From positions 1-40,700 of the IMG/VR virus record IMGVR_UViG_3300023179_000225: a stretch of DNA of 40,700 nt. One strand, given 5' to 3'. The notes under the pieces were generated by a model. It saw nothing but the letters and a program-made list of their open reading frames with translations, was not told the origin of the DNA and searched no databases. Source of the stretch: a virus. Position numbers and translations under genes: made by a program. Positions 1 through 40,700 of this stretch are shown in pieces; the first letter of the stretch is position 1, and each line of letters opens with the position of its first letter.

Positions 1-20
1 CGGCAACTGAGCGCAAGTAG

Positions 21-49
21 TTGACAGGGGCTTAGACCCCTGTTATAAT
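21..49 (+). promoter_or_regulatory. sigma70 promoter with inverted repeat in its spacer
   Basis: The -35 box TTGACA (21-26) and -10 box TATAAT (44-49) both match the sigma70 consensus and are 17 nt apart. The spacer holds an inverted repeat, ACAGGGG (24-30) and CCCCTGT (37-43), around a 6-nt loop. The promoter faces the VWA/HEXXH gene at 71, whose ribosome site AAGGAG lies just upstream of the ATG. The dyad could be an operator for a dimeric regulator. It could instead be a stem ending an upstream transcript, although only a short A/T tract follows it. Confidence 0.75.
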
Positions 50-70
50 ATTGACTGTACAAAGGAGAAT

Positions 71-1261
71 ATGATGCAACATAGTTTAGATCCCATTATT
101 GACAAGATTATTATTGCCCGTGTAGGGTTGTTACTACGCCATCCGTTTTTTGGCAATATGGCCACTCGTCTTAAGATCATAGATGCTACTGATTGGTGTG
201 CTACTGCGGCCACTGATGGTCGTGCTCTATATTACAATCGAGACTTTTTTAACGAACTCACTACTAAAAATGTAGAGTTTGTAGTTGCTCACGAAATTCT
301 CCATAATGTATTTGATCATATGGGTCGTAATGAAGGACGTAATCGTAAGGTCTTTAATATTGCCGCAGACTATTGCGTAAATGGTCAGTTGATACGTGAC
401 CGTATTGGCGAACAACCTCCTAAGATTCCTATTTTCCACGATGCTGGTCATTATGGTAAAAGCGCCGAGCAGATCTATGATGAACTAATGGAAAAATATG
501 ATGAGGAGGAACTGGAAGCATTAGGTAAACTACTCGACGAACACATTGATTGGAATAAGGATAGTGATGGTAAAGGTAGTAGTCGTCCTAAGTATTCTAA
601 GGAAGAATTGAAACAAATCCGTGACGAGGTGCGTGAAGCTGCTATTCAGGCGGCAAATGCGGCGGGTGCGGGTAATACTCCGGCTAGCGTGGCTCGTTTA
701 ATCAAAGACTTAACTGAGCCCAAGATCAACTGGCGTCAAATGCTACGTCAGCAGATCCAAAGTTTGATTAAGAATGACTACAGTTTTCAGCGTCCTAATC
801 GTAAGGGTTGGCATATGGGTGCTGTACTTCCTGGTCTTAAGAACGATGAGACTATTGATGTTGCCATCTGTATTGACACTAGCGGTAGTATTACTGACAG
901 TATGGTCAAGGACTTCCTCAGCGAGGTCAAGGGTATTATGGAAGAATACAAAGACTTCAAGATCAAAGTATGGAGTTTTGATACCCAAGTATACAATGAG
1001 CAGGACTATGACGGATACAATGACGACATTATGAGTTATGAACCCAAAGGTGGCGGTGGTACTGACTTTGAAGCCAACTGGAGTTATATGAAAGAGAACG
1101 ATATTAATCCTAAGAAATTGATCATGTTCACTGACGGATATCCTTTTGGTAGTTGGGGTGACGAGTTATACTGTGACACCTTGTTTATTATACACGGTAG
1201 TACCAGTATTGTTCCTCCGTTTGGTAGTCATGCTTACTATGAGGAAGAGGCTGCATCATAA
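71..1261 (+). CDS. VWA-like domain protein with HEXXH metallopeptidase motif
   Basis: 396 aa. The N-terminal half carries HEILH (residues 74-78), the zinc-metallopeptidase HEXXH signature. The C-terminal half looks like a von Willebrand A fold with a MIDAS site: DTSGS at 269-273, T331 in a GGGGTDF stretch, and D355 in FTDGYP. This two-part layout is that of the putative metallopeptidase/VWA-like family (DUF2201 type) found in bacteria and T4-like phages, often beside AAA+ ATPases. Its substrate is not known. AAGGAG precedes the tandem ATGATG start, and a strong sigma70 promoter lies directly upstream, so it is probably transcribed early by host polymerase. The stop overlaps the next start (TAATG). 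The family call is firm; the role is unknown. Confidence 0.8.
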   Translation: MMQHSLDPIIDKIIIARVGLLLRHPFFGNMATRLKIIDATDWCATAATDGRALYYNRDFFNELTTKNVEFVVAHEILHNVFDHMGRNEGRNRKVFNIAADYCVNGQLIRDRIGEQPPKIPIFHDAGHYGKSAEQIYDELMEKYDEEELEALGKLLDEHIDWNKDSDGKGSSRPKYSKEELKQIRDEVREAAIQAANAAGAGNTPASVARLIKDLTEPKINWRQMLRQQIQSLIKNDYSFQRPNRKGWHMGAVLPGLKNDETIDVAICIDTSGSITDSMVKDFLSEVKGIMEEYKDFKIKVWSFDTQVYNEQDYDGYNDDIMSYEPKGGGGTDFEANWSYMKENDINPKKLIMFTDGYPFGSWGDELYCDTLFIIHGSTSIVPPFGSHAYYEEEAAS

Positions 1262-1539
1262 TGGCTCTAAAGCATGGTAAGCCGAACGCATTAAATTTGT
1301 TGGATCTTAGGCGGGTGCGATTTTCGGCCCGCCACTTTCATTATACCATATTAACACGTTTCAATCCTAATAAAAATATCAGCGTTGATTATTGGATTTA
1401 CCATAATTTAAATGGCAGGTATTATATCGGCCAAAGTATTATATTAGATAATACAAACACACTGTCTTATGTTACCAAAATTGGTTTTGAAGAGGAAAAA
1501 GAATTAAGTTTTTTCTTACTTGCGTGTCCAGAATTGTAG
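1261..1539 (+). CDS. hypothetical protein (92 aa)
   Basis: The start codon overlaps the stop of the upstream VWA gene by one base, so it is probably translationally coupled to it. The N-terminus is basic (several Arg, Lys and His). The middle holds a W-x5-N-x-GRYYIG segment and the C-terminus a FEEEKELSFFLL segment. This arrangement resembles small proteins of unknown function in T4-like phages of aquatic bacteria. No signal peptide or membrane helix is visible. The YYIG string recalls GIY-YIG nucleases, but no GIY strand lies the right distance upstream and no catalytic residues follow. Function unknown. Confidence 0.6.
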   Translation: MALKHGKPNALNLLDLRRVRFSARHFHYTILTRFNPNKNISVDYWIYHNLNGRYYIGQSIILDNTNTLSYVTKIGFEEEKELSFFLLACPEL

Positions 1540-1590
1540 TAATTTATCTAAATGAAAGATATATATGTATGTTAAGTTTAAGGAGAAATT

Positions 1591-1824
1591 ATGATTCAAA
1601 CTAAATCAATTCCAGAAAAAAATCCTACACCTGTTCAACAAGAACAAACTTCCCAAGAAGATTTAAATATTAATGATCTTAATGCTCTACGTCAAATTAT
1701 AGAAATAACCAATAGTAGAGGTTCCTTCAAAGCAATGGAAATGGAGGCAGTAGGTCGTGTATATAATAAATTGGCTAAATTTCTAGACCAAGCATCATCA
1801 AATAAGGGTCAAGAAAATGACTGA
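1591..1824 (+). CDS. hypothetical protein (77 aa)
   Basis: A strong ribosome site, AAGGAG, sits 6-7 nt before the ATG. The first 25 residues are Gln/Pro/Thr-rich and probably disordered. The rest (about 27-70) looks helical, with a conserved-looking stretch around NALRQIIEITNSRGSF followed by EMEAVGRVYNKL. It opens a four-gene block ending with thyX in which each start overlaps the previous stop, which indicates one translationally coupled unit. No function recognised. Confidence 0.65.
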   Translation: MIQTKSIPEKNPTPVQQEQTSQEDLNINDLNALRQIIEITNSRGSFKAMEMEAVGRVYNKLAKFLDQASSNKGQEND

Positions 1825-2416
1825 TCTTAAACATGTAGGAAGATTCGTAGCTAATGGACGTAAATGTCTCGTAGCATATAGAACTCTTCCAGGAGACTCA
1901 AGCCATTGCTTAGTTATTCCAACCGAAGTATTAGAAGATAGTTACCATGATGCTTTAATCAATCTAGTAGAATCCAATGCTGCTCAAAATTCAAACGAAT
2001 TCGCAGAAATATTAGCTAGGAGCAGTTTCCCAGATGGTAGTATTATGTTAGCAAGTTTACATACTCAAGGAAAACTAAGGAAAGTTCCAACCGATGAAAT
2101 TGAAATGATTCCAAATTTTCAAACTAGAATCAAATTAGACGAACTAAATTATATGATAGCACAGCAATTAGGTGTCTCAGTAAATGATTTGGCACTGACT
2201 GATCCTAAAAAAATTCGTAGTGAGCAAGAAATCAATGATATCAGAGAAATTGCTACAGTAAATGAAGTTCCACCTACTAAAGCAGAATTTGATGACAATC
2301 TTCCAAAAGAAGAAAGGGCAACTAAATTAAGAGGTCAAGCAGATAAACTTAGTAAAGAGGCAGCAAGATTACGTAGACTAGCAGAAGAGCTTGTTCCAAT
2401 TAAAAAAAGTAAATGA
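1817..2416 (+). CDS. hypothetical protein (199 aa) with helical C-terminus
   Basis: The ATG overlaps the end of the preceding gene by 8 nt. Residues 1-120 look globular and include short beta-like stretches near the start (GRFVANGRKCLVAY) and a PDGSIMLASL segment. The last 45 residues are charged and probably helical or coiled-coil (repeated K-L-x2-E-A-x-R-L spacing). I do not recognise a domain. Its placement in a coupled block with thyX says it is co-expressed with nucleotide metabolism, not that it shares the function. Confidence 0.65.
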   Translation: MTDLKHVGRFVANGRKCLVAYRTLPGDSSHCLVIPTEVLEDSYHDALINLVESNAAQNSNEFAEILARSSFPDGSIMLASLHTQGKLRKVPTDEIEMIPNFQTRIKLDELNYMIAQQLGVSVNDLALTDPKKIRSEQEINDIREIATVNEVPPTKAEFDDNLPKEERATKLRGQADKLSKEAARLRRLAEELVPIKKSK

Positions 2417-2730
2417 CTCTAAAAAAAAAATTAAACAAATCGGCCATTGATAGTTGGCCAGAAGTTTTTAAAGAAGTTGAATTGAATGTTGTACCTATCC
2501 AATATCTTTCTAATGTAAATGTTCTATTTAAAGACAATAAAATTTGGAATATAAAAATAGGTAATCAATTAAAAGATGAAAATTGGCAAACTATAGAAAA
2601 AAATATAAATGAATTAATTTCAAATTATGAATCCTCTATAAAAAGCATAGATTTTCAACTTGATACTGATAAAATAAAAATTGATGTAATTAAACATACG
2701 AATAACTTTTTAAAAAGAAAGCTCAAATGA
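2413..2730 (+). CDS. hypothetical protein (105 aa)
   Basis: Start and stop overlap both neighbours through ATGA junctions, the usual sign of coupled translation. The protein is Lys/Asn/Ile-rich and mostly helical in appearance, with no Cys or His cluster and no membrane segment. Nothing in it identifies a family. It is accepted as a gene because it fills the coupled block exactly between its neighbours. Confidence 0.55.
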   Translation: MTLKKKLNKSAIDSWPEVFKEVELNVVPIQYLSNVNVLFKDNKIWNIKIGNQLKDENWQTIEKNINELISNYESSIKSIDFQLDTDKIKIDVIKHTNNFLKRKLK

Positions 2731-3407
2731 ATGTTAGACTTGTATCCTACAGCCAACCCACTGAGGAATTTAGACACAGCGGTATCGAGGATGCGCAGGA
2801 CCTCATTGCTTTCTGCGCCCGCGTCAGCAATCCCAGCAATCAGTTCAATACAGAAACAAGCGAAAAACTTATACGATACTTGGTACGAAACAAACACTGG
2901 AGTCCCCTCGAAATGGTCAGTGCCTGTCTCGAAATCACAACCACAAGAGACATTGCCAGACAAATCCTCAGACACAGAAGTTTTAGTTTCCAAGAGTTCT
3001 CCCAGCGATACGCTGACCCTACTAAGGATCTCTCGTTCGTACTTAGAGAGGCCCGCTTGCAAGACACCACTAACAGACAAAACAGCATTGAACTTGGAGA
3101 AAGTATTGAGGACTCAGTGCTTAGAGAAGAGTGGATTCGACAACAGGAAGAAGTCTTACAAGCAGCAAGAAGAGCCTACACTTGGGCTATCAATAAGGGC
3201 ATAGCAAAAGAACAGGCCCGTGCTGTATTACCAGAAGGTTTGATGGAAAGTCGTTTATATATGAACGGTTCTTTAAGATCATGGATACACTATTGTGAAT
3301 TAAGATCTGCACACGGAACACAAAAAGAACACATAGAAATAGCCAAAGCAATTGCTAAAGTTATCTCAGTGGGTTTCCCAATGATGAATGAGTTTTGTAA
3401 TGATTAG
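2727..3407 (+). CDS. thyX: flavin-dependent thymidylate synthase ThyX
   Basis: 226 aa, within the usual ThyX size. Residues 82-95 read RHRSFSFQEFSQRY and contain the diagnostic ThyX motif RHRx7S (R82-H-R ... S92). The segment W58-S-P-LE is also typical of ThyX. The enzyme makes dTMP from dUMP using methylenetetrahydrofolate, NADPH and FAD, so it supplies thymidine for phage DNA synthesis. It is last in a coupled block (ATGA overlap with the preceding gene). A convergent operon begins about 140 bp downstream. Base composition is slightly less A/T-biased in its first half than in the preceding small genes, which may reflect separate acquisition. Confidence 0.95.
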   Translation: MNVRLVSYSQPTEEFRHSGIEDAQDLIAFCARVSNPSNQFNTETSEKLIRYLVRNKHWSPLEMVSACLEITTTRDIARQILRHRSFSFQEFSQRYADPTKDLSFVLREARLQDTTNRQNSIELGESIEDSVLREEWIRQQEEVLQAARRAYTWAINKGIAKEQARAVLPEGLMESRLYMNGSLRSWIHYCELRSAHGTQKEHIEIAKAIAKVISVGFPMMNEFCND

Positions 3408-3510
3408 ATATATTATTAATGGCAACCTCATTATGGCAGATTACACAACAGCATTTTAAATAAATTCGATTTTGTGATTTTAATCTAATTTTTTCTTTAG
3501 TTTAGCAGGT

Positions 3511-3540
3511 GCCAAAGTTATAACCAATATATCCTTTGGC
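3511..3540. terminator. possible bidirectional hairpin between convergent genes
   Basis: GCCAAAG (3511-3517) and CTTTGGC (3534-3540) form a 7-bp dyad with a 16-nt loop in the 141-bp gap between thyX (+) and the nucleotidyltransferase-cupin gene (-). The long loop and lack of a clear T-run on either side make it a weak terminator candidate. The rest of the gap is A/T-rich with no credible gene. Confidence 0.3.
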
Positions 3541-3548
3541 TAACACGA

Positions 3549-4322
3549 TTACTCAATGACTTTACGTTCGATATCATCTTCAATACAGTTTCTACCGTAT
3601 TGAATTTCTACTAATTTAATTGGTAAATCGCTATTGTTTACTAATTGATGCCATTCTTCGTAGTCTATAAAAGCATGATCCCCTTTAGAGTAATTACCCT
3701 TAATAACTAAATTATTATCTTTATCTAGAGTATTGATATACCCTTCACCTTCCATAAAATACCAAAACTCTTTTCTATGAAAATGACGTTGTAAACTTAG
3801 TTTACTATGTGGATTACATACTAATTCTTTTACTTTGGTTTCAGATCCATTTTCATAAACAACCTTATAGTGTCCCCAAGTCTTATCTGTTTTTGGGGCA
3901 GCCCAATTATCTAAAATCCAACTACTAGAATTTCTTTTATTTTCTCCTCCTACCCCAAAAACAAATGATAAATCTGGATAATTCAAACGCATTTCAGGTA
4001 TATTTTCTTTAGTCCTGTCTCCGCCATTAGCAAATACTATTTCATATCCTGGCAACATTTGTCTTACCTGAGTTATGGCATCACAACTACTGTTATCATC
4101 ATCATTATATTCGACAACATAGTATACATCTTTAATATTACGAACAATTTCAGCTCTTTCACTATAGGGCATAAAAGGTCTGCCCTTTTTACGTATCAAC
4201 CAAGCATCGCTATTAACTCCCACTACAAGCCTATCACCTAACTTTGCTGCTTCTTTAAAATAAGCAATATGACCTGAATGTAGTGGATCAAACCCACCTG
4301 TTATTAATACTATTTTATTCAT
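3549..4322 (-). CDS. cytidylyltransferase-like nucleotidyltransferase fused to a cupin
   Basis: 257 aa in two domains. Residues 1-140 are a nucleotidyltransferase of the RfaE/GCT type: GGFDPLHSGH at 9-18 contains the HxGH nucleotide-binding motif (15-18), followed by R60 after SERAEIV and NGGDR at 99-103. Residues 150-250 look like a cupin of the mannose-6-phosphate isomerase C-terminal type, with possible metal ligands H180, H182, E185 and H225. The N-terminal domain should join a sugar- or polyol-phosphate to a nucleotide; the cupin may isomerise or bind the sugar. This suggests a sugar-nucleotide precursor for glycan modification, possibly feeding the glycosyltransferases at 25-27.8 kb (inference). 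The start overlaps the end of the uvsY-like gene by an ATGA junction. Confidence 0.8.
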   Translation of the reverse strand: MNKIVLITGGFDPLHSGHIAYFKEAAKLGDRLVVGVNSDAWLIRKKGRPFMPYSERAEIVRNIKDVYYVVEYNDDDNSSCDAITQVRQMLPGYEIVFANGGDRTKENIPEMRLNYPDLSFVFGVGGENKRNSSSWILDNWAAPKTDKTWGHYKVVYENGSETKVKELVCNPHSKLSLQRHFHRKEFWYFMEGEGYINTLDKDNNLVIKGNYSKGDHAFIDYEEWHQLVNNSDLPIKLVEIQYGRNCIEDDIERKVIE

Positions 4323-4771
4323 AATGAAGCATCCTCCATGCCTGCTATTCTAAGTTTGATTATATTGGTTATTTGCCATTGTTTAATATCTAAAGCTTTT
4401 ACAATACCTAACCATTTATTACGTAATAATGCGAATTCATTTATTAAATTTTCTAATTCTACAACATCTGTTTCACCCTCAACATATCTTTCACAATCTC
4501 TACTACTAAGAGCACGTTGATAGTTTTCTAAATATTTCTTAAAATAAAAACTTTTTGTTCTTCTCAACTCGATATGTAAGTGCTCTAATATAGCTTCTAT
4601 TTCTTGAAGCTGATTAAATCTATGCTCGACTATTCCAGGCATATTGGCACTAGCTTTTTCAATATTGCCAGCAATTTTTGTATCTTGTTTTGCTAGATTT
4701 AACTCATTAGTATAGTAATCTATAGCATCAGGTAATAATGTTATGTCTTTAGATAATTTCGAATACCACAT
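4319..4771 (-). CDS. uvsY: UvsY-like recombination mediator
   Basis: 150 aa, close to T4 UvsY (137 aa). The pattern matches the UvsY core: K-x-FYFKKYL (74-81), RY at 95-96, an L-x2-L-I...LL segment, then RNKWLGIVKALDIKQWQITNI (118-138), corresponding to T4's W-G-I-L-L-D...G-A-L-D...I region, and an R/K-rich, helical ending. UvsY loads UvsX onto gp32-coated ssDNA. The context supports the call: uvsX and gp32 lie just upstream in the same operon. Identity is inferred from this pattern and position, since UvsY is a poorly conserved family. Confidence 0.65.
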   Translation of the reverse strand: MWYSKLSKDITLLPDAIDYYTNELNLAKQDTKIAGNIEKASANMPGIVEHRFNQLQEIEAILEHLHIELRRTKSFYFKKYLENYQRALSSRDCERYVEGETDVVELENLINEFALLRNKWLGIVKALDIKQWQITNIIKLRIAGMEDASL

Positions 4772-4773
4772 GA

Positions 4774-5013
4774 TTAATATTCATCGTCTTCATAATCACC
4801 CTCATCATATTCTTCTTCTACATCGTTTTCTAAATAGTATTCAATAGCAGTATCCAAATCTGGATCTACTCCTAAAGCACCTTGTAGTACTTTGTCCTTA
4901 ATTCCAAAATCAGCTAACAGGTCAACAAACTGTTCTGCTGCTGTGGAAATATCTTCTTTACTCAAAAAATCTTTAAATAAGGTCCAAACTTCGCTTATTT
5001 GTGTGTCATTCAT
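4774..5013 (-). CDS. small acidic protein (79 aa), unknown function
   Basis: A helical N-terminal 55 residues is followed by a strongly acidic tail (EEEYDEGDYEDDEY-like, about 14 of the last 20 residues Asp or Glu). It lies between the displaced uvsX 3' end and uvsY. If the frameshift in the remnant is corrected, the old uvsX reading frame ends in an ATGAATGA overlap with this gene's start. It was therefore probably translationally coupled to uvsX before the insertion at 5.2-6.2 kb. Acidic tails occur in ssDNA-binding partners and DNA mimics, but no function can be assigned. Confidence 0.6.
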   Translation of the reverse strand: MNDTQISEVWTLFKDFLSKEDISTAAEQFVDLLADFGIKDKVLQGALGVDPDLDTAIEYYLENDVEEEYDEGDYEDDEY

Positions 5014-5096
5014 TTTCTACAGTTTCCTCTAAAATGGTTTCCTCTTTAGGTTTGATATTTGGAAAATCTTCGATTATCATATCTAATTTATCATTT

Positions 5097-5112
5097 TTCC
5101 ATTCTTCCATTC
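5097..5112. repeat. 8-bp tandem duplication causing a frameshift
   Basis: TTCCATTC occurs twice in direct tandem here. The homologous place in intact uvsX (6164-6171) has one copy. Removing one copy restores a 30-residue tail ending precisely at the next gene's start. Confidence 0.8.
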
Positions 5113-5160
5113 TTTTCTGTAAAATAAGTGTTCTTTACCCTGACTGTCAACAAATTTAAG

Positions 5161-5242
5161 TCTATTACCCTGTTGTGTTAACAATCCTTTGCCCTCAAAC
5201 AAATCCACTAATCTACTATAAGGATCCATGCCTGTTTCATAA
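5161..5242. repeat. 82-bp direct repeat, copy A (uvsX 3' segment)
   Basis: This copy matches 6220-6301 at 81 of 82 positions; the only mismatch is T at 5213 against C at 6272. It encodes the UvsX segment Y278-R304. The repeats are 1,059 bp apart and bound the segment carrying the FkbM methyltransferase and the GIY-YIG stub. Confidence 0.9.
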
Positions 5243-5313
5243 TAAGCAATAAAGGCCGAAATATTTCCTAGATCTTGTACAACTTGATTGTACCGCATTA
5301 TTTAGCATAAGTT

Positions 5314-5925
5314 TTAAGTTCTAATATAAAGTGCATCACCCCAGATGCCTCCCGGCCAAACAGTTTCAACTCTTTTCATATTATATTCGGTTAGAAAATT
5401 ATCTAAATCTTCTACAAAAGCGTTACCTTCGTAGACTTCAGCACGATTGACTTCTGCATAAACATAGTCAACATACTCTAAAGTTTTTCTAGCTCCTTTA
5501 AGGACTTCTAGTTCATACCCTTGGACATCCATAGCTAGAAAATTATACCCGGTATAATTAAAATTGTCAAGTAGGTCAACCTTGACTTCCTCTAATCCCA
5601 AGAATTGAACATCAGAATGACAAACTAAATGATCTTTAGGTTTTAACAATGAACTACTTTGTTTTTGATTACTGCTAACATACATATTAGCGATATTTTC
5701 TGCTGAACCTAGTGCTAGTTGATGCGTAATAATATTAGCGTTAATATGTTCAACATTACGACAAAGAATTTCATATGACTCGCGCAATGGCTCAAATAAC
5801 ACTAACTCTATTATCCCATGGCTAACATATTCGTTAACTTCTTGTCCGTAATGAGCACCTACATGAATAATTCCTGTAATATTCATTGTGTACTTTTCTA
5901 GCATTTCTTTAAAACTAATTAACAT
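5314..5925 (-). CDS. FkbM-family SAM-dependent methyltransferase
   Basis: 203 aa. The N-terminal SAM-binding loop is VGAHYGQEVNEY (about 22-33), followed by ELVLFEP (an acidic residue ends the second strand), then FLAMDVQGYELEVLKGA, the FkbM hallmark D-x-Q-G-x-E-x2-V-L-x-G. FkbM proteins methylate sugar hydroxyls or similar small-molecule and glycan acceptors. The ribosome site AGGGG lies 7-8 nt before the ATG. The gene sits alone between the two 82-bp uvsX repeats, just after a GIY-YIG stub, so it looks like cargo inserted at the uvsX 3' end. A second FkbM-type domain occurs at 25.8 kb. The family is clear, the acceptor unknown. Confidence 0.88.
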   Translation of the reverse strand: MLISFKEMLEKYTMNITGIIHVGAHYGQEVNEYVSHGIIELVLFEPLRESYEILCRNVEHINANIITHQLALGSAENIANMYVSSNQKQSSSLLKPKDHLVCHSDVQFLGLEEVKVDLLDNFNYTGYNFLAMDVQGYELEVLKGARKTLEYVDYVYAEVNRAEVYEGNAFVEDLDNFLTEYNMKRVETVWPGGIWGDALYIRT

Positions 5926-5936
5926 TTAAATACCCC

Positions 5937-6074
5937 TTATTCGTTATAGTCTTCGTCGTACTTATCTTCGGCATCGCCGGCATGGCTTATTATTTTATGT
6001 TGGCCTATATAGTACCTACCATCAGGTAGTATAGTTTTATATATAAAACCATATGGTCGAGCGATATTAGACAT
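5937..6074 (-). pseudogene. GIY-YIG endonuclease N-terminal stub (45 codons)
   Basis: The ATG (6072-6074) overlaps the uvsX stop by 8 nt and the frame ends in TAA at 5937-5939. Residues 9-25 read GFIYKTILPDGRYYIGQ, matching the two strands that define GIY-YIG nucleases (G-x-IY, then about 8 residues, then YIG). The frame then runs into a short acidic tail and stops, so the catalytic Arg, Glu and later helices are missing and it cannot be an active nuclease of the usual kind. It is most simply the 5' end of a free-standing homing endonuclease that has lost the rest. It could still be expressed as a mini-protein, being coupled to uvsX. Confidence 0.6.
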
Positions 6075-7131
6075 CGGACTCCTCAATGATTGGTTCTTCA
6101 ACAACTGGAACTTTTTTATGAAACTCAGACATTACTAAATCCATTATCCCATTGATATTTTTGTTCCATTCTTTTCGAAAATATTTATGTGTGTTATTAC
6201 TCAAATCAACATAAACATATCTATTACCCTGTTGTGTTAACAATCCTTTGCCCTCAAACAAATCCACTAATCCACTATAAGGATCCATGCCTGTTTCATA
6301 AGGAATCTTGATTTGAATATTTTCAAAGGGCTTAGCATACCTAGTCTTCATAATCTTACAGGCACTACGAATACCCTTGACTTCACTTACCTTATTGCCA
6401 TCTTCATCTTCTTTGAGTTTAAGTTTCTTCATAGCAACTACAATACTTGACGCATAGATAAAACCTTGACCACCACTGATCTTGTCATCTGGATCAAACA
6501 TATCCTGACTGGCATAGGTATGATTAGTAGCAACTAATCCTACGTTATGACTACCAAACATATTAACACAGTTACGAACCAAACTGGTCAATGCCTTGGG
6601 TTTACGACCCATATCACCCTTCATATTACCTGCTTCAAACTGATCTACATCAGTGGGAGTAAGTAACATACCCAAACTATCAATAACAAATAATACTTTA
6701 GGCTTATTATCTTCTGGCATAGCCTTATATTCTTTCATAAACTCACTGATAGTTTTAGCAACATCATCAATCATTGCCATATTCAGTTTGAGTAATTTAC
6801 TTTCGTCTGTGTCTACACCTAATGCTTCAAGCCATGCTTTATCTAGAGCATTTTCACTGTCAACTAGTACAACAAAAATACCTTGCTCTTGAGCATTCTT
6901 AATCAAGTTACCACTACAAATATAACTTTTACCAGCACCACTTTCACCAGCAAATACAGTAACTTTGCCTAATGGTACGCCTTTCTTAAAATCACTGCTA
7001 ATCAAATAGTTTAGAGCATAGTTACCAGTGCTGATCCAATCTGTAGGATCATTAAACCCTACTCCAAGACCATCAATACTTTTTGTCAAAGTTTTTCGAA
7101 ACTTACTTAAATCAAATGCCTTTGTAGCCAT
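6067..7131 (-). CDS. uvsX: UvsX/RecA-type recombinase
   Basis: 354 aa, near T4 UvsX (391). The Walker A motif GESGAGKS is at 62-69 and the Walker B strand LFVID at 147-151. NHTYASQD (203-210) and the ISGGQG loop (219-224) fit the DNA-binding loop region, and the acidic C-terminal tail is typical. It forms filaments on ssDNA and exchanges strands in recombination-dependent replication and repair, with UvsY and gp32, both encoded nearby. The ribosome site AGGAT lies before the ATG. From residue 305 on, the C-terminus differs from that in the displaced copy at 5.0-5.2 kb, so this gene appears to have had its 3' end replaced during an insertion while remaining intact. Confidence 0.95.
   Translation of the reverse strand: MATKAFDLSKFRKTLTKSIDGLGVGFNDPTDWISTGNYALNYLISSDFKKGVPLGKVTVFAGESGAGKSYICSGNLIKNAQEQGIFVVLVDSENALDKAWLEALGVDTDESKLLKLNMAMIDDVAKTISEFMKEYKAMPEDNKPKVLFVIDSLGMLLTPTDVDQFEAGNMKGDMGRKPKALTSLVRNCVNMFGSHNVGLVATNHTYASQDMFDPDDKISGGQGFIYASSIVVAMKKLKLKEDEDGNKVSEVKGIRSACKIMKTRYAKPFENIQIKIPYETGMDPYSGLVDLFEGKGLLTQQGNRYVYVDLSNNTHKYFRKEWNKNINGIMDLVMSEFHKKVPVVEEPIIEESDV
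6220..6301. repeat. 82-bp direct repeat, copy B (inside uvsX)
   Basis: Partner of 5161-5242, with one mismatch. Similarity falls off abruptly at both ends at the DNA level, although the protein still aligns weakly on the 3' side. A sharp boundary of this kind fits a recombination event within a conserved patch of uvsX. Confidence 0.9.
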
Positions 7132-7157
7132 ATTATTATCCTATAATGAAAAGAGCA

Positions 7158-7184
7158 CGAACTAAGAACTTTGTTCTCAGTTCG
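7158..7184 (-). terminator. hairpin between gp32 and uvsX, attenuator or terminator
   Basis: The 12-nt arms CGAACTAAGAAC (7158-7169) and GTTCTCAGTTCG (7173-7184) pair with one mismatch (a G-U-type position in one strand) around a TTT loop. In the direction of transcription (leftward) the stem is followed after a few bases by CTTTTC, so it could reduce read-through from gp32 to uvsX, or protect the gp32 mRNA 3' end. Confidence 0.55.
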
Positions 7185-7201
7185 AGCCATATTATTAATT
7201 A

Positions 7202-8158
7202 TTATTGTTTATTGCGACTACGAATCATAGCTAAGATATCACTAGCTCTGCTGTCAGTACTTTTTGAATCATCTGTAGCTTTTGGTGTAGACTTAGGACT
7301 AGCCTTAGGAGTTGATTTAACTTCAACTTCCATGTCTGGATCCTCTATAGGTAGATCGCTAGCAGGATTATTTGCTACTGGATCACCAGTTTTAGAACTA
7401 GCACCACTTGGCTTATAGTATTGCCCCCAACGACCCATATCAAATGCTTCACCATCTATACTGGCTTCGAACATTTCTTTAATAACTTTCAATTCAACCT
7501 CAGTAGGTTTCTTTGGAAGGAAATCTTTAAGATTAAACAATCCATGTTCTTTCAAAGCATCCTGTTCTTTTTCGCTAAGTGGACGACTACGACGACTCCA
7601 TTTACTAGTCCCATAATCAGCATAACCACCTTTGCTTGATTTGATCAGTTTAAAATCTACTCCATTAACTACGTCAGTGGGTAGATCATCCATTTCTGGG
7701 TCCATCAAAGCCCCTTTGATAAGGGTAAAGATTTGAGGACCAATAATAAACCTACGAATAGGATTTTCTGGTATTTGATCTTCTTTAAGACCATCTTCTA
7801 CTACAAAGCCTTGAAAAAGATAACTACGCTTTTTCCAATACTTACGACCCATTGCTTCAAGGTTAGGATCCTTAAACCAAGGACGCACTTCATTAAGGAT
7901 TGGACAAGATTCACCGTACATTTCCATACAAGGAACCTGTACTGCTACTTTTTTATTGTCAGTTTCACCTTTAATACCAGCGAACTCAAGTTTAATAACA
8001 CTGCGCTCTACCCAAAAGAAGGTATTGCTTTCGTCGCCGTCTGGAAGGAATCTTACTGTGCTTTCGCCGCCTTCTTTTAAATTCCAGAAGGGGTAAATGG
8101 TGAGGTCTCCGCCTCCTGTTGAACCACCTTTAAGTTCTTGCTCTTTAAGTGTTGCCAT
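7202..8158 (-). CDS. 32: gp32-like single-stranded DNA-binding protein
   Basis: 318 aa, close to T4 gp32 (301). The N-terminus has the Gly-rich run followed by WNLKEGGESTVRFLPDGD, the start of the gp32 OB-fold core in T4-like phages. Cys in VPCMEMYG and ESCPILNEVRPW lie where the zinc-binding loop is expected. The C-terminal 70 residues are Ser/Thr/Lys/Asp-rich and end in a helix (DILAMIRSRNK), corresponding to the protein-interaction tail. It coats ssDNA during replication, recombination and repair, and partners UvsX and UvsY. The ribosome site GGAG precedes the ATG. The leader carries direct and inverted repeats that may mediate autoregulation. Confidence 0.88.
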   Translation of the reverse strand: MATLKEQELKGGSTGGGDLTIYPFWNLKEGGESTVRFLPDGDESNTFFWVERSVIKLEFAGIKGETDNKKVAVQVPCMEMYGESCPILNEVRPWFKDPNLEAMGRKYWKKRSYLFQGFVVEDGLKEDQIPENPIRRFIIGPQIFTLIKGALMDPEMDDLPTDVVNGVDFKLIKSSKGGYADYGTSKWSRRSRPLSEKEQDALKEHGLFNLKDFLPKKPTEVELKVIKEMFEASIDGEAFDMGRWGQYYKPSGASSKTGDPVANNPASDLPIEDPDMEVEVKSTPKASPKSTPKATDDSKSTDSRASDILAMIRSRNKQ

Positions 8159-8171
8159 AGTTTTTCTCCTG

Positions 8172-8218
8172 TATTTGCCTATGTTTAAAATATTTGCCTA
8201 TATGTCTGACACCTGTCA
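8172..8218 (-). promoter_or_regulatory. gp32 leader: direct repeats and dyad
   Basis: The 11-mer TATTTGCCTAT occurs at 8172-8182 and again at 8191-8201, 19 bp apart. The first lies just upstream of the gp32 ribosome site. A dyad TGACA-cc-TGTCA occupies 8207-8218, overlapping a TTGACA on the minus strand (8219-8214) that lacks a good -10 box at the usual distance. T4 gp32 represses its own translation by binding its mRNA leader, so these repeats are candidates for such a site (inference). Confidence 0.4.
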
Positions 8219-8222
8219 AACA

Positions 8223-8250
8223 AAACGCATACATGTTATTGTATGCGTTT
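8223..8250 (-). terminator. rho-independent terminator upstream of gp32
   Basis: Perfect 11-bp arms AAACGCATACA (8223-8233) and TGTATGCGTTT (8240-8250) enclose a 6-nt loop. On the minus strand the stem ends in a TTTTGTTTG tract. It lies 36 bp past the stop of the 747-aa gene and before gp32, so it separates the packaging/structural unit from the recombination unit. Confidence 0.8.
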
Positions 8251-8285
8251 GTATTTATAAAATCAAGTAAAAAGGTTAATTAAAT

Positions 8286-10529
8286 CTATCGTAATCCTGC
8301 TATTTTTAAAATAGCACCCAATTCACCACTTTCTCTAGTGACTGGCTTGCCTTTTGGTGGGGGCGCTGTGGCACCATCTGGAGGACTTGGTATATTATTG
8401 ATTACTCCTTTGTAATTAGGATTGGTTGGCTTTGGTGCTGCTGCTGATGGTTTATTATAAGCCTGTGATCCTCCACCTGCTCGTGCGTTTCCATAGTTTG
8501 GACTCATTTGTCCACTTACAATGCCTTCTTCTGCACCTTGATCAAAACTTGGTGATTTAATACCTGATAGTTCCAACATACGAGCCTGTTCATAACGTGC
8601 GTGATGACGCTCTTTAAGTTTTTCCATTATTCGACCACAGGCACCTTCTACCATACGATCAAACATTTCTGCTTTAGGATGTTTTGGATCAATACGATAT
8701 TTTTCCTTTAACTCCTTACACATCTTTGTGACAAAGCCTTCTTCACCAATAGTAAATGTACCATTGTTCTCATTGAAGAACCCACTAACACGACTAAAGA
8801 TTTCATCTACTATACGGTGCATCATCTTTCCTTCCATCATAGGAGCGGCAGGGTTTGGTACCATTGGTCCTGGTGCTGCTCCACCGGCTGCTGCCATAGG
8901 ATCCATTGGTGGTGCTGCTGGTGCTGCCATATCAGGAGCAGGCGGGGCTACAGCTTCGGGAGGTGGGGCTACAGCTTCGGGAGGTGGGGCTACAGCTTCG
9001 GGAGGCGGGGCTGCTGGTGCGGCCGCTGGTGGTGGGACAGTTGGGACTGGGTCTGCTCCATCAAATCCTAAACGATCACTCAAGTCTGTTCCATTCTCTG
9101 CATCATAACTTCTTAAAAACTCATTTATGATTGGTCTAGCATCCATTTCATCTAAACCAAGATCAGCTAATAGTTCAAAAGCTTTAGTTAACTTTCTTTC
9201 ATCTATAATGCCACTAATACTATCCGCAGCATTTGCCCCATTTGTACCTAATGGAAGTTCATTATTAAACAATTGCTTAAGCTGTTCTAATGCTTGATTT
9301 TGTACTTCTTCGTCACTATTAAACAAATCATCATTTTCACTAACAATTTGATTTAAGTATTTTTCAAACATGCTAAATTCTTTAACATTTTTCAGACCTT
9401 GTTGAGCAAGATGTTTGGCACGACTATGTCCACCGTGTTTAGCTTTGTCTCCAGCTTCCTTACCCTTTTTAGGAGGATCTGGTTCAAATGGTGGATGATT
9501 GGGATTCTTAGGATCCCAAGGTTCTTTATCACCTTCTAGAATATCATCTGCTGATAACTCTTTAATAGGTATTTGTGTTTCATCCACTAATCTATAAATA
9601 TAAGGAAAGGCATCCTTAAGTTCTTCGTTAAAACTACGTACAGTTAACCTATCAATCCAATCATTTAATATATCTTCCGGAACATCGTTTTGAGTTCCAA
9701 CACTAAAATTCTCTTTAAACTGAACATAATGTTTTTGTATTTGTAGAGCATGTATCTCTTCTTTGATATTTGTAATACGATCAATAACTTTATTTTGTAT
9801 ATTGCCCATATTCTCGCTAACCACAGGGCTGCGATCTACGTAAGTTTTAAATATTCTTAATTTACCTAATTCTTCACTAAGTCCAATAATATAATTACCA
9901 ATATCATCAAAAAAACTTCCGCCTTCTGCGATATGACGAGCCATTGCTCTAGCACCATTTAAGTGTTTTATTGGATAACGAAATCTCTCACCAATTTGAT
10001 TTTCTACATAGATATTTTCAATATGTTGAGTACGTCCGTTTGGAGCATTAAAATTAATAGGCTGAGTATGCCTTACTATAATCTTTGCTTCACCCATTTC
10101 TTGATAGCTAGTCTTGCTAGTACCAAATAATTTTGATTCATTCATATTATGTTCCTCAAGAGGATCTCTTTTAACTAAATTACTTTGGCTAGGATTTTGA
10201 GCATTAAAATTAAGTCCGTGTGTTTGAGCAAACTTGGGCAATATGGTTCTAATAAATTTGTCCCATGAACTGTTATTAATCTTATCAGTCCATTGAACAT
10301 CTAAACCAGCACCTCCGTCATCGTCTTCTTGATTCAAACTTATTGTAACATTAACTAATTTCCTACCATTTTCATCAATAAAATTAAAATTAAATTTACG
10401 TGCATCTTTATCTTTCAAATTTACACCGTCAATTGGTTTATCATCCGCCGTACTTCTACGTAATGATGGAAATCTAGTTTGTAGCTGACGACCCAAATCT
10501 ATAGCGATACGTTCAAAATTAGCACTCAT
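8286..10529 (-). CDS. hypothetical protein (747 aa) with Pro/Ala-rich linker
   Basis: Residues 1-300 look globular, with no recognised motif. Residues 340-400 are charged with a Pro/Asp/Lys-rich stretch. Residues about 490-560 form a Pro/Ala linker containing three exact PPPEAVA-type repeats (DNA near 8943-9005). Residues 570-650 look helical, and the last 80 are Gly/Ser/Pro-rich. It follows the terminase large-subunit gene by 11 bp and is last before a strong terminator, so it is part of the late packaging/structural block. A virion or head-assembly role is plausible but not shown. The ATG has no clear ribosome site; an AATAAATA box lies 5 nt upstream. Confidence 0.75.
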   Translation of the reverse strand: MSANFERIAIDLGRQLQTRFPSLRRSTADDKPIDGVNLKDKDARKFNFNFIDENGRKLVNVTISLNQEDDDGGAGLDVQWTDKINNSSWDKFIRTILPKFAQTHGLNFNAQNPSQSNLVKRDPLEEHNMNESKLFGTSKTSYQEMGEAKIIVRHTQPINFNAPNGRTQHIENIYVENQIGERFRYPIKHLNGARAMARHIAEGGSFFDDIGNYIIGLSEELGKLRIFKTYVDRSPVVSENMGNIQNKVIDRITNIKEEIHALQIQKHYVQFKENFSVGTQNDVPEDILNDWIDRLTVRSFNEELKDAFPYIYRLVDETQIPIKELSADDILEGDKEPWDPKNPNHPPFEPDPPKKGKEAGDKAKHGGHSRAKHLAQQGLKNVKEFSMFEKYLNQIVSENDDLFNSDEEVQNQALEQLKQLFNNELPLGTNGANAADSISGIIDERKLTKAFELLADLGLDEMDARPIINEFLRSYDAENGTDLSDRLGFDGADPVPTVPPPAAAPAAPPPEAVAPPPEAVAPPPEAVAPPAPDMAAPAAPPMDPMAAAGGAAPGPMVPNPAAPMMEGKMMHRIVDEIFSRVSGFFNENNGTFTIGEEGFVTKMCKELKEKYRIDPKHPKAEMFDRMVEGACGRIMEKLKERHHARYEQARMLELSGIKSPSFDQGAEEGIVSGQMSPNYGNARAGGGSQAYNKPSAAAPKPTNPNYKGVINNIPSPPDGATAPPPKGKPVTRESGELGAILKIAGLR
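8943..9005. repeat. 21-bp tandem repeat, about 3 copies
   Basis: Three consecutive copies of a 21-bp unit (GCTACAGCTTCGGGAGGTGG and one more base) encode PPPEAVA-type repeats in the linker of the 747-aa protein. The copies are almost identical at the DNA level, which implies recent slippage or unequal exchange. The local GC content is far higher than the surrounding genome. Confidence 0.85.
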
Positions 10530-10534
10530 AGTGT

Positions 10535-10542
10535 TATTTATT
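10535..10542 (-). promoter_or_regulatory. late-promoter-like AATAAATA before the 747-aa gene
   Basis: Seven of eight bases match TATAAATA, ending 5 nt before the ATG at 10529; it overlaps the terL stop codon by two bases. No ribosome site is present, as in the other close-spaced cases. Confidence 0.4.
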
Positions 10543-12124
10543 AGAAACCTTGTGAAACGAATATTGGTAGTGGAGGTGAGAAATCCTCCGCAGTATGTAG
10601 ACCACTTAGACTTTCAAACACTCTCGGATCCCAATCTGCTACTAGATTACTCATTCTACACAGTAATAGCAAAGCACTAACAAGGTCATCATGATCTCCT
10701 TCTTTAGCCTTAAAAGTAAATCCATGAGCTATAAATGCTTTAAGTTCACTGATCATAGGACGACTATATATTTCCATTTGTCCTGTTTCTATTAGTGCTT
10801 TTAACCTAGCACAAGCAGCGATTTTAGCACTATGTGTAGTGTTAAATCCTTTGCGGAATTTACGTACATGCCCTTTGCGTATAGGTTCACTAACCATAAG
10901 TCCAGGAAATTTCTCTTCCCCTTGATCACGTATCACTACTAGACCTGCTTCCCCTACAGTATTATTTTCTATACTCCAATAAATGTTATTAATATTTCCT
11001 TCCATTTGACTAGAAATATAATCTAGTATATCTTTCAATACCTTAATTTGTCCTTGAATAGGTGTTATATTATGATACCATTCTGCTACTTGCTTAAAAC
11101 TAGGCAATTCAAATACTACAATAGCACTGTAATTTCCGCCTGTACCTAAACTAGGGTCCAAAGCAACAAGATATAACATTTCTGGATCAATCTTTCTATA
11201 CCAACGTGTTTGCCCCATTCTAAAAATAGGATCCCGTCCAACTAATTCACTTAATCTAATACTGTTGATAAGTGTTTCATCATAGATCAAAAACTCACAG
11301 CCGTATTCACGACGAAAACGTTCTTCACCAATACGACCTTGTTCTTCCCTTGCCCACTGCTCATCACGATCTGGGTGCTCATTCCAACTACAGGTAAATG
11401 GAAAGAATCCATTCAATCCTAGTTCTGCCTCATTGCCAAACTCATCAAACTTGTTATTAGCTTCTTTCCATATGTTAGCAAAAGTATCCTCATCACTATT
11501 TGGTGTGCTAGTAATAATAGCACGACCACCAGTTGCCAATGTTGGAGAAATGGAAGTCCAAAACTCGTCAGCAATATTAGGCGGTACGAAAGCGAACTCA
11601 TCACAGTATAGTAAGGAAATACTCATACCACGACCAGTATTACCAGTAGTTGTAGCACTGACAATACGACTACCGTTGTCAAATTCTATACTACCTTTGT
11701 TATAGTTAATAACACCACATCGAATAAAATCAGGACACAATTCATAAGCATAACGTAGACGCTGCATAATTTCATAAGCACCAGTGTATTTGTGAGCTGC
11801 TATAAGAATTGTTTGATCTGGGTTAAACATAGCATACCATAACAAATAACACACAGCACAGGTAGTTTTACCCATCTGACGTGGTAGCATATTTACTGTA
11901 AATCTATGATTATGATAGGCATACATAAGCCTTTCTTGAAAATCAAAAGGTTCAAATAACAACTTTCCCCTTACAGGATGTTGAATATAGTAGAAGTTTT
12001 TGCTGAAGTGTAGATATCCAGTATCAGGATCGCTACATAGTAGCAAATCCTGTATCTGTTGTTCTGTAAATTTTTCTTTCTTGTGTGCTTTTTTAGTTAG
12101 TACACCATCTAACGACTTAGCCAT
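10541..12124 (-). CDS. 17: terminase large subunit gp17 (TerL)
   Basis: 527 aa (T4 gp17 is 610). The ATPase domain has Walker A PRQMGKTT (81-88), with the Arg of the phage-terminase variant, and Walker B LLYCDE (171-176). A coupling-motif-like TSTP follows at 205-208. The C-terminal RNase H-like nuclease shows ALDPSLGTGG (321-330, catalytic D323) and a late DHDDLVSALLL acidic cluster near 485. It pumps DNA into the prohead and cuts the concatemer. The start overlaps the stop of the upstream 184-aa gene by one base. The small subunit is three genes upstream at 13.3-13.7 kb. Confidence 0.96.
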   Translation of the reverse strand: MAKSLDGVLTKKAHKKEKFTEQQIQDLLLCSDPDTGYLHFSKNFYYIQHPVRGKLLFEPFDFQERLMYAYHNHRFTVNMLPRQMGKTTCAVCYLLWYAMFNPDQTILIAAHKYTGAYEIMQRLRYAYELCPDFIRCGVINYNKGSIEFDNGSRIVSATTTGNTGRGMSISLLYCDEFAFVPPNIADEFWTSISPTLATGGRAIITSTPNSDEDTFANIWKEANNKFDEFGNEAELGLNGFFPFTCSWNEHPDRDEQWAREEQGRIGEERFRREYGCEFLIYDETLINSIRLSELVGRDPIFRMGQTRWYRKIDPEMLYLVALDPSLGTGGNYSAIVVFELPSFKQVAEWYHNITPIQGQIKVLKDILDYISSQMEGNINNIYWSIENNTVGEAGLVVIRDQGEEKFPGLMVSEPIRKGHVRKFRKGFNTTHSAKIAACARLKALIETGQMEIYSRPMISELKAFIAHGFTFKAKEGDHDDLVSALLLLCRMSNLVADWDPRVFESLSGLHTAEDFSPPLPIFVSQGF

Positions 12125-12678
12125 TATCTAGTTTTTACTTCTTTATACAAATTAACTAACTTGCCCTTAAGAGTTTCTGCTAAAGGATTACCGCCACCAT
12201 TTACTTTAGGTGCTTCACGGCCTTTACTGTTCATATCATCACCTGTAGATAATACAGCATCCATGCCACTCATTTCTGGTTGAGGCGTATTGGCATATTC
12301 TTCATCCATATCTGGCTCTTTTCCAAACATTGGTTTTTTATCGGGCATTCCGTGATCCATATCGCTATCTGGACCCATATCATCACCATGTTCTTGTCCA
12401 TCTACGCCCACTAATACACCTGCTAGGCTTGCATCTGGACTATTATCGCCGCCTGGCATATCATCTCCCCTACCTTGAAGTATATTAAGTAATTCACGAA
12501 TGCCTTCAGCGCCACTAGCGTTCATATTAACACTCATGGTAGTTGGGCGTTCATCCATACCTCCTAATGGGCTCATACCCATCATACCACATTCTTCAAC
12601 AGGCTGTTCACTTTCATTAAGTACTTGACGACCTTGATCCAGTGCTGCTATTTTTTTATAAAGTTTATTAAAATCCAT
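12124..12678 (-). CDS. hypothetical Met/Asp/Gly-rich protein (184 aa)
   Basis: A short helical N-terminus (MDFNKLYKKIAALDQ) leads into a long low-complexity region rich in Met, Asp, Gly and Pro (repeated GMM, GDDM, DMDHGMPD-like strings). It ends in a basic helix (LKGKLVNLYKEVKTR). The protein is probably largely disordered and acidic overall. It lies directly upstream of, and coupled to, terL. Similar proteins are found near the packaging genes of T4-like aquatic phages, but I cannot name a function; a scaffold-like or packaging-accessory role is only a guess. Confidence 0.6.
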   Translation of the reverse strand: MDFNKLYKKIAALDQGRQVLNESEQPVEECGMMGMSPLGGMDERPTTMSVNMNASGAEGIRELLNILQGRGDDMPGGDNSPDASLAGVLVGVDGQEHGDDMGPDSDMDHGMPDKKPMFGKEPDMDEEYANTPQPEMSGMDAVLSTGDDMNSKGREAPKVNGGGNPLAETLKGKLVNLYKEVKTR

Positions 12679-12689
12679 ATTAGCGTCCT

Positions 12690-13247
12690 TTACTTTGACT
12701 TAGGTGCTGATGCAGTAGGAGCGCTTTTGGCTAATAATTGATCATTTACACCTTTATATTCTGTTCCATTATGATTACTTTTACTCAATTCTTTTAAAAA
12801 GCTCATCATTTTTTTCTCACCTACTAAATCTTGACCATTAACATCTTCTAAATTTGCGTTATTTAAAAGTGCAGGAGCTTTAGTACCTATTCTATTTTTT
12901 CCTGCTATTGAATAATCTTGATCTAATTGTTCAAGCTCTGTTCTTACTATGATATTACCACTACTCATTCTTAGTGTTTCTGCTAGTCTAGCTGCAATTT
13001 CTTGTGTAGTACTAGGATAATTACAGGTAATATCAAATATGTTCACATGAGTAAACTTAAGATTTGGAAAATCTAACGGACTTTCAGTGATTGGGGTTCT
13101 TTTTGGTGCGCTTACATTTACACAATCAAATTTACTCAATGAAATTTTGATAGCTTCCCTAATTTTTTTGTCTACATCTCCGGCAATTTTCACCTTAAAT
13201 GTATAGACTTTTTTACTTTCTATAAGATATTGTTTAAAAGTACTCAT
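12690..13247 (-). CDS. hypothetical protein (185 aa)
   Basis: The N-terminus (STFKQYLIESKKVYTFKVKIAGD) begins like other T4-like virion proteins that carry an F-K-x-Y-L/I leader, then looks alpha/beta over residues 20-120, with a Ser/Ala/Pro/Lys-rich tail. No motif gives a function. An AATAAATA box lies 18 nt before the ATG, which suits late expression. It lies within the terminase/packaging block. Confidence 0.6.
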   Translation of the reverse strand: MSTFKQYLIESKKVYTFKVKIAGDVDKKIREAIKISLSKFDCVNVSAPKRTPITESPLDFPNLKFTHVNIFDITCNYPSTTQEIAARLAETLRMSSGNIIVRTELEQLDQDYSIAGKNRIGTKAPALLNNANLEDVNGQDLVGEKKMMSFLKELSKSNHNGTEYKGVNDQLLAKSAPTASAPKSK

Positions 13248-13265
13248 GTTTATTCCATTATACTA

Positions 13266-13273
13266 TATTTATT
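13266..13273 (-). promoter_or_regulatory. late-promoter-like AATAAATA
   Basis: Seven of eight bases match the T4 late box TATAAATA. It lies 18 nt 5' of the 185-aa gene's ATG and overlaps the terS stop codon, so part of the match may be chance in A/T-rich sequence. Confidence 0.35.
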
Positions 13274-13745
13274 TAATATTCTTTAATTTTTCAAGTAGGC
13301 TATTGCGATCAGTAACTATATATCCATCCCCTGGAATATTAACACCTTTAATAGCCTCTGCTTCTGCATCTTGATCTAGTTTAGCTTTCTTAATCTGTAG
13401 TTCAATCATCTTGAGTTTTTTGTCCATCTTTGCTGCTTTAGCTTCAATAGCATTCTTAAGCATGGTTCCTGCTACTTCAAAAATACGACCACTATATCTA
13501 GCCTCTACATTCATACCTAAGTCCATTAGATCATCATAAGCATTAGTGGCACGTTGGGCTAAATCATCAAATTCTGTATCACTTAGATCACCTAAACCCT
13601 TAACCTGTGGTAGAGCGGCACTGATTTTATCAAATTCGGCTATGTCACGCATAAAAGATTCAGGCTTTTCATGCTGTTTCCTTTCTTCTTTTATGATTTT
13701 CTTGTTCTCTGGCAGATTTAAAATTTCTTCGAGTTTTTTAGTCAT
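13269..13745 (-). CDS. 16: terminase small subunit gp16 (TerS)
   Basis: 158 aa, almost the size of T4 gp16 (164). The central region, residues about 85-125 (ARYSGRIFEVAGTMLKNAI then a Lys-rich helix KMDKKLKMIELQIKKAKL), matches the long helical hairpin through which gp16 forms rings, corresponding to T4's RHMEVFATLMGQM...KLHKDMKDI. A flexible tail follows. It regulates the large subunit and recognises DNA for packaging. The order terS, unknown, unknown, terL in one unit supports the call. A GATAAATA box lies only 4 nt before the ATG and no ribosome site is visible. Confidence 0.78.
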   Translation of the reverse strand: MTKKLEEILNLPENKKIIKEERKQHEKPESFMRDIAEFDKISAALPQVKGLGDLSDTEFDDLAQRATNAYDDLMDLGMNVEARYSGRIFEVAGTMLKNAIEAKAAKMDKKLKMIELQIKKAKLDQDAEAEAIKGVNIPGDGYIVTDRNSLLEKLKNIK

Positions 13746-13749
13746 AAAC

Positions 13750-13757
13750 TATTTATC
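13750..13757 (-). promoter_or_regulatory. late-promoter-like GATAAATA at terS
   Basis: Seven of eight bases match TATAAATA, ending 4 nt before the terS ATG. If used as in T4, the transcript would begin at about the ATG itself. It overlaps the stop codon of the gp4 gene. Confidence 0.4.
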
Positions 13758-14190
13758 TTGATTTGCCCTGATGAAAAATATCTGTTTCATTTAGGACTCT
13801 AAACCGTATACCATTGTTTCTACACCACTGTGTGGCAGCTGCCCATTTAGCTTGATTAACTATATATGCTGTGGCTCTGGCTGCATTTTTACCTACTTTT
13901 TCCATTATTTGTTGATTTTGAGGTTTAATTTCAATAAGCTCACTAATCATTTTGCCAGATTTGTCTGTATATTGTATAAAAAAATCTGGCACATATACTG
14001 TTTGTCTATTTGTAACAGGGTTCCTATATGGTATTTTAATAGCTTCACTGGCCCATCTTTGTATGTTATTATTATTATCGCAAAAATTCATAAATGCCCA
14101 TTCCCAACTACTTCTATACAAGGGAGAGGAATTACCTACATATTTTTGAGGATTCTTAGGAGTGAATTTGCCTTTAGCAAATTTACTCAT
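13753..14190 (-). CDS. 4: gp4-like head completion protein
   Basis: 145 aa (T4 gp4 is 150). The N-terminus reads GKFTPKNPQKYVG...PLYRSSWEWAFMNFCD, closely matching T4 gp4 (KFIPKNPQKYKG...YRSLWELKFMKYCD). WASEAIKIPY, the VPDFFIQY strand, and IEIKPQ follow, with a D-x(n)-E-x-K arrangement like that of PD-(D/E)XK endonucleases. Head completion gp4 acts after DNA packaging, before the tail is attached. It is coupled to the upstream gene (ATGA overlap) and followed by terS. Confidence 0.88.
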   Translation of the reverse strand: MSKFAKGKFTPKNPQKYVGNSSPLYRSSWEWAFMNFCDNNNNIQRWASEAIKIPYRNPVTNRQTVYVPDFFIQYTDKSGKMISELIEIKPQNQQIMEKVGKNAARATAYIVNQAKWAAATQWCRNNGIRFRVLNETDIFHQGKSR

Positions 14191-14552
14191 ACAAGTATAT
14201 TTCTACTTTCAAAAGTTTCATCTGTCCTCACTACTTTAAATCCTAGGACACTTGTTTGTGTTCTATTAGCATTTAAAATTTGTGTTATAATTACACCTAA
14301 TTGAGCATCTGAAAGATTATTAAGTTTTTCTAATAATTCAAACACATTTACATTATCTATTCTAGATTGATTTAGTAAAACTATACTAGTACTTCTAGCA
14401 GCGAGATCATCAAATCCTCTTTTAACAAAAAAAGAATAGACTGCATCTATTAAATTACTTGGAAAACTGATTTCTTTATCGAAATAGTTATTAAAAAACT
14501 GCCTAATTTCCTGTTTACCTTCATCCTTTTCAGTTGGTAAATTAGAGTTCAT
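14187..14552 (-). CDS. hypothetical protein (121 aa), probable virion-region gene
   Basis: It overlaps both the upstream tube-like gene and gp4 by ATGA junctions, so it is translated with them. The N-terminal 25 residues are charged; the rest is mainly helical (NLIDAVYSFFVKRGF, VFELLEKLNNLSDAQLGVIITQILN), followed by a short beta end. Similar small proteins occur at this position in T4-like aquatic phages, with no established role that I know. A tail or baseplate assembly role would fit the neighbours. Confidence 0.6.
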   Translation of the reverse strand: MNSNLPTEKDEGKQEIRQFFNNYFDKEISFPSNLIDAVYSFFVKRGFDDLAARSTSIVLLNQSRIDNVNVFELLEKLNNLSDAQLGVIITQILNANRTQTSVLGFKVVRTDETFESRNILV

Positions 14553-15625
14553 ACTCCCCCTCCTGCAGGTTGATTTAAATTAACATTACTTAGGGTTGCA
14601 TCTGTTTTAGTTTCTTTATTTGGAAGAGGAACTTTAATGCTTCCAAGCCCACCACTTAAAATAGCACCAGCACCACCAATAGCAGCAGCAACAGCAATCC
14701 CAGTTAATTCCTGTTTAGCGCCTTGTTTATTAATATTCTTAGCATTTTGATATGTATTAATTGCGCCAATAGCTGCGCCTAAATAATCACCTTTAGCAGC
14801 TTGATCCAATACAGTACCTACCCCATCAAAAACACCTCCAACACCAAAAATATTTCTTGAACCACCGCCTAACGGACTTAATGGACTTGGTGATCTATCA
14901 TAGTGGTCTTGTCCAAATCCTTTAACTTGTCCACTTTCTACTGTACCTGTATTGTACTTCACTGCTTCAAAATTAATTGTCATTTGACATTCTGCTGGTA
15001 CACCGCCCTGATCGCTACTTGATACTTGATCATGAGTAAAACTTTGAATAAGAGGATTTATTAAGGTGTAACTTACAAACTCACGCTTATTAATTTGATA
15101 TAAGGTTATCTCATTAAAAAAAGGTATAGTACTATTGTTATCAAAACCATGAGGACCACGAATATAATTGTATCCTTTATATGCTGATCTCTCATAGGCA
15201 CCAGTTACTTCTGCTGTAACTGAATCTGCGTAATAATACTTGTAGTATGATTGCCACATCATATTAACAATATGTGCTCTATCATCTATAAATCTAAAAG
15301 TCATAGGACCAAAATCATGAGTTAATTGTACAACTTTTTTCCTATTATATTGATTTACAGTTTGAGTCCTTACATTAAACCTAGGAAGATCTACACTCTT
15401 AACTAATAAACCCAATTCTACTCTATGACGTTGTGTTAACTGAGGCATTAACACTGCGCTACTGTTTATGTCAAAATAAACATGATAAAGAAATTTAGCC
15501 TTAGGTGCTAACCTAAAATAATCATCTACAAATGTACGAGCAGCATGTTGCCAATCACCCATTTGGCCTTTAGGACGTAAAAATGCGTGTCCTATTTGAT
15601 TTAAATATGCATTCAACTTTGGCAT
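14549..15625 (-). CDS. tail-tube-fold structural protein, probable baseplate/tube component
   Basis: 358 aa. Residues 35-240 resemble the phage tube fold: AKFLYHVYFDIN, VELGLLVKSVDLPRFNVRTQTVNQYNRKK, then PMTFRFIDDRAHIVNMMWQSYY, the pattern shared by gp19 and the T4 tube initiators gp48 and gp54. Residues 250-358 are Gly/Ala/Asn-rich and probably disordered, with one hydrophobic stretch near 310-330. The true tube gp19 is the next gene upstream, so this may be the baseplate cap or initiator on which the tube grows. I cannot tell gp48 from gp54. An ACTAAATA box lies 5 nt before the ATG and the gp19 terminator lies upstream. Confidence 0.6.
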   Translation of the reverse strand: MPKLNAYLNQIGHAFLRPKGQMGDWQHAARTFVDDYFRLAPKAKFLYHVYFDINSSAVLMPQLTQRHRVELGLLVKSVDLPRFNVRTQTVNQYNRKKVVQLTHDFGPMTFRFIDDRAHIVNMMWQSYYKYYYADSVTAEVTGAYERSAYKGYNYIRGPHGFDNNSTIPFFNEITLYQINKREFVSYTLINPLIQSFTHDQVSSSDQGGVPAECQMTINFEAVKYNTGTVESGQVKGFGQDHYDRSPSPLSPLGGGSRNIFGVGGVFDGVGTVLDQAAKGDYLGAAIGAINTYQNAKNINKQGAKQELTGIAVAAAIGGAGAILSGGLGSIKVPLPNKETKTDATLSNVNLNQPAGGGV

Positions 15626-15630
15626 ACTAA

Positions 15631-15638
15631 TATTTAGT
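15631..15638 (-). promoter_or_regulatory. late-promoter-like ACTAAATA
   Basis: The TAAATA core of the T4 late box lies 5 nt before the ATG at 15625. No ribosome site is visible, and the box follows the gp19 terminator, so the downstream gene needs its own promoter. Confidence 0.45.
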
Positions 15639-15679
15639 AATAGTAATTAAAGTACACTATAATCAAAATAGTCAATAAA

Positions 15680-15699
15680 AAAGGGCTCGAAAGCCCTTT
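15680..15699 (-). terminator. rho-independent terminator after gp19
   Basis: Arms AAAGGGCT (15680-15687) and AGCCCTTT (15692-15699) enclose a 4-nt CGAA loop. On the minus strand the stem runs straight into TTTTTTATTG. It lies 17 bp past the gp19 stop. Confidence 0.88.
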
Positions 15700-15716
15700 G
15701 TTTATTTGTATAAAAA

Positions 15717-16367
15717 TTATACACCAGTACCAGTAGCAATACCACCGTTTCCTGGTAGTCTTGATCTGATTTCCTGAGTTGGGACAACAATACCAACACC
15801 AGTTCCTTTTGGAATCTGTATACAGTTATCTGGTTGTATTGTTAAATCAATAGTTTGTGGAGCAGCCTCAGCATAGCTCAAACTCTGCCAATTACATTGT
15901 GTTACATAGCATCCATAGCACTCCCAAGTTTCTAAAACATTAGGATTAAACGCACCGTTACCACCTTCTGTTATTTCAATTCTCATTAGGAATTTATAAT
16001 CAGCAGCGGCAGCAGCACTAGCTTGCTCGAAGAAATCAAACTGTTTCTGCATTTGTTCACCGACCAGTCTGCTAACATTACCACTTTGATCGTCTCTAAG
16101 TACAACTTGGATAGTCTGCCATGTAACTTTACCCGCATAATTAATCTTACTATTGTAAGTTTCAATTACTTGATTTTGAAACTGGGCATTTGGTTTGGCC
16201 GCAGTTTGTACTTGCTTGGTAAGTTCTGTAGTTGGTGTACTAGTTCCAAAGTTCTCAAACATAATTCTAAAACGATATTTGAGTTTAGGCATTAACATGC
16301 CTTGTGTTGTTGCGCTAGAATCACTAGCTAGTGGTACTGTAAATTTGTTTAATGTTGCGATTGCCAT
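15717..16367 (-). CDS. 19: tail tube protein gp19
   Basis: 216 aa (T4 gp19 is 163; aquatic T4-like homologues are about 200). LKYRFRIMFENFG opens the tube fold. The middle has TWQTIQVVLRDDQSGNVSRLVGEQMQKQFDFF, and the end has ETWECYGCYVTQCNWQSLSYAEAAPQTIDLTIQPDN, the conserved C-terminal beta segment of gp19 proteins. It polymerises into the inner tube of the contractile tail. It lies directly after the sheath gene gp18, has a CATAAATA late box and a GGAG ribosome site upstream, and a strong terminator downstream, so it can be made as its own abundant transcript. Confidence 0.92.
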   Translation of the reverse strand: MAIATLNKFTVPLASDSSATTQGMLMPKLKYRFRIMFENFGTSTPTTELTKQVQTAAKPNAQFQNQVIETYNSKINYAGKVTWQTIQVVLRDDQSGNVSRLVGEQMQKQFDFFEQASAAAAADYKFLMRIEITEGGNGAFNPNVLETWECYGCYVTQCNWQSLSYAEAAPQTIDLTIQPDNCIQIPKGTGVGIVVPTQEIRSRLPGNGGIATGTGV

Positions 16368-16388
16368 AGTTTCAAGCTCCGTTATTAT

Positions 16389-16396
16389 TATTTATG
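16389..16396 (-). promoter_or_regulatory. late-promoter-like CATAAATA at gp19
   Basis: Seven of eight bases match TATAAATA. It lies 21 nt before the gp19 ATG, leaving room for a short leader with a GGAG ribosome site. This is the best-placed late-promoter candidate in the window. Confidence 0.55.
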
Positions 16397-16398
16397 TC

Positions 16399-19300
16399 TT
16401 ATAGACCAGCAATTTCACCAGTATTCTTCAATCTCAGAGGAATATATATAAATTCCACTGCTTTAACTGGTTCAATGGCAACATCTACCCAAAGTTCACC
16501 CTTATCAATTCTACTTGGCGTATTATTTGAATCATCACAGACCACGATATAATCATATAATGCTCTTTGACCGACTAATTCAAGCATGAGACTTTCAATA
16601 GCACCTCTTATTTCGTCTCTTGTGATTTTATCATTAGGTTCAAAAATGTAAGGTTTAGCTAAAATATCAAGTTGTCTACGTAGGTATAATACAAGTCTTG
16701 ACACATTAATTCTATCCATAGCACTTGAGATCTTAGCTCTTGTCTTTTGACCGAAATTAACTAATCCTGCACCTGTAAAGAATGTTATAGGATTAATTTT
16801 AACTTCATATAATGTATCACGTTGTCCTGTATTTAGGGCAACTGTTACAAATTCACCTTCTTTACCTACATATCCTACACTTGTAGCATTTGTAATTCCA
16901 CCCCTACGTGTACCTGCTGGGGCGAACCAAGGAAAACTTACAGCATCACTTACGGCTATAGTTCTTAAAATCATATGACTTGGTGGAACAACAATATTAC
17001 GACCAAAATTATCACTAGTGAATCCCCATGGATAGAACATACCTAAATATTCATCATAGCTAGCACCACCTAAATCATTATCTTCTACTGATAACTTAAG
17101 ATTGTCGCCCCAAGCTTTCAAACTTGTAGCATCTGGAGTTAATCTTGATGGAGTATCACCTACTATAAATGCTGTTAATCCTCTGTCAAAATTCAAGCTA
17201 ATTAATTCACCAATTAGTTCTGGATATCCTGGACAAGCACTTAAATTGAATATTCTAGCCTCTTCCCTGATATCTTTTGATGTGTTTACTACTTTTTGTA
17301 ATGAATCAATTACTACTCTACGCTGAGCTAATCTACCGAAATTACCAGAACCATCTTGTTTATTTCCACTTATAGTTACCCAACGATGTGGATAATAGTT
17401 GCTCATAATTGGATTATAGGCATCCCCGTTACCGTCAATTAACTTAATTCTTACATTTCTTGTATTTGTATCAATATAGTTGTGTACGAACTTTTTAACA
17501 TTAAAACCACTACGTCTCATATTCCAAAGTAACATACCTTTTGGATACAGTGCAGGATCTGGACAATCTGGATCTACATGATCTGATAATAATAAATCTG
17601 CTATTCTACCAGCTTCCTTGCCTTGACCTGTAGTATTCCATCTTGCATCAAAAAAGATTATACCCTCTTCACTTGTTTGATCTGATGTATTAACTAATAC
17701 CCATCTAGTTACAATTGGTCCTGGTTTACTATTATCAAATCTAAATAATCTAGGATATGCGTCAATGTCACTAATATCAACCCATAAATCATAGTCAACG
17801 AGTGGGCTTACTCCATCACTTTGTTTAGAAGGTGCGCCTGAACTTACAATTGGGCCAGCAGCATTGGTGTTAGGATATAATTCTCTATACCCTACCCATT
17901 TTTGTCCATTGTGAACCATAATATCTACATCTTCTGTAATACTATTATACCATAAAGTCTGATCAACTGTTAAGCTTGTTACAGGTTCAAAAGATGCTGT
18001 ATACTTTAATGGCTCCCATAATGATGCTGTAAATCTATAATCACCACCATAAGCGTCAAAATCATAAAGATTAGGATTTGTTTCTCCGGCAAACATGACT
18101 TCGATCATATCAGTACCAGATACTCCTGTTTCATCTTGAATTCTAAAATCGTTGCCCAATCTATGACGAATAACAACTTTGTTTTCTGAATTGACTTCAG
18201 CAATTAAATTATCAAAACCAATATTATTAATCGCACCAGCAATGCCATCTGCATCATCTGCTGTATTTGTTAACATATAAGATACTAACTTAGAAGTTGA
18301 TAACTGATCTGTGCCAGCTAATCCTTCTGCCATTCTAAATTCAATATAATCACCTGCACTTAATCCAGGAAAAATATTTTCTTCAATTCTTATGCTAGTT
18401 ACAATTGTAGCACCAGATGCTCTTTTTCTAAAAATTCTATAGTCTGCTATAGCCTTCTTATCTGGGAAAGGTATTTGAATCCATTGACTACTTGGTGGTT
18501 CATTGGTTCCTAAACTACTTGTGTGACTAGTAACACATCTATAGGATAAACCAGCATAAAATACTTTATCACCTACGTCGTAATTTTCATTATCAGCCCA
18601 ATTATCGATATTACCAGAATGTAAACTTGTTTCACCTTCTTCTACATTATATTTTGCGTATAAAGAACCTACACTTAATCTAGAGCCACCTGATTTGTCT
18701 AATTCATAAATGGCGCTATGGCCGTTAGCAGCAAATACTACAGGCATTCTTACCCATGTTTTACTTTCTGTACTGTATCTTTTAACATTTAAACTTATAC
18801 CATTACTTGGTTCTGTGCTTTTTATCCAAACACTACCACTAGGTCTTGGAGTTGAATCTGTTAGTTTAAATTGAGGAACTTGTGTGTGTTTACTAGTCAC
18901 AAGGACTGGAGAATTCAATGTGCCTACCGTCAATCCTAGATCAGGAATAGCATTACCGGATATACTAGCATTTTGAACAAATCTACTTAAGTATAAAGCC
19001 AATCTTCCATTCTTTGTTACACCAGCTTTTAAATAGTCACTGAAGGAATTAATTTCATTGGCTATATCTTCAGCGGTACCTTTTGTGATGGATAAATTTT
19101 CTAAGGCTGATGATCCATAGGCATTAAATGTAAGTATTCTTGGATTACCATTCGTAAAGGCAGTCAACAGAGGAGATAAATCAGCTTTTGAAGATACAGC
19201 TACTGGCCAACTTTCTGCCCAATCTTCACTACCAACCTTTACCCATGTTCCGGACTGTAGTCCAAACATATTACCTGGACTCTTAAACCATAATACATCT

Positions 19301-19935
19301 TGATCAGCATACTCAGTGTCCAAATTATGTAAACTAACAACTGCGTAATCACCAATTGATCCTACACTAGCCTTAGGTGTATAATCTTGACCATTATAGT
19401 CAACTACTTTTTTGGTATCATTTATGATTAAAGGAGTTCTTTTAATAAAAGTTTGACCTAACCCTGTTCCTTTAGGATCACCATTCCACTCAAATACGCC
19501 CCAATTACTAACCCTCAAATCTAACCAGTGCGTTCCATTGTTGGCTTCTGATTCTGGTGTTACTGCTCTAGCATTAATGGCAGCTAAATCAATATCAGCT
19601 CTTACAACATAGACCCTATTGCTTACACCTAAATAACTATATGCTGCCGCTAACCCATATTCATTTTGCTCACCAGCATGAATTGGATTGTTGTTTATAT
19701 CTGTTTTGAATTGGGCTATACCAAACGTCTCTGATAGATCTCTCTGGCTAGTGATCAGATAGACCAAGCCCGCATTGGCTTTTAATGTGCCAGGAGCAGT
19801 GCCTGTATTAGCTCCATTTGGTTTATTTTCTGCTGTTGCTATAACAATTAAAGGTACAGTGCTAGGGGCTGCTGGAGTATAAAAACTCTCGTCTGTTACA
19901 GTTACTATAGCACCAGGTGATATAAGTTTTGCCAT
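16399..19935 (-). CDS. 18: tail sheath protein gp18, enlarged, with CBM-like insert
   Basis: 1178 aa, against 659 for T4 gp18. The N-terminus (LISPGAIVTVTDESF, then APSTVPLIVIATAENKPNG, SQRDLSETFG, YLGVSNRVYVVRADID) and the last 350 residues (FGQKTRAKISSAMDRINVSRLVLYLRRQLD and the DYIVVCDDSNNTPSRIDKGE-type ending) are standard sheath core. Residues about 200-800 are extra domains on the outer surface. One of them, W446-W485 (GDKVFYAGLSYRC, HTSSLG, PP, W), matches the chitin/cellulose-binding CBM5/12-like modules repeated in the giant fibre. Contraction of this protein drives the tube through the host envelope. A GCTAAATA box and an AGGAG ribosome site lie upstream. Confidence 0.95.
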   Translation of the reverse strand: MAKLISPGAIVTVTDESFYTPAAPSTVPLIVIATAENKPNGANTGTAPGTLKANAGLVYLITSQRDLSETFGIAQFKTDINNNPIHAGEQNEYGLAAAYSYLGVSNRVYVVRADIDLAAINARAVTPESEANNGTHWLDLRVSNWGVFEWNGDPKGTGLGQTFIKRTPLIINDTKKVVDYNGQDYTPKASVGSIGDYAVVSLHNLDTEYADQDVLWFKSPGNMFGLQSGTWVKVGSEDWAESWPVAVSSKADLSPLLTAFTNGNPRILTFNAYGSSALENLSITKGTAEDIANEINSFSDYLKAGVTKNGRLALYLSRFVQNASISGNAIPDLGLTVGTLNSPVLVTSKHTQVPQFKLTDSTPRPSGSVWIKSTEPSNGISLNVKRYSTESKTWVRMPVVFAANGHSAIYELDKSGGSRLSVGSLYAKYNVEEGETSLHSGNIDNWADNENYDVGDKVFYAGLSYRCVTSHTSSLGTNEPPSSQWIQIPFPDKKAIADYRIFRKRASGATIVTSIRIEENIFPGLSAGDYIEFRMAEGLAGTDQLSTSKLVSYMLTNTADDADGIAGAINNIGFDNLIAEVNSENKVVIRHRLGNDFRIQDETGVSGTDMIEVMFAGETNPNLYDFDAYGGDYRFTASLWEPLKYTASFEPVTSLTVDQTLWYNSITEDVDIMVHNGQKWVGYRELYPNTNAAGPIVSSGAPSKQSDGVSPLVDYDLWVDISDIDAYPRLFRFDNSKPGPIVTRWVLVNTSDQTSEEGIIFFDARWNTTGQGKEAGRIADLLLSDHVDPDCPDPALYPKGMLLWNMRRSGFNVKKFVHNYIDTNTRNVRIKLIDGNGDAYNPIMSNYYPHRWVTISGNKQDGSGNFGRLAQRRVVIDSLQKVVNTSKDIREEARIFNLSACPGYPELIGELISLNFDRGLTAFIVGDTPSRLTPDATSLKAWGDNLKLSVEDNDLGGASYDEYLGMFYPWGFTSDNFGRNIVVPPSHMILRTIAVSDAVSFPWFAPAGTRRGGITNATSVGYVGKEGEFVTVALNTGQRDTLYEVKINPITFFTGAGLVNFGQKTRAKISSAMDRINVSRLVLYLRRQLDILAKPYIFEPNDKITRDEIRGAIESLMLELVGQRALYDYIVVCDDSNNTPSRIDKGELWVDVAIEPVKAVEFIYIPLRLKNTGEIAGL

Positions 19936-19955
19936 TGCTAGATTTCTCCTAAATC

Positions 19956-19984
19956 TTACTCAAGTATTTAGCACAATTGAGTAA
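19956..19984 (-). promoter_or_regulatory. hairpin enclosing a late-promoter-like box before gp18
   Basis: Arms TTACTCAA (19956-19963) and TTGAGTAA (19977-19984) pair perfectly around a 13-nt loop that contains GCTAAATA (19965-19972 on the minus strand). The structure lies between gp1 and gp18, 20 bp before the gp18 ATG. It could end the gp1 transcript, regulate gp18, or be a protein-binding dyad over the promoter. Confidence 0.45.
19965..19972 (-). promoter_or_regulatory. late-promoter-like GCTAAATA at gp18
   Basis: The TAAATA core lies 29 nt before the gp18 ATG, within the loop of the 19956-19984 hairpin. AGGAG follows, so a conventional leader is possible. Confidence 0.45.
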
Positions 19985-20015
19985 AAATGCTTGATTGATT
20001 AAGGAGAACTAGTAC

Positions 20016-20684
20016 TTATGCCGTAGTTGAATATAAAAAAGTGACTGTGTTATCAGTTTTAAAACTAAGTTTATTTAATATAATACTTTCAATTTGATCA
20101 TATAGGTTGTTTAAACTGCTATTATTATCAATGACAATGTCAAATTCTGTACCTATCCATTTCCATTCACTAGGGTGTACACCTAGATCTTCCATATATT
20201 TTATAGATTTTTTATTACCATTATTTGCTTCTAAAGCAACATCGTACCAAGAAGGTATATCACCTCTTTGAACACAAATAATTAATCCTTCGTTATTCTT
20301 TATTGCTTTTATCTCGTTAGGAAATCTACAATCACTTATGACCACATTATCTTTGCTAGTGCGTAATTTATTTTCTAAACTGGCTATCCATATATCGTCA
20401 TGAAATCCTTGGCGGCAAACTTCTGTACCCCAATTCTGTAATACCCACCTTGGTGTGATTTTCATACCTAGACGATTACTCCACCAAAAATCTACTTGCT
20501 CACGCCATTCTCTACTCTGCTTGGTACGCCCTTCCAACATATCTCTATCCCATCCAAACACAGCAGCTACAGCATCTTTCAAACTACGAGCAAAGCTCTC
20601 TCTTCTAAATTCATGAAAATTCACCAAGTAATCAGCTACAGTATCTTTACCACTTCCAATAAGACCGCATATCCCAATGATCAT
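20016..20684 (-). CDS. 1: deoxynucleoside monophosphate kinase gp1
   Basis: 222 aa (T4 gp1 is 241). The P-loop GLIGSGKDT (7-15) is followed by DYLV and F-x-R-x-SFARSLKDAVAAVFGWDRDMLEG, then WREQVDFWW and TPRWVLQNWGTEVCR, the block typical of T4 gp1 dNMP kinases, and VISDCRFPNEI. It phosphorylates dNMPs (in T4 dGMP, dTMP and 5-hydroxymethyl-dCMP) to diphosphates for DNA synthesis. It lies between structural genes here, away from thyX, and shares a short gap with the Cys-rich mini-protein upstream. Confidence 0.9.
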   Translation of the reverse strand: MIIGICGLIGSGKDTVADYLVNFHEFRRESFARSLKDAVAAVFGWDRDMLEGRTKQSREWREQVDFWWSNRLGMKITPRWVLQNWGTEVCRQGFHDDIWIASLENKLRTSKDNVVISDCRFPNEIKAIKNNEGLIICVQRGDIPSWYDVALEANNGNKKSIKYMEDLGVHPSEWKWIGTEFDIVIDNNSSLNNLYDQIESIILNKLSFKTDNTVTFLYSTTA

Positions 20685-20685
20685 A

Positions 20686-20889
20686 TTAATCCTTTATCAA
20701 ATAAAAATCTTTTACTGTAGGATCTTCAGCTGATATAGTCCATTTTTCTAATGGACACTCACTTGTGCTCCAAACAACCTTAGCTGGCACAAAACATAAG
20801 CACTCATTACAAAATTTAAAAGAATTAAATCTATCACAAGTCTTACAAATACTGTATCTTTCTTCAGCAATTTTTTTATTAACAAGCAC
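20686..20889 (-). CDS. Cys-rich mini-protein, probable zinc-binding
   Basis: 67 aa with a GTG start; an AAGGAT ribosome-site candidate lies 8-9 nt upstream. The Cys pattern is C15-x2-C18, C27-x2-C30-x-C32 and C45, followed by PLEKW. The first two pairs can coordinate a zinc ion as a treble-clef or ribbon-like finger. Similar mini-proteins of unknown function occur in T4-like aquatic phages. It ends just before gp1 starts, so the two are probably co-transcribed. Confidence 0.65.
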   Translation of the reverse strand: MLVNKKIAEERYSICKTCDRFNSFKFCNECLCFVPAKVVWSTSECPLEKWTISAEDPTVKDFYLIKD

Positions 20890-20942
20890 CTCAGATCCTT
20901 ATTATATTATGTATTTTTAAAGACTATTTGTCAAGATTAGTT

Positions 20943-21710
20943 TTAACCGATAATAAATGTATAACCTGTGCCACCAGCAACATATGTATCTATTTCTTTT
21001 TCCAATTTTTCAATTTCCTCTTTGGCTGCTGATTTTAAATCTGATCCATTTAGTCCGCCTGCCCCCCCAGGACCCGCGATTTGACTAAATTTACTTCTAG
21101 CTTCGCCCAACATCATCTTACAGTTGGCCAATGTATAATCCTTAAACCAAGGACTGGCATAAGGATCTTGTAATAAAATATAATCTGGTCTATGATTATA
21201 TCCTCTAATTAATACCTGCTCGCCCTCAGCATAAGGTCTTTGAAGTATTCTTAAAGTATGTGTTGTTGGTATCCACTGGAATTCAATAAAAGCACCAAAC
21301 ATACGCCCTACTAATTCCTGATATTGAGCAAACATATCATAAGTAGCAATACCTCCTAACATAGTACTATTCAACAAATATGTATTTGTATAAGCTAGGT
21401 TAAAAGGTTCAAATTGAGTACCGCCACTGCCGCCTGCTGTGCGACTACCTATAGTACGACGGAATATGCTACGTACTTCTATAATTTCTTTAGGCAATCT
21501 ATAATCATTAGTGTCTTCTTTTAGCTCTAAAAAATAGTATGCTTCTTCTACAGCATTCGGACTTTTTTGACGATACTTAGCTAGAGCACGATCTAAAGCA
21601 ATTTCATAATGTTCAGGATCCAATTCTACATCAACCATACCATCGCCTAGCATGGTCCTTACATACTTGTAAACATTTTCACGTTCTTCTATAACAGGGT
21701 TCTTAGACAT
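20943..21710 (-). CDS. 13: neck protein gp13
   Basis: 255 aa from ATG at 21710 (T4 gp13 is 309). I chose this ATG over the one 18 nt upstream because AGGAG lies 8-9 nt before it and the frame then begins MSKNPVIEE. The N-terminal VRTMLGDGMVDVELDPEHYEIALDRAL matches the T4 gp13 helix region ([25 protein letters not shown]), and the C-terminus EKLEKEIDTYVAG...FIIG matches T4's [21 protein letters not shown]. It forms part of the neck that closes the filled head and receives the tail. It is transcribed divergently from the gp14 gene next to it. Confidence 0.85.
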   Translation of the reverse strand: MSKNPVIEERENVYKYVRTMLGDGMVDVELDPEHYEIALDRALAKYRQKSPNAVEEAYYFLELKEDTNDYRLPKEIIEVRSIFRRTIGSRTAGGSGGTQFEPFNLAYTNTYLLNSTMLGGIATYDMFAQYQELVGRMFGAFIEFQWIPTTHTLRILQRPYAEGEQVLIRGYNHRPDYILLQDPYASPWFKDYTLANCKMMLGEARSKFSQIAGPGGAGGLNGSDLKSAAKEEIEKLEKEIDTYVAGGTGYTFIIG

Positions 21711-21727
21711 ATTTCGATCTCCTAACA

Positions 21728-21735
21728 TATTTAGC
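21728..21735 (-). promoter_or_regulatory. late-promoter-like GCTAAATA at gp13
   Basis: The TAAATA core lies 17 nt before the preferred gp13 ATG, with AGGAG in between. It is back to back with the box at 21739-21746 that faces gp14, so the 40-bp region between the genes would serve both. Confidence 0.5.
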
Positions 21736-21738
21736 TAT

Positions 21739-21746
21739 GATAAATA
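21739..21746 (+). promoter_or_regulatory. late-promoter-like GATAAATA at gp14
   Basis: Seven of eight bases match TATAAATA, ending 4 nt before the gp14 ATG. No ribosome site lies between. If transcription starts about 6 nt past the box, the mRNA would be essentially leaderless. Confidence 0.45.
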
Positions 21747-21750
21747 CCAT

Positions 21751-22905
21751 ATGCCTCGCTTGAGCCTATATCGTCCAGAACGTGGAAACGACTTTAAATT
21801 CATTGATCGCCAGATCAGTGAAATGTTCAGCATTGGCGGCACAGATTTTTATCTACATAAATATCTTGGTTCTAACACGAGTCCAGAAAATGCCACAGCA
21901 GATCAACCTCATTATGCTGAACTAAAAGAAACTAATATACAAGATTTATTACTACTGGAAAACCGTGACCGTAAATATGACCCTAGCATTTATAAAATAA
22001 GGGGTCATTACCAAGTTCAAAATTTAGATTTTAATCTAAGCCAATTTGGGCTTTTTATAGACAATGATACTATATTTGCCACTGTTCATATAAATGATTG
22101 GATACGTACTGTAGGGCGTAAACCTCTTAGCGGTGATGTATTTGAATTACCTCATCTTGTAGATGAATTTGCTTTAAATGATTATAACATTGCCCTACCT
22201 AGATATTTTGTTATTGAAGATGTTAGTCGTGCTAGTGAAGGGTTCAGTCAAACTTGGTGGCCTCATTTATATAGATTAAAACTAAAGAAAATAACAGATA
22301 GTCAAGCATTCGCTGATATACTAGATAAGCCTGCCGGTGAAAATACTGATCAAACTCTACGTGAAATTTTAAGTACTAAATTACAAGAACTTGAAATAAA
22401 CGAAGCTATTCTTACACAAGCAGAAGCAGATGCTCCACAAAGTGGGTATGAGACACGACACTTGTTTACCTTAGGGGTAGATGAGCAAGGTAATCCAGTT
22501 TTAGAAACTGTTGATCAAAGTGATATAGACGCAAGTGATAGTCAATATGATGCTAGTAGAATATTTGGTAGGGCTCAGAGACCAGGATACGTAGGGCATT
22601 TAGTAGGCGATGGGTTTCCTCCTAATGGATATGAATTTGGTCATGGTATAAACTTTCCTACTGGTGCTGCTAAAGATGACTATTTTTTAAGAACAGATTT
22701 TTTACCTAATAGATTATTTAGATATGATGGAAAAAGATGGATCAAAACTGAGGATGCTGTAAGACATACATTGACAAATAATAATAACAGAAAAACTCAT
22801 AGATTAGGATTCATCAATAACGATAAAGTAAGCACCATTAATGGTGAACAAGTAGTAGAAAGACAAGCTCTAAGTAAAGTTTTGAAACCAAAGGCTGATC
22901 TATAA
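21751..22905 (+). CDS. 14: neck protein gp14
   Basis: 384 aa (T4 gp14 is 256). The body matches aquatic T4-like gp14: ISEMFSIGGTDFYLHKYLG near the start, YQVQNLDFNLSQFGLFIDNDTIFATVHINDW with R-P-L-x-GDVFELPHLVD, then YFVIEDVSRA and WWPHLYRLKLKKI. About 130 extra C-terminal residues include a YFLRTDFLPNRLFRYDGKRW segment. It is a neck component acting with gp13. Identity is inferred from this pattern and from the pairing with gp13 and gp15. It is unusual in being on the opposite strand from gp13. Confidence 0.7.
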   Translation: MPRLSLYRPERGNDFKFIDRQISEMFSIGGTDFYLHKYLGSNTSPENATADQPHYAELKETNIQDLLLLENRDRKYDPSIYKIRGHYQVQNLDFNLSQFGLFIDNDTIFATVHINDWIRTVGRKPLSGDVFELPHLVDEFALNDYNIALPRYFVIEDVSRASEGFSQTWWPHLYRLKLKKITDSQAFADILDKPAGENTDQTLREILSTKLQELEINEAILTQAEADAPQSGYETRHLFTLGVDEQGNPVLETVDQSDIDASDSQYDASRIFGRAQRPGYVGHLVGDGFPPNGYEFGHGINFPTGAAKDDYFLRTDFLPNRLFRYDGKRWIKTEDAVRHTLTNNNNRKTHRLGFINNDKVSTINGEQVVERQALSKVLKPKADL

Positions 22906-22927
22906 TGTATATCTATTTTAATAAATT

Positions 22928-22969
22928 GGAGGCTTCGGTTTGACGCCGTTGAATTATTATTCAGTTTTT
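22928..22969 (+). promoter_or_regulatory. gp15 ribosome site, TTG start and frameshift point
   Basis: GGAGG (22928-22932) stands 7 nt before TTG (22940), which opens a 12-codon frame reading MTPLNYYSVFL then TGA. Skipping one base at the TTTTTC run (22965-22970) moves it into the gp15 frame and gives S-V-F-Y-D-G-Q-I-R-R-Y-L, matching T4 gp15's YFYNSSFRRY. In its own frame the gp15 body has no ATG, GTG or TTG between the TGA at 22950-22952 and GTG at 23028. Confidence 0.6.
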
Positions 22970-23027
22970 CTATGACGGTCAAATAAGAAGATATCTAGTA
23001 CAAACCATAAGACTACTCAGCAACTTT

Positions 23028-24590
23028 GTGGTAAAATATGGAGATGGGCGTTTGGCACCTGTACCTGTAATGTACGGCGACATAGATAGGCAGGTAGCAA
23101 ATATACTAAAAGACAATAGCGAAAATAAAGTAAACGGACCTCCTAGAATCGCAATTTATGTATCTGATTTAGAAATGGAAAAAGATAGACTGGCAGACCC
23201 TACATTTGTTGGTAAAATTCATCTACGTGAAAGATCTATAGAAAATGGTGAGTATACTAGTAGTCAAGGTGGTAATTTTACTGTAGAAAGACTAATGCCT
23301 ACACCATATAAATTAGGAGTAAAGGCGGATATCTGGGCAGGTTCAACAGAACAAAAATTACAAATTTTAGAACAAATATTAATGTTATTCAATCCTAGTT
23401 TAGACATTCAAACTACAGATAATTATATTGACTGGACTAGTTTAAGCGTAGTTTATTTGGACGATGTACAATTTAGTAGTAAAACTATTCCAATAGGACA
23501 AGATTCGCCTATAGATATTGCTACACTTACATTCAGCATGCCTATTTGGATTAGTCCGCCTAGTAAAGTTAAGAAACTTGGTGTTGTAAACAAAATTGTT
23601 ATGAGTATGTTTACAAATATAGGAACACCGGCACCTGGCTATATTGACGGACTTGGGTTAGATCCAGGTCAGGGCAGCGTTGATTTATATGATGAAATAC
23701 CATCACCAATACGAATTGAGCTTATCGATTATAATATAATTGTATACGGTGGTAAAGCCAAGGTGTTTTCACCTACAGAAGCAGGTCATTCAAATGATGA
23801 TATTACTAAAACTGAAGTAGTCAGTTTATTTCCTGTTGATTGGTTTAAAATATTCAGCAAGCTTCCAAATACTTATAGCCCTGGTGAAAGCAAAATTTTC
23901 TTAAAACAACCTAGTGGCTTAGAAGTTGTAGGGACCATAGTTATAGATCCAATTGATAGTACTTTACTTAATATAAATTGGGATCAAGATACTTATCCTA
24001 GTAATACTAATATAGATTCACCAAATAGATCAAATAGTCCTGGTACCTTTGATGCGATCATAGATCCACAGACTAAAGGACCAAATTCAGGACTACCTAC
24101 TCCAAATATTGGTACAAGGTATCTGATTATTAATAATATTGGAGGTGGCATAAGAGAAACTCTTATAGCAGATAATACCAGTAATAGAATAGATACCAAT
24201 ATAGACTTTGTTCAAGTTAGAGATGTTGAAGTTTATGTAAATGATGTACCTGTTAGCTTTATCACTCATAATCTCGATGACAAATTTGTTATACAACTAA
24301 CAAACGATGCTGTTGTAGATGACATAATTACCTACATACTTTATACGGACGAAGACGGCCCAGATGCTTGGAAAAATACCGTTGGGGGGGACTTTTTAGC
24401 CAACGCTAATGATATTATAGAATGGGACGGATCTAGTTGGAATGTTATTTTTGATAGTATGAAAGAAAAAGATTCTATATTTTACCTAACTGACATACAT
24501 AATGGTGTACAGTTTAAGTGGGACGGCATAAGTTGGAGTAAAAGTTTTGAAGGTGAATATCGTAAAGGATCATGGAGATTAATACTGTAA
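23028..24590 (+). CDS. 15: tail sheath stabilizer / tail completion protein gp15, 5' end disrupted
   Basis: The open frame from GTG 23028 gives 520 aa (T4 gp15 is 272). PRIAIYVSDLEMEKDRL, TPYKLGVKADIWAGSTEQKLQILEQIL and TLTFSMPIWISPPSKVK align with T4 gp15's PRINLHLVDFSY, SPIKMIYELSIFTRYEDDMFQIVEQIL and SLTFEVNGWMYPPVDD. The conserved N-terminal block FYDGQIRRYLVQTIRLLSN lies in the same frame upstream (22968-23027) but has no usable start. The real start is probably TTG at 22940, one base out of frame. gp15 caps the tube and sheath and docks the tail to the neck. The extra C-terminal 300 residues include a NDIIEWDGSSW segment like the fibre modules. Confidence 0.8.
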   Translation: MVKYGDGRLAPVPVMYGDIDRQVANILKDNSENKVNGPPRIAIYVSDLEMEKDRLADPTFVGKIHLRERSIENGEYTSSQGGNFTVERLMPTPYKLGVKADIWAGSTEQKLQILEQILMLFNPSLDIQTTDNYIDWTSLSVVYLDDVQFSSKTIPIGQDSPIDIATLTFSMPIWISPPSKVKKLGVVNKIVMSMFTNIGTPAPGYIDGLGLDPGQGSVDLYDEIPSPIRIELIDYNIIVYGGKAKVFSPTEAGHSNDDITKTEVVSLFPVDWFKIFSKLPNTYSPGESKIFLKQPSGLEVVGTIVIDPIDSTLLNINWDQDTYPSNTNIDSPNRSNSPGTFDAIIDPQTKGPNSGLPTPNIGTRYLIINNIGGGIRETLIADNTSNRIDTNIDFVQVRDVEVYVNDVPVSFITHNLDDKFVIQLTNDAVVDDIITYILYTDEDGPDAWKNTVGGDFLANANDIIEWDGSSWNVIFDSMKEKDSIFYLTDIHNGVQFKWDGISWSKSFEGEYRKGSWRLIL

Positions 24591-25021
24591 AAGATAAGAT
24601 TGTATGTAGTGGTGCTCTATTTTATTCTAAAAATACAAAACGAGTTTTCCTACTTCAAAAAGCAAATGGTAAGCATCGTGGAACTTGGAGTTTGGTGGGC
24701 GGTACTGTTGAATCTAACGAAAATGCCTGGCAAAGTCTAACTAGAGAAATTAATGAAGAAATAGGTACGATGCCAGATATAATTAAATCAATACCTCTTG
24801 AAACATTTGTAAGTAATGATACCATATTTAATTTCCATACTTATTTGTGCGTAGTTCATAATGAATTCACTCCCATTTTGAGTAATGAACATTCAGGATA
24901 TAGTTGGACAAATATTGATCAATGTCCAAAACCTTTACATCAAGGTCTACGTAGTAGTCTAAGTAATAAAAATATCCGAGGTAAGATTCAAGTCATTATG
25001 AATTTAATGGATATGATTTAG
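24572..25021 (+). CDS. Nudix hydrolase
   Basis: 149 aa with a complete Nudix box, Gx5Ex7REUXEExGU, at 44-66: G44, E50, then REINEEIGT at 58-66, preceded by GTWSLVGG. The enzyme should cleave nucleoside diphosphates linked to another group. The Gln/Lys-rich approach and WSLVGG look like the GDP-mannose/nucleotide-sugar or MutT-type classes, but substrate cannot be read from the sequence. It begins inside the last 19 nt of gp15. Its stop overlaps the stop of the convergent glycosyltransferase, so it marks the junction with the glycan cluster. Confidence 0.9.
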   Translation: MEINTVKDKIVCSGALFYSKNTKRVFLLQKANGKHRGTWSLVGGTVESNENAWQSLTREINEEIGTMPDIIKSIPLETFVSNDTIFNFHTYLCVVHNEFTPILSNEHSGYSWTNIDQCPKPLHQGLRSSLSNKNIRGKIQVIMNLMDMI

Positions 25022-25797
25022 AAACCAACATATTTCTTCCTTAAAAATTCTAAATCAAATCTTTGTTCATTAAGCACATGAGGTTGACCTATCCAAGGTT
25101 CAGTAGTTGGCCAACATGTTCTCCAATGTTTATCCCATTTAGTGGTAAGATATTCGATATTCATATCTCTTGCTTCATCTAATTTTTTCATTACTTCTGG
25201 GTCATGTCTACGAGTATTCCCACCATAAAAATGATACTCAGTCTTATCACCTGCTCCATGATAATACATACTGTTTAACCCTAAAACTTTTTTAACACCA
25301 GCATGCATCATACGCATGATATAGTCATCATCTTCACAATAAGCAGGATACATATTCTCATCAAATAATCCAAACTTAGCTACAAGATGATCTCTTAAAA
25401 CAAAAAGATCCCAACTACCCACATTGAAATCACCTTGATTAGCATGTATGATTCCTACTTCTGGATCTTCTTGAATTTTATCATATATTTCCTTTAAAAT
25501 ACCTGGTCCAAAAGAAACATCATCATTAACTATAAGCCAATATGGAGACATCAAATAACTTTTAATAATTAAATTCCAACTAGCGGGAACGCCTAAATTA
25601 CAGGGCATGTGAACTACATGTACTTTATTAATAAATCTACGTTTAATTTTGGCTAAAGCATCTAAGTTTTCTGTAATCTCCCCTTTACCATTATTATTAA
25701 TAATTAAGAAATTATCAACTGGAAAATCAACACTGGCTAATAATCTTTCAACCCAATATGTTGTAAAAACTACACAAGTACCTATCACTGGAATCAT
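25018..25797 (-). CDS. glycosyltransferase, GT2/GT-A fold
   Basis: 259 aa. FLIINNNGKGEI, then CNLGVPASWNLIIKSYLMSPYWLIVNDDVSFGPG contains a DD (N-D-D) metal/nucleotide-binding element followed by the acceptor-side region GLFDENMYPAYCEDDDYIMRMMHAG, the ED-dyad block typical of GT2. It should transfer a sugar from an activated donor. It is last in a three-gene minus-strand operon with an FkbM-type methyltransferase and a DUF4422 glycosyltransferase. Acceptor unknown: host surface glycan, phage DNA or a virion protein are all possible. Confidence 0.88.
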   Translation of the reverse strand: MIPVIGTCVVFTTYWVERLLASVDFPVDNFLIINNNGKGEITENLDALAKIKRRFINKVHVVHMPCNLGVPASWNLIIKSYLMSPYWLIVNDDVSFGPGILKEIYDKIQEDPEVGIIHANQGDFNVGSWDLFVLRDHLVAKFGLFDENMYPAYCEDDDYIMRMMHAGVKKVLGLNSMYYHGAGDKTEYHFYGGNTRRHDPEVMKKLDEARDMNIEYLTTKWDKHWRTCWPTTEPWIGQPHVLNEQRFDLEFLRKKYVGF

Positions 25798-25803
25798 AAT
25801 TTT

Positions 25804-27057
25804 TTATCCTACTAGAATATAATGTTGACCTTTTTTGGTCTTACTGTCTAAATTTGTCATCATGTTTAATATATTTTTATCTACGTAATCTGCGTGGACA
25901 TACCAATCCTCATAATTCCGCCATTCATCTGGAGCTATATCATTTACAACTAATGTATACCCTTTTGATTTTAGATAATTTCTAGATTCTTCTCTTAATT
26001 CTTTTTTATCGGTATTATAATAATCATGTTCATATGTAATAACTCTAAACTTAAATTCATCAAAAGGGATCTTCTTTAAAATTTCAAAAGTCACCTCAGG
26101 TGGATCACAATCTAATTGTAAATAATCAACTACAGGACCTAAATTCAACTCTTTAATTAACTTTACATAATTAATTTCCAGAGCATTTTTAATTAAGAAA
26201 GGCGTAGATCTCTTGTTAGAAACCTGCCTCTCATCTAAATCAATACTTATACCTCGCCAATTAAACCCTTTCTCCAATAGAGCTGTATTATTTCCATAAA
26301 ATGGTCTACCTGCACCTACTTCTATAAATGTGCCATTCTTCTTACCATTGAGCATAGTAAGCACAAACATATCTTGATAAGCTTCGCTATAATTAGTTTC
26401 AATAGTTTCTGATCCTGGAAACTTGATCTTCAATTTATCATACATCGTATGATCATAACTATCAAATGGTATTTCAATATAATTGCTCATAAACTTTAAA
26501 TTATTATAAACAATTCTTTTATACTGTTCAGGTAGTTGATTACTCCTCATAAGATTTTTAAAAATTGTTCTACTTTCATCACATAAGCCACAATGCCAAC
26601 CACTAAGAGCTTTTTGAAATAATAAATTATCTAAACCTAAATATCCTACATCTGTACGTAATCCTGTACTAATAGTCCCTGCAACTTTTTCACCTATAGT
26701 AGAAATCATATAAGTGTCATTCCAATGTCCATCATCTTGTTTATGTTCATAAAATCTACTTAAATGAAAATATGCTTCTGGACGATTTGGTAAAATTGAA
26801 ATAGCATGTTGTAATAGTCCTTTTACTGTAAAATTTCTGCTACCTTGCTTTTCAAAACACATACTTGCCCTAATGAGGCATTCGTATTTAAATATGTCAT
26901 CATTAGTTCTCTCGGCAGTTCTTAGATAATAACTTACAGCACTGGCTAATTGACCCATATTATCATATTCCAAAGCCATTTGAAAATTTGACTCTGGATT
27001 TGATGGGTCATTTATATAATTCAATAAATGTGGTTGTATTTTAATGGCTTCAAGCAT
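25804..27057 (-). CDS. TPR-like repeat protein with FkbM-type methyltransferase domain
   Basis: 417 aa. Residues 15-190 are helical repeats of TPR type (ALEYDNMGQLASAVSYYLRTAER, then AYFHLSRFYEH). Residues 215-400 are a methyltransferase: YSEAYQDMFVLTMLNG, GTFIEVGAGRPFYGNNTALLEKGFNWRGISIDLD (SAM loop and acidic second strand), then VDYLQLDCDPPEVTFEILKKIPF and YEHD. This is FkbM-like with an unusual CDPPE in the catalytic strand. TPR repeats often recruit glycan or protein partners, suggesting methylation of a growing glycan. Its start overlaps the DUF4422 gene's end by 8 nt. Confidence 0.75.
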   Translation of the reverse strand: MLEAIKIQPHLLNYINDPSNPESNFQMALEYDNMGQLASAVSYYLRTAERTNDDIFKYECLIRASMCFEKQGSRNFTVKGLLQHAISILPNRPEAYFHLSRFYEHKQDDGHWNDTYMISTIGEKVAGTISTGLRTDVGYLGLDNLLFQKALSGWHCGLCDESRTIFKNLMRSNQLPEQYKRIVYNNLKFMSNYIEIPFDSYDHTMYDKLKIKFPGSETIETNYSEAYQDMFVLTMLNGKKNGTFIEVGAGRPFYGNNTALLEKGFNWRGISIDLDERQVSNKRSTPFLIKNALEINYVKLIKELNLGPVVDYLQLDCDPPEVTFEILKKIPFDEFKFRVITYEHDYYNTDKKELREESRNYLKSKGYTLVVNDIAPDEWRNYEDWYVHADYVDKNILNMMTNLDSKTKKGQHYILVG

Positions 27058-27796
27058 AGTGGTCTATATCCAAAATATTTTTATGTACAATATCAACATT
27101 ACCTAAAAAATAGTAATTGTTTGATAAAATTAAATGTAAAATTCTTTCTCCAAAAAAATCATAAAATCTAACCTGTTGGTTTCTTTTATAAATTTCTGGA
27201 ATTATTGAAGAATAATTACTATGAAATTCAAATAAAACTTGAAATAATATTTCACAAATTCTATTAAAAAGTGTTTGTTCTGCTGTGAACATATGAAACG
27301 GAATCAAATACTTATACGTTCTAAGTTGATCTATCATATTTACAGTGATAGGTATACGGCGATCCCCTGCCAATCCATAAAGTAATTGCCAACCTAATTG
27401 ATTATGACAATGAGTAAAATGGTCATAAACATTATCAACATGAGGAGCGAACCCTTTTATAGCAGTTACAATATCTTTGGCTTCAGGCACATATACCCTA
27501 TTAGGTTTAAGATCAAATTTTTCTTCATCCCAAAATATACGGTATGTGTTAGTACCTTTGTATTCATGATCTGTGTTTTTCCAAACCCAATATAAACCTG
27601 TTAAACTACCAAAATCATTATTCATATGACTTATATGATCTTTGGTATGATCTATTAAAAATCCACGTTCTTGCATGGCAACTACATCCATATGATTATA
27701 ATTAATAGATCCACACATCAAATTGATTTGATCAAATTGACGTCTTTTTGGTTCGCGGCCTACATAACATAGGCAATACATAGCTAGTTGCTGCAT
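27050..27796 (-). CDS. DUF4422-type glycosyltransferase
   Basis: 248 aa. The pattern fits DUF4422 proteins: ISHMNNDFGSLTGLYWVWKNT (family form: D-N-I-S...E-L-T-x2-Y-W-x-W-K-N), then TYRIFW where the family has HYRRYF, and a late PFHMFTAEQTLFNRICEILFQVLFEF with FFGERILHLIL. Members are capsule or LPS glycosyltransferases. It is the first gene of the glycan operon, reached from a consensus sigma70 promoter at 27.82-27.85 kb. No clear ribosome site precedes the ATG. Confidence 0.75.
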   Translation of the reverse strand: MQQLAMYCLCYVGREPKRRQFDQINLMCGSINYNHMDVVAMQERGFLIDHTKDHISHMNNDFGSLTGLYWVWKNTDHEYKGTNTYRIFWDEEKFDLKPNRVYVPEAKDIVTAIKGFAPHVDNVYDHFTHCHNQLGWQLLYGLAGDRRIPITVNMIDQLRTYKYLIPFHMFTAEQTLFNRICEILFQVLFEFHSNYSSIIPEIYKRNQQVRFYDFFGERILHLILSNNYYFLGNVDIVHKNILDIDHYA

Positions 27797-27818
27797 AAAT
27801 ATAATTATCTATACAGTT

Positions 27819-27846
27819 ATTATATAGGATTTTTTTTATTTGTCAA
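27819..27846 (-). promoter_or_regulatory. sigma70 promoter of the glycan cluster
   Basis: On the minus strand TTGACA (27846-27841) and TATAAT (27824-27819) are both perfect consensus, separated by 16 nt that include a run of eight A. It faces the DUF4422 gene, about 23 bp upstream of the ATG. Unlike the structural genes, this cluster therefore looks readable by host polymerase early in infection. Confidence 0.75.
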
Positions 27847-27848
27847 TA

Positions 27849-30371
27849 CTAAGCTAGTCGAACTATTGACAATCTTGAAGCTGTTGTAGTTCCGTTGAAT
27901 ACCAAACCTTGGTTTACAAATAATATTAAAGTATCATTTGTATTAAAACTTATAACTTCTGACACACTACCTCTTCTCAAAGCATTGGTCAATACTTGAC
28001 AATATTTCGTTGTATTTTGGTTATTTTTCTTAACCCAAAAATCTACAATTGGGTAAGTTTGCCCTGCTGGGACATTTGGTAGTACGCTTACACTGAAATT
28101 AATAATTATCTGATAAGTCCCTGTAGTACCAAATGTAAAAATTCCCCCTGAACTCATAGTGCCAAATCCGTTAACACTTCCAACAATTAAACTAGGAGTT
28201 TCTGACCAACTTATATCACCAGATGGATTGACGGTTTGATCACTGGCTTTAATATATGTCATTATTTCACTATTAGAAGGATTAGTCCAAGCAACTCCAG
28301 AGCCAGTGCTGCTCAATAATTGACCTTGTATACCAGTTGATCCATTTGCTGTGACTGATCCAGTTAATATTGAACTATTCAATACAGGAGCGTTCAATGT
28401 TTTATTTAATAATGTTTGTGTAGCCTTAAGACTTACAACTTGGCTAGATGCTGTTAATCCAGTTTGTCCATAAACAAAAATATCATTAGCATGTATATCA
28501 AGTTCTACTCCCATGCCACCCGCAACTTGTAAAGCTCCTGTGGTTAAACTGGTTGACAATGTAGTGGCTGGAATTTTAACTGAACCTGATGTAGCAATTA
28601 AAGTTATTGAAGATGCTTCTTTGACGTTTTCAATAGTAAAATTATCACTGGTTGTAGTGATTATGGGATTATCTTGCTGGGTGATAATATCAATATAATC
28701 TTTATCACCTGCTGTATAATTAGGACCTACTCTTAATTTTGCCTGATTATTTTGAAGAACTAGACTGTAACCTGTTAGTTTAGTTTCCGTTGGATTACCA
28801 CCGACAAGTGTAGTATCCAAGGTATTTAACCACATTGGCCCAGTGGCATTTATAGCCTTACCTATACCTAGTCCGCCACTTACTACTAAAGCTCCCGTAG
28901 TTATACTATTGCTTTCAGTAGTATCAACTACTTCAGATAATTGAGTAGCACTTAAAGTAGTAAACTTTCCAGATGATCTAAATGTGTTACCAATTGGGCT
29001 ACTCTCAATAAAACCAGCAGTCAAAGTTCCTACGATATCAACATCGCCCCCAATATTGGTATTTTCACTTATACCTACTCCACCGGTAATAACCAATGTT
29101 CCAGTGGCTGTAGTAGTACTAGAAATATTAGCTGGCATTGATACTTTTCCATCACCACTAATCACTAGATAATTAGATACTACATTTGTGCCAATAGAAG
29201 CATATGCTAGTACAACTTTATTATCAACATCTATTAAAGATTCAGAAATTTTATTTAATTGCCATGCCCCACGATTATTATCATCTTTTAACCAACTAGT
29301 TCCATCATAGTATAAGTTAGTAGTCCAACTATATTGGTTAGACAAACTTGTATTAATTCTACTTTTGAAAGCCGAAGATACACCGCTTGAAATTTCTATG
29401 TTGGCATTATTTGCTGTTAAATTTATATTAGGATCGCTAATATTAGGAGCTGTTAAAGTTTTATTGGTTAAGGTTTGAGTTGTATCATTACCTACTAGTG
29501 TAGTAGATGCGTCTGGCAGATAAATGGTTCTATCATTCGTAGGATCAATAGCCACGAGAGTAGTTTCAAAATTATCATTTGAAGAGCCTTCAAAGACAAT
29601 ACTAGAATCACTAAGATACAATCCGCTGATAATAGGATTAACTATAGTCTTATTTGTTACTGTTTGAGTTCCAGTTAATAGTACATATGGAGATAAATCC
29701 TGTGTCAAAGCTTCAGGACCAGCAGGTGTAAATGTAATGCTTACAGGATCATTATTACCAAAATTCTCTTCACTTACATTAAATCTAACATTAGTTATAT
29801 CAATTTTGAAATAACCTACAGGATAAAAAGTTACCGTGCTAAAAGAAAATATTTGAAAGAAATTAGGATTATTTTCTTTTTCTACTTTAATGTACCCTCT
29901 TCTTGTACTATTGCCATAGGTAGTAAGACTATCAATAAATCCTGATATATTATTTCCTGCTTTATCAGAACCACTTATTAAAATATATGGAGATTGATTC
30001 ATACCATTTCCATAATCTCTTACAAAAAGAATTTTACCTATACCAGGATTTCCATTATCTACATTATTACTATCTATCACATAATGAAACTTAGTAGCAT
30101 CTATGCTACTAGGTGGAATCCAACTTATTGTGCCATTTCCATCTGTACGTAATATGTAATTTGCTGCTCCACCTAAGGGAAATACACTTATGCCTGCAGA
30201 ACCTGTATCTAACCAAAGTAATTTCTGATTGACATTACCGAAAAAATCTGTAGGGAATTTATTACTTATATGGATACTCTTTGAGATAACTGGACTGCCA
30301 TTAAGGATAAGACCATCCTCATCGGTGCTTAATAAATGCGCTGGGCCCGTCTGATCTAAATTAATTGGCAT
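27849..30371 (-). CDS. tail fibre-like protein with C1q/TNF-like C-terminal domain
   Basis: 840 aa. The body contains repeats of TNKT(I/L)-x-P (near 240, 303 and 657), common in phage fibres, and three TTGAL-V-x-GG-x-GI repeats (near 424, 497 and 612). Residues about 705-840 form a beta-rich domain (GGIFTFGTTGTYQIIINFSVSV, IVDFWVKKNN, TNDTLILFVNQG, RLSIVRLA) that resembles a C1q/TNF jelly-roll, a receptor-binding tip in fibres. No signal peptide is seen. AAGGAGATG lies before the ATG, 14 bp after the stop of the giant collagen-like gene, so the two are probably co-transcribed and may form one adhesin complex (inference). Confidence 0.75.
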   Translation of the reverse strand: MPINLDQTGPAHLLSTDEDGLILNGSPVISKSIHISNKFPTDFFGNVNQKLLWLDTGSAGISVFPLGGAANYILRTDGNGTISWIPPSSIDATKFHYVIDSNNVDNGNPGIGKILFVRDYGNGMNQSPYILISGSDKAGNNISGFIDSLTTYGNSTRRGYIKVEKENNPNFFQIFSFSTVTFYPVGYFKIDITNVRFNVSEENFGNNDPVSITFTPAGPEALTQDLSPYVLLTGTQTVTNKTIVNPIISGLYLSDSSIVFEGSSNDNFETTLVAIDPTNDRTIYLPDASTTLVGNDTTQTLTNKTLTAPNISDPNINLTANNANIEISSGVSSAFKSRINTSLSNQYSWTTNLYYDGTSWLKDDNNRGAWQLNKISESLIDVDNKVVLAYASIGTNVVSNYLVISGDGKVSMPANISSTTTATGTLVITGGVGISENTNIGGDVDIVGTLTAGFIESSPIGNTFRSSGKFTTLSATQLSEVVDTTESNSITTGALVVSGGLGIGKAINATGPMWLNTLDTTLVGGNPTETKLTGYSLVLQNNQAKLRVGPNYTAGDKDYIDIITQQDNPIITTTSDNFTIENVKEASSITLIATSGSVKIPATTLSTSLTTGALQVAGGMGVELDIHANDIFVYGQTGLTASSQVVSLKATQTLLNKTLNAPVLNSSILTGSVTANGSTGIQGQLLSSTGSGVAWTNPSNSEIMTYIKASDQTVNPSGDISWSETPSLIVGSVNGFGTMSSGGIFTFGTTGTYQIIINFSVSVLPNVPAGQTYPIVDFWVKKNNQNTTKYCQVLTNALRRGSVSEVISFNTNDTLILFVNQGLVFNGTTTASRLSIVRLA

Positions 30372-30385
30372 TGCTAGTCATCTCC

Positions 30386-33300
30386 TTATGATAATGCTGC
30401 TACTCTAACTTGGAAGTCTGCGAAATCTGCGCTGGCTGCTACCACGCTCTTAAATGTGGCCAGTGACAGTGTTCCAATAGTTCCGTCTGTACCTTGTGCT
30501 CCAGTTGAACCTTGTGCTCCAGTTGAACCTTGAGTACCATCTGTACCTTGTGTACCATCTGTTCCTTTTGTACCTGTAGCACCTTGTGGTCCTGGTAATC
30601 CCTGTAAACCTGTATTACCCGTAGTACCTGTTGAACCTTGTGTACCAGTATCACCTTGTAAACCTTTTTCCCCTTGTAAGCCTTGACGACCCTGTATTCC
30701 CTGTGCTCCAGTAAATCCTTGGAATCCTTGTATTCCCTGTGCTCCAGTAAATCCTTGGAATCCTTGGAATCCTTGGAATCCTTGGAATCCTTGGACGCCT
30801 TGGATACCCTGTGCTCCAGTAAATCCTTGGAATCCTTGTATTCCCTGTGCTCCAGTAAATCCTTGGAATCCTTGGAATCCTTGTAATCCTTGGATACCCT
30901 GTACACCCTGACCACCTTGAACACCCTGTACACCTTGTACGCCCTGTATACCCTGTACACCTTGTACACCTTGACCACCTTGTACACCCTGTACACCTTG
31001 TACACCCTGTCTGCCTTGTACACCTTGTACACCTTGTACACCTTGACCACCTTGTACACCTTGTACACCCTGTCCGCCTTGTACACCTTGTACACCTTGT
31101 ACACCCTGTCCGCCTTGGACACCTTGTACACCCTGTCCGCCTTGTACACCTTGTACACCTTGTACACCCTGTCCGCCTTGGACACCCTGTACACCCTGTA
31201 CACCTTGACCACCCTGTACACCCTGTACGCCTTGTACACCCTGTACACCCTGTACACCTTGTACACCTTGTACACCTTGTACACCTTGAATACCTTGAAT
31301 ACCCTGACTACTAATTTGATTCCAATTAGCATTTGGTGGGGGAGTTGCTACATTACTTGTATGAGCTGTTATACAAATATAACTTGTTCCTTGATAGAAC
31401 ACCATATCATTTACAGCATAAGGTGTACTACCAGTCCATACACCTTTCCAAACTACACCAAGTCCTTGTACACCTTGTACACCTTGTACACCTTGTACAC
31501 CTTGTACACCTTGGCCACCTTGTACACCTTGTACTCCCTGTACACCCTGACCACCTTGTACACCTTGTACACCTTGTACACCTTGTACACCTTGGCCACC
31601 TTGTACACCTTGTACTCCCTGTACACCTTGGCCACCTTGTACACCTTGTACACCTTGAACTCCTTGACCACCTTGTACACCTTGTACACCTTGTACACCC
31701 TGACCACCTTGTACACCTTGTACACCTTGTACACCCTGACCACCTTGTACACCTTGTACACCTTGTACACCCTGACCACCTTGTACACCTTGTACACCTT
31801 GTACACCTTGTCTACCCTGTACACCCTGTACACCCTGTACACCCTGACCACCTTGTACACCTTGTACGCCCTGTATACCCTGACTGGTTAATTGATCCCA
31901 ATATGTTGAATTAACTATTGGTGGCTGACCAGTAGCTGGTGTTTGCCCGGCAACTGGCGTACCATTTTTATAGATGTAACTGTTACCATCATAAAATACT
32001 AAATCGTTTTGATAGTAAGTTGTACCAGCAGCATAGATACCTTTCCATACTAAACTAAAGCCCTGTACACCTTGTACACCTTGTACACCTTGTACACCTT
32101 GGCCACCTTGTACACCTTGAACGCCTTGTACACCCTGACCACCTTGTACACCTTGTACACCTTGTACACCCTGACCACCTTGTACACCTTGTACACCTTG
32201 TACACCTTGTCTACCCTGTACACCCTGTACACCTTGTACACCTTGACCGCCCTGTACACCTTGAACACCTTGAACACCTTGTACACCCTGACCACCTTGT
32301 ACACCTTGTACACCTTGTACACCCTGACCACCTTGTACACCTTGTACGCCCTGTATACCTTGACTGGTCATCTGGTTCCAATATGTTGAATTAACTATTG
32401 GTGGCTGACCAGTAGCTGGTGTTTGCCCAGCAACTGGCGTACCATTTTTATAAATGTAACTGTTACCATCATAAAATACTAAATCGTTTTGATAGTAGGT
32501 TGTGCTAGCAGAATATGTGCCTTTCCATACCAAACTAAATCCTTGTACACCCTGTACGCCCTGTACACCCTGTACACCTTGGCCACCTTGTACACCTTGT
32601 ACACCTTGAACTCCTTGACCACCTTGTACACCTTGTACACCTTGTACACCCTGACCACCTTGTACACCTTGTACACCTTGTACACCCTGACCACCTTGTA
32701 CACCTTGTACACCTTGTACACCCTGACCACCTTGTACACCTTGTACACCTTGTACACCTTGTCTACCCTGTACACCCTGTACACCCTGTACACCCTGACC
32801 ACCTTGTACACCTTGTACGCCCTGTATACCTTGGCTGGTCATTTGCTCCCAATATGTTGAATTAACTATTGGTGGCTGACCAGTAGCTGGTGTTTGCCCA
32901 GCAACTGGCGTACCATTTTTATAGATGTAACTATTACCATCATAAAATACTAAATCGTTTTGACTATAAGTTGTACTGGCAGAATATATACCTTTCCATA
33001 CTAAACTAAAGCCCTGTACACCTTGTACACCTTGTACACCTTGTACACCTTGTACACCTTGTACACCTTGAACACCTTGACCACCTTGTACACCCTGTAC
33101 ACCTTGTACGCCTTGTCTACCCTGTACACCCTGTACACCTTGTACACCTTGACCGCCCTGTACACCTTGTACACCTTGTACACCCTGACCGCCCTGTACA
33201 CCCTGTACACCCTGTACACCCTGTATACCTTGAACACTCAATAGGTTCCAATTGGCATTTAAAGGTGGACTTCCTATGGAACTAGTATGTGTTACTATAC

Positions 33301-36300
33301 AAATATAGCTTGATCCTTGATAATATACCATATCATTTAATTGATATGGTGTTCCACCAGCCCAAGTTCCTTTCCAAACTACTCCAAGACCTTGTACACC
33401 TTGTACACCTTGTACACCCTGTACTCCCTGTACACCTTGAACACCCTGTACACCTTGCCTACCTTGTATACCTTGCCAACCTTGAACTCCTTGAATACCT
33501 TGAATACCCTGGGCACCTGTCAATTCCCATCTTTGGAGTGTCGCATCAAGATTAGAACTAGTATGGAATTGTGGTGTATAGCTACCAACAGAGAAAGTTA
33601 ACCCAGTTGGAGTACCAGTAGAGTTGGAAATTGATCCACCACCCTTGGTCAAACTCAATGTAGCCGTTGTTGATGTACTAGCAGTTACATAATACACTGT
33701 ACCAAGAGTAGCATTTAGAGTACTGTAATTTTGTAAAGACCCTCCTCCTGTATTAGTTCCCTGAACAATTACTGGTAATCCAACTGATGGAGCAGTAGTT
33801 GAATTAAAACTAATACCATTCGAGGTAATTTGAACACCTGTTAAATTATTTGGAATATATTCTGATAAACTTACATATGTGCTACCAGAGAATATGATCA
33901 TATCACTAACAGCATAGTTATTAAGTGGTGACCATTCACCTCTCCACTTAAATCCTGATCCTTGTATACCCTGCTGACCTTGTACGCCCTGTACTCCCTG
34001 TACACCCTGTACACCCTGACCACCTTGTACGCCCTGTACACCCTGTATACCTTGGCTGGTCATTTGCTCCCAGTAGGTGGTATTAACTATTAAACTTGCA
34101 CCTACACCAGTTGATGGAGCTTGTCCTGCTGTCGGTGTAACATTTTTAAAGACATAACTATTACCGTTGTAGAATACAATGTCATTTGTATAATAAGTTG
34201 TACCCGCTAACCAAGTACCTTTCCATACCAAACTGAATCCTTGTACACCTTGTACACCCTGTACACCTTGAACGCCTTGACCACCCTGTACACCTTGGAC
34301 ACCTTGAACTCCTTGACCACCTTGTACACCTTGTACACCTTGTACGCCCTGTATACCTTGTACGCCCTGTACACCTTGTCTACCTTGTACACCTTGTACA
34401 CCTTGTACACCTTGACCACCTTGTACACCTTGTACACCTTGTACACCCTGTCCGCCTTGTACACCCTGTACTCCCTGTACACCCTGTACTCCCTGTACAC
34501 CTTGAACACCCTGTATACCTTGACTGGTCATTTGATTCCAGTACGCAGTATTAACGACTAAACTTTGACCTATACCAGTTGATGGTGCGTTACCAGCACT
34601 TGGTATAGCATTATTATAGATGTAACTATTACCATTATAGAATACAATATCATTTTGAGTATAAGTTGTACCTGCTAACCAAGTACCTTTCCATACCAAA
34701 CTGAATCCCTGTACACCTTGTACACCTTGTACACCCTGTACACCTTGACCACCTTGTACACCTTGTACACCTTGTACACCTTGTCCACCTTGTACACCTT
34801 GTACACCTTGTACACCTTGTCCACCTTGTACACCCTGTACACCTTGTACACCCTGACCGCCCTGTACACCCTGTACTCCCTGTACACCCTGTACTCCCTG
34901 TACACCTTGAACACCCTGTATACCTTGACTGGTCATTTGATTCCAGTACGTAGTATTAACGACTAAACTTTGACCTATACCAGTTGATGGTACGTTACCG
35001 GCACTTGGTGTAGCATTAGTATAGATGTAACTATTACCATTATAGAATACAATATCATTTTGAGTATAAGTTGTACCTGCTAACCAAGTACCTTTCCATA
35101 CCAAACTGAATCCCTGTACACCTTGTACACCTTGTACACCTTGAACGCCTTGACCACCCTGTACACCTTGTACACCTTGAACTCCTTGACCACCTTGTAC
35201 ACCTTGTACACCTTGGACGCCTTGTACACCTTGTACACCTTGAACACCCTGTACACCTTGTACACCCTGACCACCTTGTACACCCTGTACACCTTGAACA
35301 CCCTGTACACCTTGTACACCTTGAACGCCCTGTATACCTTGACTGGTCATCTGGTTCCAGTACGTAGTATTAACGACTAAACTTTGACCTATACCAGTTG
35401 ATGGTGCGTTACCAGCACTTGGTGTAGCATTAGTATAGATGTAACTATTACCATTATAGAATACAATATCATTTTGAAAATAAGTTGTACCTACTAACCA
35501 AGTACCTTTCCATACCAAACTGAATCCCTGTACACCTTGTACACCTTGTACACCTTGAACGCCTTGACCACCCTGTACACCTTGTACACCTTGTACACCT
35601 TGACCACCTTGTACACCTTGTACACCTTGTACGCCCTGTATACCTTGTACGCCCTGTACACCTTGTCTACCTTGTACACCTTGTATACCTTGTACACCTT
35701 GACCACCTTGTACACCTTGTACACCTTGTACACCCTGTCCGCCTTGTACACCTTGTACACCTTGTACACCCTGTCCGCCTTGTACACCTTGTACACCTTG
35801 TACACCCTGTCCGCCTTGTACACCTTGTACGCCCTGTACACCTTGTCTACCCTGAATACCTTGTACGCCTTGTACGCCTTGACCACCTTGTATGCCTTGT
35901 ATACCTTGTTGTCCAGCTGGCTGAAAGGCTACATTTAATACTGAACCATCAGCAGGAGCAGTTCCTTGTGTGTCAATAAATGTACAATTTAGGGTAAAGA
36001 ATGAATTAGGACTATTATAAGTTATACTATTAATAGTAGCAGCATATCTAGTTACAGATCCATCTGGTTGTAATGTTAGAACACCATGATATGATCCAGC
36101 AGTTCCAAATGCTGTCATAGCATTAAAGAATGAATATCTGTCTTGTCCTAAAATATCATATCTATCTACATATACAACTATTCCACCAGCAGTAGTACTA
36201 GTCCAATCTCGATTAATTCGTATAGTACCATTTGCAGGATTGCTTGTAGTAGTATTATCCCAAGCATAAGTGGCAGTGTATCCACCAGGAGTACCTACAA

Positions 36301-39300
36301 TTCCTTGGACACCTTGAATACCTTGGACACCTTGTCCACCCTGTACACCTTGAACTCCTTGGACACCTTGTACACCTTGTATACCCTGTACACCTTGTAC
36401 ACCCTGTCCGCCTTGTACACCTTGTACGCCTTGTACACCTTGACCACCTTGTATGCCTTGTACGCCCTGTACACCTTGACCACCTTGTATGCCTTGTACG
36501 CCCTGTACACCTTGACCACCTTGTATTCCCTGTATTCCCTGTATACCTTGTACACCTTGTACACCTTGTAAGCCTTGGCTAGCAATTAATGACCATGGAT
36601 TAGTTTTAAATATTAAACCAGTTAATGATCCAGTCCCTATTCCACCAATACCTGTTACACTAAACTGTGTTCTTCCTAAAATAAATGAGGTTGTAGGCCC
36701 ATTATCAGCACTGATAATGTAATATACTACATTAGGTACCGTTTGGCCTGCTGTAAAATATGTCGGACTTGACTCAGGACTACCAGGATTTTCTAAACTA
36801 ATACCAGCTGGCACTGTTCCTGATACAATAACTGCCTCGCCTATGTATAAATTAGTACTTGTACATCCAAATACTCCTGAAGTATTGGTCTTGGTTACAT
36901 CAGGAATAGTAATAGTTGTACCTGGAGGATTGTTTATATTAAAGTAAGCCCCTGATCCGTATGTTGAATCACCAAATGTACTTGTGTAGCTTGATCCTTG
37001 ATAGAATATAGTTTCATTTCTTAAGTAACTTGCTCCAGGTTGCCAATCTCCTAAGAATGTAAATCCTTCACCCTTAGTACCCTGGAAGCCTTGTACACCT
37101 TGTTGACCTTGAACACCTTGAACACCTTGTACACCTTGACCACCTTGTACACCCTGTATGCCCTGTATACCCTGTACACCCTGTTGACCTTGTACACCCT
37201 GTACACCTTGTACACCTTGTACACCTTGTCCACCTTGTACACCCTGTACACCCTGTACACCTTGTCCACCTTGAACACCTTGAACACCTTGTACACCTTG
37301 TCCACCCTGTATGCCCTGTATACCCTGTACACCCTGTTGACCTTGTACACCCTGTACACCCTGTACACCCTGTCCACCTTGGACACCCTGTACACCCTGT
37401 ACACCCTGACCACCCTGTACACCCTGTACACCCTGTAGACCCTGTACACCCTGTACACCCTGTACACCCTGTAGACCCTGTAGACCCTGAATACCCTGAA
37501 TACCCTGACCACCTTGTACGCCCTGTACGCCTTGTATACCTTGGCTTACTAAAAGATTCCAACTTGCGCCTACTACAGGAACAACTCCTGTGCTATTAGC
37601 TATTGCTATCCAAGAACTGCCATTATAAAATACTATATCATTAGTGCTATATGGTGTGGTACTATTCCAAGTTCCTTTCCAAACTAAGCTAAAACCCTGT
37701 ACACCTTGAATACCCTGTACACCCTGTACACCTTGTCCACCCTGTACTCCCTGTACTCCCTGTACACCTTGGCCACCTTGTACACCTTGAACGCCTTGAA
37801 CGCCTTGAACGCCTTGAACGCCCTGTACACCTTGTACACCTTGGCCACCTTGTACACCTTGTACACCCTGTACACCTTGAACGCCCTGTAAACCTTGTAC
37901 ACCCTGTAAACCTTGGCTTACAATCATATTCCAATCTGCGGTTGTCCCGGGAACAATTCCAGTATGTACAGTAGTTGATATCCAAGAACTACCGTTATAA
38001 AATACTACATCATTAACAATGTAAGGCGTTGATAAATTATATGTACCTCTCCAAATTAATCCAACACCTTGTATACCTTGACCACCTTGTACACCTTGTA
38101 CACCTTGTACACCTTGACCACCTTGTACACCTTGTACACCTTGTACACCTTGACCACCCTGTATACCCTGTATACCCTGTAGACCCTGACCACCTTGTAC
38201 ACCCTGTACTCCCTGTACACCCTGACCACCTTGGACGCCTTGTACACCTTGTAGACCTTGTACACCTTGTACACCTTGTCCGCCTTGTACACCTTGTACA
38301 CCTTGTACACCTTGTCCACCTTGTACACCTTGTACACCTTGTACACCCTGTCCGCCTTGAATACCTTGAACGCCTTGTATACCCTGACCGCCTTGGATAC
38401 CTTGAACGCCTTGGACACCCTGTACACCTTGTACACCCTGTACACCCTGTACACCTTGAACACCTTGAACGCCCTGTACACCTTGGACACCCTGTACACC
38501 TTGTACACCTTGTACACCTTGTACACCTTGAACGCCTTGGACACCCTGTACACCTTGTACACCTTGTACACCTTGTACACCTTGAATACCTTGGGATGCA
38601 AGCACATCCCAACTAGATGGATTTGTATCAGGCTGATTATTATAATTGCCATTAACTTTACTAATATATGATGAACCTAGATAAGCTACAGAATCATTAT
38701 TATTATAAATTACGCTAGGATCCCATATTCCTTTCCAAGTTACACCACCACCTTGAATACCCTGTTGGCCTTGTACGCCTTGTACACCTTGAACGCCCTG
38801 TACACCTTGTACACCCTGTACACCCTGTACACCCTGTACGCCTTGTACACCTTGTACGCCCTGTACACCTTGTACACCCTGTACGCCCTGTACACCCTGT
38901 ACACCCTGTACACCTTGTACTCCTTGTACGCCCTGTACACCCTGTACGCCCTGTACACCCTGTACACCCTGTACACCTTGGACGCCTTGGACTCCTTGTA
39001 CACCTTGGACACCCTGTACACCTTGAACACCCTGTACACCTTGTAAACCTTGGCTTGCTATTCTTTCCCAGAAAGTATCATTATTTTCAGGTCCAGGAAC
39101 TGCTGTAGAATTAGAATTACCAGTTGGAACTCCTCCTCCTGTATATCTTACTATCCACGCACTACCATTATAAAATACAACTTCATTTTGATAATAAGTT
39201 GTATTAAAATCGTACATTCCACGCCAGATTATACCAAAACCTTGTATACCCTGTACACCTTGTACGCCCTGTACGCCTTGTACGCCTTGTACACCTTGTA

Positions 39301-40700
39301 CGCCTTGTACACCTTGTACACCTTGAACGCCTTGAACGCCTTGTACACCTTGTACACCTTGAACGCCTTGAACGCCTTGTACACCCTGTACGCCCTGTAC
39401 ACCCTGTACACCTTGTACACCTTGGACTCCTTGGACGCCTTGTACACCTTGTACCCCTTGTACACCTTGGACACCTTGGGCTCCTTGTAGACCTTGAACG
39501 CCTTGTAAACCTTGGACTCCTTGTAGACCTTGAACGCCTTGTAAACCTTGGACTCCTTGTACACCTTGTACACCCTGTACGCCTTGTACACCCTGTACGC
39601 CTTGTACACCTTGTACGCCCTGTACACCCTGTACACCCTGTACACCTTGTACACCCTGTACGCCTTGTACACCCTGTACGCCTTGTACGCCCTGTACACC
39701 CTGTACACCCTGTACACCCTGTACACCCTGTACACCCTGTACACCTTGAACACCTTGAACACCCTGTACACCCTGTACGCCTTGTACGCCTTGTACACCC
39801 TGTACGCCTTGTACACCCTGTACGCCCTGTACGCCTTGTACACCTTGGGCTCCTTGTACACCTTGTACACCTTGAACACCCTGTACACCCTGTACACCTT
39901 GAACGCCTTGAACGCCTTGAGCTGCTAAAATTTGCCAATAAGTCGAATTAATTACAGGTGGATTACCATAACTTGGTTCTTCATCACTAAATTGACCATA
40001 TGGTGGATCAGTAGTAATAGGATATATTACAATATAGCTATTTCCATTGTAATATACTACATCATTTTGTTGATAAGTTGCTGATGAACTGTATGTTCCT
40101 CTCCATCTTATACCAAATCCTTGAATACCTTGAACACCTTGAACACCTTGGACTCCTTGAACGCCTTGTACACCTTGGACTCCTTGTACACCTTGGACTC
40201 CTTGTACACCTTGGACACCCTGTACACCCTGTACACCTTGGACTCCCTGTACACCTTGGACTCCTTGGACTCCTTGTACACCCTGTACACCTTGTACACC
40301 TTGTACACCTTGAACGCCTTGTAGGCCCTGTACACCTTGAACGCCTTGTAGGCCTTGATAGCCTTGGACACCTTGACTTGACAACATGTCCCAATAGGCT
40401 GATCCTTCATATGGTTCATTATTAGTATTACTGCCTGCTAATGAAGCCCAAGAAGATCCATTCCATTTAACCGCATCATTTTGATTATAGGTTACATTTG
40501 ACTGCCATTCTCCTCGCCAAACAAATCCCAATCCTTGGATACCTTGTTGACCTTGAACTCCCTGTACACCCTGTACACCCTGTACACCCTGTACACCCTG
40601 TACACCCTGGACGCCCTGTACACCCTGGACGCCCTGTACACCTTGGACACCTTGTACACCTTGTACGCCTTGTACACCTTGTACACCCTGAAGACCTTGA
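30386..40700 (-). CDS. giant collagen-like fibre with CBM-like modules (5' end outside window)
   Basis: The frame is open to the right edge: GTG/TTG codons such as TTG at 40531 are internal, since [13 protein letters not shown] continues the pattern upstream. It spans at least 3,437 aa. It alternates (Gly-Val-Gln)n collagen-like stalks with 17 modules of about 40-65 aa matching W-(K/R)-G-x-(W/Y)...Y..ND.V.(Y/F).G(S/N)S(Y/W)...W (CBM5/12-like chitin or cellulose binding), plus one unrelated domain (about 35.9-36.3 kb). Two modules, near 33.5-33.95 and 36.6-37.05 kb, carry a beta-rich insert. The last 200 residues are Phe/Thr/Asp collagen-type triplets ending in an alpha-helical [18 protein letters not shown] end. 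It is probably a trimeric long fibre for polysaccharide binding. Confidence 0.85.
31880..33060. repeat. recently triplicated fibre module block
   Basis: Modules centred near 31.96, 32.44 and 32.92 kb (plus strand) share almost identical DNA from AATATGTTGAATTAAC through CTTTCCATAC, at spacings of about 480 and 470 bp including their collagen stalks. Only scattered bases differ, for example CGTT versus CGAC-type changes near the module end. This implies recent tandem duplication of whole module-plus-stalk units. Confidence 0.75.
34040..35540. repeat. recently expanded fibre module block (four units)
   Basis: Four modules (near 34.15, 34.62, 35.03 and 35.45 kb) are near-identical to one another, three of them differing at only a few positions, separated by GVQ stalks of about 200-270 bp. 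They are clearly younger than the modules at 36.5-40.5 kb, which differ widely. Confidence 0.7.

Follow-up and report, generated by a model that had tools for sequence, protein, structure and literature searches.

A probable tail-carrying homing cassette at the 3' end of phage uvsX and its degenerate capture in an environmental virus genome

How can a phage recombinase gene come to possess two 3' ends, one in use and the other stranded further downstream? This question is raised by the stretch of DNA analysed here (hereafter the window), a 40.7-kb IMG/VR virus record of a large tailed phage with genes for terminase, tail sheath, tail tube, UvsX, UvsY and an ssDNA-binding protein. The order along its minus strand, on which all features located below lie, is ssb, uvsX, a 45-codon stub, fkbM, a 71-codon frame, a small acidic gene, uvsY and a nucleotidyltransferase/cupin gene. 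A first-pass annotation, made from the sequence alone, had reported an 82-bp direct repeat with one mismatch and a spacing of 1,059 bp, with a new uvsX tail, a GIY-YIG stub and an FkbM methyltransferase gene lying between the copies, and had interpreted the whole as an intronless homing insertion into uvsX. The arrangement itself was readily reproduced: the repeat copies occupy positions 5161-5242 and 6220-6301 (82 nt, 98.8% identity, spacing 1059), the only mismatch being a G in the uvsX copy and an A in the relic, and the three intervening features were all located on the minus strand. For comparison, the longest exact repeat expected by chance in 40.7 kb is only approximately 16 nt.

The gene currently in use, uvsX with the new tail (7131-6067), is an open frame of 354 aa with two distinct affinities. 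Its body, codons 1 to approximately 304 (6220..7131), ends with the left copy of the repeat and is 87% identical at the nucleotide level, across 911 nt, to uvsX of the related locus L001; residues 1-240 exhibit 0.97-0.98 amino acid identity to the same relative. Sliding windows of 60 nt give identities of 0.73-0.97 to L001 and 0.60-0.78 to another locus, L090, until approximately nt 915, beyond which the two swap in a single sharp switch. Comparison of the window with L001 and L090 places the corresponding junction (junction A) at 6220..6228, where 9 bp, GGTAATAGA, are common to the recipient and donor uvsX at a homologous position. These 9 bp open a fragment of a putative mobile cassette (5982..6228) comprising the new uvsX tail (GNRYVYVDLSNNTHKYFRKEWNKN...EESDV) and the first approximately 31 codons of a GIY-YIG gene. 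All 247 nt of the fragment are 100% identical to L090, and the L089 protein sequence is the same there (both loci having been found by a search with the new uvsX tail as the query); the block of identity stops where the reading of the window nuclease departs from L090, and outside this block the window uvsX is only some 70% identical to L090. Judged by these comparisons, the window uvsX is a recent chimera, with an L001-like body and the last approximately 50 codons apparently derived from a homing cassette. The events look recent, given a single difference in 82 positions between the repeat copies and the full identity of the cassette piece to L090.

L001 also provides the empty site. As predicted by the first-pass annotation for genomes devoid of the unit, its uvsX body reads directly into the old tail, and this tail overlaps the acidic gene as it does in the window. 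The displaced old tail of the window (5006..5160) shares 84% amino acid identity with the native tail of L001 uvsX. Its description as abutting the acidic gene holds in that the stop overlap ATGAATGA is present at 5013-5006, but reaching that stop now means passing a frameshift. The cause is a tandem duplication of 8 bp (GAATGGAA twice, 5097-5112). Missing from L001, it lies on the RKEW codons of the relic and parts the 71-codon frame from the original stop of the old tail; because it shifts the frame before that stop, we consider the stranded tail a pseudogene. The position of the duplication on the RKEW codons might mark a scar of imprecise repair, a notion on which we place no weight since by our own estimate it would fall there by chance in approximately 1 in 10 cases. 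The genes further downstream are the recipient's own and undisturbed, namely the acidic gene (5013-4774, 84% amino acid identity to L001) and uvsY (4771-4319, 79% amino acid identity to L001; phrog_231, 1.3e-17).

The 45-codon stub (5937..6074) joins a GIY-YIG N-terminus (MSNIARPYGFIYKTILPDGRYYIGQHKIISH) in frame with the sequence AGDAEDKYDEDYNE, and it matches the phrog_314 homing endonuclease profile with E=1.9e-4. It had been taken for a piece of the nuclease expected at such a site, and its N-terminal 33 aa are indeed 100% identical to the nuclease of L089/L090; it is only a fragment, however, and its last 14 codons, as went unnoticed at first, derive from the 3' end of a foreign acidic gene. 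The last 47 nt of the stub are 83% identical to the end of the acidic ORF of L090, which indicates that a deletion fused approximately codon 33 of the nuclease to an acidic gene of this type. With approximately 33 of about 225 residues left, neither the catalytic nor the DNA-binding part is complete; the stub lacks both Glu at position 75 and the C-terminal residues that do not vary among relatives, and is very probably inactive as a nuclease.

The opposite end of the unit has a different origin. The 71-codon frame (5298-5083) opens with foreign uvsY and continues in recipient uvsX: its codons 1-21 (5236..5298, MRYNQVVQDLGNISAFIAYYE), which had likewise escaped notice, represent uvsY and not uvsX, with 86% amino acid identity to the start of UvsY from the locus L101. 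They also resemble uvsY of L278-L282 (MWYNQVVQDLGNIPAFIIYYE), whereas the window's own uvsY begins MWYSKLSKDITLLPDAIDYY. The foreign uvsY and the recipient uvsX meet at junction B (5236..5242), a 7-bp microhomology, TTATGAA, common to the L101 uvsY (CCTATTATGAAGTG) and the recipient uvsX (CCTTATGAAACAGG). A search with a degenerate uvsY-start pattern led to the similar uvsY of L278-L282, where a different gene follows the acidic gene and FkbM is absent, and searches with FkbM and the uvsY start revealed no carrier of the order nuclease fragment, acidic-gene end, FkbM and uvsY other than L081, a sister contig of the window.

The two junctions offer an account of the repeat. The right copy (5161..5242, 98.8% identical to 6220-6301) is recipient uvsX and forms the entry to the displaced old 3' end; TTATGAA constitutes the first 7 bp of the repeat and the other join its last 9 bp. 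The repeat is therefore recipient uvsX between two short-homology joins, which would be the points of strand re-entry and strand exit. It does not behave as the target-site duplication of an insertion element, because its ends are 7- and 9-bp recipient matches to two different donor genes, and because the cassette carriers L009 and L093 have no such repeat. A simple tandem duplication followed by divergence was considered separately and is ruled out by the identity of the new tail to L090.

Between the junctions lies an intact gene for an FkbM-family methyltransferase (5314..5925; Pfam PF05050, E=2e-15; NCBIfam TIGR01444, 5e-19, above the cutoff). It is inserted between the acidic-gene end and the uvsY start, with AATAA on either side, in a slot between the acidic gene and uvsY where other phages hold unrelated genes (radical-SAM-like and others). 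The protein is 55-57% identical to homologues in the cyanophages S-SRM01 and P-SSM2, where the genes are located in sugar clusters. Searches for close and distant FkbM relatives did not recover the carrier lineage of the window gene, and neither uvsX nor uvsY lies near any of 79 further IMG/VR relatives. We thus reject FkbM as established cargo of the nuclease, a role that the first-pass annotation had suggested for it; its place is that of the variable acidic/uvsY slot.

Taken together, the 3' end of the window uvsX was probably assembled from a cassette piece received from a third lineage, along with the acidic-gene end, FkbM and 21 uvsY codons of that same lineage, all captured by an L001-like phage. 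As far as the junctions can tell, the unit is a degenerate, microhomology-joined capture of a homing cassette and not a clean product of homing.

What the cassette looks like when complete can be seen in related loci. In L089/L090, the uvsX tail identical to that of the window is directly followed, with overlapping frames, by the full-length GIY-YIG gene that the first-pass annotation had expected in some relatives; the L090 nuclease frame ends NEDSSLDRVMADFQANPH..., a uvsX tail of the L043/L031 type. The full-length nuclease matches the phrog_314 homing endonuclease profile (1.8e-19) and is related to T4 SegA, with 30% identity over the catalytic part. The GIY-YIG catalytic domain with its conserved residues is found in the family including L089/L090, L009 and L093, where the GFIY...YIGQHK core and Glu at position 75 show no or almost no variation among 17 full-length relatives. 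The match to Pfam falls just below the curated cutoff. Foldseek gives the homing endonuclease I-HmuI as the best, though weak, match (E=8e-3), and PDB sequences searched with a profile yielded no match. All 28 nuclease relatives at at least 50% identity, a set that includes L081, are encoded immediately 3' of uvsX. The uvsX frame beside them is uninterrupted, with no intron or intein, and the nuclease is present or absent among related uvsX lineages; it is thus a free-standing gene with a fixed position and a patchy distribution.

The replacement of the gene end is recorded in several of these loci. Using a profile of the uvsX tail, we searched the interval from the uvsX stop to the uvsY start of every locus in all forward readings, and obtained matches to displaced tails in L009 (2e-4), L093 (2.6e-4) and L089/L090 (6e-4 to 1e-3), and also in L081; the best match in a nuclease-free locus was 1.6e-2. 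The order new tail, nuclease, displaced old native-type tail is accordingly present in L009, L089/L090 and L093. The clearest case is L009, in which the DNA following the nuclease corresponds to one 845-bp piece of the nuclease-free L011, running from approximately codon 312 of uvsX through the acidic gene into uvsY, and the uvsX tail in use is of another type than the displaced one. A foreign tail, a nuclease and a displaced native tail are thus combined in L009 (compared with L011), L093 and L089/L090; comparison with L001 reveals the combination in the window too, where the nuclease is broken and additional genes are present. The displaced tail of L093 picks up directly after FRKAW, and in both L009 and L093 the point of resumption is FRKxW, without any repeat of upstream uvsX, for which reason the conserved FRKxW codons are likely the insertion site and possibly the site cleaved by the nuclease.

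The association between nuclease and tail extends further, with exceptions. A tail of the RY type occurs in 15 of 19 nuclease-marked loci versus 3 of 77 others, and counting against the cassette reading are the four nuclease loci with non-RY tails (L177, L182, L184 and L185). On a tree of uvsX bodies, the rows of which are not an unbiased sample, the nuclease label requires nine changes, although support for the tree is weak, with stars on 9 of its 86 inner branches, and the starred branches force only two. No old tail could be detected in several nuclease-bearing loci, e.g. L101, L109, L170, L171 and L178, so loss of the relic has to be assumed there. These patterns considered, a tail-carrying homing cassette at the 3' end of uvsX very probably exists. 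Some further loci look like later stages of decay, namely L190 with an internal deletion and L188 with a truncation; L029/L095 look, less certainly, like scars that have lost the nuclease, their tail match being weak (E 0.28).

The following course of events could produce the window. The nuclease gene would travel together with a replacement uvsX tail and leave the old tail of its target downstream. A nuclease cut near FRKxW would start the transfer; in T4 homing, according to PMC2988022, a processed end enters the donor by strand invasion and serves as the primer for copying. Pairing of uvsX with uvsX would then start the copying, with a crossover to the donor at GGTAATAGA, and copying would pass through the donor's cassette piece, the acidic-gene end and FkbM into uvsY. 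There, instead of closure by homology, the strand would switch at TTATGAA into uvsX of a second, intact recipient genome, 82 bp upstream of the point of exit. Such a switch would duplicate 82 bp of the recipient uvsX, leave the gene open with its new tail, and strand the old tail, which a frameshift later disrupted. We infer that FRKxW, or a point near it, is where the nuclease cuts uvsX, that such cutting started the event in the window, and that homing drove the transfer into its uvsX. A broader proposition, the chances of which we regard as evenly balanced, is that GIY-YIG cassettes of large environmental T4-like phages target FRKxW and exchange the C-terminus of UvsX, the same recombinase that homing needs, successive rounds giving rise to chimeric UvsX proteins, stranded tails and sometimes dragged neighbours (e.g. 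FkbM) through short-homology joining of the second end.

The most serious competitor to such a homing-initiated capture, unlikely in our view but deserving attention, is an ordinary exchange of modules, at short homologies, between phages coinfecting a cell, the nuclease being here a passive passenger. It would account well for joins that use just 7-9 bp, for a nuclease fragment unable to act, and for the frequency with which unrelated genes turn up in the acidic/uvsY interval. It fits less well with the block of complete identity that runs from the uvsX tail into the nuclease gene, i.e. with a part of a cassette found elsewhere as a unit, and with a nuclease family that is restricted to one position and recurs across uvsX lineages.

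Decidedly less probable is the original interpretation, that the nuclease, its own uvsX tail and FkbM as cargo arrived in one clean step of intronless homing, the repeat being the mark of insertion. Its outline survives: the new tail, the nuclease piece and the old tail follow each other in the expected order, L001 is empty, and L009, L089/L090 and L093 do look like products of homing into uvsX with a replacement tail. The window, however, is not a single insertion bounded by target repeats. Its old tail resumes 82 bp before the crossover, in contrast to L009 and L093, where the old tail resumes at FRKxW and no repeat exists; the right end is foreign uvsY joined over 7 bp, which contradicts the scenario; the nuclease fragment is fused to the end of a foreign acidic gene; and relatives of FkbM are not found near uvsX. 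Finally, an assembly chimera of two coexisting phages joined via the 82-bp repeat is hardly credible, even though mixed strains and short repeats can mislead assemblers, since L081, a separate 183-kb IMG/VR contig from the metagenome 3300022752, repeats the same 8.6 kb with zero mismatches and a single difference, a 21-bp gap in ssb, and furthermore the relic carries mutations of its own and junction B shares only 7 bp, less overlap than an assembler would need for a join.

If the capture of a homing cassette is the right reading, several stages of the process would be visible in one gene: the empty site, the intact nuclease with a displaced tail, the broken nuclease and, probably, the bare scar. 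The cassette would explain C-terminal shuffling of UvsX, a core recombinase, and serves as a warning that uvsX trees can mix two histories. The window would further illustrate that an adjacent gene can be moved accidentally from one phage to another in such an exchange, and the predicted cleavage site, FRKxW, is concrete enough to be testable in vitro.

A search of the open-access literature returned no report of a tail-replacing uvsX cassette in phages, a weak negative given that subscription papers lay mostly outside the search, but systems resembling it in part have been described. Among the phage systems, the T4 Seg proteins are free-standing homing endonucleases, and SegA, a GIY-YIG enzyme, adjoins uvsX and cuts it, as stated in PMC2988022. 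The segA gene lies, according to the annotation, 5' of uvsX, between b-gt and uvsX, whereas the cassette is 3', so SegA is an analogue and does not occupy the same site; a replaced uvsX tail accompanied by a displaced old one is not described for the Seg enzymes in the accessible part of that source. In phage T6, SegB drives segmental amplification via UvsX/UvsY recombination (PMC13096335), another instance of a Seg GIY-YIG nuclease giving rise to duplicated phage DNA through these two proteins, although there resident loci are amplified under immune pressure and no foreign gene end is captured. A second close parallel comes from fungal mitochondria, where Allomyces macrogynus atp6 and Glomus atp6, atp9, cox2 and nad3 possess a foreign C-terminus, an endonuclease ORF and a displaced native C-terminus, the nuclease being stated to account for mobility (PMC3630166); in Glomus only the atp9 element encodes a GIY-YIG enzyme, the others being of the LAGLIDADG type (PMC3630166). 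The phage cassette shares with these elements the in-frame foreign C-terminus, the nuclease ORF behind it and the native C-terminus downstream, and it differs in combining a recombinase gene with a GIY-YIG nuclease of the phrog_314 type; the window differs additionally in its dead nuclease, its extra foreign genes and its 82-bp repeat. On this view, the uvsX cassette family works like a free-standing homing endonuclease equipped with a replacement gene end, and would parallel, in phages, the mitochondrial elements of fungi that arrive with a gene end of their own.

Besides the acquisition of a foreign tail by the window uvsX, we found the gene and its downstream neighbourhood to be occupied by other DNA in a number of related phages. 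The interval between uvsX and uvsY constitutes a hotspot that accommodates unrelated genes (radical-SAM-like and others, 1-2 kb); in L031, L039, L040, L043, L049, L053, L070, L164 and L278-L282 such genes lie upstream of uvsY and follow either uvsX or the acidic gene, and the interval of these listed loci is devoid of a GIY-YIG gene of the cassette family.

The stranded tail, i.e. the displaced old 3' end of uvsX (5006-5160, minus strand), contains an 8-bp tandem duplication (5097-5112) located on the RKEW codons, the likely site of cassette insertion in other loci. This duplication may have been left by the repair of a cut at these codons, or may have arisen by chance.

Interruptions are also found within the uvsX coding sequence. 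In L092 (2765-4216) and L157 (2750-4195) the gene is interrupted within the Walker A loop (GESG/SGKS), at the position of window residue 66. The whole uvsX reading frame, insert included, is open (484 and 482 aa, respectively), which points to a candidate mini-intein; an Rfam search of six interrupted uvsX loci found no group I intron. uvsX is likewise split at window residue 66 in L098, L120, L153, L166 and L186. An insert of ~1.4 kb splits the gene elsewhere, at about residue 218-221, in L115 (2445-3818), L117 and L118.

The window and L081, a separate 183-kb contig with the same arrangement, differ across 8.6 kb solely in 21 bp (7 codons) near the start of ssb, missing from the window (about 8140-8158) and present in L081 (1747-1790). 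The conserved flanks of window 3331-4329 are 1 kb apart in the window versus about 21 kb in the 26.1-kb contig of the empty-site relative L001, so a large block beside uvsY differs between these two relatives, the window and L001.

Directly after uvsX, L135 carries an endonuclease-like ORF (1626-3401, 591 aa), judged by eye to be of another type than the cassette GIY-YIG nuclease, and the same place 3' of uvsX may therefore be used by other nuclease families. L003 carries a different methyltransferase-like gene (3371-4039; also judged by eye) between uvsX, whose stop codon it overlaps, and the acidic gene; it parallels the FkbM methyltransferase gene of the window (5314-5925, minus strand).
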